Of a stretch of 44,019 bases of DNA, positions 1-44,019 are shown one piece after another. The stretch lies in NCBI GenBank assembly GCA_017935905.1, contig JAGBGO010000019.1, forward strand, positions 1 to 44,019, read 5' to 3'. The notes beneath the pieces are model-generated. The model was not told where the DNA came from. It worked only from the letters and a program-made list of their open reading frames with translations, and did no database searches. Position numbers and translations under genes: made by a program. This DNA is from Clostridia bacterium (lineage in GTDB: Bacteria; Bacillota; Clostridia; UBA1212; UBA1255). How positions within the stretch are numbered: the stretch's first letter is position 1; each line of letters opens with the position of its first letter.

Positions 1-734
1 GGTACGATCTCGCCGGGCACGGCAGCCTGGGCATCGTCTAAGCCCAACACAGCACATTCGATTTCACGGCCGTCTACAAATTCCTCAATCAAAATCTTTC
101 GGTCGTAGCGGGCGGCCTCCACCAACGCTTCGTGGAGATCCCGGGCGTTCTTAGCTTTCCGTACACCTACGGAGGAGCCGGAGTTAGAGGGTTTCACAAA
201 GCAAGGGTAACCCAGTTTTGCTTCCACCTGTGCGTCGTAGGCACCGGCGTCCTGTAAAATGGTCTTTCGGTATGCCACCAAATGCTTGCACTGGGGAATC
301 CCCGCATCGGCAAAATGCACTTTCGCATAAACTTTATCCATACCGGCAGCGGAAGCAAACACGTTGCAACCCACGTAAGGCAAATTCAGCAATTCCAATA
401 AGCCCTGCACCGTGCCGTCCTCTCCGTTCAGTCCGTGAAGCACAGGCAGCACCACGTCGCAGGTTTGCAGCACCCGAAGGCCTGCGTCCAAACGGCAGCA
501 GGTGCTTTTGGGATCCCGGGTAAAATGGTTTTCTCTGCAAGCCGCCTCTTCCCAGGTACCGTCCTTGAGTTTCTCTGTGTCTCCGTGATAATGGAGCCAA
601 TGACCGTCCTTGGTGATACCGATCATTTCAATCTCGTACTTCTTCGTATCTAAATTTCGGATAATGGAAAATGCTGAAACACAGGAAACCTCGTGTTCTG
701 TAGAACGTCCTCCGAACAAAACTGCCAACTTCAT
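1..734 (-). CDS. ddl: D-alanine--D-alanine ligase, C-terminus cut off by window edge
   Basis: Joins two D-alanines with ATP to make the dipeptide at the end of the peptidoglycan stem peptide; cytosolic. The visible 244 codons begin MKLAVLFGGRSTEHEVSCVS, the Ddl N-terminal signature, followed by VLPVLHGLNGEDGTVQGLLE and by YPCFVKPSNSGSSVGV of the ATP-grasp lid. The start ATG at 734-732 sits behind GGAAGGA. The last part of the ATP-grasp domain is outside the window. It is divergent from the malate dehydrogenase operon, with both promoters inside the 215-base gap. The family assignment is firm; whether it makes D-Ala-D-Ala or D-Ala-D-Ser/Lac cannot be judged from this part. Confidence 0.96.
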   Translation of the reverse strand, partial: MKLAVLFGGRSTEHEVSCVSAFSIIRNLDTKKYEIEMIGITKDGHWLHYHGDTEKLKDGTWEEAACRENHFTRDPKSTCCRLDAGLRVLQTCDVVLPVLHGLNGEDGTVQGLLELLNLPYVGCNVFASAAGMDKVYAKVHFADAGIPQCKHLVAYRKTILQDAGAYDAQVEAKLGYPCFVKPSNSGSSVGVRKAKNARDLHEALVEAARYDRKILIEEFVDGREIECAVLGLDDAQAAVPGEIV

Positions 735-770
735 AAAATCAAATCCTTCCAAGGGGAAATCACTCCTACC

Positions 771-799
771 ATTATATACCTTTACCCGTGAAAATACAA
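771..799 (-). promoter_or_regulatory. Candidate promoter of ddl
   Basis: On the minus strand TTGTAT (799-794) and TATAAT (776-771) are 17 bases apart, about 35 bases upstream of the ddl start codon. The -10 is perfect and the -35 is weak. Confidence 0.55.
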
Positions 800-831
800 T
801 GTTTTTTAACATTTCCGGAAGAATAAACCAC

Positions 832-859
832 TTGATTTTTACCCCCTGTATGCTATAAT
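832..859 (+). promoter_or_regulatory. Candidate promoter of the mdh-hdr-flx-frd-fum operon
   Basis: TTGATT (832-837) and TATAAT (854-859) are 16 bases apart. Transcription would start near 866 and give a leader of about 84 bases before the malate dehydrogenase gene. No equally good promoter was noticed between the twelve genes that follow, so this one probably drives them all. Confidence 0.65.
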
Positions 860-949
860 GCTTACAGACTCGGAGATTTAGGATAACCCCCGGGTTTTGT
901 TTCACGCTGTAAACCAAATTGTAAGTATTTTGAAAGAGGTGCAGAATTT

Positions 950-1897
950 ATGGGTAGAAAGATTACGGTCATTGGTGCCGGCAGTGTTGGTTCCACGATC
1001 ACGTACACCATGGCAGTAGAAGCGATTGCTTCTGAAATTGTATTGATTGATATCAATGAAGAGAAGGCAAAGGGTGAGGCGATGGATATTCGCCAAGGTA
1101 TGCCTTTCAGCTCTTCCGCCACGATTTATGCAGGTACGTACAGTGATGCAAAGGATTCCGACATCGTTATTATTACTTCCGGTATTCCGAGAAAGGCCGG
1201 TCAGTCCAGAATTGATCTTGCGCAGACGAACGTAAACGTTATTAAGCAAATTGCACCTCAGATTGTGAAATATGCGCCGAACGCAATTTATATTCTGGTA
1301 AGTAACCCGGTAGACGTGCTTACCTACGTATTTATGAAGGTTTCCGGCATTCCGGAAAGCAGAATTATCGGTTCCGGTACCATTTTGGATACGTCCAGAC
1401 TTCGTTCCAGAATCGGTGAGTATATCGGCATCAGTGAGAAGAACATTCACGCATACGTATTGGGCGAGCACGGCGACAGCTCTTTCGTACCCTGGTCTTG
1501 TGCACAGGTTGGTTGCGTAAACTTATTGGATTACAGAAACGACTTCCAGTTTACCAACTCCAAATTCCCCGAGTTAGATACGGACGAAATCGAGAATTAC
1601 ATCCGTACCTCCGGCGGACAGATTATTGCCCGCAAGGGTGCTACTTTCTACGCGGTATCGATTTCTGTTTGCCACGTAGTTAAGTGCTTGTTGGGTAGTG
1701 TTAAGACGGCCATGACCGTATCCAATATGATGCATGGCGAGTACGGCATTGAAGACGTGTGTTTGAGCATCCCGTTTATTATCGGTTCCGACGGTGTTTG
1801 CGGCCATTTGCTTCCCAACCTTACCGGCAGCGAAATCGGTAAGCTTCAGCACAGTGCAGAAGTTTTGAAGAACGTTATTAAGCAAGTTAGTATTTAA
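950..1897 (+). CDS. mdh: L-lactate/malate dehydrogenase family protein, probably malate dehydrogenase
   Basis: 315 residues, full length for the LDH/MDH family. The NAD-binding Rossmann motif VIGAGSVGST lies at residues 7-16, the catalytic-loop segment SGIPRKAGQSRIDL near 84-97, and the active-site His in GEHGDSS near 175. The specificity position, Gln in lactate dehydrogenases, is Arg here (PRK), as in malate dehydrogenases. The gene opens an operon that also holds fumarase and fumarate reductase, so reduction of oxaloacetate to malate with NADH is the natural role. SD GAAAGAGGTG precedes ATG 950. Lactate or another 2-oxoacid as substrate is not excluded, because Arg alone does not prove malate specificity. 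Confidence 0.88.
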   Translation: MGRKITVIGAGSVGSTITYTMAVEAIASEIVLIDINEEKAKGEAMDIRQGMPFSSSATIYAGTYSDAKDSDIVIITSGIPRKAGQSRIDLAQTNVNVIKQIAPQIVKYAPNAIYILVSNPVDVLTYVFMKVSGIPESRIIGSGTILDTSRLRSRIGEYIGISEKNIHAYVLGEHGDSSFVPWSCAQVGCVNLLDYRNDFQFTNSKFPELDTDEIENYIRTSGGQIIARKGATFYAVSISVCHVVKCLLGSVKTAMTVSNMMHGEYGIEDVCLSIPFIIGSDGVCGHLLPNLTGSEIGKLQHSAEVLKNVIKQVSI

Positions 1898-1916
1898 GTA
1901 GAAGGAGAGAACGGAA

Positions 1917-2699
1917 ATGACGTACAGTTATTATCCCGGGTGTACGCTGAAGACCAAAGCAAAAGACTTGGATCACTACGGCCGTCTTTGCGCAGAGGCA
2001 CTGGGCATCACCTTGGAAGAAATTGAAGAGTGGCAGTGTTGTGGCGCCGTATATCCGCTTGCTCAAGATGAGATTGCGACCCGTTTGTCTTCTGTTCGTA
2101 CGTTGATGGCGGCTCGGGACAAGGGTCAGGCATTGATTACACTTTGCTCTGCTTGTCACCACGTGCTGACCCGTGTCAACAACGATATGGCAAGCAATGA
2201 CAATATCCGGACGAAAGCAAACAACTATTTGCAACCGGCTGTTCCCTACGCAGGAGAAACACGGGTATTGCATTATTTGCAGATGCTCAAAGAGTGTGTA
2301 GGTTTTGATGAACTTAAGAAGAAGGTTGTAAAGCCTTTGACCGGCAGAAAGATCGGTGCTTACTACGGCTGTATGATCTTGCGCCCCGCAAATGAAATGG
2401 CATTCGACGATCCGGAGAATCCTACGATTATCGAAGAATTTATTAAGGCGCTGGGTGCAGAGGCAGTTGTGTATCCCATGCGCAACGAATGTTGCGGCGG
2501 CTACGTAACCGTAAAGGATGCGGATCTAGCCAAGAAACGCGTTGCAAAGATTATGCACAGTGCGAAAGACAAAGGTGCCGAGGAACTGATTACGGCGTGT
2601 CCGCTTTGCTTGTACAACTTGCAGGCAAACGCAGGTGCCGACGCAGTACCGGTTACATATATCACCGAGCTTCTTGCAGAAGCTTTGGGCTTGAAATAA
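1917..2699 (+). CDS. hdrB: HdrB-like subunit with two CCG domains
   Basis: 260 residues in the CoB-CoM heterodisulfide reductase subunit B family. Two complete CCG cysteine sets are visible: C9, C41-C42, C77, C80 and C152, C192-C193, C228, C231. In methanogen HdrB these ligate two non-cubane [4Fe-4S] clusters that handle a disulfide or pass electrons. The organism is not a methanogen, so the heterodisulfide is not the expected substrate. The gene is followed at 15 bases by hdrC and then hdrA, giving a full HdrABC set. In methanogen thiol:fumarate reductase an HdrB-like domain is fused to the FrdB-like subunit; here it stands alone in the same operon as frdB. Family assignment is firm; the electron acceptor is inferred. 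Confidence 0.93.
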   Translation: MTYSYYPGCTLKTKAKDLDHYGRLCAEALGITLEEIEEWQCCGAVYPLAQDEIATRLSSVRTLMAARDKGQALITLCSACHHVLTRVNNDMASNDNIRTKANNYLQPAVPYAGETRVLHYLQMLKECVGFDELKKKVVKPLTGRKIGAYYGCMILRPANEMAFDDPENPTIIEEFIKALGAEAVVYPMRNECCGGYVTVKDADLAKKRVAKIMHSAKDKGAEELITACPLCLYNLQANAGADAVPVTYITELLAEALGLK

Positions 2700-2714
2700 G
2701 GGGGGCGAGCGTTC

Positions 2715-3107
2715 ATGCATTTTGATCAGAAAGAAACAGCAAATTTGATTACCCGGATGAGCGGAACCGACCCCAAGAAATGTATGAAGTGCGGTAAGTG
2801 CTCTGCTTCTTGTCCTTCTTTTGACGAGATGGAGTATCATCCGCATCAATTCGTTTCCATGGTAGTAAAGGGTGACGTAGAGCGATTGCTTGCCAGCAAG
2901 TCCATTACCAAATGTTTGACTTGCTTTGCCTGCGTACAGCGTTGTCCCCGTGGCGTAGAGCCTGCCAACATCATCGAGGCTGTTCGTGTAACGACTTTGA
3001 GACAGCAAGGAACTTGCTACTTGTCTCCCGATGACGTGCCGGCTATTGTGGATGACCAAATTCCTCAACAGGCATTGGTCAGCGCATTCCGTAAGTACAG
3101 AAAATAA
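2715..3107 (+). CDS. hdrC: HdrC-like 2[4Fe-4S] subunit
   Basis: 130 residues with two ferredoxin-type motifs, CMKCGKCSASCP (C23, C26, C29, C33) and CLTCFACVQRCPRG (C67, C70, C73, C77), then a helical tail. HdrC carries electrons between HdrA and HdrB in the soluble Hdr complex. The length is slightly below the methanogen subunit. The start ATG at 2715 follows a GGGGGG run. Its place between hdrB and hdrA, with short gaps, supports assembly into one complex. Confidence 0.93.
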   Translation: MHFDQKETANLITRMSGTDPKKCMKCGKCSASCPSFDEMEYHPHQFVSMVVKGDVERLLASKSITKCLTCFACVQRCPRGVEPANIIEAVRVTTLRQQGTCYLSPDDVPAIVDDQIPQQALVSAFRKYRK

Positions 3108-3125
3108 GATAGGTGGTGTTGAGTT

Positions 3126-5111
3126 TTGCAGAGAATCGGAGTTTTTGTTTGCTGGTGCGGAAGTAACATTGCAGCTACCGTTGACGTAGATCGCGTTGTA
3201 GCAGAGGCCAAAGTTCAGCCCAATGTTGTATTTGCACAAGATTATCAGTATATGTGTTCGGAAGCGGGGCAAGGCATCATTCGGAATGCAATTGCGGAGC
3301 ACAAACTTACAGGTGTTGTAGTTTGTTCCTGTTCCCCCAGAATGCACGAGAATACGTTTAGAAAGGCTGCGGAGCGGGCAGGTTTGAACCCCTATATGGT
3401 TGAAATCGCCAATATCCGTGAGCACTGTTCTTGGATTCACAAGGATAAAGAAGAAGGTACGGAGAAGGCTTGTGTACTGATGCGCGCAGCTGTTGCGAAA
3501 GTATTGCTGAACGCACCGTTGAAAGCCGGAGAGAGCAAAGTTACCAAGCGTGCTTTGGTCATCGGCGGCGGTATTGCCGGTATCCAAACAGCTTTGGATA
3601 TTGCAGATGCAGGCTTTGAAGTAGACATCGTTGAGAAACGTGCAACCATCGGCGGCCGTATGGCGCAGCTGGATAAGACGTTCCCCACGTTAGACTGTTC
3701 CGCTTGTATCTTAACACCTAAGATGGTAGAGGCGGCAGCCAATGAGAAGGTTAAACTTTATACATACAGTGAAGTTGAGTCCGTAGGCGGTTTCGTAGGA
3801 AACTTCCACGTGAAGATCCGCAAAAAGGCGCGCTTTGTTAAAGAAGATATCTGTACCGGTTGCGGTGCTTGTATGGCAAAGTGTCCTTCCAAGAAGGGCT
3901 TGAATGAGTTCAATATGAATCTCAACAACCGCCCTGCGATTTACATTCCTTTTGCACAGGCAATCCCCAACGTTGCGGTGATTGATCCTGAGCAATGTAT
4001 TAAGCTCAAGACCGGCAAGTGCGGTCTTTGTGAGAAGGTTTGTACCGCGGGCGCCATCGATTACAAACAACAGGATGAGATCATTGAGGAAGAGTACGGT
4101 GCAATCGTTATGGCAACCGGCTTCCAGCCCATTGATGCCTCTAAATTTGACGAGTATTCTTACTCTACTTGCCCGGACGTTGTAACGTCTCTTGAATTGG
4201 AGCGTTTGATGAATGCGGCAGGCCCCACGGGCGGCGTTCTTTTGAAGCCTTCCGACAAGACCCATCCCAAGTCCATCACCTTCATTCAGTGTGTGGGCTC
4301 CCGTGACGTAAGCGGAAGAGGTAAGTGCTACTGCTCCAAGATTTGCTGTATGTACACCGCCAAGCACGCTATGTTGATCCGTGACAAGTATCCGGACGTG
4401 GAAGTACACGTATTCTACATCGACGTACGTACACCGGGTAAGAACTTTGATGAGTTCTACCGCCGCGCCGTTGAACAGTACGACGTAGATTACATCAAAG
4501 GTCAGGTTGGTAAAGTTTACGAAGAAGACGGTCACTTGGTTGTACAGGGCGTTGACCTGATTGCAAACGAGCAGATCATTTTGAATACGGATATGGTTGT
4601 TCTTGCAACGGCAATTGAGCCGGATCCTACTGCGAGAAAAGTTGCTTCTATGCTGACTGCAAGTATTGATACCAACGACTTTATTACAGAAGCCCATCCC
4701 AAGCTTCGTCCTGTAGAGAGCCCCACGGCAGGTATCTTCCTGTCCGGTGTATGCCAAGGTCCCAAGGATATTCCCGAGACCGTTTCTCAGGCCGGTGCGG
4801 CTGCTGCGAAAGTAATCGGTTTGCTTGCGAAAGATAAACTGCTTACCAATCCTTGCGTATCTCACTCCAATGAACTTCTGTGTAACGGATGTTCCTGCTG
4901 TGAGAAGGTATGTCCTTACGGTGCTATCGGGTATGAGGATAAACTCATTAACGACCACGGCGTAAGAGAAACCCGGAGAGTTTGCGTTGTCAATGAAGCG
5001 CTTTGCCAGGGCTGCGGTGCTTGTACCGTTGTATGTCCTTCCGGCGCGATGGATTTGAAGGGCTTCTCCAACAAACAGATTATGGCGGAGGTGGATGCAA
5101 TATGCCGATGA
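3126..5111 (+). CDS. hdrA: HdrA-like flavoprotein, candidate electron-bifurcating subunit
   Basis: 661 residues, close to methanogen HdrA. Seen in order: an N-terminal segment with VCWCGSN near 8-14, an FAD-binding Rossmann fold (IGGGIAGIQ near 146-154, GGRMAQLDKTFPTLDCSAC to 194), an inserted ferredoxin domain starting CTGCGACMAKCP (C243, C246, C249, C253), a cysteine-rich stretch CVGSRDVSGRGKCYCSKICC, and a C-terminal 2[4Fe-4S] ferredoxin domain (CNGCSCCEKVCP, CQGCGACTVVCP). In characterised Hdr complexes this FAD splits electron pairs between a high- and a low-potential acceptor. Translation starts at TTG 3126 behind AGGTGGTG, an uncommon start codon. The end overlaps the next gene by ten bases. 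Confidence 0.95.
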   Translation: MQRIGVFVCWCGSNIAATVDVDRVVAEAKVQPNVVFAQDYQYMCSEAGQGIIRNAIAEHKLTGVVVCSCSPRMHENTFRKAAERAGLNPYMVEIANIREHCSWIHKDKEEGTEKACVLMRAAVAKVLLNAPLKAGESKVTKRALVIGGGIAGIQTALDIADAGFEVDIVEKRATIGGRMAQLDKTFPTLDCSACILTPKMVEAAANEKVKLYTYSEVESVGGFVGNFHVKIRKKARFVKEDICTGCGACMAKCPSKKGLNEFNMNLNNRPAIYIPFAQAIPNVAVIDPEQCIKLKTGKCGLCEKVCTAGAIDYKQQDEIIEEEYGAIVMATGFQPIDASKFDEYSYSTCPDVVTSLELERLMNAAGPTGGVLLKPSDKTHPKSITFIQCVGSRDVSGRGKCYCSKICCMYTAKHAMLIRDKYPDVEVHVFYIDVRTPGKNFDEFYRRAVEQYDVDYIKGQVGKVYEEDGHLVVQGVDLIANEQIILNTDMVVLATAIEPDPTARKVASMLTASIDTNDFITEAHPKLRPVESPTAGIFLSGVCQGPKDIPETVSQAGAAAAKVIGLLAKDKLLTNPCVSHSNELLCNGCSCCEKVCPYGAIGYEDKLINDHGVRETRRVCVVNEALCQGCGACTVVCPSGAMDLKGFSNKQIMAEVDAICR

Positions 5112-5560
5112 ATGAAGCAAATCAGGAAGTTAAGAAAGAGTGGAAGCCGAAGATCGTAGCATTCTGCTGTAACTGGTGCAGCTACGCAGGTGCCGACCTT
5201 GCAGGATCTTCCCGTTTGGTATATCCCGCAGACGTTAAGATTATCCGCGTACCTTGCTCTTGCCGTGTGAACCCGATGTTCATTTTACGGGCATTTGAGA
5301 AAGGCGCAGACGGTGTGATCCTTTGCGGTTGCCACCCCGGTGACTGCCACTACAGCACCGGTAACTATTACACAAGACGGAGAATGACCCTCCTTTTCAG
5401 TATGCTGGATTATATCGGCGTGGAGAAAGGCCGTACCCGGGTTGAATGGGTATCCGCCGCAGAAGGTGTTAAATTCTCTACAGTTATGAATAATTTCGTA
5501 TCCAAGATTTATGAGTTGGGCGAGAACGTAAAGGTGGGTGATCTTCGATGCAAAGAGTAA
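5102..5560 (+). CDS. flxD: MvhD/FlxD-like [2Fe-2S] subunit linking Hdr to the electron donor
   Basis: 152 residues of the MvhD/FlpD (hydrogenase iron-sulfur delta subunit) family. Visible cysteines are FCCNWC at 21-26, C52 and C54, and a CGCHPGDCHY motif near 75-84. In methanogens MvhD passes electrons from a hydrogenase or formate dehydrogenase to HdrA, and FlxD does so from NADH-oxidising FlxABC in Desulfovibrio. No NiFe-hydrogenase genes are present here, so the NADH-type partner encoded just downstream is the expected donor. ATG 5102 is preferred over ATG 5108 because GGAGGT at 5087-5092 then lies nine bases away. It overlaps hdrA by 10 bases and the next gene by 13. Confidence 0.92.
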   Translation: MPMNEANQEVKKEWKPKIVAFCCNWCSYAGADLAGSSRLVYPADVKIIRVPCSCRVNPMFILRAFEKGADGVILCGCHPGDCHYSTGNYYTRRRMTLLFSMLDYIGVEKGRTRVEWVSAAEGVKFSTVMNNFVSKIYELGENVKVGDLRCKE

Positions 5561-6540
5561 GTGCAAAAGTACTTGAACGTGTTCGCCAGTTAATGGCAGA
5601 CGGTACCGTTGCGAAGGTCGTTGGTTGGAAGAAAGGTGAATTCTTCTATGACTGTGCACCTTCCGTATTTGAAACCGTTGAGTCTTTAGATGATTTGGTT
5701 TACGATTCTTTCTGTGCTTCCAACCTGAGCAAGTACATGATTAAGAACAGCGTGCTTCCCGAAGGTCAGACCGGCAAAGTACTGGTTCTGTTAAAGCCTT
5801 GTGATACGTACAGCTTTAACCAGCTTTTGACCGAGCATCGCATTCAGCGTGACAACGTTTATATCTTAGGCGTTGGTTGCGAAGGAATGGTGGATATCGA
5901 GAAGGTTAAGGCCCAAGGCGTTAAGGGTATTATCGGTGCATCTGAGAAAGACGGCATTTTAACCGTTGAGACTGTATACGGAAATAAAGACGTTGCTGTG
6001 AGAGACGTTCTGGTGAATAAGTGTGAGACTTGTAAAGGCAAGACCCATGTGATTTACGACGAACTGATTTCCGAGAACGAAGACGAAGGCCCTGCAGGGG
6101 ATCGCTTCGAAGGCGTTCGTGCATTGGAGGCCATGACTTCCGAAGAGCGTTTTGCTTTCTGGAAAGCAGAACTTTCCAAGTGTATTCGTTGTAACGCCTG
6201 CCGCAACGCTTGTCCTGCTTGTTCCTGCCGCAAGTGCGTATTCGATAACAATGCATCGGGTATCGCATCCAAGGCAAACACAGACAGCTTTGAAGAGAAG
6301 ATGTTCCATATCATCCGTGCATTCCACGTAGCAGGTCGTTGTACCGACTGCGGTGAGTGTACCAGAGTATGTCCCCAGGGCATTCCCCTTCACTTGTTTA
6401 ACCGTAAATACATTAAAGATATTAATGAATTCTACGGCGATTACAGTGCAGGCGAGACCGCAGGACAGAGAGGTCCGTTGATTAACTTTACGTTAAATGA
6501 CGTGGAGCCTCAGATTGTAAGCGATAGGGAGGGGAATTGA
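5548..6540 (+). CDS. FlxC-like 4Fe-4S protein with FrhB-like N-terminal part
   Basis: 330 residues. The N-terminal two thirds contain VLLKPCDTYSFNQL, YILGVGCEGMVD and CETCKGKTH, resembling the F420 hydrogenase/dehydrogenase beta-subunit type seen in many electron-transfer complexes. The C-terminal third has two ferredoxin motifs, CIRCNACRNACPACSCRKC and CTDCGECTRVCPQG. In Flx modules two such iron-sulfur proteins sit between the NAD(P)H-oxidising FlxA and FlxD. The letter C is by position and rough similarity only. The gene overlaps flxD by 13 bases and touches the next by translational coupling, which fits a stoichiometric complex. Confidence 0.82.
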   Translation: MQRVSAKVLERVRQLMADGTVAKVVGWKKGEFFYDCAPSVFETVESLDDLVYDSFCASNLSKYMIKNSVLPEGQTGKVLVLLKPCDTYSFNQLLTEHRIQRDNVYILGVGCEGMVDIEKVKAQGVKGIIGASEKDGILTVETVYGNKDVAVRDVLVNKCETCKGKTHVIYDELISENEDEGPAGDRFEGVRALEAMTSEERFAFWKAELSKCIRCNACRNACPACSCRKCVFDNNASGIASKANTDSFEEKMFHIIRAFHVAGRCTDCGECTRVCPQGIPLHLFNRKYIKDINEFYGDYSAGETAGQRGPLINFTLNDVEPQIVSDREGN

Positions 6541-6542
6541 TC

Positions 6543-7568
6543 ATGAAGAAGATTGCATTTTCCCAAATTGATAACTTGTTGGCAGCCATTGCAGCAACAC
6601 AGAAATTGTATATGCCGGTAGAGACTGCCGGTCAGTACAACTACGGCGAGTGGACCCCGGGAACAACGTACAATCCGGACGTACTTCACACGGTGAAGAG
6701 TGCGAAGAGCGTGTTCTTCCCCCAAAGCGAGGATTTAATCCGTTTCAAAAGAGACGGCATGAATCTTTCCATTAGCCCGGTGGCTCCGGAAGATGAAGAT
6801 TTCGTTGTATTCGGCGTGCATGCCTGCGACGTAAAGGGTTTTGCCGTGTTGGATCGTGTATTCCTGTACGATCCGGTGGATGCCTACTACACAAGCAGAA
6901 GAAAGCACGGAACCATTTTCTCCGTGATGTGTAAAGCACCTGAGGAAACTTGCTTCTGCGGCGCCTTCGGCATTGATGCGACGGAGCCCGGTGCAGACGT
7001 GGATTCCTGGATTGCAGACGACGCTTTGGTGATGCGTGCCAATACGGAGAAAGGTGAGAAATTGCTGGAAAGTCTTGGCTCATTGCTTACGGATTGCGAC
7101 GACACCGCTGCAGACCAAGCAAAGGCAGAGACGAAAGAAATTCTCGGCAAATTGCCGCTTGCTGACCTGAACACCAACGGCTTCGGTAAAGACGTTGATT
7201 TGCTCACGTTGTTTAACCGTCCTGAGTGGAAGGAATTGGCTTCCGGTTGCTTGGGTTGCGGAACTTGTACCTACGTATGTCCTACCTGTCAGTGCTACGA
7301 CGTGCGGGATTACAACACCGGCAAGGAAATTCAACGTTTCCGTGTATGGGATTCTTGTATGTATTCCGATTTTACCATGATGGCACACGGCACCAACCGC
7401 CCCGACCACACCCAGCGTTTCCGTCAGCGGTTTATGCATAAGCTTAAGTACTATCCGGACAGATATGAAGGCGTATTCGGCTGCGTAGGTTGCGGCCGGT
7501 GCTTGCAGAAATGTCCGATTTCCATGAATATTGTAAAAGTAATGAAGAAGTTGGGAGGCGAAGCATAA
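6543..7568 (+). CDS. FlxB-like 4Fe-4S protein, AsrA/hydrogenase-beta type
   Basis: 341 residues from ATG 6543, behind GGGAGGGG; the upstream stop is at 6538-6540. The N-terminal region carries FFPQSEDLIRF, FGVHACDVKGFAVLDRVF and CKAPEETCFCGAFG, typical of anaerobic sulfite reductase subunit A and sulfhydrogenase beta subunits. The C-terminal part has two ferredoxin motifs, CLGCGTCTYVCP and CVGCGRCLQKCP. Together with the FlxA-like protein encoded next, it resembles the AsrA-AsrB and hydrogenase beta-gamma pairs that wire NAD(P)H to a catalytic unit. No AsrC sulfite reductase gene is present, which argues for Flx rather than sulfite reduction. Confidence 0.83.
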   Translation: MKKIAFSQIDNLLAAIAATQKLYMPVETAGQYNYGEWTPGTTYNPDVLHTVKSAKSVFFPQSEDLIRFKRDGMNLSISPVAPEDEDFVVFGVHACDVKGFAVLDRVFLYDPVDAYYTSRRKHGTIFSVMCKAPEETCFCGAFGIDATEPGADVDSWIADDALVMRANTEKGEKLLESLGSLLTDCDDTAADQAKAETKEILGKLPLADLNTNGFGKDVDLLTLFNRPEWKELASGCLGCGTCTYVCPTCQCYDVRDYNTGKEIQRFRVWDSCMYSDFTMMAHGTNRPDHTQRFRQRFMHKLKYYPDRYEGVFGCVGCGRCLQKCPISMNIVKVMKKLGGEA

Positions 7569-7569
7569 G

Positions 7570-8433
7570 ATGAGTGAGAATTGTACCTGCCATTGCCACG
7601 ACGGTATGGAAAGAGATATGCTGATCCCTCAGCTTGCAGTAGTAACCGCCATTCGGCAAGATACGCCGGATGTAAAGACGTTCCGCGTAGAGGGTTTGAA
7701 CGGAGAGAAATTATTCGACCACATGCCCGGACAGTGTGCTATGGTCACACTTCCCGGTGTTGGTGAGGCGATGTTCTCCATCACGTCTTCTCCCACGCTT
7801 ACGGAATACAAAGAATTCAGTATTAAGCGTTGCGGTGAGCTTACCGACGCCCTTCACGCTATGGAAGTTGGCCAGCAAATCGGCGTTCGCGGACCTTACG
7901 GAAAGCAGTTCCCTGTGGATACGGAGTTCAAGGGTAAGAACTTGCTCTTTATTGCCGGCGGTATCGGTTTGGCGCCGCTGCACTCCGTGATTAACTACGT
8001 ACGTGCCAATCGGAAAGACTACGGCCACGTAGATATTCTCTACGGATCCAGAAGTGCAGACGATCTGGTTGACTACGATGAAATCAAGAATGAGTGGATC
8101 GGTGAGGAAGATACCAACGTATACATCACCATCGACCGGCCTCAAGAGGGTTGGGACGGCCACGTAGGTTTCGTACCGGCTTATTTGAAAGAGCTGGCAT
8201 TCGAGCCCAACTGCACCGCCATCATTTGCGGACCACCGATCATGATTAAGTTCGTATTGCAAGCTTTAATTGAAATGGGCTTCGATAAGACCCAAGTATA
8301 CACCACGTTGGAGCTTAAGATGAAGTGCGGAATCGGTAAATGCGGACGTTGCAACATTGGATCTAAATACGTATGTAAAGACGGTCCGGTATTCCGTTGT
8401 GACGAAATTGACGAATTGCCAAACGAGTATTGA
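7570..8433 (+). CDS. flxA: FlxA-like FAD/NAD(P)H:iron-sulfur oxidoreductase
   Basis: 287 residues of the ferredoxin-NADP reductase-like family that includes AsrB, hydrogenase gamma and dihydroorotate dehydrogenase PyrK. The FAD-binding barrel includes FSITSSPT near 77-84, the NAD(P)-binding lobe includes LLFIAGGIGLAPLHS near 123-137, and CGPP precedes a C-terminal [2Fe-2S] site MKCGIGKCGRCNIGSKYVC with a downstream Cys. It should oxidise NADH and feed electrons to the iron-sulfur subunits. An odd feature is the Cys/His-rich N-terminus, MSENCTCHCHDGMERD, which could bind a metal or simply be a tail. The start ATG 7570 is one base after the previous stop codon. Confidence 0.9.
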   Translation: MSENCTCHCHDGMERDMLIPQLAVVTAIRQDTPDVKTFRVEGLNGEKLFDHMPGQCAMVTLPGVGEAMFSITSSPTLTEYKEFSIKRCGELTDALHAMEVGQQIGVRGPYGKQFPVDTEFKGKNLLFIAGGIGLAPLHSVINYVRANRKDYGHVDILYGSRSADDLVDYDEIKNEWIGEEDTNVYITIDRPQEGWDGHVGFVPAYLKELAFEPNCTAIICGPPIMIKFVLQALIEMGFDKTQVYTTLELKMKCGIGKCGRCNIGSKYVCKDGPVFRCDEIDELPNEY

Positions 8434-8453
8434 TGCAAGGAGGATATACAGTA

Positions 8454-9128
8454 ATGGAGGATATGGTAAAGATTTATATTGCCGGTAAGATGTACGAAGT
8501 TCCGGCCAGCCTGACAATTATGAACGCAATGGAATATGCAGGCTACCAACATACACGTGGTTGCGGCTGCCGCGCAGGTTTCTGCGGCGCATGTGCCACA
8601 ATTTACAGAATTAAAGGCGACACAGAATTGAAGTTCTGTCTTGCTTGTCAGACAAAAGTACAGGAGAATATGTACATTGCAAGCCTTCCTTTCTTCCCCA
8701 CACAGAAGAAAGGTTACGAGATCGAGAAAATAAAGCCCACTGAGACCATTATGATGGAACTTTACCCGGAAATTTACAGCTGTATCGGTTGTAACGCTTG
8801 TACCAAGGCTTGTCCGCAAGGCTTAAACGTTATGCAGTATATTGCATACGCACAGCGTGCAGAGTATGAGAAATGCGCAGAAGCATCTTTCGACTGTATC
8901 GCTTGTAATATGTGTGCATCCCGTTGCCCTGCACAGATCACACACTCTATGGTATCGCTTTTGGCTCGCCGCTTGAACGGTAAGTACATTCAGCCCCACA
9001 GCGACCACGTAGACGTACGAGTTCAGGAAATCATCAACGGCGAATACAACCAGCTCATCGAGACGCTGGCAAACAAGCCTTTAGAAGAAATTAAAGAACT
9101 CTACAACCACAGAGATATTGAGAAATAA
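8454..9128 (+). CDS. frdB: Fumarate reductase iron-sulfur subunit, soluble type
   Basis: 224 residues from ATG 8454, ten bases after AAGGAGG. The N-terminal plant-type [2Fe-2S] domain has C37, C39, C44, C47, C62 and C65. The C-terminal domain has two four-cysteine motifs, C110-C113-C116-C120 and C148-C151-C154-C158. Ordinary FrdB binds [2Fe-2S], [4Fe-4S] and [3Fe-4S]; here the third site keeps all four cysteines and may hold [4Fe-4S]. No membrane anchor genes (FrdC/FrdD or cytochrome b) lie in the operon, so quinol is an unlikely donor. The CCG domain found at the end of methanogen TfrB is absent and may be supplied by the HdrB protein of this operon. Confidence 0.88.
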   Translation: MEDMVKIYIAGKMYEVPASLTIMNAMEYAGYQHTRGCGCRAGFCGACATIYRIKGDTELKFCLACQTKVQENMYIASLPFFPTQKKGYEIEKIKPTETIMMELYPEIYSCIGCNACTKACPQGLNVMQYIAYAQRAEYEKCAEASFDCIACNMCASRCPAQITHSMVSLLARRLNGKYIQPHSDHVDVRVQEIINGEYNQLIETLANKPLEEIKELYNHRDIEK

Positions 9129-9147
9129 TCGGGGAGGTTTATGTAAA

Positions 9148-10794
9148 ATGGCGAATGTATTGACACAAGAAATGCTGGACTCCATTAAGAAAGTTGAAGC
9201 CAGCCGTGCATCCAGAATCGGCGCTGAACTTCGCAGAATGACTGCAGACGAAAAGCAACAGGTTCTTAATGATTTTCACCCGGACTACAAGTCTGAAGGC
9301 TTCTCCGTATTGACCGTAGGTCCCAACAAAGGGGAGAAAGTTCCCTGTGAGCTTGCTGACCTGCTTCAAGGTAAGAGCCGGATCTTAGGTGTAGATATTG
9401 ATTTGGACAATATCACCTACGACGTAGACGTATTGATTATCGGTGGCGGCGGTGCCGGTGCTTCTGCTGCAATTGAGTCCGATAACAACGGTGCGAAGAC
9501 CATGATCGTTACAAAACTTCGTATCGGTGATGCCAACACCATGATGGCAGAAGGCGGTATTCAGGCTGCAGACAAACCCAACGACTCTCCTGTAACTCAC
9601 TACTTGGATGCTCTGGGCGGCGGTCACTTCTACAACAAGCCTGAACTTTTGAAGAAGTTGGTTATGGACGCTCCCGGCGCGATTCAATGGCTGAACAACC
9701 TGGGCGTTATGTTCGATAAAGAAGAAGACGGTACCATGTATACCACCCACGGTGGCGGTACTTCCAGAAAGAGAATGCACGCTTGCGCAGACTACTCCGG
9801 CGCTGAAATCATGCGTGTACTTCGTGACGAAGTTATTAACCGCGGTATTCCCGTTGTAGATTTCACTTCTGTAATCGAATTGATCTTAGACGAAGACGGA
9901 CAGTGCGCAGGTGCTGTGCTTCAAAATATGGAGACCGGCGAGCAAATGGTTGCCCGTGCAAAGACGGTTATTATTGCAACCGGCGGTGCAGGACGTCTTC
10001 ACTACCAAGGTTTCCCCACCTCCAACCACTACGGTGCAACCGCAGACGGTTTGGTATTGGGATACCGGGCAGGTGCAAAACTCCTTTATGCAGATACCAT
10101 TCAGTATCACCCCACAGGCGTTGCATATCCTGCACAGATGTTGGGTGCATTGGTTACGGAGAAAGTTCGTTCCATGGGTGCACAGCTCATCAACGTTGAC
10201 GGTGAAGCCTTCATGAACCCCTTGGAGACCCGTGACGTAACCGCTGCATCTATCATTCGTGAGTGTAAGCAAAGAGGGAAAGGCGTTCCCACACCTTTGG
10301 GCGCTGCTATCTGGTTGGATACACCGATGATCGAAATGATCCACGGCGCAGGCACGATTGAGAAGAAACTTCCCGGTATGCTTCGTATGTATGAGAAATT
10401 CGGTATCGATATGCGTACGACTCCGATTTTGATTTACCCCACCCTTCACTACCAAAACGGTGGTTTGGACGTAACCGACGAGAGCGTTACAAACGTTCCC
10501 AACTTGTACGTTGCAGGTGAGGCTGCCGGCGGTGTTCACGGTCGGAACCGTTTGATGGGTAACTCTTTGTTGGACGTTATCGTATTCGGACGCAATGCAG
10601 GTAAATATGCTTCTGCACATTCTAAGGGCGTGAAACTTGGCAAACTCACACTTTCTCACGTAGATAAGTTTGCAAAAGAAATGGCAGATGCAGGGATTGA
10701 GCCGAAGGTTGAATCTCCGCTCTTGCTTCCTTCTTACACTCACGGCAATCCGAAATTGGCAGACAAATATACATGGGGGCACACTGAATTATGA
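9148..10794 (+). CDS. frdA: Fumarate reductase flavoprotein subunit, non-covalent FAD type
   Basis: 548 residues from ATG 9148, preceded by GGGGAGG. A roughly 90-residue N-terminal extension comes before the FAD motif VLIIGGGGAGAS (95-106). The position of the histidine that binds FAD covalently in membrane-bound FrdA/SdhA is Asn130 (DANTMMAEGG), so FAD is probably bound non-covalently. Fumarate-site motifs are kept: YHPTG with His321, TEKVRSMGA, HYQNGGLDV and GEAAGGVHGRNRLMGNSLL. The length is like methanogen TfrA and shorter than membrane FrdA, with a reduced C-terminal domain. It should reduce fumarate to succinate using electrons from FrdB. It overlaps the exporter gene by ATGA. Confidence 0.92.
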   Translation: MANVLTQEMLDSIKKVEASRASRIGAELRRMTADEKQQVLNDFHPDYKSEGFSVLTVGPNKGEKVPCELADLLQGKSRILGVDIDLDNITYDVDVLIIGGGGAGASAAIESDNNGAKTMIVTKLRIGDANTMMAEGGIQAADKPNDSPVTHYLDALGGGHFYNKPELLKKLVMDAPGAIQWLNNLGVMFDKEEDGTMYTTHGGGTSRKRMHACADYSGAEIMRVLRDEVINRGIPVVDFTSVIELILDEDGQCAGAVLQNMETGEQMVARAKTVIIATGGAGRLHYQGFPTSNHYGATADGLVLGYRAGAKLLYADTIQYHPTGVAYPAQMLGALVTEKVRSMGAQLINVDGEAFMNPLETRDVTAASIIRECKQRGKGVPTPLGAAIWLDTPMIEMIHGAGTIEKKLPGMLRMYEKFGIDMRTTPILIYPTLHYQNGGLDVTDESVTNVPNLYVAGEAAGGVHGRNRLMGNSLLDVIVFGRNAGKYASAHSKGVKLGKLTLSHVDKFAKEMADAGIEPKVESPLLLPSYTHGNPKLADKYTWGHTEL

Positions 10795-12050
10795 GTTTAT
10801 TTGGCGGTGTTATTTCAGTTAGCAATATCTCCACGTTGCTGTTCGTCGTCTTTGCTGTATTAGCAGTCGGTTATGCATTGGGCAGAATTACCGTTAAAGG
10901 CGTTTCTTTGGGCGATGCGGGCGTATTTATTATCGCCCTCTTAGCCGGTGCGCTGTTCTTTAGCGTAGGGGATGCAGGTCTCATATTTGCAGGCTCTTCA
11001 AAGCCCTATGACTTCAACAGCGGTCTTTCCTTGATTGAAAGCCTTGGATTGGTACTCTTCGTAACCTCTGTTGGTTTTATCGCAGGTCCCAAATTCTTTG
11101 GAAACTTCAAACGGAATTTTAAGTCCTACGTATTACTTGGCTTGATTATTATTATTGCCGGCGGTTTGGCGGCAGCAGCTTGTATCGGTATGGGTGAAGT
11201 GATTGGCTACGGCGGCTCCATTAAAGAGCAAGACGGTTTTGTAGCTATGATCGTAGGTCTGCTTTCCGGATCTTTAACTTCTACCCCTGCGTTCTCTGCT
11301 GCAAAGGCAACCGTTGCACCGGAATATCAATCTTTGGTTTCCGTAGGTCACGGTATTGCGTATATCTTCGGCGTTATCGGCGTGGTACTTTTCGTACAGT
11401 TGATTCCCAAGATGACCAAAGCCAATATGGAAGAAGAACGTGCCAAGTTGGTGATTAAAGAAGAAGGGGAGAAGAAGTCCTTTGTGGGCAAACTCTTCGA
11501 AATTGACCACATGGGCATTGCCGCTATTTCTTTAGCGGCAATCCTGGGTACGCTGATTGGCCAGATTAAGATTCCTTTGTCCGGCGATGGCCTTAGCGGT
11601 ACGTGCTTCTCTTTAACCACTACGGGCGGATGCTTGCTTACCAGTTTAGTAATGGGCCATTTTACCCGCATCGGCAAAGTCAGCATTATGCCCGCACAAA
11701 GTACTTTGAAACTTTTCCGCGAATTGGGCTTGGTGCTCTTCCTGGTAGGTGCAGGAATCCCCGGTGGTGCAGAGTTTGTAGAGAACTTTGACGCAATGTA
11801 TTTTGTATACGGAATGGTAATGACTATCGTTCCGATGATTGTGGGTTACCTGTTTGCAAGATATGTGCTGAAACTCAGCTTGCTGAACAACTTGGGCTCT
11901 CTTACGGGCGGTATGACTTCTACCCCTGCATTGGGCACCTTGATTGGTACGGCAGGTACCGAGGACGTGGCTGCAGCGTATGCAGCAACTTACCCCATCG
12001 CATTGATTGCGGTTGTGCTGGTATCCCAGTTCTTGATTTTGTTATTGTGA
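10791..12050 (+). CDS. AspT/YidE-family transporter, candidate succinate exporter or dicarboxylate exchanger
   Basis: 419 residues with about ten hydrophobic segments in two halves. The segment GYALGRITVKGVSLGDAGVF near 23-42 is the AspT-type start motif, and SGSLTSTPAF and TGGMTSTPALG are a repeated pair, one per half, as expected for this inverted-repeat antiporter fold. The two cytosolic TrkA-C domains usual between the halves are missing, so it is about 130 residues short; only a charged linker remains near 205-235. Relatives exchange aspartate for alanine or export succinate (SucE). In this operon succinate export, alone or against malate or aspartate, is the best guess. Start overlaps frdA (ATGA). 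Confidence 0.82.
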   Translation: MSLFGGVISVSNISTLLFVVFAVLAVGYALGRITVKGVSLGDAGVFIIALLAGALFFSVGDAGLIFAGSSKPYDFNSGLSLIESLGLVLFVTSVGFIAGPKFFGNFKRNFKSYVLLGLIIIIAGGLAAAACIGMGEVIGYGGSIKEQDGFVAMIVGLLSGSLTSTPAFSAAKATVAPEYQSLVSVGHGIAYIFGVIGVVLFVQLIPKMTKANMEEERAKLVIKEEGEKKSFVGKLFEIDHMGIAAISLAAILGTLIGQIKIPLSGDGLSGTCFSLTTTGGCLLTSLVMGHFTRIGKVSIMPAQSTLKLFRELGLVLFLVGAGIPGGAEFVENFDAMYFVYGMVMTIVPMIVGYLFARYVLKLSLLNNLGSLTGGMTSTPALGTLIGTAGTEDVAAAYAATYPIALIAVVLVSQFLILLL

Positions 12051-12077
12051 TTTAGATAAGAAGGAGGCTGTTATAAT

Positions 12078-12920
12078 ATGAGAACAGTACAAGTTCAGAC
12101 TGTAACCGATACAGTTCGTGAAATGTGTATTTCTGTAAATCACCAGTTGTCTTCCGATATGGTTTGCAAATTGACCGAGGCCGTTCAAATTGAGGAATCT
12201 CCTCTGGGCAAGCAAATTTTGGGCCAGCTGGTTGAGAATATGGATATCGCCAAGAGTGAAATGATCCCCATTTGTCAGGATACCGGTATGGCGGTTATCT
12301 TTATTGAAATCGGGCAGGACGTTCACTTTGAAGGCGGTAACTTGGAAGATGCTATCAATGAAGGCGTTCGTCGCGGTTACGTAGACGGTTACTTGAGAAA
12401 GTCCGTTGTACGCGATCCTATCGAGCGTGAGAATACCAAAGACAACACCCCTGCTGTTATCCACTATTCCATTGTTCCCGGCGACGGCGTGAAGATTACG
12501 CTGGCACCCAAGGGCTTTGGCAGTGAGAACATGAGCCGCGTATTTATGTTAAAGCCGGCACAGGGTATTGAAGGCGTGAAGGAAGCCGTTTTAACAGCAG
12601 TTTCCGAAGCAGGCCCCAATGCTTGCCCGCCGATGGTTGTAGGCGTTGGTATCGGCGGTACGTTTGAGAAGTGTGCAATCTTGGCAAAGAAGGCTTTGAC
12701 AAGAAACGTTCAGGAGCATTCTTCTATTCCTTACGTAGCAGACCTGGAGAAAGAACTCCTTGAGAAAATTAACAGCCTTGGCCTTGGCCCCGGTGGTTTG
12801 GGCGGCAGAATGACGGCTTTGGCTGTTTCTGTTGAGACGTATCCGACCCACATTGCCGGTCTTCCCGTAGCTGTAAACATTTGCTGCCACGTAAACCGTC
12901 ACATTGTGCGTGAAATCTAA
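12078..12920 (+). CDS. fumA: Class I fumarate hydratase, alpha subunit
   Basis: 280 residues, the N-terminal half of the two-subunit iron-sulfur fumarase. The three cluster cysteines are visible in PICQDTGMAV, GPNACPPMVVG and NICCHVNRH. Other hallmarks are GIGGTFEKCAILAKKA and LGPGGLGGRMTAL. It converts malate to fumarate in the direction needed here. L-tartrate dehydratase TtdA is a close relative, but malate dehydrogenase and fumarate reductase in the same operon favour fumarase. SD AAGGAGG is placed ten bases before ATG 12078. Confidence 0.93.
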   Translation: MRTVQVQTVTDTVREMCISVNHQLSSDMVCKLTEAVQIEESPLGKQILGQLVENMDIAKSEMIPICQDTGMAVIFIEIGQDVHFEGGNLEDAINEGVRRGYVDGYLRKSVVRDPIERENTKDNTPAVIHYSIVPGDGVKITLAPKGFGSENMSRVFMLKPAQGIEGVKEAVLTAVSEAGPNACPPMVVGVGIGGTFEKCAILAKKALTRNVQEHSSIPYVADLEKELLEKINSLGLGPGGLGGRMTALAVSVETYPTHIAGLPVAVNICCHVNRHIVREI

Positions 12921-12933
12921 GGAGGTATGTAAA

Positions 12934-13482
12934 ATGGATAGAAAAATTACACTCCCTTTAACTGATGAAGATGCACGTTCTCTTCGCGCAGGTGATTACG
13001 TATATCTTTCCGGTGTGATCTACACCGCAAGAGATGCAGCCCACAAGAGAATGTATGAAGCTTTAGAAAATGGGGAAGCACTTCCCATTGAAATGCAGAA
13101 CAACGTGGTTTACTACCTTGGACCTACACCGGCACGTCCCGGCCACGTAATCGGTTCCGCAGGTCCTACGACTTCCAGCCGTATGGACAAATACGCACCC
13201 AAGCTTTTGGATTTAGGCTTGAAGGGCATGGTAGGTAAAGGCAAGCGTACCCAAGAAGTGATTGACGCGGTTGTTCGCAACGGCGCAGTTTACTTCGCAG
13301 CCGTTGGCGGCGCAGGCGCACTTCTTTCTAAGTGCATTAAGAAGGCAGACGTCGTTGCTTATGACGATTTGGGTACAGAAGCCATTCGTCGCTTGGAAAT
13401 CGAGAATCTTCCTGTAATTGTTGTTATTGACTCTGAGGGTACCAACCTCTACGCAACAGCTGCAGAGCAGTGGAAGAAGTAA
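12934..13482 (+). CDS. fumB: Class I fumarate hydratase, beta subunit
   Basis: 182 residues from ATG 12934, the C-terminal half of class I fumarase. Seen motifs are LRAGDYVYLSGVIYTARDAAHKR near the start of the fold, YLGPTPARPG, IGSAGPTTSSRMD, GMVGKGKRTQEV and AAVGGAGALLSKCIKK. It follows the alpha subunit at 13 bases. The SD AAGGAGG at 12919-12925 and the real ATG are separated by a short ATGTAA start-stop pair. It is the last gene of the operon; a strong terminator follows. The gene symbol is by convention for a split enzyme and does not mean the E. coli FumB protein. Confidence 0.92.
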   Translation: MDRKITLPLTDEDARSLRAGDYVYLSGVIYTARDAAHKRMYEALENGEALPIEMQNNVVYYLGPTPARPGHVIGSAGPTTSSRMDKYAPKLLDLGLKGMVGKGKRTQEVIDAVVRNGAVYFAAVGGAGALLSKCIKKADVVAYDDLGTEAIRRLEIENLPVIVVIDSEGTNLYATAAEQWKK

Positions 13483-13511
13483 GGTTATAGAAGCAATCGT
13501 TTTTGAAGAAG

Positions 13512-13555
13512 ATTTGGTACTGGCGGAAAATTTTCTGCTGGTACCAAATTTTTTG
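13512..13555 (+). terminator. Intrinsic terminator of the succinate operon
   Basis: ATTTGGTAC (13512-13520) pairs with GTACCAAAT (13541-13549); the inner segment GCGGAAAATTTTCTGC is itself nearly self-complementary, so with G-U pairs almost the whole hairpin is paired. Six T follow directly. Confidence 0.85.
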
Positions 13556-13584
13556 GTACAGAGAGAAAAAATTTTACCTGTACC
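13555..13584 (+). repeat. Second hairpin downstream of the terminator
   Basis: GGTACAG (13555-13561) pairs with CTGTACC (13578-13584). Its outer GGTAC repeats the arms of the terminator just before it, so the two hairpins could exchange pairing partners. An A/T-rich stretch follows. It may be a backup terminator. Confidence 0.5.
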
Positions 13585-13602
13585 CAAAAATTTTGAATTC
13601 AC

Positions 13603-13631
13603 TTGACACTCGCCTTCCAATCCACTATGAT
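13603..13631 (+). promoter_or_regulatory. Promoter of the MBL-fold gene
   Basis: TTGACA (13603-13608) and TATGAT (13626-13631) are exactly 17 bases apart, 30 bases upstream of the ATG at 13661, with AAAGGAGG in between. Confidence 0.8.
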
Positions 13632-13660
13632 ACACTTAACTTAAAGGAGGCACGACGAAT

Positions 13661-14602
13661 ATGGAATTATACCAATTGGCACCGGAACCGGTGAGCTTAA
13701 TGCAATGTTACGTACTCAAAACAGCGCATAATAAATTGATTGTAATCGACGGCGGAATCGACGGATACGGCAAAGATGCACCGGCGTACTTAACGGCGGC
13801 CCTCAGAGCCATTGCAGGGGTAGAGAAAGGCGAATACTTCGAGGTGGAGGCTTGGTTCTTCTCCCATTCTCACGGGGATCATTTCGGCGAGTTTTGTAAA
13901 ATGATGCAAGACTACACGGAGGAATCCAATTATAAAGTGAATCATTTTTACTTTGATTTTCCGCCCTACGAAACAGAAGCCTATCCCTATCCGGTGGAAA
14001 CAAAGATGCTCCCTTGGCTGATCGAAAGCTTAGATCACTATGCTAAGGTGAACGGCATTTCCATTCCGGAAGGCAAGACGTATTATGACGTATTAAACGG
14101 CGCAGTGATCAATCAACAAGCCATTGATGAAGGCCTTACCCTGAATATTGACGGTGTCAAAATTGACGTCCATAAGACCTGGAACATTGAAGATAAAGGC
14201 GCTGCCAACAATGAATCCATTGTAATGCGCTTCCACGTAGGGGACAAGACAATTCTGTTCTTAAACGATCTTGGCACCGAAGGCAGTATGCGCTATGAGC
14301 AGATGCCGATTGCCAACGTGAAGAGTGATATTATTCAGACGGCGCACCACGGTCAAGCCGGTGTCCGGGAGCCTGTGTACCGCATGGTGGGCGGCTCCGT
14401 TTTCCTGTGGCCCACGCCGGACTGGGTATGGCGGGATCCTGTGAATTTCCGAATTGGCGAAACCAGAACCTGGATTGAAGGGGAAGACTTCTACGACAAG
14501 AGCGAGAGGCACATTGTGGCGTGCAAATATGACGCTTATCCCCAAGACCCCACCAGTATTGCTTGCTGGAAAGAAGTTAAGGACGGTATGCGGGTGTTGT
14601 AA
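13661..14602 (+). CDS. MBL-fold metallo-hydrolase
   Basis: 313 residues, no signal peptide. The metallo-beta-lactamase motif HSHGDH is at 69-74, IVIDGG near 27-32 forms the first strand, and later FLNDLG and QTAHHGQ supply further metal ligands in the arrangement seen in ComEC/Rec2-type domains and other MBL hydrolases. Two metal ions and hydrolysis of an ester, phosphodiester or lactone are expected, but the substrate cannot be read from the sequence. It has its own promoter and a terminator at 14609-14649, so it is a single-gene unit. Confidence 0.82.
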   Translation: MELYQLAPEPVSLMQCYVLKTAHNKLIVIDGGIDGYGKDAPAYLTAALRAIAGVEKGEYFEVEAWFFSHSHGDHFGEFCKMMQDYTEESNYKVNHFYFDFPPYETEAYPYPVETKMLPWLIESLDHYAKVNGISIPEGKTYYDVLNGAVINQQAIDEGLTLNIDGVKIDVHKTWNIEDKGAANNESIVMRFHVGDKTILFLNDLGTEGSMRYEQMPIANVKSDIIQTAHHGQAGVREPVYRMVGGSVFLWPTPDWVWRDPVNFRIGETRTWIEGEDFYDKSERHIVACKYDAYPQDPTSIACWKEVKDGMRVL

Positions 14603-14608
14603 GGAAGG

Positions 14609-14649
14609 GGTCGCAGAATTGGTCAAAAGCCAAGTCTACGACCTTTTTT
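14609..14649 (+). terminator. Intrinsic terminator after the MBL-fold gene
   Basis: GGTCGCAGA (14609-14617) pairs with TCTACGACC (14635-14643) with one mismatch; inside, TTGG pairs with CCAA. Six T follow at 14644-14649. Confidence 0.75.
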
Positions 14650-14661
14650 CGAGCAGAAACA

Positions 14662-14696
14662 GGTCGCGATGAACTGCAATAGGATGTTCCGCGACC
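14662..14696. repeat. Additional inverted repeat in the 14603-14780 gap
   Basis: GGTCGCG (14662-14668) and GAAC (14671-14674) pair with GTTC (14686-14689) and CGCGACC (14690-14696). It shares the GGTCG/CGACC core with the terminator just upstream, and a lone GGTCG recurs near 14725. The rest of the gap is A-rich and holds a short AGGTT/AACCT hairpin at 14747-14760 that may end the minus-strand gene. Confidence 0.5.
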
Positions 14697-14780
14697 CATT
14701 ACAGGCTGTTTACACAAAAAAACGGGTCGTGAAACATACAAAAGCGAGGTTTTACAACCTGCAAACTATTTTACCAAAAA

Positions 14781-15635
14781 TTAAATCGTTCCGGTCACCA
14801 CCAAGGTGCTGACGCCGGGGCTTACCGTCCACTCGCCTGTCACAGGATCTTGCGCGTACGTCGCTGCGGGCACGGTGATCTGTCCCGGAACGGTTACAAA
14901 TACGCCGGTGGTCTCGGAATAGTTATAATCGGTACCTTGCGCCCAGGCGGCGCCGTTAAAGGTAACCACAACATCCGACAAAACAGGGGTAAACGTATCG
15001 GTTACAGAGGCATTGTCCGTATCCACCGCTGGTGCATTGCCGTAATTTTGAATCACCAGGGTGTACGTGACGCGGCTTCCTTCGCTGACGGGAACCGGGT
15101 CGATGCTTTTCGCAATGGTCAAATTGGGTTCTTCTTCCGGTGTAATGGTTTCTGTTGCCGTTACCGGTGTGGGAATATTGCCGCCGCTTACGGTGACCGT
15201 GTTCACTACGGAATCTTCCGTGCCAAGGGGGGCAAATCGTGTGATTGTCGCTTCATACACCAAAAACGCATTGCTGCCGGCAGGGATGTTTAGGCCGGTG
15301 AAGGTTAAAGGCGGGCCGGGATTTTCGGTGGGGGCGGGCTGTAAAATGCCGTTCACGTAAAATCGTACAGAACCTTCTGTATACGCAAGAGGAACCAGTG
15401 TAGTAGAATCGAACGTGTAGGCGCCTAAATCGTCGGAAACAGTGATATTTTGCAAGGCTGTCCCGCCGGAATTTACAATACTGATCACGTACACAACCGT
15501 ATCGCCTTGGGCGTACGTCTGGGTAACCGCCGTTTTCGTTACGGCTACCGCATCCAGAATCTCGCCCACAGCCACGTTGGAGTTTACCACTTCGTTGTTG
15601 TACGAAAGTTGTGCTTGATTGGTAAATTGAGCCAT
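14781..15635 (-). CDS. DUF11 / TIGR01451-type repeat protein
   Basis: 284 residues. Two Ig-like DUF11 repeats are visible: one starting AVTKTAVTQTYAQGDTVVY with IVNSGGTALQNITVSDDL, and one starting LTIAKSIDPVPVSEGSRVTY with IQNYGNAPAVDTDNASVTD. Such repeats build surface and adhesion proteins. Here there is no signal peptide, membrane helix or sortase motif: the protein starts MAQFTNQAQLSYNN and ends in a Thr/Val-rich strand. SD AAGGAG before ATG 15635 is clear, so the start is not misplaced. It may be an exported protein using an unusual route, a particle or spore component, or a retained fragment. Confidence 0.75.
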   Translation of the reverse strand: MAQFTNQAQLSYNNEVVNSNVAVGEILDAVAVTKTAVTQTYAQGDTVVYVISIVNSGGTALQNITVSDDLGAYTFDSTTLVPLAYTEGSVRFYVNGILQPAPTENPGPPLTFTGLNIPAGSNAFLVYEATITRFAPLGTEDSVVNTVTVSGGNIPTPVTATETITPEEEPNLTIAKSIDPVPVSEGSRVTYTLVIQNYGNAPAVDTDNASVTDTFTPVLSDVVVTFNGAAWAQGTDYNYSETTGVFVTVPGQITVPAATYAQDPVTGEWTVSPGVSTLVVTGTI

Positions 15636-15664
15636 AGAATCTCTCCTTTTTATAATAATTTAGC

Positions 15665-15678
15665 GGACGGAACCGTCC
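15665..15678. promoter_or_regulatory. GC-rich inverted repeat between divergent genes
   Basis: GGACGG at 15665-15670 and CCGTCC at 15673-15678 are separated by two bases, in an otherwise A/T-rich gap between the DUF11 gene and the divergent secreted-protein gene. It could be an operator for either gene. The remainder of the gap shows nothing else clear. Confidence 0.3.
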
Positions 15679-15730
15679 CTATATTGCATATTTTATGTTG
15701 CTATCCCCTTGAGTGTGTCTTTCTCGCTAC

Positions 15731-15760
15731 TTGCCAGTCCAATGAATTTGGGTGTATAAT
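15731..15760 (+). promoter_or_regulatory. Promoter placed directly against the start codon
   Basis: TTGCCA (15731-15736) and a perfect TATAAT (15755-15760) are 18 bases apart. The first ATG in frame is at 15767, six bases after the -10 box, where transcription itself would begin. Confidence 0.55.
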
Positions 15761-15766
15761 GTTCCT

Positions 15767-16954
15767 ATGATGAAACAATTGTTGGCGATTCTGATAGGTA
15801 TATCGATGTATTTTACCCAAACTTCCGGCGCGGCGCCCGAAAGACAGTCTCGCTATGCCATTACGGATTTGGGCAATCCTGCCGCTTCCCATTACGCACA
15901 AACCACGCCAAGAACACCTTGGGATCTGGCGATGGATCAAGGGAAACTGTATATCGGCGCAGGGGATTACGATGCCAATTCCGGCAACACGCCGGTATAT
16001 GCCTGGAATTTGGAAAACGAAACTTGGGAGGAAACCGGAAGCATTTTAGACGAGGCAATCTCCAACTTCGCCAAGGTAGGGGAAACTTTGTATATTCCCG
16101 GTACGGATCCCACCACAGGCACTTGGGCGTATGGGAACTATTACCAAAAGACCGATGACGGGTGGCAAATCCGCGACAATTTGCCCGGGGCTGTCCATAA
16201 TTTCGATATCACAAACTATGAAGGCAGTCTTTTCTTTGGAATCGGTACCGCCAATGCCACTGTGTCCCCGGTAAAAATCTCCAAAGACGGGGGAAAAACG
16301 TATCAAGACGTGGCATTTTACCGAGAGGGAAAGAACCAAATCGGGGACGAAGCATACAAGTTCTTCCGAGTGTATAATTTCTTCCAGTTAAAAGGAGAAC
16401 TTTACTGTTTGTTTGCCGCCACCAAGAAGGATGATATCTACGAAACCGGATTCTATTGGTACACCGGAGACGTTTTTCAGCACACGGAGGGCACCGGTAT
16501 GAACCGAAAGCATTTATGGCAAGTGCTGATCGGTGAATCGGTCACTTTGAAAGATCGGTGTTATTTTGCAACGGGGCGGATGTACCAAACGGGAGATTTT
16601 CATACTTATGAGGAAATTGTTTTCCCGGGGCAGGACTACGTTACGGATTTCGTAACCGCAGGAGACTATTTGTATGTGCTTACCGCTAAACAAATCCGGG
16701 AAGAAACATACGTGAATACCCTGTGGCGTTTCGTGCCGGAAACAGGCACGAAGGTGCGATTGGTCGCTTTCCAAACAGAAGGCGGATTTGGATTAAGTTT
16801 GGAAAAAGACGGTGCCTCTTTCTTTGTGGGAATTGGCCATGGCAGCGATGCCGGACGGATTTTGAAGATTCAACCCAAAGGCTTTTTCACCCGCATGTTT
16901 GGGCTGCTTCCTCCGGATAGGTTAGACCCCATTCTGCCCGAAGACTGGTCATGA
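15767..16954 (+). CDS. Secreted protein with propeller-like repeats, unknown function
   Basis: About 395 residues, starting at ATG 15767 or ATG 15770; no Shine-Dalgarno sequence precedes either. A signal peptide is seen (MMKQLLAILIGISMYFTQTS, then GAAPERQ). The mature part has repeated short blocks such as GKLYIGAGDYD, GETLYIPGTDP, GSLFFGIGTAN, GDYLYVLTAK and ASFFVGIGHGSDAGRI, spaced roughly 45-60 residues, as in Kelch- or sialidase-like beta-propellers. No catalytic motif is recognised. The last 68 bases overlap the convergent Gfo/Idh/MocA gene. A role in glycan binding is possible from neighbouring exported proteins but is not shown. Confidence 0.75.
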   Translation: MMKQLLAILIGISMYFTQTSGAAPERQSRYAITDLGNPAASHYAQTTPRTPWDLAMDQGKLYIGAGDYDANSGNTPVYAWNLENETWEETGSILDEAISNFAKVGETLYIPGTDPTTGTWAYGNYYQKTDDGWQIRDNLPGAVHNFDITNYEGSLFFGIGTANATVSPVKISKDGGKTYQDVAFYREGKNQIGDEAYKFFRVYNFFQLKGELYCLFAATKKDDIYETGFYWYTGDVFQHTEGTGMNRKHLWQVLIGESVTLKDRCYFATGRMYQTGDFHTYEEIVFPGQDYVTDFVTAGDYLYVLTAKQIREETYVNTLWRFVPETGTKVRLVAFQTEGGFGLSLEKDGASFFVGIGHGSDAGRILKIQPKGFFTRMFGLLPPDRLDPILPEDWS

Positions 16955-17879
16955 TGGCCATAATGTCTTGTGTGTAGGGGAGCAGCATCCGGCTATGGTC
17001 GCCGGAACGTACGGCATCTTCCATATCCGTCATTTCATAATATAAAGCATTTTCCCGGGCGCCGGCGATAATTTCCTCCACGGTGCCCGTTTCCGCATCT
17101 ACCCAAATGGCCCTGTCCCCGCGGGGATATTCCATTATTTCTAAATAACCTCGGTCAAAACTGACCATAGCTCGCTTGGGCTGCTTGGAGTGAAGAGAAA
17201 GGGCGATGGTAGCCATCTGTCCTACGTCGTTTTGGAGTAAAATGGTGGCTTGTTCATCTACGCTGGTTGCGCAAGGCAACATCTGACTTTTTATCTTGGT
17301 AGGGCAAGTATCCATAAAACTGCGGGCAAAGCTTAATGCGTACACCCCGATATCCAGCAAAGCACCGCCTGCTAAATTTCGGTTAAAAAAGCGATTGTTC
17401 ATATCGTAGGGTTTAAAACTGCCGAAATTCAGGGTAATCATCTGGACTTTTCCAAAATCCCCGGCACGCGCCCGCCGCCATAATTCTTTGTAAAGGGGCA
17501 TGTGCCAGATAGTCATGGCTTCGGCTAACACCAACCCTTTTCCGGCGGCCAGTTCTGCCATTTCGGAAAGCTCCCGGCTGTTTAGCGTAATGGATTTCTC
17601 CACCAGCAAATGCTTTCCGTTCTCTAAGGCGCGCTTCATAAAAGGATAGTGGGTGTTGTGGGGGGTGGTGAGATAAATAATATCCACGTTGGGGTCGGTA
17701 AAAAGGTCGTCGATGCAATCGTGCACTTTTTCTACATCGTACTTTTGACCAAATGCCACGGCTTTCTCGTAGGTGCGGTTGGCAACACCGTAGAGTTTCT
17801 TGCCCATTTTACCCAGCGTAACCGCCATTTCGTTGGCAATCACACCGGTACCCAATACCGCCCATCTTAACTCGTCCAT
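16887..17879 (-). CDS. Gfo/Idh/MocA-family NAD(P)-dependent oxidoreductase
   Basis: 330 residues. The N-terminal Rossmann fold begins LRWAVLGTGVIANEMAVTL, followed by YLTTPHNTHYPFMKRAL and HLLVEKSITLN, whose EK is the family's catalytic lysine motif. The C-terminal alpha/beta domain carries GGALLDIGVYAL. Such enzymes oxidise or reduce sugars, inositols or dihydrodiols. ATG 17879 is chosen because a GTG three codons upstream lies inside the AGGAGGT ribosome site. It is the last gene of a minus-strand run behind lrgAB and rmuC, 12 bases after lrgB. The substrate is unknown. Confidence 0.88.
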   Translation of the reverse strand: MDELRWAVLGTGVIANEMAVTLGKMGKKLYGVANRTYEKAVAFGQKYDVEKVHDCIDDLFTDPNVDIIYLTTPHNTHYPFMKRALENGKHLLVEKSITLNSRELSEMAELAAGKGLVLAEAMTIWHMPLYKELWRRARAGDFGKVQMITLNFGSFKPYDMNNRFFNRNLAGGALLDIGVYALSFARSFMDTCPTKIKSQMLPCATSVDEQATILLQNDVGQMATIALSLHSKQPKRAMVSFDRGYLEIMEYPRGDRAIWVDAETGTVEEIIAGARENALYYEMTDMEDAVRSGDHSRMLLPYTQDIMAIMTSLRAEWGLTYPEEAAQTCG

Positions 17880-17891
17880 TCCAGGCACCTC

Positions 17892-18584
17892 CTACATGAA
17901 ATTCGCAAAAATACCGGCCACCCCTACGGTCAGCAGTCCGGAGATCACAATGGAAAGGCTGCTCATGGCGCCTTCAATTTCCCCGATTTCAAAAGCTTTT
18001 GCCGTGCCTAATGCATGGGAAGCGGAGCTGATGGCGATGCCCACCGCAATCTTCTCCCGAATCCGGAAACAGCGACAGATGACTTCCGCTAAGAGATTTC
18101 CCAGTACGCCGGTAATGAGAATAATCGTTACGGTAATGGAAACGTAGCCGCCAAATTCCTGGCTGATACTCATGCCGATGGCAGTAGTTACGGATTTGGG
18201 AAGGAACGTGATGTACTCTTCGTGGGAGAGGCTGAAAATGGCACACATGCCCAGTACGCTGCCCAAACTGGTGAGTACGCCGGAAACAATGCCTGCCAGC
18301 ACTGCCACGTAATTCTTCTTCAGCAGTTCAAATTGCTGGTACAAAGGTACCGCCAAACACACGGTGGTGGGGGTGAGCAAGTAATGGAGATAATGGGCGC
18401 CTTGGTAGTAGGTGTCGTAATCAATGTTGAAAATGACGAGAATGGCAATAATGATGCCGACGGAAATTAAAGTAGGATTGAAAACGGCCCATTTCAGTTT
18501 CTTCTTCAGGAACAACCCAAAACTGTAGGCGGCAAGACTTAGCAGCACGCCGAAATAAACGGATTCGATTAAAAATTCACGCAT
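17892..18584 (-). CDS. lrgB: LrgB/CidB family membrane protein
   Basis: 230 residues, about seven hydrophobic segments. The LrgB signature segments LTPTTVCLAVPLYQQFELLK, FLPKSVTTAIGMSISQEFGG and AISSASHALGTAKAFEIGE are clear. LrgA and LrgB form a membrane pair first tied to control of murein hydrolase activity and cell death, with relatives acting in pyruvate or glycolate transport. It overlaps lrgA by 8 bases, so the two are co-translated. SD GGGAGG precedes ATG 18584. Confidence 0.93.
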   Translation of the reverse strand: MREFLIESVYFGVLLSLAAYSFGLFLKKKLKWAVFNPTLISVGIIIAILVIFNIDYDTYYQGAHYLHYLLTPTTVCLAVPLYQQFELLKKNYVAVLAGIVSGVLTSLGSVLGMCAIFSLSHEEYITFLPKSVTTAIGMSISQEFGGYVSITVTIILITGVLGNLLAEVICRCFRIREKIAVGIAISSASHALGTAKAFEIGEIEGAMSSLSIVISGLLTVGVAGIFANFM

Positions 18585-18945
18585 CTTCTTTGCCTCCCTT
18601 CTTCTTGAGGCGCAGAATCAGTTGGGTGACCCAGCCGGAAACCACCATCACCAGCAGTGTGGTGATCACGGTAATGGTGACGTAAATCAGCCAATTGTCT
18701 TTAATGATGCCCCAGGCGGTCATCAATCCCACTGCGGAAGGGATAAACAGCACGGGCATAATTTCAATGAGAAAAAGACTGACGTCTTTCACTTGGTCCA
18801 ATTTGAGTACTTTACATTCCAGCGCCAAAAACAGCAAAATAATGCCGTAAATCCCCGCAGGAATGGGAAGGGGGATTATCCGATAGAGAATTTCCCCAAT
18901 AAAGGATAGGGTTAGAATAACGCCGAACTGTTTCAGATATTTCAA
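18577..18945 (-). CDS. lrgA: LrgA/CidA family membrane protein
   Basis: 122 residues with four hydrophobic helices; LPIPAGIYGIILLFLALECK and FIPSAVGLMTAWGII are family motifs. It is the holin-like partner of LrgB. The start is TTG 18945, ten bases after AAAGGAG; an ATG just after the ribosome site is out of frame and too close to be used. The charged tail LRLKKKGGKEDA is cytosolic. It sits 16 bases after rmuC and probably shares its transcript. Confidence 0.9.
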   Translation of the reverse strand: MKYLKQFGVILTLSFIGEILYRIIPLPIPAGIYGIILLFLALECKVLKLDQVKDVSLFLIEIMPVLFIPSAVGLMTAWGIIKDNWLIYVTITVITTLLVMVVSGWVTQLILRLKKKGGKEDA

Positions 18946-18961
18946 GGTTTAGCATACTCCT

Positions 18962-20209
18962 TTATTCTTCCTCGGAACTTTCCGGGGAGATTTCTGTAAA
19001 ATCTGCCAGTTCCGGAATGGGATCCGGTTGGGGTGCTCCCATTGCCGGAAGAGATTCCACCCGATTCAGGCTCTTGTGAATGATGTCATTTCGGTGCTTG
19101 GCGTCGCCTAACACTTTGCCGGCCTCGTCAATCTTCTTCTGGGCTTTGGTGAGTAAATCTTCAAATTTGCCGTACTGGGCCTTCACTTTCACCAAAAGGG
19201 TGCGCACTTCTTCCGCCTTGCGGTTAATGGCTACGGTGCGGAAGCCCATAGCAAGGGAGTTTAAGAGTGCCGCAATGGTGGAAGGCCCTGCAATCATCAC
19301 GGAATGCAAACTGCGAATCTTGGCGACCAATGCTTCATCTCCTGCAATTTCTGCGTACAAACCTTCTGTGGCCAAGTACAAAATGGCAAAAGAGGTAGTT
19401 TCAGGTTCGTGAATATAACCGCTTACGTCTTTCGCTTCTGCCAGTACCCGGTTCTTCAAAGCTTTGCGGGATTCCGTCAGGCCGATTGTGTCCCCTGCAT
19501 CGGAGGCGGCAATTAAGCGGGCGTAATCTTCCATAGGGAACTTGGAGTCAATGGGCAGATAAATATGATTGCCGCCGTCTCCCGTAGGAATGCGCACGGC
19601 AAATTCCACCCGGTCCAATTTGCCGGGGTTGGTGGCTACGTTGGTATCGTACATATTGGGAATAATATCTTCTAAGATATTTTGCAACTGAGCCTCTCCC
19701 CATGTACCTCTTGCCTTTACGTTGGTCAGGATCCGGTTGAGGCCGCTGACGTTCTCTGTAACACCGCTGGAAAGTTCTTTCATCTCGCCCAAAGACTTAT
19801 ATACGTTCTCCAGCTGGTCGGAAACGGTTTTGAAAGACGCATCCAAACGGGTGGAAAGGGTTTGGGTGAGTTTCTCCTCCACGGTGCCCCGAATTTGATC
19901 CAGATTCTTCTGCAAAGTTTCCCGAATCAGTTCGTTTTCCTTCCGATTCTTGTCTTGAATATCCGTGAGGGCTTGGGTAACGGTTTGCAGCATCTTGTTC
20001 TGCTGTCCGTAGTTCTGTTCCGTCAATTTCTGCATTTGCTCGGACAATTTATCCAGGGCGGTCATAGTTTCTTTGTGCTCCATTTCGCACTGCTTAGAGA
20101 GCAACGCCAGTTCCCCGGACAGTTTTTGCGGTCCCGGATCTTTGCGAAGCAGCAACAGGACCACGAGTACTGTCAGCACAACCAATAGAATCAAAATCGC
20201 AATTTCCAT
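18962..20209 (-). CDS. rmuC: RmuC-family DNA recombination protein
   Basis: 415 residues. A single N-terminal membrane helix (AILILLVVLTVLVVLLLL) is followed by a long predicted coiled coil, then the RmuC nuclease-like domain with GTWGEAQLQNILEDI and LPIDSKFPMEDYARL. RmuC limits DNA inversions at short repeats. The tail is acidic, ending in ESSEEE. SD AAGGAG lies before ATG 20209, and the Dabb gene ends 10 bases upstream, so the two are probably co-transcribed. Confidence 0.93.
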   Translation of the reverse strand: MEIAILILLVVLTVLVVLLLLRKDPGPQKLSGELALLSKQCEMEHKETMTALDKLSEQMQKLTEQNYGQQNKMLQTVTQALTDIQDKNRKENELIRETLQKNLDQIRGTVEEKLTQTLSTRLDASFKTVSDQLENVYKSLGEMKELSSGVTENVSGLNRILTNVKARGTWGEAQLQNILEDIIPNMYDTNVATNPGKLDRVEFAVRIPTGDGGNHIYLPIDSKFPMEDYARLIAASDAGDTIGLTESRKALKNRVLAEAKDVSGYIHEPETTSFAILYLATEGLYAEIAGDEALVAKIRSLHSVMIAGPSTIAALLNSLAMGFRTVAINRKAEEVRTLLVKVKAQYGKFEDLLTKAQKKIDEAGKVLGDAKHRNDIIHKSLNRVESLPAMGAPQPDPIPELADFTEISPESSEEE

Positions 20210-20219
20210 AGCAGTCTCC

Positions 20220-20510
20220 TTACAGTTCGCAATCTAAAGCGATGACGGAAGCGGCCACACGACCGATATGGGCCTTTACTACGTCTACGTGGTAAGGGTC
20301 ATTTTGATATGTATCCAAATCTTCCCGGCTTTCCAAGTCTACTTGCAAAATAATATCATAAGAACGAGGGGAATGGAGAAAGTCAGCGCCCACAAAAATC
20401 CTCTTCGCAGTGGGCACACGGCCTTCCATTGAGCGAAGAATGGCGCAGGTTTCTTCTATGGACTCCTCGGTGGGATTGGCTAATTTAAAGCATACTGTAT
20501 GTCGGATCAT
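20220..20510 (-). CDS. Stress-responsive A/B-barrel (Dabb) domain protein
   Basis: 96 residues forming one Dabb ferredoxin-like fold: MIRHTVCFKLANPTEESI at the start, YDIILQVDLESREDLDTYQN in the middle and DPYHVDVVKAHI near the end. Dabb proteins are dimers; some are small-molecule cyclases or hydrolases, many have no known function. SD GGAGG precedes ATG 20510. It heads the minus-strand run toward rmuC, lrgAB and the Gfo/Idh/MocA gene. Confidence 0.88.
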   Translation of the reverse strand: MIRHTVCFKLANPTEESIEETCAILRSMEGRVPTAKRIFVGADFLHSPRSYDIILQVDLESREDLDTYQNDPYHVDVVKAHIGRVAASVIALDCEL

Positions 20511-20542
20511 AGGGTTTCCGCCTCCGGTAAAATATTTGTTCC

Positions 20543-20571
20543 ATTATACCACGAATAAGCGCCGGGTACAA
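20543..20571 (-). promoter_or_regulatory. Promoter of the Dabb-rmuC run
   Basis: On the minus strand TTGTAC (20571-20566) and TATAAT (20548-20543) are 17 bases apart, about 30 bases upstream of ATG 20510. Confidence 0.65.
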
Positions 20572-20613
20572 ACCGATATTTTACCGAAATTGTATCCGAC
20601 GCCTATTTTACCG

Positions 20614-20826
20614 TTACTTCGCCTCGGGAGAAATGGTTGCCATATCAATATCCATGGAGGGAAGAATATCCATATCCGGTGTTGCGCTTGCCGTAGGAGA
20701 AGCTGTGGTTCTGTCCGGCGTCATCGTTACGTGAAGATCGTCGTCTATTTTACGTCCGCATGCAGCAAAAGACATCACGGATGCTGCCACAGTGCCCAAA
20801 AGAAGCGCGCGTTTCAATTTATTCAT
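20614..20826 (-). CDS. Small lipoprotein of unknown function
   Basis: 70 residues. Basic N-terminus MNKLKR, hydrophobic core and lipobox FAAC with the lipidated Cys at 23. The mature part is only about 48 residues, low in complexity and rich in Thr, Ser, Pro, Asp and Met (TMTPDRTTASPTASATP, then DMDILPSMDIDMATISPEAK). No domain is recognised. The gene has a weak SD (AAGAGGAA) and lies alone between the Dabb promoter and the AraC gene. Confidence 0.7.
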   Translation of the reverse strand: MNKLKRALLLGTVAASVMSFAACGRKIDDDLHVTMTPDRTTASPTASATPDMDILPSMDIDMATISPEAK

Positions 20827-20858
20827 TGTAAATTCCTCTTTTCCTTCTGAAGGTTCTG

Positions 20859-20888
20859 CACAATTCGCCTGCTTTGGCGTGGATTGTG
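20859..20888. repeat. Inverted repeat upstream of the divergent AraC gene
   Basis: CACAATTCGCC at 20859-20869 pairs imperfectly with GGCGTGGATTGTG at 20876-20888. It lies between the lipoprotein start and the AraC promoter and might be an operator or simply a leader hairpin. Confidence 0.35.
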
Positions 20889-20940
20889 TACGGATATTTT
20901 TTGTAGGGGCAGATTAAATATACTGGAAAAGGTTTCTTGC

Positions 20941-20969
20941 TTGTTATTTTTTACAGAAATATGTATAAT
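20941..20969 (+). promoter_or_regulatory. Promoter of the AraC-family regulator
   Basis: TTGTTA (20941-20946) and a perfect TATAAT (20964-20969) are 17 bases apart, 37 bases before ATG 21007. Confidence 0.65.
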
Positions 20970-21006
20970 AAAGAAGTGGAAAATTTCGGAATGGGGATTG
21001 GTGGAA

Positions 21007-21852
21007 ATGCATATTCACGAACAAAGCTGGACGGCGACGTACAAGGAAACGTACTTAAACGGAAGCAGCGCATTCAACAAAAATCACTTGCATACCAATA
21101 TGCACCAGTTGATCTATGTGGTGGAAGGCGAATGCAACGTGTGTGTTTCAGACAAGATGTATCACGCCGGACCGAAAACCCTGATTGTGTTTAATAACAT
21201 TGAACGGCATTGGGTGCGTGTGCTGACCAAACCGTACAAACGTTACGTGGTGGATATTTCCGGTGATTTTTTGCGGTCGCTGCAACTGGGAAAAGAAATG
21301 ATGTCTCTTTTTAACTGTCGTACCAACGAGTTTCGATCTTGTATGGACATAAGCGATATGGATACGCGGGTGCGCGGATATTTAGACCGATTGGTTGAAG
21401 AAGATAAGAAGCAAGCGGAAATGGAATATACGTCAGACGTGGCGGCGTGCGTGTTGAAACTGCTGCTGATTGAGCTGTTCCGAACGAAGCGCCCCTATTT
21501 TCCCGATACCCATCACTTGCTGTATACGGAAATTTATCCGGTGAAACAGTATTTAGATAAACATTACGCAGAGAATATTACCATGGAACAGTTGTCGGAA
21601 TTGTTTCATATCAGTAAATCCGGTCTTACTCAGAAGTTCCGGGATCTCACGGGAGACAGTCCGAAACATTATTTAATGCTGTACCGTTTGGCTGTTGCCA
21701 AGTCCCTGCTTTACTCTACGGAATTATCCGTCAGTGAAGTTGCAGAGCAAACGGGCTTCGGTGACGTCAATAACTTTATTCGTTATTTCAAAAACGATAC
21801 CGGCGTTACGCCGCTTCATTATCGTAAGGTTATTATGAATCAAACGGACTGA
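21007..21852 (+). CDS. AraC-family transcriptional regulator with cupin sensor domain
   Basis: 281 residues. The N-terminal cupin-like domain (HLHTNMHQLIYVVEGECNVC, near 25-45) probably binds a sugar. The C-terminal pair of helix-turn-helix motifs runs from ENITMEQLSELFHISKSGLT to SVSEVAEQTGFGDVNNFIRY, with the family ending VTPLHYRK. ATG 21007 is chosen because the reading frame upstream codes an unlikely sequence and the promoter lies within it. It is encoded just before the exported glycan-type proteins and is the obvious candidate to switch them on. An 11-base direct repeat upstream of the next gene may be its binding site. Confidence 0.9.
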   Translation: MHIHEQSWTATYKETYLNGSSAFNKNHLHTNMHQLIYVVEGECNVCVSDKMYHAGPKTLIVFNNIERHWVRVLTKPYKRYVVDISGDFLRSLQLGKEMMSLFNCRTNEFRSCMDISDMDTRVRGYLDRLVEEDKKQAEMEYTSDVAACVLKLLLIELFRTKRPYFPDTHHLLYTEIYPVKQYLDKHYAENITMEQLSELFHISKSGLTQKFRDLTGDSPKHYLMLYRLAVAKSLLYSTELSVSEVAEQTGFGDVNNFIRYFKNDTGVTPLHYRKVIMNQTD

Positions 21853-21880
21853 TTGTTGTTTTTACATATTTTTAGCGTTG

Positions 21881-21950
21881 AATATGCGATAATTTGCAGA
21901 AAACCTATATTGTGTCTTTTTGAAAAATTTATTAACATTAATATGCGATA
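21881..21950. promoter_or_regulatory. Paired 11-base direct repeats, candidate AraC-type binding sites
   Basis: AATATGCGATA occurs at 21881-21891 and again at 21940-21950, start to start 59 bases. The first copy lies just upstream of TATATT (21906-21911), where a missing -35 box would be replaced by an activator. AraC-type regulators typically bind such direct repeats. Confidence 0.55.
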
Positions 21951-21973
21951 TAAATTTGAAAGGAGCAATATCG

Positions 21974-23392
21974 GTGAAGAACAAGGGTAAGATTATCGCC
22001 ACTATTGCAACTACAGCAATTAGCGCAGTTATGATTTTAATTGTATTGATTTGGGGCACGTGGCCTCAAGGTGTGCTTCCGGAAAGCGGAGATGAACCTG
22101 GTCTTCCGGGAACGTCTGAAGCCCCCGGCAGCTCTGCTGTACCTAATCCGGGTTGGGATTGGGGTACTTCCCAGGATCCTTCTGACAATCGGAGCTTAGC
22201 GGCAGGAGAGTCCCATTTATTCGGCAAAGAAGGCTGTTATACGTGGTGGACCAATGCACTGGCACTTCGTTTCGTAGGAGAGAAAGATCAAACCTACCTT
22301 TCGTTTGTGAATGAAGAAGGTCAGATGTCCGTTTCCTCTTACAACCATAAGACCGGCGAACGGGCGGATACCACATTAGCCAGCTTTGAGCGGGATGACC
22401 ACAACTCTGCAGCCCTTACCGTGCTTCCGGACGGAAGGGTATTGGCAGTTTACGCACGCCATAACAAAGATAAATTACTTCGGTGGAGAATTTCTCAGCC
22501 GGAGGATATCACGACTTTTGGACCGGAGGAAGTGCTTGGAAACGGCGGCGCCGTTACGTACATTCAGCTTCACCGCATTAACGATGCAGAATACCGGGTA
22601 TTTTACCGATACGGAAACTGTAACTGGGCCACCCGTATTTACAATTTTGTGCAGAATACATGGACGGAAGAAATCGTTTGGCTCCGCGAGCCGGACGGCG
22701 GCCAGTATTATTTGTGGACTCAGGAAGACAAAACGGTGGGTAAGATCAACGTATTTATGACCAGCCACCCTGTAAACGGAACGGACCAACACATTCGTTA
22801 CGGATACTTTGATGAGAAGGGCAATATTTGCACGCTGGATGGGAAAGGCAAAGGAAAGGTGCTGGGCTCTTTAAGTAAAGAAACCAACCCTGCATTGTCT
22901 CCCCGAGATTTCACCGTGGCTTTTGAAGCACCGGAGGGACTTTCCACCCGCTTGTACGACGTTTCTTTTATGGGTGACAAAGTGGCGGTATTGTTCGGTA
23001 CTTTCAAAGATGCCAAGGATAGTGAATACAGATATTGTTATTACGATACAACCAATAACAAATGGGTGACCAATGTGGTAACCACTTCCGGTCCGGCGGC
23101 CGTTGCCGGGAACCGATATTTCGGCGGTATTTCTTTTGATAAGAAGGATATGCAGACCTTGTACGTATCCAGACAAGTGAATAAGATCTGGCATATTGAA
23201 CGCTGGACGACCAAAGATTACGGTGCTACGTGGGAAAGTAAAGTATTGGTTGAGGCAGACCGTCAGGGAAGAGTTTTGATGCGTCCTGTCATTCCTTACA
23301 ACACCCACGAAGATATGGATTTTGTTTACATCGCCGGTCGGTATCCTACGTACTTGACCTATAACACGGATATTTATTCCTACGCAGAATGA
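21974..23392 (+). CDS. Exported BNR_4-type beta-propeller protein, possible polysaccharide lyase
   Basis: 472 residues from GTG 21974, nine bases after AAAGGAGC. One N-terminal membrane helix (IIATIATTAISAVMILIVLI) is followed by a Gly/Pro/Ser linker, then a propeller. The motif run CYTWWTNALALRFVGEKDQT, LASFERDDHNSAALTVLPDG and VLAVYARHNKD matches the BNR_4 family, which I recall as including ulvan lyases of families PL24 and PL25. The downstream KDG kinase and KDPG aldolase handle the products of such lyases. Lyase activity itself is inferred: a binding propeller would look the same at this level. Confidence 0.75.
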   Translation: MKNKGKIIATIATTAISAVMILIVLIWGTWPQGVLPESGDEPGLPGTSEAPGSSAVPNPGWDWGTSQDPSDNRSLAAGESHLFGKEGCYTWWTNALALRFVGEKDQTYLSFVNEEGQMSVSSYNHKTGERADTTLASFERDDHNSAALTVLPDGRVLAVYARHNKDKLLRWRISQPEDITTFGPEEVLGNGGAVTYIQLHRINDAEYRVFYRYGNCNWATRIYNFVQNTWTEEIVWLREPDGGQYYLWTQEDKTVGKINVFMTSHPVNGTDQHIRYGYFDEKGNICTLDGKGKGKVLGSLSKETNPALSPRDFTVAFEAPEGLSTRLYDVSFMGDKVAVLFGTFKDAKDSEYRYCYYDTTNNKWVTNVVTTSGPAAVAGNRYFGGISFDKKDMQTLYVSRQVNKIWHIERWTTKDYGATWESKVLVEADRQGRVLMRPVIPYNTHEDMDFVYIAGRYPTYLTYNTDIYSYAE

Positions 23393-23409
23393 TAGAGGAG
23401 GAGAGATTT

Positions 23410-25479
23410 ATGAAACGTTTTGGTTTATTGATTTTAGCTTGTGTGATGCTGGCTGCGTTGCTGGCAATCCCGGCTTCCTTGGCGGCAAATCCGCAGGACG
23501 TGGTACTTACGTTTAACGCGGATGATGCGGCGCTTGGCTTGGTGAAAGCCGGCTCGACCGCTGCACACACGTCTTACGACAGCGCAGACGGTAACGTGGA
23601 GAACCTTCGCTGTACGGACAAGAAAATCGGTGATTATTTCTTCTTTGCACCGGATAAAGATCACGGTTACAAAGGTGTGCCCGGTTACGTATATTTGGGT
23701 GACTACAACGTTGCCAACTTAAAGAGCGTTACGTTCTATTACGTATCGGATACCGATGATACGCCTACCATGGAAATTGCACTTACCAAAGGCAAGAATA
23801 CCACGGATAAGATTGCTTCCTGTTCACCTACGGTAGCAACCGGCAGTATGAAGAACCCCAGACAAGACAGCATGACTATTACACCGCAAAATTACTCCGG
23901 TCCCGTATGGCTCTGCGTTAACCCAAACGGTACGGGCGGCACCCGCGTTTTTGCAGCCAACGTGGTGCTTACTTTTGAAGGTTCTGCAACGCCTACTCCG
24001 GCCGCAACCCCTACGCTTGCGGCAACGCCTACACCTACTGCAACACAGCCCCCTTCCAACGACGTGGTGATTAACGTAGTTCCGGCTGATTTAGGTGTAC
24101 AGAATGCAGGCGCCAACGGTGCGTACGCAACCAAGTATTGCAGCGCAGACGGCAAGGTTGTGAATCTTCGTTATGGAAGCGATGCATTAGGTACCGGTAC
24201 GAGCCATACTTTCATGGCTACCGAATGGAATACTTACGCAAAGAAACCCGGTTACCTTTATTTAGGTGATTACAATATTGCGAATTTGAAGAGTGTTACG
24301 TTTAAATACGTAACCAACAAAACCGCATCTGACCTCAACGGCCGTATGGCAGTGCTTTTGGTGAAGAACAAACAAGACGTTGCTTTGGGTGTGGACGACA
24401 GCAATGCCGTTGCAAAAGCAATTCTTACACAGAGAAGTGCCACGGATCGAAAGAATCCGATGGATGCCAGCATGACGATCGAGGATACCGATTATTCCGG
24501 TCCTGTATGGCTCTGCATCGATCCTTCCGGCACGAGAATTTGGGTTTTGGACGTTGTGCTTACTTTTGAAAACTCTGCAACGCCGACGCCGGCCCCGGCG
24601 ACTCCCAGTCCTACGGCTACCGCAACCCCTGTAGTAACCGCAACCCCTGTAGTAACCGCCACGCCTGTAGTAACTGCGACGCCTGTAGTAACCGCAACCC
24701 CTGTAGTAACCGCCACGCCTGTAGTAACTGCGACGCCTGTAGCAACCGCAACGCCTGTAGTAACTGCGACGCCTGTAGCAACCGCAACACCTGTAGCGGC
24801 TGCAACACCTGTAGCGACTGCAACACCGGATAACGTGGACACAGAAGATTTTGTATTTGATCCGGATGCATTAGGTGTGCAGGCAGGTTCCAGTACTTCT
24901 GATCACGCAATTTATGATTCCGCAGACGGCAAGGTTGTGAACATCCGTTCCGGCTTTAGCGGTTGGGACAGTGCAAGGGCTTACCAGTGGTTTATTACAG
25001 ACCACAGAGGTGCATACGACAAAGTACCCGGTTACGTTTATTTAGGCCGCTATGATCTTTCCAAAGTGCATAAGATTACCTTTGATTACGTAGCCAATGA
25101 AGATTCTTTTGAAAACGTTGTATCTCTGGTAACGGATGCTACCGGTGCTACCACTGTGGCTGCTGCAACTGTAACAGAGGCTACCGGAAACTTGAATCAA
25201 CCGGTTTCTAAAGGCGAGATGACCATTACCGACAAAAATTATTCCGGTGACGTATGGCTCAAAATTGCGCCCAATACGTCCAATAAGAGACTGTTTGTAT
25301 CCAACTTGACCTTCGCTATGATTAAAGAACCGGCAGCCCCCACTGCTACCGTAGCGCCTACGCCTACCGGTGAGGCTACGACCACGCCGATGCTGGCAAT
25401 CCTTGCATTGATTGTAACCGTATCCGGTGGCATGGCAGTATATATGGCAAGAAGACAGAAGAGAGGCGTTGAAGCGTGA
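23410..25479 (+). CDS. Exported protein with three copies of a repeated beta-type domain and Thr/Pro stalk
   Basis: 689 residues from ATG 23410, behind GAGGAGGAG. A cleavable signal peptide ends in LAIPASLAA. Three related domains of about 150 residues follow (near 25-185, 220-385 and 475-640). Each has GKVVNLR-like, PGYVYLGDY and KSVTFYYV blocks and a closing YSGPVWLCV-like strand. They are joined by Thr/Pro/Ala linkers, the longest being eleven TPVVTA-type units. The C-terminus is a membrane helix with a KR-rich tail but no LPXTG. This looks like a cell-bound carbohydrate-binding protein. The domain resembles CBM-type beta-sandwiches, but I do not recognise the family. Confidence 0.8.
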   Translation: MKRFGLLILACVMLAALLAIPASLAANPQDVVLTFNADDAALGLVKAGSTAAHTSYDSADGNVENLRCTDKKIGDYFFFAPDKDHGYKGVPGYVYLGDYNVANLKSVTFYYVSDTDDTPTMEIALTKGKNTTDKIASCSPTVATGSMKNPRQDSMTITPQNYSGPVWLCVNPNGTGGTRVFAANVVLTFEGSATPTPAATPTLAATPTPTATQPPSNDVVINVVPADLGVQNAGANGAYATKYCSADGKVVNLRYGSDALGTGTSHTFMATEWNTYAKKPGYLYLGDYNIANLKSVTFKYVTNKTASDLNGRMAVLLVKNKQDVALGVDDSNAVAKAILTQRSATDRKNPMDASMTIEDTDYSGPVWLCIDPSGTRIWVLDVVLTFENSATPTPAPATPSPTATATPVVTATPVVTATPVVTATPVVTATPVVTATPVVTATPVATATPVVTATPVATATPVAAATPVATATPDNVDTEDFVFDPDALGVQAGSSTSDHAIYDSADGKVVNIRSGFSGWDSARAYQWFITDHRGAYDKVPGYVYLGRYDLSKVHKITFDYVANEDSFENVVSLVTDATGATTVAAATVTEATGNLNQPVSKGEMTITDKNYSGDVWLKIAPNTSNKRLFVSNLTFAMIKEPAAPTATVAPTPTGEATTTPMLAILALIVTVSGGMAVYMARRQKRGVEA
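24631..24828 (+). repeat. Eleven tandem 18-base units coding the TPVVTA stalk
   Basis: Units start with GTAGTAAC or GTAGC at 24631, 24649, 24667, 24685, 24703, 24721, 24739, 24757, 24775, 24793 and 24811. Units 1-3 and 4-6 are an exact 54-base tandem duplication. Units 6-7 and 8-9 form a second, 36-base duplication differing by one base. The period is a multiple of three, so copy change keeps the reading frame. Confidence 0.95.
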
Positions 25480-26345
25480 TGAAGAAAATTGCATTGATCA
25501 TTGCATGTATTTTATGTATTAGTTTGTTTGGCGCATTTACGGTATCCGCAAGCGGAACTACTTCCGTAACCTTTGATTGGGAAGATTTAGGTGTAATCTG
25601 TGTGGGAACCGGAGCGGATGCGGAAGATTATAAGGGCCAGAACGGTGCCAAGGTGGTCAACGCACGTTGCAGTTTCAGCGGCTGGGATCACCAGGCGGAG
25701 TACCTGTGGTTGATTTCCAATTTTAACGGCGGCGACAAAGGTCCTACCTCCGTTCATTTGGGGGATAACTTCAATATGGCGGAAATCAAGAAAATTACCT
25801 TTGATTACGTAACAGATGTTGGTAATCCTGCCGAGAACAAAGTATTACTTACGGCAGACGCTGCCGGTACGCAAGTTGTAGCATCTTACGACGTTACAAA
25901 AGCCACCGGTCAGTTGCGGAATCCGGAGAACGTTTCTATGACGATTGCAAATGCAAACTACAAAGGACCTTTGTATATCTATGCAACCTATTCCATTCGT
26001 ATGTTTGTGGCCAATTTAACCATGGAAGTGACGGCAGGCTCTTCTTTGGCACCTACCCAGGCGCCCACACAAGCGCCCACACAAGCGCCGACACAAGCGC
26101 CTACGCAGGCGCCCACCCAGGCACCTTCTGCAGATGCAACGGGAGACGTTTCTTCCCCGACCAATTCCAACGCACCTACCCAGGCACCTGACGATGGGTC
26201 GGAAGTAACGAATGCACCGGAGCAAACGCCTGAGCAAAAGCCCATTAAACGGGATTTCACCCATACGAAAATTATGGCAGGTGCCATTGTCGTAATTTGC
26301 CTGGCTGCCGTAATCGCCATTGTTTTGATTTGGCGGAAGGAATGA
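25479..26345 (+). CDS. Exported single-domain paralogue on an APTQ stalk
   Basis: 288 residues from ATG 25479, overlapping the previous stop by TGATG. A signal peptide (MKKIALIIACILCISLFGAF) precedes one copy of the domain found three times in the upstream protein: GAKVVNARCSFSGWDHQ, KKITFDYVTDVG and NYKGPLYIYATYS. Then come six or more APTQ units and further Pro/Gln/Glu-rich sequence, a membrane helix (IMAGAIVVICLAAVIAIVLI) and the tail WRKE. It seems to be a surface-anchored companion that presents a single binding domain. No catalytic residues are evident. Confidence 0.8.
   Translation: MKKIALIIACILCISLFGAFTVSASGTTSVTFDWEDLGVICVGTGADAEDYKGQNGAKVVNARCSFSGWDHQAEYLWLISNFNGGDKGPTSVHLGDNFNMAEIKKITFDYVTDVGNPAENKVLLTADAAGTQVVASYDVTKATGQLRNPENVSMTIANANYKGPLYIYATYSIRMFVANLTMEVTAGSSLAPTQAPTQAPTQAPTQAPTQAPTQAPSADATGDVSSPTNSNAPTQAPDDGSEVTNAPEQTPEQKPIKRDFTHTKIMAGAIVVICLAAVIAIVLIWRKE
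26052..26124 (+). repeat. Tandem 12-base units coding APTQ
   Basis: Near-identical 12-base units reading Ala-Pro-Thr-Gln run head to tail; a shorter related set lies at about 26455-26535 in the next gene. The sharing of APTQ stalks by two neighbouring genes suggests recombination between them. Confidence 0.85.
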
Positions 26346-26364
26346 CAAAGAAGGAGCAATGAAC

Positions 26365-27303
26365 ATGAAGAAAAGATTATTGAGTCTTATTGTTTGTATG
26401 GTTCTGGCGGTTTCCGTACTTTCCGCTTGTGGCGGAAGCAAACCGGAGCCTACGAAAGCACCTACCCAGGCACCCACCCAAGTGCCTACTGTTAGTCCTA
26501 CCCAAGTACCTACCCAGACACCTACACAAGCGCCCACGGAAGCGCCTGCGCCCTCTTTGCCCGCAGGGCAGAAAGGCAAGCCTTTCCAAGCCGGATTAGA
26601 AGGTGTGGAAGTACTTTACGATATGAACTACGACGACGGTAACTTCAATCAGTATGACGTGAGACAAAAGAGTGATTACGTTCGCATTGTGGATGGCCAA
26701 ATTAAGATGCCCACAGACATGTCCGGCAACTTCAAGAAAGTATGGTGTGCTTATGCACCCGACGTACCTTGCTATACCACGGATGCGGAGCAATATGAGA
26801 TGCAGGTGGAATTCTCCAGCTTGTATCCCATCAATGCAGAAGGAAAATTGGTAGAGAAGGATCACGAAGCCCTTTTGGTAGGATGCTTTGTAGCCAATTA
26901 CCGTTCTACGATTCCTGACCGTAAGAATCCGGACAAAATGCCGGACGGCTTCTGGGTGGCGTTTACGTCTCAAAACTATGCCGTGATTCATCCGGGTTCT
27001 CCTTGCTGGCCTAACGGCGAAGCGCAAGTCTCCTTGCCGGCTACTTTTGCAACCATGCGGAAATTGATCGTTGTCATTACCGATGACAATCACATCTACT
27101 ACTACGTTGAATTGGATGACGGCACACAGAAATTGTTCCTGGAAGCAGATCTTAGCGGTGCAAATATCATTTGCAAAGATGGCTCCGGCAACACCGTGTG
27201 GACCGGCGAGAATGAATTGGATACCTATGCAGGATCTCATTTCAAATTCTTTGCCCATGAAGCCCGTGTGACTATGGACAATTTGAAAATTTCTCAGTAT
27301 TGA
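26365..27303 (+). CDS. Lipoprotein with APTQ stalk and probable LamG/DUF1080-like jelly-roll domain
   Basis: 312 residues from ATG 26365, eight bases after AAGGAG; an ATG two codons earlier lies too close to the ribosome site. Lipobox LSAC gives a lipidated Cys22. A stalk of APTQ and VPTQ-like units runs to about residue 65. The globular part has VEVLYDMNYDDGNFNQYDVR at its start and FKFFAHEARVTMDNLKISQY at its very end, the pattern of concanavalin-like domains that close on the strand following an exposed-ligand loop. It is probably a glycan-binding surface lipoprotein. The fold is inferred from pattern, not from a match I can name with certainty. Confidence 0.72.
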   Translation: MKKRLLSLIVCMVLAVSVLSACGGSKPEPTKAPTQAPTQVPTVSPTQVPTQTPTQAPTEAPAPSLPAGQKGKPFQAGLEGVEVLYDMNYDDGNFNQYDVRQKSDYVRIVDGQIKMPTDMSGNFKKVWCAYAPDVPCYTTDAEQYEMQVEFSSLYPINAEGKLVEKDHEALLVGCFVANYRSTIPDRKNPDKMPDGFWVAFTSQNYAVIHPGSPCWPNGEAQVSLPATFATMRKLIVVITDDNHIYYYVELDDGTQKLFLEADLSGANIICKDGSGNTVWTGENELDTYAGSHFKFFAHEARVTMDNLKISQY

Positions 27304-27309
27304 TTCAGC

Positions 27310-27378
27310 AATAAGAACAAGGGAAGGGGGAGTACCGGGCAAAAAAGTACCAATGCCGGCTACTCCTCACTTCTTATT
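27310..27378. repeat. Long imperfect hairpin between the exported and catabolic gene groups
   Basis: AATAAGAA (27310-27317) pairs with TTCTTATT (27371-27378), GGAGTA (27329-27334) with TACTCC (27361-27366) and CGG with CCG inside. There is no T-run after it, so it is not a standard terminator. It may protect mRNA ends, act as a leader for the next gene, or cause partial termination. Confidence 0.6.
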
Positions 27379-27411
27379 CAAAACGTACAAGTAGAAGATA
27401 GTAGGGACACT

Positions 27412-28719
27412 ATGAACAGAAAAGTATATTTCGATCGAGACGAATATTTGGCCCGTAACCAAGCCTTGGGGATTGATCTTCCTTATGCTGAAACAGACGT
27501 TCTTCAAAACCCTGTTTCTATTCAAGAGAAAACGATTCACAACCGGCTGGCCTGTCAAGCTATGGAAGGCTGTGACGGAACTGCCGACGGCTGCCCCGGG
27601 GAGATGACCCTTCGCCGCTATCTGCGCTTTGCCAAAGGCGGTGCAGGCTTGATTTGGTATGAGGCGACTGCTGTACTTCCGGAAGGAAGAGCAAATCCCA
27701 GACAATTATACATTCATCCCGGCAACGTGGCTGCATTTAAGGCACAGATTCAAGCCATTAAAGAAGCCGGACGCCGGGAAAACGGATACGAACCTATTGT
27801 GATTATGCAAGCCACCCATTCCGGAAGATACAGTAAACCGGAGGGAACGCCTGCACCGATCATTGCTTATAACAATCCTATTTTTGAGGGTGATACGCCT
27901 ATCTCCGCAGACAGAATTGCCACAGACGCATACTTGGATCAAGTGCGGGATGCCCTGATTCAAGGGGCCGTTTTGGCAAAGGAAGCCGGTTTTGACGGCG
28001 TGGACATTAAGTGTTGTCACCGGTATCTGCTTTCGGAGTTATTGTCTGCGTACAATCGGCCGGGTAAATACGGCGGCAGTTTCGAGAACCGCACCCGATT
28101 GCTCCGGGAAAGTATTCAAGGCGCTATTGACGCCTGTGGACCGGATTTTATCGTAACCACACGGTTAAATATTTACGACGGATTCCCCAAACCCTATGGA
28201 TTTGGCGTATCGGATGCAGGGGATATTTCCATGGAAGAGCCGATTCTCTTGCTGAAAGAATTAAATCAAATGGGTGTCCATTTAGTGAATATCAGTATGG
28301 GCAACCCCTATTTCAACGCCCACGTAAACCGTCCGTTTGCCGTTGGTGCGTACGAGCCGGAGGAACATCCCATGGAAGGCGTTGCCCGCATTTTACAGTA
28401 TACGGCAGCGGTTAAGAAGGCGATTCCGGAAATGCACGTGCTTTGTTCCGCAATTTCTTATTTAGGTACCCAAGCGCCCCACGTGGTGGCGGCTTACATA
28501 GAGGCAGGCCTTATGGATTTTGCAGGATTTGGCAGAACCATTTTTGCTTATCCGGATTTTGCTAAAGATATTTTGACTACCGGTGAGATGAAGAAAGAGA
28601 AGAGCTGTATTTGTTGCTCCAAATGTACGGAGTTAATGCGCGGCGGCAGCACACCGGGTTGCGTCATTCGGGACGAACTGTATCAAAAAATTTATAAAGA
28701 GTGGAAGTGTGTAAGATGA
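27412..28719 (+). CDS. Old Yellow Enzyme-type NADH:flavin oxidoreductase with Fe-S site
   Basis: 435 residues. TIM-barrel flavin domain with NRLACQAMEGCDGTADGCPG, IVIMQATHSGRYSKPEG, FDGVDIKCCHRYLLSELLS and FAGFGRTIFAYPDFAKDIL. A cysteine cluster near the end (CICCSKC then GC) should bind [4Fe-4S] as in 2,4-dienoyl-CoA reductase. The extra C-terminal FAD/NAD domain of that enzyme is missing. FMN-dependent reduction of an activated C=C bond, fed by NADH or a partner flavoprotein, is expected. Its partner may be the FrdA-like flavoprotein encoded two genes on. The SD is weak (AGTAGGGA). It opens the nine-gene catabolic run. Confidence 0.85.
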   Translation: MNRKVYFDRDEYLARNQALGIDLPYAETDVLQNPVSIQEKTIHNRLACQAMEGCDGTADGCPGEMTLRRYLRFAKGGAGLIWYEATAVLPEGRANPRQLYIHPGNVAAFKAQIQAIKEAGRRENGYEPIVIMQATHSGRYSKPEGTPAPIIAYNNPIFEGDTPISADRIATDAYLDQVRDALIQGAVLAKEAGFDGVDIKCCHRYLLSELLSAYNRPGKYGGSFENRTRLLRESIQGAIDACGPDFIVTTRLNIYDGFPKPYGFGVSDAGDISMEEPILLLKELNQMGVHLVNISMGNPYFNAHVNRPFAVGAYEPEEHPMEGVARILQYTAAVKKAIPEMHVLCSAISYLGTQAPHVVAAYIEAGLMDFAGFGRTIFAYPDFAKDILTTGEMKKEKSCICCSKCTELMRGGSTPGCVIRDELYQKIYKEWKCVR

Positions 28720-29465
28720 AGTGTGCGATCATTACCGGCTGTTTAGGCGGTATCGGATATGGGGTAGCAAAGAAATTCTTGCAGGAAGGGTACGGCGTTT
28801 GCGGCGCAGACTGTAAAATGCCGGAGACGCTTCCGGAAGCGTTGCATGGGGAAAACTTTGTTTATTGCAGCGGCGATATTTCAAAAAAAGCGGACCGAGC
28901 GCGAATTGTGGCTGCGGCCATGGAAAAATTCGGCAGAATCGACGTATTGGTAAACGTTGCCGGCGTTGCTCCCAGAGTGCGGGCAGATCTGCTTGAAATG
29001 ACGGAAGAAAGTTACGACTTCGTGATGGATATTAACACAAAAGGCACACTTTTCTTGACCCAAGCTGCGGCAAAATATATGATTCAAAATGAGCCGGAAC
29101 AGGGCGTTCGGGGATATATTTGCAACATTTCCTCTATGTCTGCCTACACCTCATCCGTCAATCGGGGAGAGTACTGTATTTCCAAAGCCGGCGTTTCTAT
29201 GATTACCACGCTGTTTGCCGACCGTCTTGCGGAGTACGGCATTCCGGTAAACGAAATTCGTCCCGGGATTATTGCTACGGATATGACTTCCAAGGTACAG
29301 GCTAAATATGATAAACTGATTGCAGAAGGAATTTTGCCCATTAAACGGTGGGGCACGCCGGAGGATATTGCTTCCGGTGTGTGGGCACTTTGCAGCGGTG
29401 CGATCCCCTACGTTACCGGCGTCTCTTTGGACGTAGACGGCGGGTTCCACGTGCAGCGTCTGTAA
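28716..29465 (+). CDS. Short-chain dehydrogenase/reductase
   Basis: 249 residues from ATG 28716, overlapping the previous stop by ATGA. Cofactor motif TGCLGGIGYGVAKKF near 8-22, NVAGVAP, catalytic Ser in SSMSAYTSS and the YxxxK pair in EYCISKAG; the C-terminus DVDGGFHVQRL is typical. In this context it may oxidise or reduce a keto-sugar acid, as KduD does for uronates, but the sequence alone does not identify the substrate. Co-translation with the Old Yellow Enzyme gene suggests consecutive steps. Confidence 0.9.
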   Translation: MKCAIITGCLGGIGYGVAKKFLQEGYGVCGADCKMPETLPEALHGENFVYCSGDISKKADRARIVAAAMEKFGRIDVLVNVAGVAPRVRADLLEMTEESYDFVMDINTKGTLFLTQAAAKYMIQNEPEQGVRGYICNISSMSAYTSSVNRGEYCISKAGVSMITTLFADRLAEYGIPVNEIRPGIIATDMTSKVQAKYDKLIAEGILPIKRWGTPEDIASGVWALCSGAIPYVTGVSLDVDGGFHVQRL

Positions 29466-29478
29466 GGAGGATGGGAAA

Positions 29479-31395
29479 ATGGGTTCATCGATGGAATATT
29501 GTACGTACGATGCCCTTGTGATTGGCACCGGTGCCGCCGGTTATCACGGCGCCCTGCGCATTCAGGAATTTGGCAAGAAAAACGTTGCCATTATTACAGA
29601 ATGCATCTATGCCGGCACGTCCCGAAACAGCGGCAGCGACAAACAAACGTATTATAAATTGGGTCTTGGCGGCGACAGCGCGGACAGCGTAGCGCAAATG
29701 GCACGGGATTTGTTTGCAAACGGCGCAGTGGACGGGGATAATGCCCTGTGCGAAGCGGCCCTTTCGGCCCGCTGCTTTTTGAATTTGTGTGAATTGGGTG
29801 TGGCTTTTCCCGTGAATCGCTACGGGGAATATTGCGGATATAAGACTGACCACGACCCTTATGCAAGAGCCACGTCTGCAGGCCCTCTTACGTCCAAAGA
29901 TATGACGGAAGCCTTGGAACGAAAAGTGCAAAAATTGGGGATTCCCGTATACGACGATTTACTGGCCGTGGAATTACTGCAAGACGAACAAGGTATTTGC
30001 GGTTTAATCTGTTTGGAGCAAAAGACCGGCGCGTTGAAGGTATTCCGTACCCGAAACGTAGTTATGGCCGTAGGCGGTCCCGGCGGCATTTACGCAGACA
30101 GCGTATATCCTATGAGCCAAAATGGCGGTACCGGCATTGCCCTTCGTGCCGGTGCAAAACTGCAGAACGTAACGGAATGGCAGTTTGGTTTAGCTTCGGT
30201 TAATCCCAGATGGAACGTTTCCGGTACCTATATGCAGGTACTCCCGCGTTTTATTTCCGTAGGGGAAGATGGGGAAGAACGGGAATTTTTAATGGACTAT
30301 TTTACCGATCCCTACGAAGCCCTTTCCAACGTGTTCCTGAAAGGCTATCAGTGGCCCTTTGACAGCAAGAAAGTGCTTCGGGGTTCCTCTGTCATCGACT
30401 TGCTTGTGTATCGGGAGAATGTGCTAAAGGGGCGGAAAGTTTATTTGGATTTTCGTAAAAATCCTTTCGGTTTGCAGGAAATAGACTATACTCGTTTGGC
30501 CCCGGAAGCCTATGCTTATTTAGAAAAAGCAAAAGCATGCTTCGGCACGCCCATTGAACGGCTTTATCACATGAATGAACCGGCGGTACGCCTTTACCGA
30601 GATAAAGGTGTGCGCCTGGAAGACGAACCCTTGGAAATTGCCCTGTGTGCCCAACATCACAACGGCGGTATTGCAGTGGATCTTTGGTGGCAGACCAATA
30701 TTCCCGGTCTGTTTGCCGCAGGGGAATGTGCCGGTACCCACGGTGTAGCTCGCCCGGGAGGAAGCGCCCTGAATGCAGGTCAGGTAGGCTCTTTGCGGGC
30801 GGCACAATATATTTCTGCCAAAGACCGGCCGGAGATTTCTAAAGAGCGATTTGAAAGCATTTTACCGGAAGCCCTCTCCCGCCATGAAGCCATTCGGACG
30901 CAAGCCCTCGCCAATGAAAATAACGGTGCAACCTTGATTCAAATGGTGCGCCGGAATATGAGCCGATTCGGTGCCGCCATTCGAAAAGAAGGGGAAATGC
31001 AACAAGCTTTGGATGGGGTGATGCAAATGCAGCAAGATCTCCCGGCACTGTGCGGTGTTTCCGGCCCGGATCAATTGTATTTGGTCTACCGCTTGCGGGA
31101 TATTTTAGTAACCCAAGGCGCTGTACTTTCCGCCATGATTGATTTCAGCAAAACGGTGGGCGTCACCCGCGGCTCCAGTTTGTACACGGCGCCGGAAGGA
31201 GAACTTCGGGAAGGTTTGGAAGAACTTTTCCGCCTTACCACAGATGGGGACAATTTTGCGGGACAAATTCAGGAAACTTATTTAGAAGGCAATACGTATG
31301 TGAACCGATACCGTCCGGTGCGGCCCATTCCTACGGAAGATGCGGCCTTTGAAACCATTTGGCAAAGCTATCGGGAATGCGGAAACATTTATTAA
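29479..31395 (+). CDS. FrdA-like FAD-binding flavoprotein with altered active site
   Basis: 638 residues from ATG 29479, eight bases after AAGGAGG. FAD motif VIGTGAAGYHGALRI near 14-28 and FAAGECAGTHGVARPGGSAL near the end show the fumarate reductase/succinate dehydrogenase flavoprotein family. HHNGG is kept, but the substrate motif HPTG is replaced by QFG (TEWQFGLASV), and no FAD-binding His is seen (GTSRNSGSD). It is therefore unlikely to act on fumarate. No FrdB gene is adjacent; the Old Yellow Enzyme relative with its Fe-S site could be its electron partner. The substrate is probably a sugar acid intermediate. Confidence 0.82.
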   Translation: MGSSMEYCTYDALVIGTGAAGYHGALRIQEFGKKNVAIITECIYAGTSRNSGSDKQTYYKLGLGGDSADSVAQMARDLFANGAVDGDNALCEAALSARCFLNLCELGVAFPVNRYGEYCGYKTDHDPYARATSAGPLTSKDMTEALERKVQKLGIPVYDDLLAVELLQDEQGICGLICLEQKTGALKVFRTRNVVMAVGGPGGIYADSVYPMSQNGGTGIALRAGAKLQNVTEWQFGLASVNPRWNVSGTYMQVLPRFISVGEDGEEREFLMDYFTDPYEALSNVFLKGYQWPFDSKKVLRGSSVIDLLVYRENVLKGRKVYLDFRKNPFGLQEIDYTRLAPEAYAYLEKAKACFGTPIERLYHMNEPAVRLYRDKGVRLEDEPLEIALCAQHHNGGIAVDLWWQTNIPGLFAAGECAGTHGVARPGGSALNAGQVGSLRAAQYISAKDRPEISKERFESILPEALSRHEAIRTQALANENNGATLIQMVRRNMSRFGAAIRKEGEMQQALDGVMQMQQDLPALCGVSGPDQLYLVYRLRDILVTQGAVLSAMIDFSKTVGVTRGSSLYTAPEGELREGLEELFRLTTDGDNFAGQIQETYLEGNTYVNRYRPVRPIPTEDAAFETIWQSYRECGNIY

Positions 31396-31413
31396 GATGA
31401 AGAGGTGAACGGG

Positions 31414-32169
31414 ATGTTTGATTTAGGTGTAGTATCCATTTCTTTTCGGGATAAAAGTCCGGCGGAAATTCTTGCCGCCGCCAAAGCGGCGGGCCTTTCC
31501 TGTGTAGAGTGGGGCAGCGACGTGCATGCACCTTGCAGACAACCGGAGAAACTTCGTGAAATTGCGGCGCTTCAAGAACAATACGGGATTTCCTGCTGTT
31601 CCTACGGCACGTATTTTCGCGTTACACGGAATCAGCCGGAAGAAATTCTGCCCTATATTGAGGCGGCAAGAATATTAGGCACGGACGTGCTGCGCATTTG
31701 GTGCGGCCTTACGGGATTCCACGAAGAAACGGAGAAAGCGGAAATTTACGCCCGCGCCCGTAAACTTGCCCAAATTGCAGCGCAAGAGAGCGTGACGCTT
31801 TGTCTGGAGTGTCATCCGGGCACCATGACCGATTGTAAAGAAGGGGCGCTCGCTATGATGGAAGCGGCTGGTAGCGATCATTTTAAGCTGTATTGGCAGC
31901 CCAATCAGTACAAAACAGAAGAAGAAAACTGTCAATATATTCAAAGTTTGAAGCCGTGGCTTACGCACGTTCACGTATTTCAGTGGGCGGGCCCGGAAAA
32001 ATATCCTTTGGCAGACGGAAAAGAAATTTGGAAACAATATCTGTCCTTGTTGGGCGGCCCCCGCAAATTGTTGTTTGAGTTTATGCCCGACGGAAAGATA
32101 GAAACCCTTTCCCGGGAAGCGGATGCTTTGCGGGAAATTCTCCAAGACTTGTGCAGTGGGGTGAAGTGA
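31414..32169 (+). CDS. Xylose-isomerase-like TIM-barrel protein (sugar phosphate isomerase/epimerase family)
   Basis: 251 residues from ATG 31414; an upstream GTG overlaps the ribosome site GAGGTG. Start FDLGVVSISFRDKSPAEIL is the barrel's first strand. Likely metal ligands are in CLECHPGT, LYWQPNQY, THVHVFQW and FEFMPDG. Family members isomerise or epimerise keto-sugars, dehydrate inositol derivatives, or split 3-keto-glycosides. The exact reaction is unknown. Its stop overlaps the next start (TGATG). Confidence 0.87.
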   Translation: MFDLGVVSISFRDKSPAEILAAAKAAGLSCVEWGSDVHAPCRQPEKLREIAALQEQYGISCCSYGTYFRVTRNQPEEILPYIEAARILGTDVLRIWCGLTGFHEETEKAEIYARARKLAQIAAQESVTLCLECHPGTMTDCKEGALAMMEAAGSDHFKLYWQPNQYKTEEENCQYIQSLKPWLTHVHVFQWAGPEKYPLADGKEIWKQYLSLLGGPRKLLFEFMPDGKIETLSREADALREILQDLCSGVK

Positions 32170-33176
32170 TGATAAAAGCCATTTTCCTATCCAATATACC
32201 GGACCGTGTTTCTTACGTTTATCCCAAAGAAACCATTGAGTTGCTTTCCCAAATTGCGGAAGCGGACACCGCGGTGTATACGAAAGACGATATTTTGAAT
32301 GCACCGGAGCGCTTTTCCCAAGTGCGGTGGATTTTCTCCACCTGGGGCATGCCCGCATTTAAGCGAGAAGAAATTCAGCACATTTTCCCGAAACTGGAAT
32401 GCGTTTTCTACGGAGCCGGATCGGTACAAGGCTTTGCGAGACCTTTTCTTGCCTGCGGTGTTCGTGTCTTTAGCGCCTGGGCCGCAAACAGCGTGCCGGT
32501 GGCAGAATATACCGCCGCCCAGATTATTTTAGCCAACAAAGGCTTCTTTGCGCTCAGCGCTCTTCGAAGCCGCGGCATCTGCGCCGGAGAAATCGGCGCC
32601 ATCCAAGGGAAATACCCCGGAAACTACGGCGCGACTGTAGGCATTATCGGCGCCGGTATGATCGGAAGCAAAGTCATCGAAATGCTGAAAGCCTACGACC
32701 TTCCCGTGAAAGTATTTGATCCCTTCTTATCGGCAAAAAAAGCCCAAAAATTGGGGGTTACTACGTGTTCCTTAGAAGAACTGTTTGAAACTTGCACCGT
32801 GGTATCCAATCACCTGGCCAACAACCCGCAAACCCGGGAAATGCTGACCTATGACCATTTTACCCGTATGATGCCCTACGCTACTTTCCTGAATACGGGG
32901 CGGGGTCAACAGGTGCGGGAAGCCGATTTGGTGCGCATCTTACGGGAGCGCCCGGACTTAACGGCGGTACTGGACGTTACGTGGCCGGAACCTCCGGAAG
33001 AAGGGCATCCTTTCTACCAAATGGAAAATTGTATTTTGACGCCCCATATTGCAGGCAGCAGCGGGCAGGAAGTCCACCGCATGGCCCGTTATATGGTAGA
33101 GGAATTTCGCCGGATGCGATCGGGAGAGCCTTGCTTGTATGAAGTGACAGAGAAAATGTTGGAAACTATGGCATAG
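32169..33176 (+). CDS. D-2-hydroxyacid dehydrogenase family protein
   Basis: 335 residues from ATG 32169. Cofactor-binding core ATVGIIGAGMIGSKVIEML near 158-176, catalytic Arg in LNTGRGQQVREADL, Glu in WPEPPEEGHP and His in TPHIAGSSGQE give the complete triad. Phosphoglycerate and glyoxylate/hydroxypyruvate reductases share this fold. In a uronate-type pathway it may reduce a 2-keto or oxidise a 2-hydroxy sugar acid. Overlaps the upstream gene by one base, implying coupled translation. Confidence 0.88.
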   Translation: MIKAIFLSNIPDRVSYVYPKETIELLSQIAEADTAVYTKDDILNAPERFSQVRWIFSTWGMPAFKREEIQHIFPKLECVFYGAGSVQGFARPFLACGVRVFSAWAANSVPVAEYTAAQIILANKGFFALSALRSRGICAGEIGAIQGKYPGNYGATVGIIGAGMIGSKVIEMLKAYDLPVKVFDPFLSAKKAQKLGVTTCSLEELFETCTVVSNHLANNPQTREMLTYDHFTRMMPYATFLNTGRGQQVREADLVRILRERPDLTAVLDVTWPEPPEEGHPFYQMENCILTPHIAGSSGQEVHRMARYMVEEFRRMRSGEPCLYEVTEKMLETMA

Positions 33177-33187
33177 GAGCTTTAATC

Positions 33188-34885
33188 GTGAAAGACGTTT
33201 ACATCGACATAATGGAACAAGTGGTAGGTGCCTACACGGATGAAGATATCCGGGTATATTTAGCGCAGGTAGAGGAACGGGGTCTTCAGGAGCACGGTTT
33301 TCCCCGCCTGACGGCTTGTTTGGGCATTCTTCTTGCAAAGGGTCGTAAGGCGCATCTGTATCCTACGTTTATCCGTATGATGGATTTGTGCTGCGGGCAA
33401 ATTCCCACGGCGCTATCGAAGTGTCCCCACGTGGGCAATGATTTTTCCGTGAAGGAAATCGTGCTGGCGCTGCTGGCTTTGGAAGATGCAAAGCGGGTGC
33501 CGGAAGATAAGACGGCATACTGGCGCGCGTGCTTGGCGCAAATCAATCCTTATACGTGTTACTCCATTATTGCCAATCCAAAAGAAAATAAAACCGTGGG
33601 CAATTGGGCTGCGTACAATGCCGCCAGCGAGCAACTGCGCAAATTTGCCGGCATTGGGTGCGAAGATACGTTTATTGAAGATGAAATTGCAAACCAAGTG
33701 CGGGAATTTGACGAAAGCGGTTTGTACAAGGAACCGGGATGTCCTATATTGTACGATTTAGCCGCCCGGGTGCAGTTAATGGCGGTGAATTGGTTTGGCT
33801 ATCAAGGGGCGTACCGGGACGTGCTGGAAGAAAATTTCCAAAAGAGCGGTCTGCCAACGCTTTACATGCAATCGGTCACCGGAGAAATCCCCTACGGCGG
33901 CAGGAGCAATCAGTTCCTGTTTAACGAGGCTTATTTGGCGTGCGTGTGCGAGTATGAGGCTACTCGGTACGGTAAAATGGGCGATTTGCACCAAGCCGGT
34001 TTATTCAAAGGCGCGGCAGCTCTTGCTACCCGGGCAATCAACGATACCTTGAAAGACGGGCTGCGCCACGTGAAGAATTTCTTTCCCAAAGACAGTTTGT
34101 ACGGCTGCGAGGGGTATGGCTATTTTAATAAATATATGGTGAGCACCGCTTCTTTTATTTATCTGGCCCACGTATTTGCCGATGATTCCATAGAAGCGAT
34201 TTCGCCCCCTGCCGAAACCGGTGGGTACGTGTATGAAACCACGCCGGCATTTCACAAGGTATTTGCCAATAACGGCACGTATTTTGTCCAGTACGACCTG
34301 AAAGCGGACTGCCGCTACGATGCAGGGGGACTGGGCCGCATTCACCGAAAGGGTGCGCCTTCTGCCCTATGTTTATCCCTGCCTTTCTCAAAAGGCAAAG
34401 CCTATCACACGGACGTTGAGCGAACCGAGACGCTGTCTATTGCCTGCGGCATCGAGCAAGACGGCACGTGGGTGCGTAGTTGCGACAGTGGAACAGAATC
34501 TTTTGTACAGGAAAAATGGGCACAGGGGGAAACCGTGTCCCTGACCCTTTCCCATCTCCTTTCTAATGGGGGCAGGGTGGAAGAACGTTGCTTGCTTTCT
34601 AAGGAAGGCGTTTCTTTGACCGCTCGAGGCACGGGCTCCGTTTCTTACCAAGTGCCCGTGTTTTATTTCGACGGAGAAACTTACACGGAAATTCGCGGGG
34701 ACGCCCGGGAAATACAGGTGTATTATAAAGGATATAAATGTGTGTATCGGACGGAAGGCCATTTTACCGGCGGAGAAACCATCTTCGCCAACCGAAACGG
34801 CCATTATCGGTTGTTTGAAGTGCAAGGAGAGGGCGAAATTTCTCTCCGGATTGCCATAGAGGAGGACGTTGTATGGGTAAAATAG
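33188..34885 (+). CDS. Large cytosolic protein, possibly an alpha-toroid lyase or hydrolase
   Basis: 565 residues from GTG 33188, behind TAGGAGC; no signal peptide. The N-terminal 330 residues are helix-rich with aromatic motifs (TVGNWAAYNAASEQLRKFAG, IPYGGRSNQFLFNEA, LYGCEGYGYFNKYM), like an alpha/alpha toroid; the remaining part looks like stacked beta strands. This two-part layout is shared by several polysaccharide lyase families and by some uncharacterised families. I cannot name its family. If a lyase, it would act on imported oligosaccharides and make unsaturated uronates for the aldolase/kinase pair. It overlaps the next gene by 13 bases. Confidence 0.72.
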   Translation: MKDVYIDIMEQVVGAYTDEDIRVYLAQVEERGLQEHGFPRLTACLGILLAKGRKAHLYPTFIRMMDLCCGQIPTALSKCPHVGNDFSVKEIVLALLALEDAKRVPEDKTAYWRACLAQINPYTCYSIIANPKENKTVGNWAAYNAASEQLRKFAGIGCEDTFIEDEIANQVREFDESGLYKEPGCPILYDLAARVQLMAVNWFGYQGAYRDVLEENFQKSGLPTLYMQSVTGEIPYGGRSNQFLFNEAYLACVCEYEATRYGKMGDLHQAGLFKGAAALATRAINDTLKDGLRHVKNFFPKDSLYGCEGYGYFNKYMVSTASFIYLAHVFADDSIEAISPPAETGGYVYETTPAFHKVFANNGTYFVQYDLKADCRYDAGGLGRIHRKGAPSALCLSLPFSKGKAYHTDVERTETLSIACGIEQDGTWVRSCDSGTESFVQEKWAQGETVSLTLSHLLSNGGRVEERCLLSKEGVSLTARGTGSVSYQVPVFYFDGETYTEIRGDAREIQVYYKGYKCVYRTEGHFTGGETIFANRNGHYRLFEVQGEGEISLRIAIEEDVVWVK

Positions 34886-37149
34886 TTCGTTTGCTTGCCT
34901 GTTTGTTGTTGCCGGTGAGTATGTTTGCTTTCTGTGCAGGCTGCCAGGAAAAACCGGTGAAGTGGGATCCCTATACCCCGGTAGAGGGTGTGGATCGGTC
35001 GGATATTGTGTTTGGGGAAAGCGCGCAAATGCTTCACACCAAGGACGTGCTGGCGGATACGTGGATGGCCACCGACGATGAAAATCGTTTTACAGGCGCC
35101 GGTAAAGGCGATTTGGGCGACAAGAAAGTGGGTATTTTCTACTTCCTATGGCATGACGTGCAAAGGCATAAAGGGGATGGCCAGATTTATAACCACACGG
35201 AAGCGTGGCGCAAAGGCGGCATTCAAGGGGTTATTGATATGATCCAGCAGGGTCCTGTGGGATTTGCTCACTACTGGGCAGAACCGTATTTCGGCTACTA
35301 TCGCTCCGACGACGAGTGGGTGATTCGGAAACATACGTATCAATTGGTGGCAGCCGGTGTGGACTTTATCTTTATTGATGCCACCAACGGTAAGACGTAT
35401 CAGGAGAATTACGAAGCCATTCTGCGGGTGTGGACCCAGATGCGGGCAGAAGGTTACCAAACGCCCCAAATTGCCTTTCATTGCGGCAACAGTAATACCA
35501 ACGCAATTGTGTCTTTCCGGGAAGTATGGCGGAATATTTATTCTCGGGACTTATACAAAGAGTTGTGGTTTATGCACGAGGGCAAACCCTTAATTCTGCT
35601 TCCTTACGAAACCGCACTGTTCCGTTTGACACCGGAGCAACAGGAATTCTTCACCATACGTCACAGTTGGGCTTTTACGGACAGAGCCTGGTATACGGAC
35701 CACGACGGAAAGAACTGTTGGCCCTGGGCGGATTTGTATCCCCAAGGTCCCGGTCTTTCTCCGGAGGGTAAAATGGAGCAAATGGTGGTCATGAGCGGTT
35801 ACTGGGCAAACAGCACGTCCCACGTCAATCGCGGACGAAGTTTCCACAACAATAAACAACCGGACGGCGGCGATTTCGGTTTCAAATTGGTGGAAAACGG
35901 CACTTCCGGCAAAGGTTATGCCTTCCAGGAACAATTTGATTATGCCATTGAAAATGATCCCGGCATCATTATGGTAATCGGTTGGAATGAATGGTGGGCA
36001 GGTCGCTGGGAAGCCGGCAATGCAGTGGGCCAGTTGATCGCGGATACGTACGTGGTTACCGATGACGATGCGTGGACGCGAAATTACTACGTAGACGGAT
36101 TTAATCCGGAATTTTCCAGAGATATTGAACCGGTGAAAGGTTTATATAAAGATAATTATTATTACCAGATGATTATGAATTTACGGACGTATAAAGGCGC
36201 CCGCAAGGTTCAGCAGGCATTCGGGCAGCGTCCTATCGTTTTGACGGATCCGCTGTCTCAGTGGGATATCGTAGGACCGGAGTATCGGGATTACCAAGGG
36301 GATACGGTACACCGCAATACCACCTCTTACGTAGGCGGTTTGCAATATACTAACACCAGCGGCAGAAACGATATCGTACTCAGTAAAGTTTCTAAATACG
36401 ATGATACTATTACGTTCTACGTAGAGTGTGCCCAAGATATTACAGCGGCGGAAGGCACTAACTGGATGAATCTCTTTGTAGATGCAGACTGCGACCACAA
36501 AACCGGTTGGTACGGCTATGACTACGTGCTCAACCGCACCCGTTCGGAGGGAACGTGCTCCGTCATGAAATTCGTAGGGAACGAATGGAAAATGAAAGAA
36601 ATGGGCACCGCTACCTACGTGGTAAACGGTAAGACTATGCAGATTCAAGTGTCTTTAGATACGCTGCGGGTTTCCAAAACCTTTGATTTCAAATGGGCAG
36701 ACAATTCCGTAGATAACGGCGATATTATGCAGTTTATCGATCTGGGGGATACGGCGCCAAACGACCGTTTTAATTATCGGTATACCACCAAGAAAAGCGT
36801 ACTTCCCGTTCCCGAGGAAGTTTCCAAGGATATGGTGGTGTTGAAAGCCGGTTCCTACTACGCCTACGCAGGCGGCGAAGTGGTGCGCTTGGATGCGTCC
36901 AGCACGAAGGCTACTTTCTTCGGAGACGATCAAGGCACGTACGTTCCCAAGGCTTTTGCCCAAGACGTGATGCAATTAAACGTATCCGGCGAAAAGGTTT
37001 ATAACCATTACGGCATTGAATACGTGAATATTGCCGGCATTTTACCCACTTGCGGGAAAACGGTTTCTCAGCGAGAAGGTTTACTGGTGGTTGCAGACAA
37101 GAGCGTTTCGGAAGCGGATCTGCTTACGCTCTATCGGAGCTTGTATTAA
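34873..37149 (+). CDS. Large lipoprotein with GH99/WbsX-like catalytic barrel and CBM9-like domain
   Basis: 758 residues. Lipobox CAGC gives lipidated Cys24. The barrel begins KKVGIFYFLWHDV near 83-95, with IQGVIDMIQQGPVGFAHYWA and, later, IMVIGWNEWWAGRW, the Trp-Asn-Glu-Trp signature of GH99-like/WbsX proteins and relatives. From about 470 to 640 follows a beta domain (ITFYVECAQDI, LFVDADCDHKTGW, MQIQVSLDTL) resembling CBM9/DOMON modules. It is probably an outer-surface glycoside hydrolase acting before uptake, though the family can include inactive members. It is the only exported protein inside the catabolic run. Confidence 0.78.
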   Translation: MGKIVRLLACLLLPVSMFAFCAGCQEKPVKWDPYTPVEGVDRSDIVFGESAQMLHTKDVLADTWMATDDENRFTGAGKGDLGDKKVGIFYFLWHDVQRHKGDGQIYNHTEAWRKGGIQGVIDMIQQGPVGFAHYWAEPYFGYYRSDDEWVIRKHTYQLVAAGVDFIFIDATNGKTYQENYEAILRVWTQMRAEGYQTPQIAFHCGNSNTNAIVSFREVWRNIYSRDLYKELWFMHEGKPLILLPYETALFRLTPEQQEFFTIRHSWAFTDRAWYTDHDGKNCWPWADLYPQGPGLSPEGKMEQMVVMSGYWANSTSHVNRGRSFHNNKQPDGGDFGFKLVENGTSGKGYAFQEQFDYAIENDPGIIMVIGWNEWWAGRWEAGNAVGQLIADTYVVTDDDAWTRNYYVDGFNPEFSRDIEPVKGLYKDNYYYQMIMNLRTYKGARKVQQAFGQRPIVLTDPLSQWDIVGPEYRDYQGDTVHRNTTSYVGGLQYTNTSGRNDIVLSKVSKYDDTITFYVECAQDITAAEGTNWMNLFVDADCDHKTGWYGYDYVLNRTRSEGTCSVMKFVGNEWKMKEMGTATYVVNGKTMQIQVSLDTLRVSKTFDFKWADNSVDNGDIMQFIDLGDTAPNDRFNYRYTTKKSVLPVPEEVSKDMVVLKAGSYYAYAGGEVVRLDASSTKATFFGDDQGTYVPKAFAQDVMQLNVSGEKVYNHYGIEYVNIAGILPTCGKTVSQREGLLVVADKSVSEADLLTLYRSLY

Positions 37150-37163
37150 GGAGTGATTGGAGT

Positions 37164-37784
37164 ATGTTAACCAAAGAACAAGTATTACAGCAAATTAAAG
37201 ATAACGCTATGGTAGCGGTGGTTCGGGGGGAAACCCCGGCGAAAGCCCGTGAAATTGTGGAACAATGCATCGAAGGCGGCATTACGTCTATTGAACTGAC
37301 ATTCACCGTGCCTTTTGCCCATCGGGTGATTGAAGAAATCGCTATGAACTATGGCGGCCAGATCTTGCTGGGTGCAGGCACCGTACTGGACCCGGAAACG
37401 GCTCGTATTGCCATTCTTTCCGGTGCCCAGTTCGTGGTAGCGCCACACTTCAATCCGGACACGGTACGTTTGTGTAACCGCTACCGCATTGCCAATATGG
37501 CGGGCATTTTAACGGTGAAAGAAGCCGTGGAAGCTATGGAAGCCGGCGTGGATATTTTGAAATTGTTCCCGGGAGATTTGTTTGGTCCCGCCTTTATTAA
37601 AGACATTCGGGGACCCTTGCCCTACGCCCAGATTATGCCAACCGGCGGCGTGGATATCAGCAACGCAGGGGCGTGGATTAAAGCGGGTGCTGTGGCCATC
37701 GGTGCCGGCAGCAGCTTGATGAAGGGCGACGTGAAAGCCAACGCCATGGCGTTTATGGAAGAAATCCGCAAGGCGCGAGGATAA
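37164..37784 (+). CDS. eda: KDPG/KHG aldolase
   Basis: 206 residues from ATG 37164. Motifs: AVVRGET at 17-23, IELTFTVP with the catalytic Glu, LLGAGTVL, the Schiff-base Lys in ILKLFPGDLFGP, and IMPTGGV. It splits 2-keto-3-deoxy-6-phosphogluconate to pyruvate and glyceraldehyde-3-phosphate. Thirteen bases before the KDG kinase gene, with which it forms the standard endpoint of hexuronate breakdown. Confidence 0.95.
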   Translation: MLTKEQVLQQIKDNAMVAVVRGETPAKAREIVEQCIEGGITSIELTFTVPFAHRVIEEIAMNYGGQILLGAGTVLDPETARIAILSGAQFVVAPHFNPDTVRLCNRYRIANMAGILTVKEAVEAMEAGVDILKLFPGDLFGPAFIKDIRGPLPYAQIMPTGGVDISNAGAWIKAGAVAIGAGSSLMKGDVKANAMAFMEEIRKARG

Positions 37785-37797
37785 GGAGGTACGTACA

Positions 37798-38814
37798 ATG
37801 ATTGTTACGTTTGGTGAGATTATGATGCGTTTGGCGCCTACGGGCTATCTTCGGATGAGCCAGACCCGCCAGCTGGAGATGACTTTTGGCGGTGGAGAGG
37901 CCAACGTGGCGGTTTCTTTAGCCAATTACGGAAAGAAGGCTCGGTTTGTAACCGGTCTTCCGGATAATGATATCGGCAGTACTTGCTTAGGTGAGCTTCG
38001 CCGGTGGAACGTAGATACGTCGGAGATTGTGATTCGTCCCGGTCGTATGGGTATTTATTTCTGCGAGAAAGGTGCTTCCCAGCGGGCCTCCAAAGTAACC
38101 TATGACCGTGCAGATTCTGTTGTGTCTAAATTAGACGCTGCGGATTTTGACTGGGAGAAGATCTTAGAGGGAGCAGAATGGTTCCATTTTACCGGCATTA
38201 CTCCGGCTTTAAGTGATTCCATGGCAGAAGCGACCCTTGCGGCTTGTAAAGTGGCCAAGGCAAAGGGAATCCCCGTTTCCTGCGATTTGAATTACAGAAA
38301 GAAGTTGTGGACCCGTGAGAAGGCGGGCCGCGTAATGGCAGAACTGATGCCCTACGTGGACTTGCTGATTGCCAACGAAGCGGACGCGGCGGACGTGTTC
38401 GGCATTCACGCGGCCGAAAGCGACGTGACCAAGGGCGAAATTAGCGTGGACGGGTACAAGTCTGTGGCACAGCAGTTGATGGCGCGCTTTCCTATTTCAA
38501 AAGTTGCCATTACGTTGCGGGAATCCTTGTCGGCTTCCGAGAATAACTGGTCGGCCATGCTGTACGACGGGCAGGACTTGTACGTTTCTAAGAAGTACAA
38601 TATGAAGATCGTAGACCGCGTCGGCGGCGGTGACAGTTTTGGCGGCGGTTTGATTTACGGCTTATTAGAGGGCTATGATTTGCAGGCTGCCCTGGAGTTT
38701 GCAGTGGCGGCGTCTTGCTTGAAACATTCCATTGAAGGGGATTTCAATGCGGTGTCTGTGGCCGAGGTGAAGGCTTTGGCAGGGGGCGACGGATCGGGAA
38801 GAGTGTCAAGGTAA
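37798..38814 (+). CDS. kdgK: 2-keto-3-deoxygluconate kinase (PfkB family)
   Basis: 338 residues of the ribokinase/PfkB family. TFGGGEANVAVSLANYGKKA near 28-47 is the substrate-side motif, and DRVGGGDSFGGGLIYGLL contains the catalytic Asp of the ATP-side GxGD motif (GGGD here). It makes KDPG from KDG for the aldolase encoded upstream. The SD AAGGAGG lies ten bases before the ATG. It ends the catabolic run. Confidence 0.94.
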   Translation: MIVTFGEIMMRLAPTGYLRMSQTRQLEMTFGGGEANVAVSLANYGKKARFVTGLPDNDIGSTCLGELRRWNVDTSEIVIRPGRMGIYFCEKGASQRASKVTYDRADSVVSKLDAADFDWEKILEGAEWFHFTGITPALSDSMAEATLAACKVAKAKGIPVSCDLNYRKKLWTREKAGRVMAELMPYVDLLIANEADAADVFGIHAAESDVTKGEISVDGYKSVAQQLMARFPISKVAITLRESLSASENNWSAMLYDGQDLYVSKKYNMKIVDRVGGGDSFGGGLIYGLLEGYDLQAALEFAVAASCLKHSIEGDFNAVSVAEVKALAGGDGSGRVSR

Positions 38815-38817
38815 GAT

Positions 38818-38846
38818 TTGATTTTTTGATCGTAAAATGCTAAAAT
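38818..38846 (+). promoter_or_regulatory. Candidate promoter of the small Tudor-like gene
   Basis: TTGATT (38818-38823) and TAAAAT (38841-38846) are 17 bases apart. Transcription from here would run straight into the hairpin that follows. Confidence 0.5.
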
Positions 38847-38855
38847 AGTTTTAAC

Positions 38856-38904
38856 AACGTGTAGCTCACAAGGCGTAAGTCCTGTTGTGAGTTGCACGTT
38901 TTTT
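38856..38904 (+). terminator. Intrinsic terminator, also possible leader attenuator
   Basis: AACGTG-T-AGCTCACAA (from 38856) pairs with TTGTGAGTT-G-CACGTT (to 38900), with GG/CC closing the loop. The T-run at 38899-38904 follows at once. It may simply end the kdgK transcript, or, if the promoter at 38818-38846 is real, act in the leader of the next gene. Confidence 0.85.
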
Positions 38905-38928
38905 ATAGTTTTGGGAGGTTTGTGTAAA

Positions 38929-39249
38929 ATGGAACAAGTAGTAGGCAAAGGCGTCATCCATCAGATTTTCGGTCGCGGTGTGATTGTTCTTGCAGAGGAA
39001 CGGTATTTTACCGTTCGATTTGAAAATCCGGGAGTTGGGGAGAAGCAATTTCTCTTTCCGCAAGCCTTTGATTCGGTTTTGTCATTCGAAAATGAGGACG
39101 CTTTGCAGGAAGAAGCCCGGGAGGCTGCGGTGCAAGCGGCGGCAGCTCGGCAAAGATGCTCTGCCAAAATCGCCATTCGGTGCAAGCAAGAGGCGATGAT
39201 GCAAGTCAGGAAGAAGAAAACGGTGCGCAAAGCTCCGGTGAAAAAATAA
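38929..39249 (+). CDS. Small protein with Tudor-like domain resembling the PcrA C-terminus
   Basis: 106 residues from ATG 38929. The first 60 residues (GKGVIHQIFGRGVIVLAEER, FTVRFENPGVGEKQFLFPQA) resemble the small Tudor-like barrel at the end of PcrA/UvrD, which binds RNA polymerase. The rest is an Ala/Gln/Glu-rich helix and a Lys-rich tail ending VRKKKTVRKAPVKK, apt for nucleic-acid binding. SD GGGAGG precedes a GTGTAA pair and then the ATG. Function is not known; a transcription- or DNA-associated role is inferred only. Confidence 0.68.
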   Translation: MEQVVGKGVIHQIFGRGVIVLAEERYFTVRFENPGVGEKQFLFPQAFDSVLSFENEDALQEEAREAAVQAAAARQRCSAKIAIRCKQEAMMQVRKKKTVRKAPVKK

Positions 39250-39260
39250 AAATTTCCCCC

Positions 39261-39312
39261 TTGACAGAAAGTGAAACAAGGTGTAATATAAAAGTGAAAG
39301 TTGTTTCACTTT
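39261..39312 (+). promoter_or_regulatory. Promoter and palindromic operator of the XRE regulator
   Basis: TTGACA (39261-39266) and TAATAT (39284-39289), 17 bases apart. Immediately downstream AAAGTGAAA (39291-39299) and TTTCACTTT (39304-39312) form a perfect palindrome around four bases. A third copy, AAAGTGAAACAA (39268-39279), lies between -35 and -10 and is the exact inverse of TTGTTTCACTTT at 39301-39312. A repressor bound here would cover the promoter. Confidence 0.8.
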
Positions 39313-39345
39313 CGTCGTTTACAAAAGATCAAGGGAGGCGGCAAT

Positions 39346-39738
39346 ATGCTGTTTGGAGAGAAATTGAAAGCACTGCGTTTGGAAAGAGGATATACCCAGG
39401 AGCAGCTTGCACAGAAAGTAGACGTGACGAAGCGCACGCTCATTAACTATGAACAGGGTCGTTGTTATCCGAAGCAGACGGAGATTCTGGCAAGACTTGC
39501 CCAGGAGTTTGATGTCAGCGTGGATTATTTGATGTCTGATGAGGACCGCTATATTCAGGATGCTCACGAGAAGGGCGGCCTTCGGGCGGCACAGGACGTA
39601 CAGGCGCTGCTTACCAATGCCAGAGCCATGTTTGCCGGCGGTGAACTCAGCGAAGAGGACAAAGACAAAGTTATGCGGAAACTCAATGAACTTTATTGGG
39701 ATGCCAAGGAAAGCAACCGCAGAAGAGCGCAACAATAA
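39346..39738 (+). CDS. XRE-family (Cro/cI-type) transcriptional regulator
   Basis: 130 residues from ATG 39346. The helix-turn-helix lies at 5-62: LKALRLERGYTQEQLAQKVD, TKRTLINYEQGRCYPKQTEI and FDVSVDYLMSDE. The C-terminal half is helical and charged and may dimerise. The operator overlapping its promoter points to self-repression. A gene for an ImmA/IrrE-type metallopeptidase follows, a pairing in which the peptidase often cleaves the repressor upon stress. Confidence 0.92.
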   Translation: MLFGEKLKALRLERGYTQEQLAQKVDVTKRTLINYEQGRCYPKQTEILARLAQEFDVSVDYLMSDEDRYIQDAHEKGGLRAAQDVQALLTNARAMFAGGELSEEDKDKVMRKLNELYWDAKESNRRRAQQ

Positions 39739-39785
39739 AGACGGAATACGAAAGAGAAAGGCCGCGACGTTGTTTGCGGAGGTGT

Positions 39786-40298
39786 ATGATTGTGGCAAGT
39801 GATTCTATTGAAAGACAAGCCAAGGCATTGGTAAGAAAATACTATACAAGAGACCCCTTTGAGCTTTGCGCTTGTTTAGGGGTGAAGGTACAGGTAGACG
39901 ATATCGGTTCGCTAAAGGGTATGTACGTGTATATTAAGCGCAATCGCTATATTGTACTGAACAGTAATTTAGACGAGCAAACACGCAGAATGGTCTGCGC
40001 CCATGAATTGGGACACGACCAGTTGCACCAGGAGATGGCGAAGTACAATTTTATTCACGACAGTGAACTCTGCGACTTCACCAGCAAACCGGAGTATGAA
40101 GCCAACGTGTTTGCCGCCACGGTACTGATTGAAGACAAGGAGTTTATTGACCTTGCCCAAGGCGGTTTGGATATTCATTGTCTGGCACGGGAATTTGGCG
40201 TTTCCGCCGACTTGATTGCCTTGAAAGGCCGTTTGATGAACAACCGGGGCTATCGGTTGCGTGCCTTTGAACATCGTGCGAATTTCTTGAAGTATTGA
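39786..40298 (+). CDS. ImmA/IrrE-family metallopeptidase
   Basis: About 170 residues. The zinc motif HELGHDQLH near 78-86 (HExxH plus a downstream His) and the Glu-rich segment EYEANVFAATVLI are family hallmarks. The start may be ATG 39786 (three bases after GGAGG) or GTG 39792 (nine bases after it, better spaced). The likely target is the XRE repressor encoded just upstream. No integrase, excisionase or phage gene is nearby, so I treat the pair as a chromosomal stress switch rather than an element remnant. Confidence 0.9.
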   Translation: MIVASDSIERQAKALVRKYYTRDPFELCACLGVKVQVDDIGSLKGMYVYIKRNRYIVLNSNLDEQTRRMVCAHELGHDQLHQEMAKYNFIHDSELCDFTSKPEYEANVFAATVLIEDKEFIDLAQGGLDIHCLAREFGVSADLIALKGRLMNNRGYRLRAFEHRANFLKY

Positions 40299-40401
40299 TG
40301 GTGAAAAATCAACAACAGGGGCTTCTCGCCGACGGTGCGTTGGAACCAATCAAGTGTTTTTTAGTGTATCTATAGCTCAACCTTACTATTTTGTGAAATA
40401 T

Positions 40402-40433
40402 AAAAGGCTGCCTCGTATGAGGCAGCCCCTTTG
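40402..40433. terminator. Bidirectional intrinsic terminator
   Basis: GGCTGCCTC (40406-40414) and GAGGCAGCC (40419-40427) with loop GTAT. A-rich on the left and T-containing on the right, it can serve both the peptidase gene and the cold-shock gene from the other side. Confidence 0.88.
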
Positions 40434-40450
40434 CTTTTGTAAAGTCTATA

Positions 40451-40663
40451 TTACAGCGGCTTTACGTTTGCGGCTCTTAACTTACCGGTGCTCTTAGGGT
40501 CTTCTTCGATGTCGAAAGAAACCTTCTGGCCCTCGTTCAGTGTGCGGAAACCGCCGTTGGAAACGATCGCGGAAAAATGTACGAATACGTCATCTCCACC
40601 TTCGTCGTTTGCGATAAAGCCGTAGCCTTTCTCAGCATTGAACCATTTCACTGTACCGTTCAT
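40451..40663 (-). CDS. csp: Cold-shock protein
   Basis: 70 residues, one OB-fold cold-shock domain. RNP1 (KGYGFI) and RNP2 (VFVHF) motifs are intact: [30 protein letters not shown]. It binds single-stranded RNA or DNA as a chaperone. ATG 40663 follows AAGGAGG. The frame is open further upstream but the promoter lies there, so the short form is right. A consensus promoter implies strong expression. Confidence 0.97.
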
Positions 40664-40715
40664 GACAGGTACCTCCTTAATAATTACTACACTGCACAAA
40701 AAGCGCAGTTTTGCA

Positions 40716-40744
40716 ATTATACTATAAGGTGTAATGCGTGTCAA
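40716..40744 (-). promoter_or_regulatory. Consensus promoter of the cold-shock gene
   Basis: Minus-strand TTGACA (40744-40739) and TATAAT (40721-40716) with 17 bases between: both boxes perfect. The leader is about 45 bases. Confidence 0.9.
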
Positions 40745-40768
40745 GAAATCGGTTTGGTTTTTTGGGGT

Positions 40769-40797
40769 GTAAAATGGGTGGAAGCCACCCATTTTAC
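40769..40797. repeat. Perfect 13-base-pair inverted repeat
   Basis: GTAAAATGGGTGG (40769-40781) and its exact complement CCACCCATTTTAC (40785-40797), loop AAG. It lies between the divergent csp and ferredoxin promoters with no T-run of note, so a DNA-binding site or hairpin rather than a terminator is suggested. Confidence 0.75.
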
Positions 40798-40847
40798 CCG
40801 CTAAAAAGTCCAAAATGAACCAGACCGAGGCGAGAAAATTTGATAAC

Positions 40848-40875
40848 TTGACAAACTTGCTCAATATGATACAAT
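40848..40875 (+). promoter_or_regulatory. Promoter of the ferredoxin gene
   Basis: TTGACA (40848-40853) and TACAAT (40870-40875) with 16 bases between, 34 bases before the ATG. Confidence 0.75.
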
Positions 40876-40909
40876 GAATCCGTTATCTTTTTGGTGGAGG
40901 TGTTACACA

Positions 40910-41080
40910 ATGGCATATATTATTACGGATGATTGTATTTCTTGTGGTGCATGCGCATCTGAGTGTCCGGTAGATTGTATTACCGAGGGCGACGGCAAGT
41001 ACGTAATCGCAGCTGATGCTTGCATCGAGTGCGGTTCTTGCGCAAGCGTATGTCCTGTTGATGCTCCTAAGGCTGAATAA
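40910..41080 (+). CDS. 2[4Fe-4S] ferredoxin
   Basis: 56 residues, the clostridial-type ferredoxin: CISCGACASECPVDC and CIECGSCASVCPVDA supply eight cluster cysteines. ATG 40910 follows GGTGGAGG. It carries low-potential electrons in the cytosol and would be a suitable acceptor for ferredoxin-reducing steps of the Hdr-Flx-Frd machinery encoded far upstream, though nothing links them directly. Single-gene unit with own promoter and terminator. Confidence 0.97.
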   Translation: MAYIITDDCISCGACASECPVDCITEGDGKYVIAADACIECGSCASVCPVDAPKAE

Positions 41081-41106
41081 TTCAGTTTGAGCAAATGGCG
41101 AAAATG

Positions 41107-41137
41107 GCTGTCTTCATTGTGGAAGGCGGCTTTTTTT
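41107..41137 (+). terminator. Intrinsic terminator after ferredoxin
   Basis: GCTGTCTTC (41107-41115) pairs, with two G-U pairs, with GAAGGCGGC (41122-41130); a run of seven T follows at 41131-41137. Confidence 0.85.
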
Positions 41138-41145
41138 GTTGCAAC

Positions 41146-41175
41146 TTGCGAAAACCCCTTCCCGTATGCTATATT
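41146..41175 (+). promoter_or_regulatory. Candidate promoter of trmN6-rsmI
   Basis: TTGCGA (41146-41151) and TATATT (41170-41175), 18 bases apart, shortly before ATG 41196. Confidence 0.45.
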
Positions 41176-41195
41176 TGGATAGAAGGAGTGCGGCT

Positions 41196-41954
41196 ATGGA
41201 TGTAATGCCCGGAGAGCAGATAGACGATCTGCAATATAACGGTCTTCAAATTATTCAGAAGAAAGGTTTGTTTCGTTATGGAACAGACGGTGTTTTGCTT
41301 GCCAATTATGCGGCTTGCGGCCTTCTGGAAAGCGGCATCTTTCGGAAACACAAAGGGGAAACGCCGTTTCGAATCTTGGACATTGGTACCGGTTGCGGCA
41401 TTGTCCCTATTTTACTGGAAGGCAAACTTCGCGTGAAAGCACCGGAAACCCGAGTGCAACTTTTTGGCATTGAAATTCAGGAAGAAGTGGCACAAATGGC
41501 CAGAAGAAGCGTTGCACTCAACCATCAAGACGCACACGTTCAGATTGATATAGGAGACGTTCGGGAAGCATTTTACCCAAATGCCTCTTTTGATGCCATT
41601 ACCATGAATCCCCCTTACGTGCGCACAGGGAGCGGGCTTCTCAGCGACGCCACCCCTGTGGCAAAGGCTTGCCACGAAATCGTTTGTACCCAGGAAACCA
41701 TGATCGCCCGGGCGGCAAAATTGTTAAAGCCCGGAGGATTATTTTATATGATTAACAAAACCGACCGCTTGGCAGACGCCTTGTGCGCCATGCGCGAGAG
41801 CGGCGTGGAGCCCCGGGAGCTTCGACTGGTAGAAGGGCGGCCCGGTTTAGCCCCCGTATTGTTCGTAGTCAGCGGCGTGCGGGGCGGGGGTAAAAATCTT
41901 CGCATCCTCCCCAATATTAACTTAGAAAGAGGGACAGACTTATGCTCTATGTAG
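41196..41954 (+). CDS. trmN6: TrmN6-like tRNA/DNA methyltransferase (YabB/YfiC family)
   Basis: 252 residues from ATG 41196, behind GAAGGAG. S-adenosylmethionine-binding motif ILDIGTGCGIVPILL near 61-75, FGIEIQEEVA, and the N6-adenine catalytic motif NPPY in AITMNPPYVRTGSG. Relatives methylate A37 of tRNA-Val. It overlaps rsmI by 13 bases. The order with rsmI and a converging abrB-type gene matches the Bacillus yabB-yazA-yabC-abrB region, except that the small GIY-YIG gene yazA is absent. Confidence 0.9.
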   Translation: MDVMPGEQIDDLQYNGLQIIQKKGLFRYGTDGVLLANYAACGLLESGIFRKHKGETPFRILDIGTGCGIVPILLEGKLRVKAPETRVQLFGIEIQEEVAQMARRSVALNHQDAHVQIDIGDVREAFYPNASFDAITMNPPYVRTGSGLLSDATPVAKACHEIVCTQETMIARAAKLLKPGGLFYMINKTDRLADALCAMRESGVEPRELRLVEGRPGLAPVLFVVSGVRGGGKNLRILPNINLERGTDLCSM

Positions 41955-42796
41955 TTGCAACCCCTATTGGAAATTTAGGTGATATTACGCTGCGGGCGTT
42001 AGAAACCCTGCGCAGCGTGGACTTAATTGCGGCGGAAGACACCCGCCACACGTTGGGACTGCTGTCTCACTATGACATTCACAAACCGGTGGTCAGTTAT
42101 TATGAACACAATAAAATGTCCAGAGGTCCGGAACTTCTGGAAAAATTGCAAAACGGTGCAGAGATCGCCTTGGTGTCCGATGCGGGCATGCCCGGCATCT
42201 CCGATCCGGGACACGAACTCATTCGGGATGCTATCCAAGCAGACGTTCCCGTAACCGTAATCCCCGGTGCCGTGGCCGGCATTACCGCCTTGGTGCTGTC
42301 CGGGTTTCCCACAGATCGCTTTGTATTCGAAGGCTTTGTGTCCCAGGACAAGAAAGAGCGGAAACAATTCCGCGCCCGCCTGAAACAAGAAACATGCACG
42401 ACCATCATCTACGAGGCGCCCCACCGCTTGCTGAAGACGTTGGAAGAATTTGCCAACTGGTTCCAAGAAGACGGCACGCCGGATCGCAGAATCGCCGTAT
42501 GTAGAGAACTCACCAAGACCTACGAAGAAGCCGTGCGGGGAACCGGCAGGGAAGTACTGGAACATTTCACCCAAAATCCGCCTCGTGGAGAATTTGTCCT
42601 GATCATTGAAGGCACCACCCACCAAGAAACGGCGGAAACCTACACCGACGAAGACCTCTACGCCCGGGTGGAAACCTACACAAAGCAAGGCAACAAGCCC
42701 AAGGACGCCATGCGCCTTGTGTCCGAAGATACCGGTGTGAAGAAAAACGAAATCTACGCCGCTTGTGAGCGGATTAAAGAATCTCGTTCTCGCTGA
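41942..42796 (+). CDS. rsmI: 16S rRNA C1402 2'-O-methyltransferase RsmI
   Basis: 284 residues. Tetrapyrrole-methylase fold with VVATPIGNLGDITLRALETL at the start, AAEDTRHT, VSDAGMPGISDPG and VIPGAVAGITAL, followed by TTIIYEAPHRLLKTL. A C-terminal helical domain (PKDAMRLVSEDTGVKKNEIY) is complete. It methylates the ribosomal P-site nucleotide C1402. Its last 23 bases overlap the converging AbrB-type gene. Confidence 0.96.
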   Translation: MLYVVATPIGNLGDITLRALETLRSVDLIAAEDTRHTLGLLSHYDIHKPVVSYYEHNKMSRGPELLEKLQNGAEIALVSDAGMPGISDPGHELIRDAIQADVPVTVIPGAVAGITALVLSGFPTDRFVFEGFVSQDKKERKQFRARLKQETCTTIIYEAPHRLLKTLEEFANWFQEDGTPDRRIAVCRELTKTYEEAVRGTGREVLEHFTQNPPRGEFVLIIEGTTHQETAETYTDEDLYARVETYTKQGNKPKDAMRLVSEDTGVKKNEIYAACERIKESRSR

Positions 42797-43046
42797 AGTA
42801 TTCCTCCGGTGCGGACAACTCCGCAATACAGTGGCTACACACGTTTAACCCCTTAAACTCCACAATATCGCCGTCCCGGTTGCAAAAAACACAACTGGGG
42901 CGGTATTTGCGTATCACCACGTCGCTGCCGTGGGTAAAAATCTCCACGGGATCCTGCACTTTAAGATCCAGCAATTTCCGCAGCTCCATAGGAAGCACCA
43001 CCCGACCCAAACGGTCGATATTTCGCACAATGCCTGTAGATTTCAT
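42774..43046 (-). CDS. AbrB-family transition-state regulator with C-terminal four-cysteine motif
   Basis: 90 residues. The N-terminal SpoVT/AbrB swapped-hairpin barrel (STGIVRNIDRLGRVVLPMEL, then DPVEIFTHGSDVVIRKY) runs to about residue 48. The second half contains CVFCNRDG and CSHC, a possible zinc or disulfide site. AbrB proteins bind promoters as tetramers and adjust entry to stationary phase. Start ATG 43046. The ribosome site AAAGGAG lies inside a hairpin, see the adjacent element. Confidence 0.93.
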   Translation of the reverse strand: MKSTGIVRNIDRLGRVVLPMELRKLLDLKVQDPVEIFTHGSDVVIRKYRPSCVFCNRDGDIVEFKGLNVCSHCIAELSAPEEYFSENEIL

Positions 43047-43049
43047 ATA

Positions 43050-43092
43050 AAAAACTCCTTTGCAAGTAAACTCACGGTGAACTGCAAAGGAG
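43050..43092 (-). promoter_or_regulatory. Hairpin masking the ribosome site of the AbrB-type gene
   Basis: On the minus strand CTCCTTTGCA (43092-43083) pairs perfectly with TGCAAAGGAG (43064-43055), which contains the AAAGGAG ribosome site; a T-run follows and the ATG is eight bases on. The structure can work as an intrinsic terminator or as a translation lock. Confidence 0.75.
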
Positions 43093-43138
43093 TAAAACGA
43101 CTACCGTATGAATATCATACTCCACGGGCTCCGCCGCG

Positions 43139-43723
43139 TCAATCCCTTTGAAAAATATTTCCCAACTTTTGAAGTTCCTGGTAAATTCTGGCAACCGGGA
43201 AGCCTACCACGTTGTTGTAGTCTCCTTGTATGCCGGTGACGTGAAGGCCAAAGGCCCCTTGAATGCCGTAGGCACCTGCCTTGTCCCGATGCTCGCCGGT
43301 TTTCAAATAAGCCCGGATTTCAGCGTCTGTAAGGGGTGCCACAGAAACCTTGGTCTCCTCGCAGAAGGTCTGGGTTTCTTCCTGTGTAATCAAGGTGACG
43401 CCGGTAAAAACGCTATGGGTCTTGCCGCTCATCCCGGCAATCATCACGTAAGCGTCTTCGTCATCCTTGGGCTTGCCCAAAATCTTTCCTTCAATGGCAA
43501 CCACCGTATCGGCGCCGATCAGCACGTCTCCTTCTTGCGGCGGACAAACCGCCAAAGCCGCCTCCGCTTTTCGCTTGGAAAGTTGACAAACCGTATCTTC
43601 CGGCGTGCAAGGCGCGATGGTTTCGTCGCAGTCCGCGCTGACACAGGTGTAGGGCAAGTTCAGCAGTTGAATCAGTTCCCGTCTTCGGGGAGAGGTGGAA
43701 GCTAAGATTAAGTGGGTATCCAT
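43139..43723 (-). CDS. maf: Maf-type nucleoside triphosphate pyrophosphatase
   Basis: 194 residues. LILASTSPRRRELIQLL at the start, GADTVVAIEGKILGKP and QGDYNNVVGFP near the end are diagnostic. Maf proteins hydrolyse dTTP, UTP or modified nucleotides and are tied to division arrest and house-cleaning. ATG 43723 has AAGGAG at a longer-than-usual distance of 12 bases. Confidence 0.95.
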   Translation of the reverse strand: MDTHLILASTSPRRRELIQLLNLPYTCVSADCDETIAPCTPEDTVCQLSKRKAEAALAVCPPQEGDVLIGADTVVAIEGKILGKPKDDEDAYVMIAGMSGKTHSVFTGVTLITQEETQTFCEETKVSVAPLTDAEIRAYLKTGEHRDKAGAYGIQGAFGLHVTGIQGDYNNVVGFPVARIYQELQKLGNIFQRD

Positions 43724-43808
43724 GGGTGGGTAAGGCTCCTTGGGTAAAATGATGATAATAGTATACGATAGTTTAGGAGAAATCGCAATGGCGGTATGAA
43801 AATACTAC

Positions 43809-43837
43809 TTGACACGAAACATTCTCTCTGATAGAGT
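43809..43837 (+). promoter_or_regulatory. Candidate promoter of the last gene
   Basis: TTGACA (43809-43814) with TAGAGT (43832-43837) 17 bases on. The -35 is perfect, the -10 weak. Confidence 0.4.
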
Positions 43838-43884
43838 ATTGGTAAATATAAATTTCCATATATTTCCTTGGAGGAGGCCGTTGT

Positions 43885-44019
43885 ATGACAAAACGTGTTT
43901 GTAAAGTTGTATCGATGATGCTAATTTTGGCAATCGTGATTCAGTTGATCCCCAAAAGACTGTTTGTACAAGCAGAAACAATCTCCCTCGTTCCGGATAC
44001 GGTTTCCGGTACACAAGAC
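43885..44019 (+). CDS. Exported protein, start only
   Basis: 45 codons are visible, from ATG 43885 behind GGAGGAGG. Basic start MTKRVCK, a hydrophobic stretch (MMLILAIVIQLIP) and a possible signal-peptidase site near VQAE indicate export. The mature start is Ser/Thr/Val-rich. Large wall-associated repeat proteins of Clostridia begin in a similar manner, but nothing more can be said from this piece. Confidence 0.7.
   Translation, partial: MTKRVCKVVSMMLILAIVIQLIPKRLFVQAETISLVPDTVSGTQD

Follow-up and report, generated by a model that had tools for sequence, protein, structure and literature searches.

The window analyzed here, a stretch of 44,019 nucleotides from a Clostridia bacterium, carries the gene of a 90-amino-acid AbrB-type regulator (abrB), with maf, for a Maf-like nucleotide pyrophosphatase, co-directional and directly upstream, and the convergent rsmI, for a 16S rRNA 2'-O-methyltransferase, overlapping its 3' end by 23 bases (Table 1). 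The abrB product has the N-terminal AbrB/MazE-like domain and the MKSTGIVR start common to its relatives, and scored 27.5 bits against TIGR01439, slightly below the cut-off of 28.3; we treat it as a putative AbrB-type regulator, to which DNA binding and transition-state control may be ascribed from the family only. Among the matches listed, rsmI neighbors abrB within the flanks at 43 of 110 loci; at 40 of these 43 it lies downstream and points the opposite way. Near abrB (flanks of ~1.5-2.5 kb), maf was found in 2 of the 110 listed loci, namely in the two genomes that carry the hairpin described below: that of the window and a sister genome (G001), the sole genome of the same genus compared. 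On the minus strand, maf ends with its stop codon at 43139, and the abrB ATG follows after a gap of 92 nt.

Table 1. Positions of the abrB locus features (window numbering) and of further genes in the same genome whose leaders have a similar order (locus:position)
Feature	Position	Strand	Evidence or remark
maf	43139..43723	-	PF02545 200.4 bits; TIGR00172 159.9 bits, cut-off 117
abrB	42774..43046	-	PF04014 36.4 bits, cut-off 24.7
rsmI	41942..42796	+	TIGR00096 271.8 bits, cut-off 167.9
Degenerate copy GGGAAATATTTTTC of family palindrome GGGAAATATTTCCC, inside maf 3' end	43150..43163	-	alignment of 8 family leaders
Predicted promoter TTGACG-N17-TATGAT	43142-43114	-	10/12 consensus matches; homologous in family leaders
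-10 plus 5' tail TATGATATTCATACGGTAGTCG	43098..43119	-	identical in sister genome, 22/22
Left (anti-SD) arm ACTCCTTTGCA	43093-43083	-	fold; 10/11 bases (43092-43083) unchanged in sister genome
Hairpin loop, 18 nt	43082-43065	-	diverged in sister genome (19 nt, 5 further inner pairs)
Right arm TGCAAAGGAGT, SD AAAGGAG at 43061-43055	43064-43054	-	fold
T6 run 3' of stem, first T also closing the stem	43054-43049	-	kept in sister genome
VTC-domain gene	L157:6825		arm-loop-SD arm-T-run-start
gpr	L150:5815	+	TIGR01441 317 bits
Gene without family	L238:2615		arm-loop-SD arm-T-run-start
Gene without family	L210:10143		arm-loop-SD arm-T-run-start
NA37 gene	L128:12644	+	arm-loop-SD arm-T-run-start
pdaA-like deacetylase gene	L134:12217	-	TIGR02884 277 bits, below cut-off 298
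thiT	L213:7619	+	behind TPP riboswitch RF00059
M14/LysM peptidase gene	L128:2881		arm-loop-SD arm-T-run-start

The hairpin over the abrB ribosome site

The gap holds a hairpin (43093-43054, minus strand) that takes the entire Shine-Dalgarno sequence (SD), AAAGGAG, into its right arm. An earlier note on this DNA had described a perfect 10-bp stem with AAAGGAG in the right arm and a T-run and the ATG next to it, and both the sequence reading and the fold confirmed this anatomy: the stem is perfect over 11 bp, or over 10 bp if the closing A-T pair, to which the T6 lends its first base, is left out, and the ATG (43046-43044) begins two bases past the T6. Folded alone, the hairpin reached -17.2 kcal/mol (z -5.4), and 0 of 200 dinucleotide shuffles were as stable. 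It thus has a stable stem followed by a U run, and the likeness to a terminator that had been proposed holds in shape, with a terminator d-score of 7.2 in the window and 16.1 in the sister genome, where the hairpin has 15 pairs and a 9-nt loop. In the window, G-C pairs make up only 5 of the 11 and the 18-nt loop, which is paired inside only in part, exceeds the usual terminator loop, which counts against the hairpin working as an attenuator; it was not listed by a consensus terminator scan because that scan permits loops of 3-8 nt only.

A scan for CTCCTTT-N6..30-AAAGGAG gave 2 occurrences in the own genome and 1 in that of the sister, against 0 for the reversed control in both. A mobile repeat was rejected as the origin of the stem, which is not repeated elsewhere in the genome. 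A GTG frame that runs through the loop and ends in a TGA overlapping the ATG was likewise rejected as a leader peptide, since it has no SD and is not kept in the sister genome (by eye).

Since eight abrB-family leaders align through TTGAC and the -10, both found at the same place in 8/8, the promoter at the maf end is credible, and transcription of abrB is predicted to start near 43107, 5' of both arms. In six family members (L009, L011, L020, L027, L031 and L032) the palindrome GGGAAATATTTCCC, a likely operator, lies immediately 5' of this promoter; in the genus of the window it is degenerate and falls within the maf coding end (43163-43150). Between the promoter and the left arm lie 20 nt, of which ~14 would be leader, and, because the promoter lies wholly upstream of the arms, the hairpin is part of abrB's own predicted transcript, with the SD paired inside it. 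A start within the hairpin, which the earlier note had named as refuting its reading, is therefore not what the promoter predicts.

Conservation and rarity of SD burial

We compared the locus with that of the sister genome, in which gene order is unchanged and AbrB is 87% identical. Both 10-base arms and the T6 are kept there; the loop differs and is one base longer, and the SD-ATG spacer is two bases shorter. With dS at 0.86-1.35, unconstrained bases should have drifted, and the paired bases are thus conserved in the sister genome around a drifting loop. The compensatory changes that the earlier note had asked for in relatives were not seen in the arms, as only two genomes carry the hairpin, zero arm bases differ between them and the other relatives are without it. 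The dN/dS of 0.05-0.08 points to purifying selection; the protein is therefore in use and must be made at some time.

We then considered abrB leaders more widely. From 113 loci fetched, of which the contig-search part comprised the best 80 of at least 573 confirmed matches, a motif search yielded 108 leaders (missing L004, L006, L031, L032 and L033), and 106 were compared once the SpoVT-type loci L002 and L003 had been left out; at least one pair among them, L009 and L066, is the same locus counted twice. Across these 106 leaders, among the matches listed, the cost of opening the SD was 12.4 and 14.1 kcal/mol in the sister genomes, 6.6 in the next leader and 1.6 at the median, and the hairpin was absent from the other 104. 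The leaders of L031 and L032, inspected by eye, were also without it. Two SpoVT-like starts lie on one contig besides a full-length spoVT (L002, L003, L004; G000:C71, G000:C34:2588-4207), and one of them has nearly spoVT's own leader, suggesting that they may be partial duplications of spoVT.

To place abrB within its own genome, 1037 genes with an SD of at least 5 bases were called in 1,871,583 bases, and the SD-opening energy was computed in a 90-nt stretch. At 12.4 kcal/mol, abrB ranked 8 of 1037 (median 3.0), which bears out the proposal that its ribosome site is locked. When the SD was fixed and the upstream bases were shuffled, the observed energy was reached in 0 of 2000 trials for abrB here and in 1 of 2000 for the sister genome. 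A SigA-like promoter match was available for 252 genes, 205 of them with a long enough leader: 11 bases of the abrB leader match its SD region and the remaining genes have at most 5, so that abrB alone reaches 6 or more; permuted pairings gave 3.9 such genes on average. Because of this shortfall, we conclude that SD hiding tends to be avoided in this genome's leaders, with abrB as the exception.

These observations bear on the account that a plain maf terminator overlaps the abrB ribosome site by chance and, regulating nothing, leaves AbrB low and fixed. The terminator shape would fit, as would the presence of maf upstream in both hairpin genomes and in 0 of the 108 other loci (within the flanks, among the matches listed). 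However, abrB has its own promoter before the hairpin and would thus throttle itself, and complete burial of the SD is otherwise avoided among this genome's leaders; we consider this account improbable.

Nor do the arms read well as a DNA operator that AbrB or some other dimeric regulator would bind, with the RNA fold as a by-product. Autoregulation is frequent for AbrB-type genes and the arms are perfect in both genomes, but the arm spacing differs by one base between them, TGCAAAGGAG occurs only 4 times in 1.87 Mb, two of which are these arms, and the overlap with the whole SD and the T6 would be left unexplained. We regard an operator as most improbable.

A putative default-off leader

We propose, with about an even chance of being right, that the hairpin is a default-off attenuator combined with a ribosome-site lock that also ends read-through from maf. 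RNA from the abrB promoter, or from maf read-through, would fold the 11-bp hairpin once it is made; hairpin and U6 could then halt RNA polymerase just ahead of the abrB start codon. Any RNA extended past this point would have its SD hidden by that stem, so that little AbrB would be made by default. Since maf adjacency and the hairpin coincide, in 2 of 110 loci among the matches listed, the hairpin in the 92-nt gap may double as the end of maf transcription. Termination at the hairpin, low translation of abrB and the role for maf are what we infer from the anatomy. The amount of AbrB would be set by an opener, which might be an RNA chaperone, a small RNA, an elongation factor or simple slow leakage. 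Against this proposal, a route for opening was not found although the protein must be made, and the abrB start site is a prediction. Release of the SD by CAAAGGG of the maf end was considered for longer transcripts and rejected, as maf-derived transcripts stay locked at 9.3-11.5 kcal/mol in the window and 13.0-14.5 kcal/mol in the sister genome. The window also encodes, on the minus strand within 40451-40864, a putative cold-shock-type RNA-binding protein, named from its sequence; as an opener of the abrB hairpin it is a lead only.

Could the leader itself sense a signal? The earlier note had suggested that a temperature shift may free the SD, but this was not supported: opening the SD cost 15.2, 12.5, 11.7, 10.3 and 8.7 kcal/mol at 20, 37, 42, 50 and 60 C, respectively, and an RNA thermometer was rejected because, computed over 20-70 C, the SD was not freed at physiological temperature. 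The other form of this idea is a small pseudoknot riboswitch in which CGGT of the 5' tail (43106-43103) pairs with ACCG of the loop (43078-43075). This match occurs in both genomes, the 5' tail is perfectly kept in the sister genome, and a riboswitch ahead of thiT in the same genome uses such a stem form. Yet the leader offers only ~14 nt ahead of the left arm, a match of four bases is weak and possibly due to chance, and Rfam gave 0 matches in the window at gathering score; at E up to 1, two weak matches appeared in L005 and zero in the abrB leader of either genome. A signal-sensing RNA of either form is thus, in our judgment, highly improbable.

The thiT leader offers a natural reference for the abrB hairpin and speaks for the default-off reading. 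A TPP riboswitch (RF00059) lies at L213:7449-7562, just 5' of thiT, and its last stem takes up the SD, with a T6 and the ATG coming next; because the TPP aptamer is directly upstream, the stem is read as the riboswitch off-state. The abrB stem, with its SD arm, T6 and ATG, is like this off-state but is unlike it in having no aptamer match and hardly any leader 5' of the stem. At both gathering and lax Rfam thresholds, thiT was the only one among the genes of interest with a riboswitch.

Known systems provide further points of comparison. The Bacillus subtilis sigG RBS hairpin (5 bp, -6.2 kcal/mol) lowers translation at a 2-4-fold cost, and a strengthened version nearly blocks it (PMC5942855). 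As proposed here for abrB, the RBS of a developmental regulator is occluded from within its own leader, and the sigG hairpin is not known to have an opener (PMC5942855). The abrB hairpin differs in belonging to another gene and in its 11 bp, -17 kcal/mol, T6 and terminator shape; since the sigG hairpin already costs 2-4-fold, the longer abrB stem should cost more. In B. subtilis abrB itself, a trans-acting small RNA, RnaC/S1022, pairs with the RBS and the first six codons (PMC8464778). RNA pairing would thus control an abrB ribosome site in both cases, with the difference that the pairing here is within the leader. A terminator-shaped RBS lock on abrB was not found in a literature search confined largely to open-access papers.

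Leaders of similar order in the same genome

Ranking genes by hidden SD revealed that the order of arm, loop, SD arm, T-run and start recurs in the own genome (Table 1). At least 4 T followed the SD in 12 of the 28 genes at 9 kcal/mol or more versus 64 of the 1009 others (Fisher p 1e-7, at a cut chosen post hoc), where 2 of the 12 (L144 and L226) resemble false starts. The pattern CTCC-N12..40-GGAG-N-TTTT..ATG yielded 5 own-genome and 7 sister-genome matches, against 1 and 0 in the reversed control, and all 5 own-genome places have a visible sister counterpart, that at C37:18858 being a weak stem.

Individual cases were followed between the two genomes. At gpr (L150:5740-5815, plus strand; sister L317), an SD-hiding stem of at least 9 bp and a T-run are present, and the stem has persisted as the loop changed; the hairpin is at full strength only in the two sister genomes (15.7 and 11.5, next 8.9 and 7.5) and not in the 23 others among the gpr leaders that were readable, 25 of 30 loci. 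At the pdaA-like gene (sister L289), stem and T-run persist despite two one-sided changes and an exchange of both partners from C-G to T-A, the one compensatory change seen at any of these genes; its loop holds a conserved CATATCTATG. In both sister genomes the gpr loop contains what we take to be a sigma-F/G-like -10, and the loops of gpr, the pdaA-like gene and L238 may hold sporulation-type -10 boxes, which is a lead only. At NA37 (L128:12570-12646, plus strand; L279 and L290), the left arm of the SD-hiding stem lies within the spacer of TTGACA-N17-TACAAT, and the two sister genomes do not differ anywhere from before the -35 through the ATG.

The left arm also falls in the -35/-10 spacer at L237:11038 and L207:284, and at all three genes the own RNA would therefore be without the left arm, so that the lock would act on read-through alone. 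Own-SD complementarity of at least 6 in this spacer was seen in 14 of 252 genes versus a permuted mean of 7.5 (maximum 14, 200 permutations), so the excess among SigA spacers is only suggestive. Such a layout, present in some other genes of this genome, resembles that of I-TevI, soc and e of phage T4, where a stable stem conceals the SD whenever the transcript is longer (PMC2988022), and that of the large B. subtilis sigG hairpin, which does so in read-through transcripts (PMC5942855). In those systems, the RNA from the gene's own promoter is without the left arm, whereas the predicted abrB promoter makes the whole hairpin, and a terminator T-run does not figure in the descriptions (PMC2988022, PMC5942855).

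If abrB were itself of this T4/sigG kind, its transcription would start inside the hairpin, its mRNA would be without the left arm, and only read-through from maf would be terminated and locked. The three spacer cases favor this, as do the joint occurrence of abrB hairpin and maf adjacency and the neighborhoods of hand-listed members (abrB included), 10 of 11 of which have a co-directional frame (at least 90 codons) ending within 220 nt upstream, at 60-205 nt, compared with 607 of 1037 genes. However, the one good promoter at the locus has homologs across the family and stops 20 nt short of the left arm rather than placing the start past it, and a -10-like element common to both abrB loops was not found by eye. 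We consider a start inside the hairpin rather unlikely for abrB, and retain the default-off leader as the preferred reading.

Together, these leaders allow a broader proposal, which we put forward tentatively and hold to be possible but doubtful: that a genus-wide device fuses a terminator with the next gene's ribosome site, so that RNA reading through would be terminated early and could not be translated. The usual form would have the promoter between the arms, as at NA37 and probably at gpr, the pdaA-like gene and others, several spore genes among them. Because its promoter ends before the left arm, abrB stands outside this form; there the device would lie wholly downstream of the promoter and would act as a switch, off by default, rather than as an insulator, and the developmental regulator behind it would depend on an opener acting in trans.

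Should the lock operate as proposed, AbrB-type developmental control in this lineage would be set after transcription begins and not at the promoter alone, and either something must open the hairpin or AbrB must be kept very low. The wider class, for its part, would amount to a compact insulation of neighboring genes in a small genome, in which the stop signal of one gene also blocks translation of the next, and its members form a defined set of leaders for testing.
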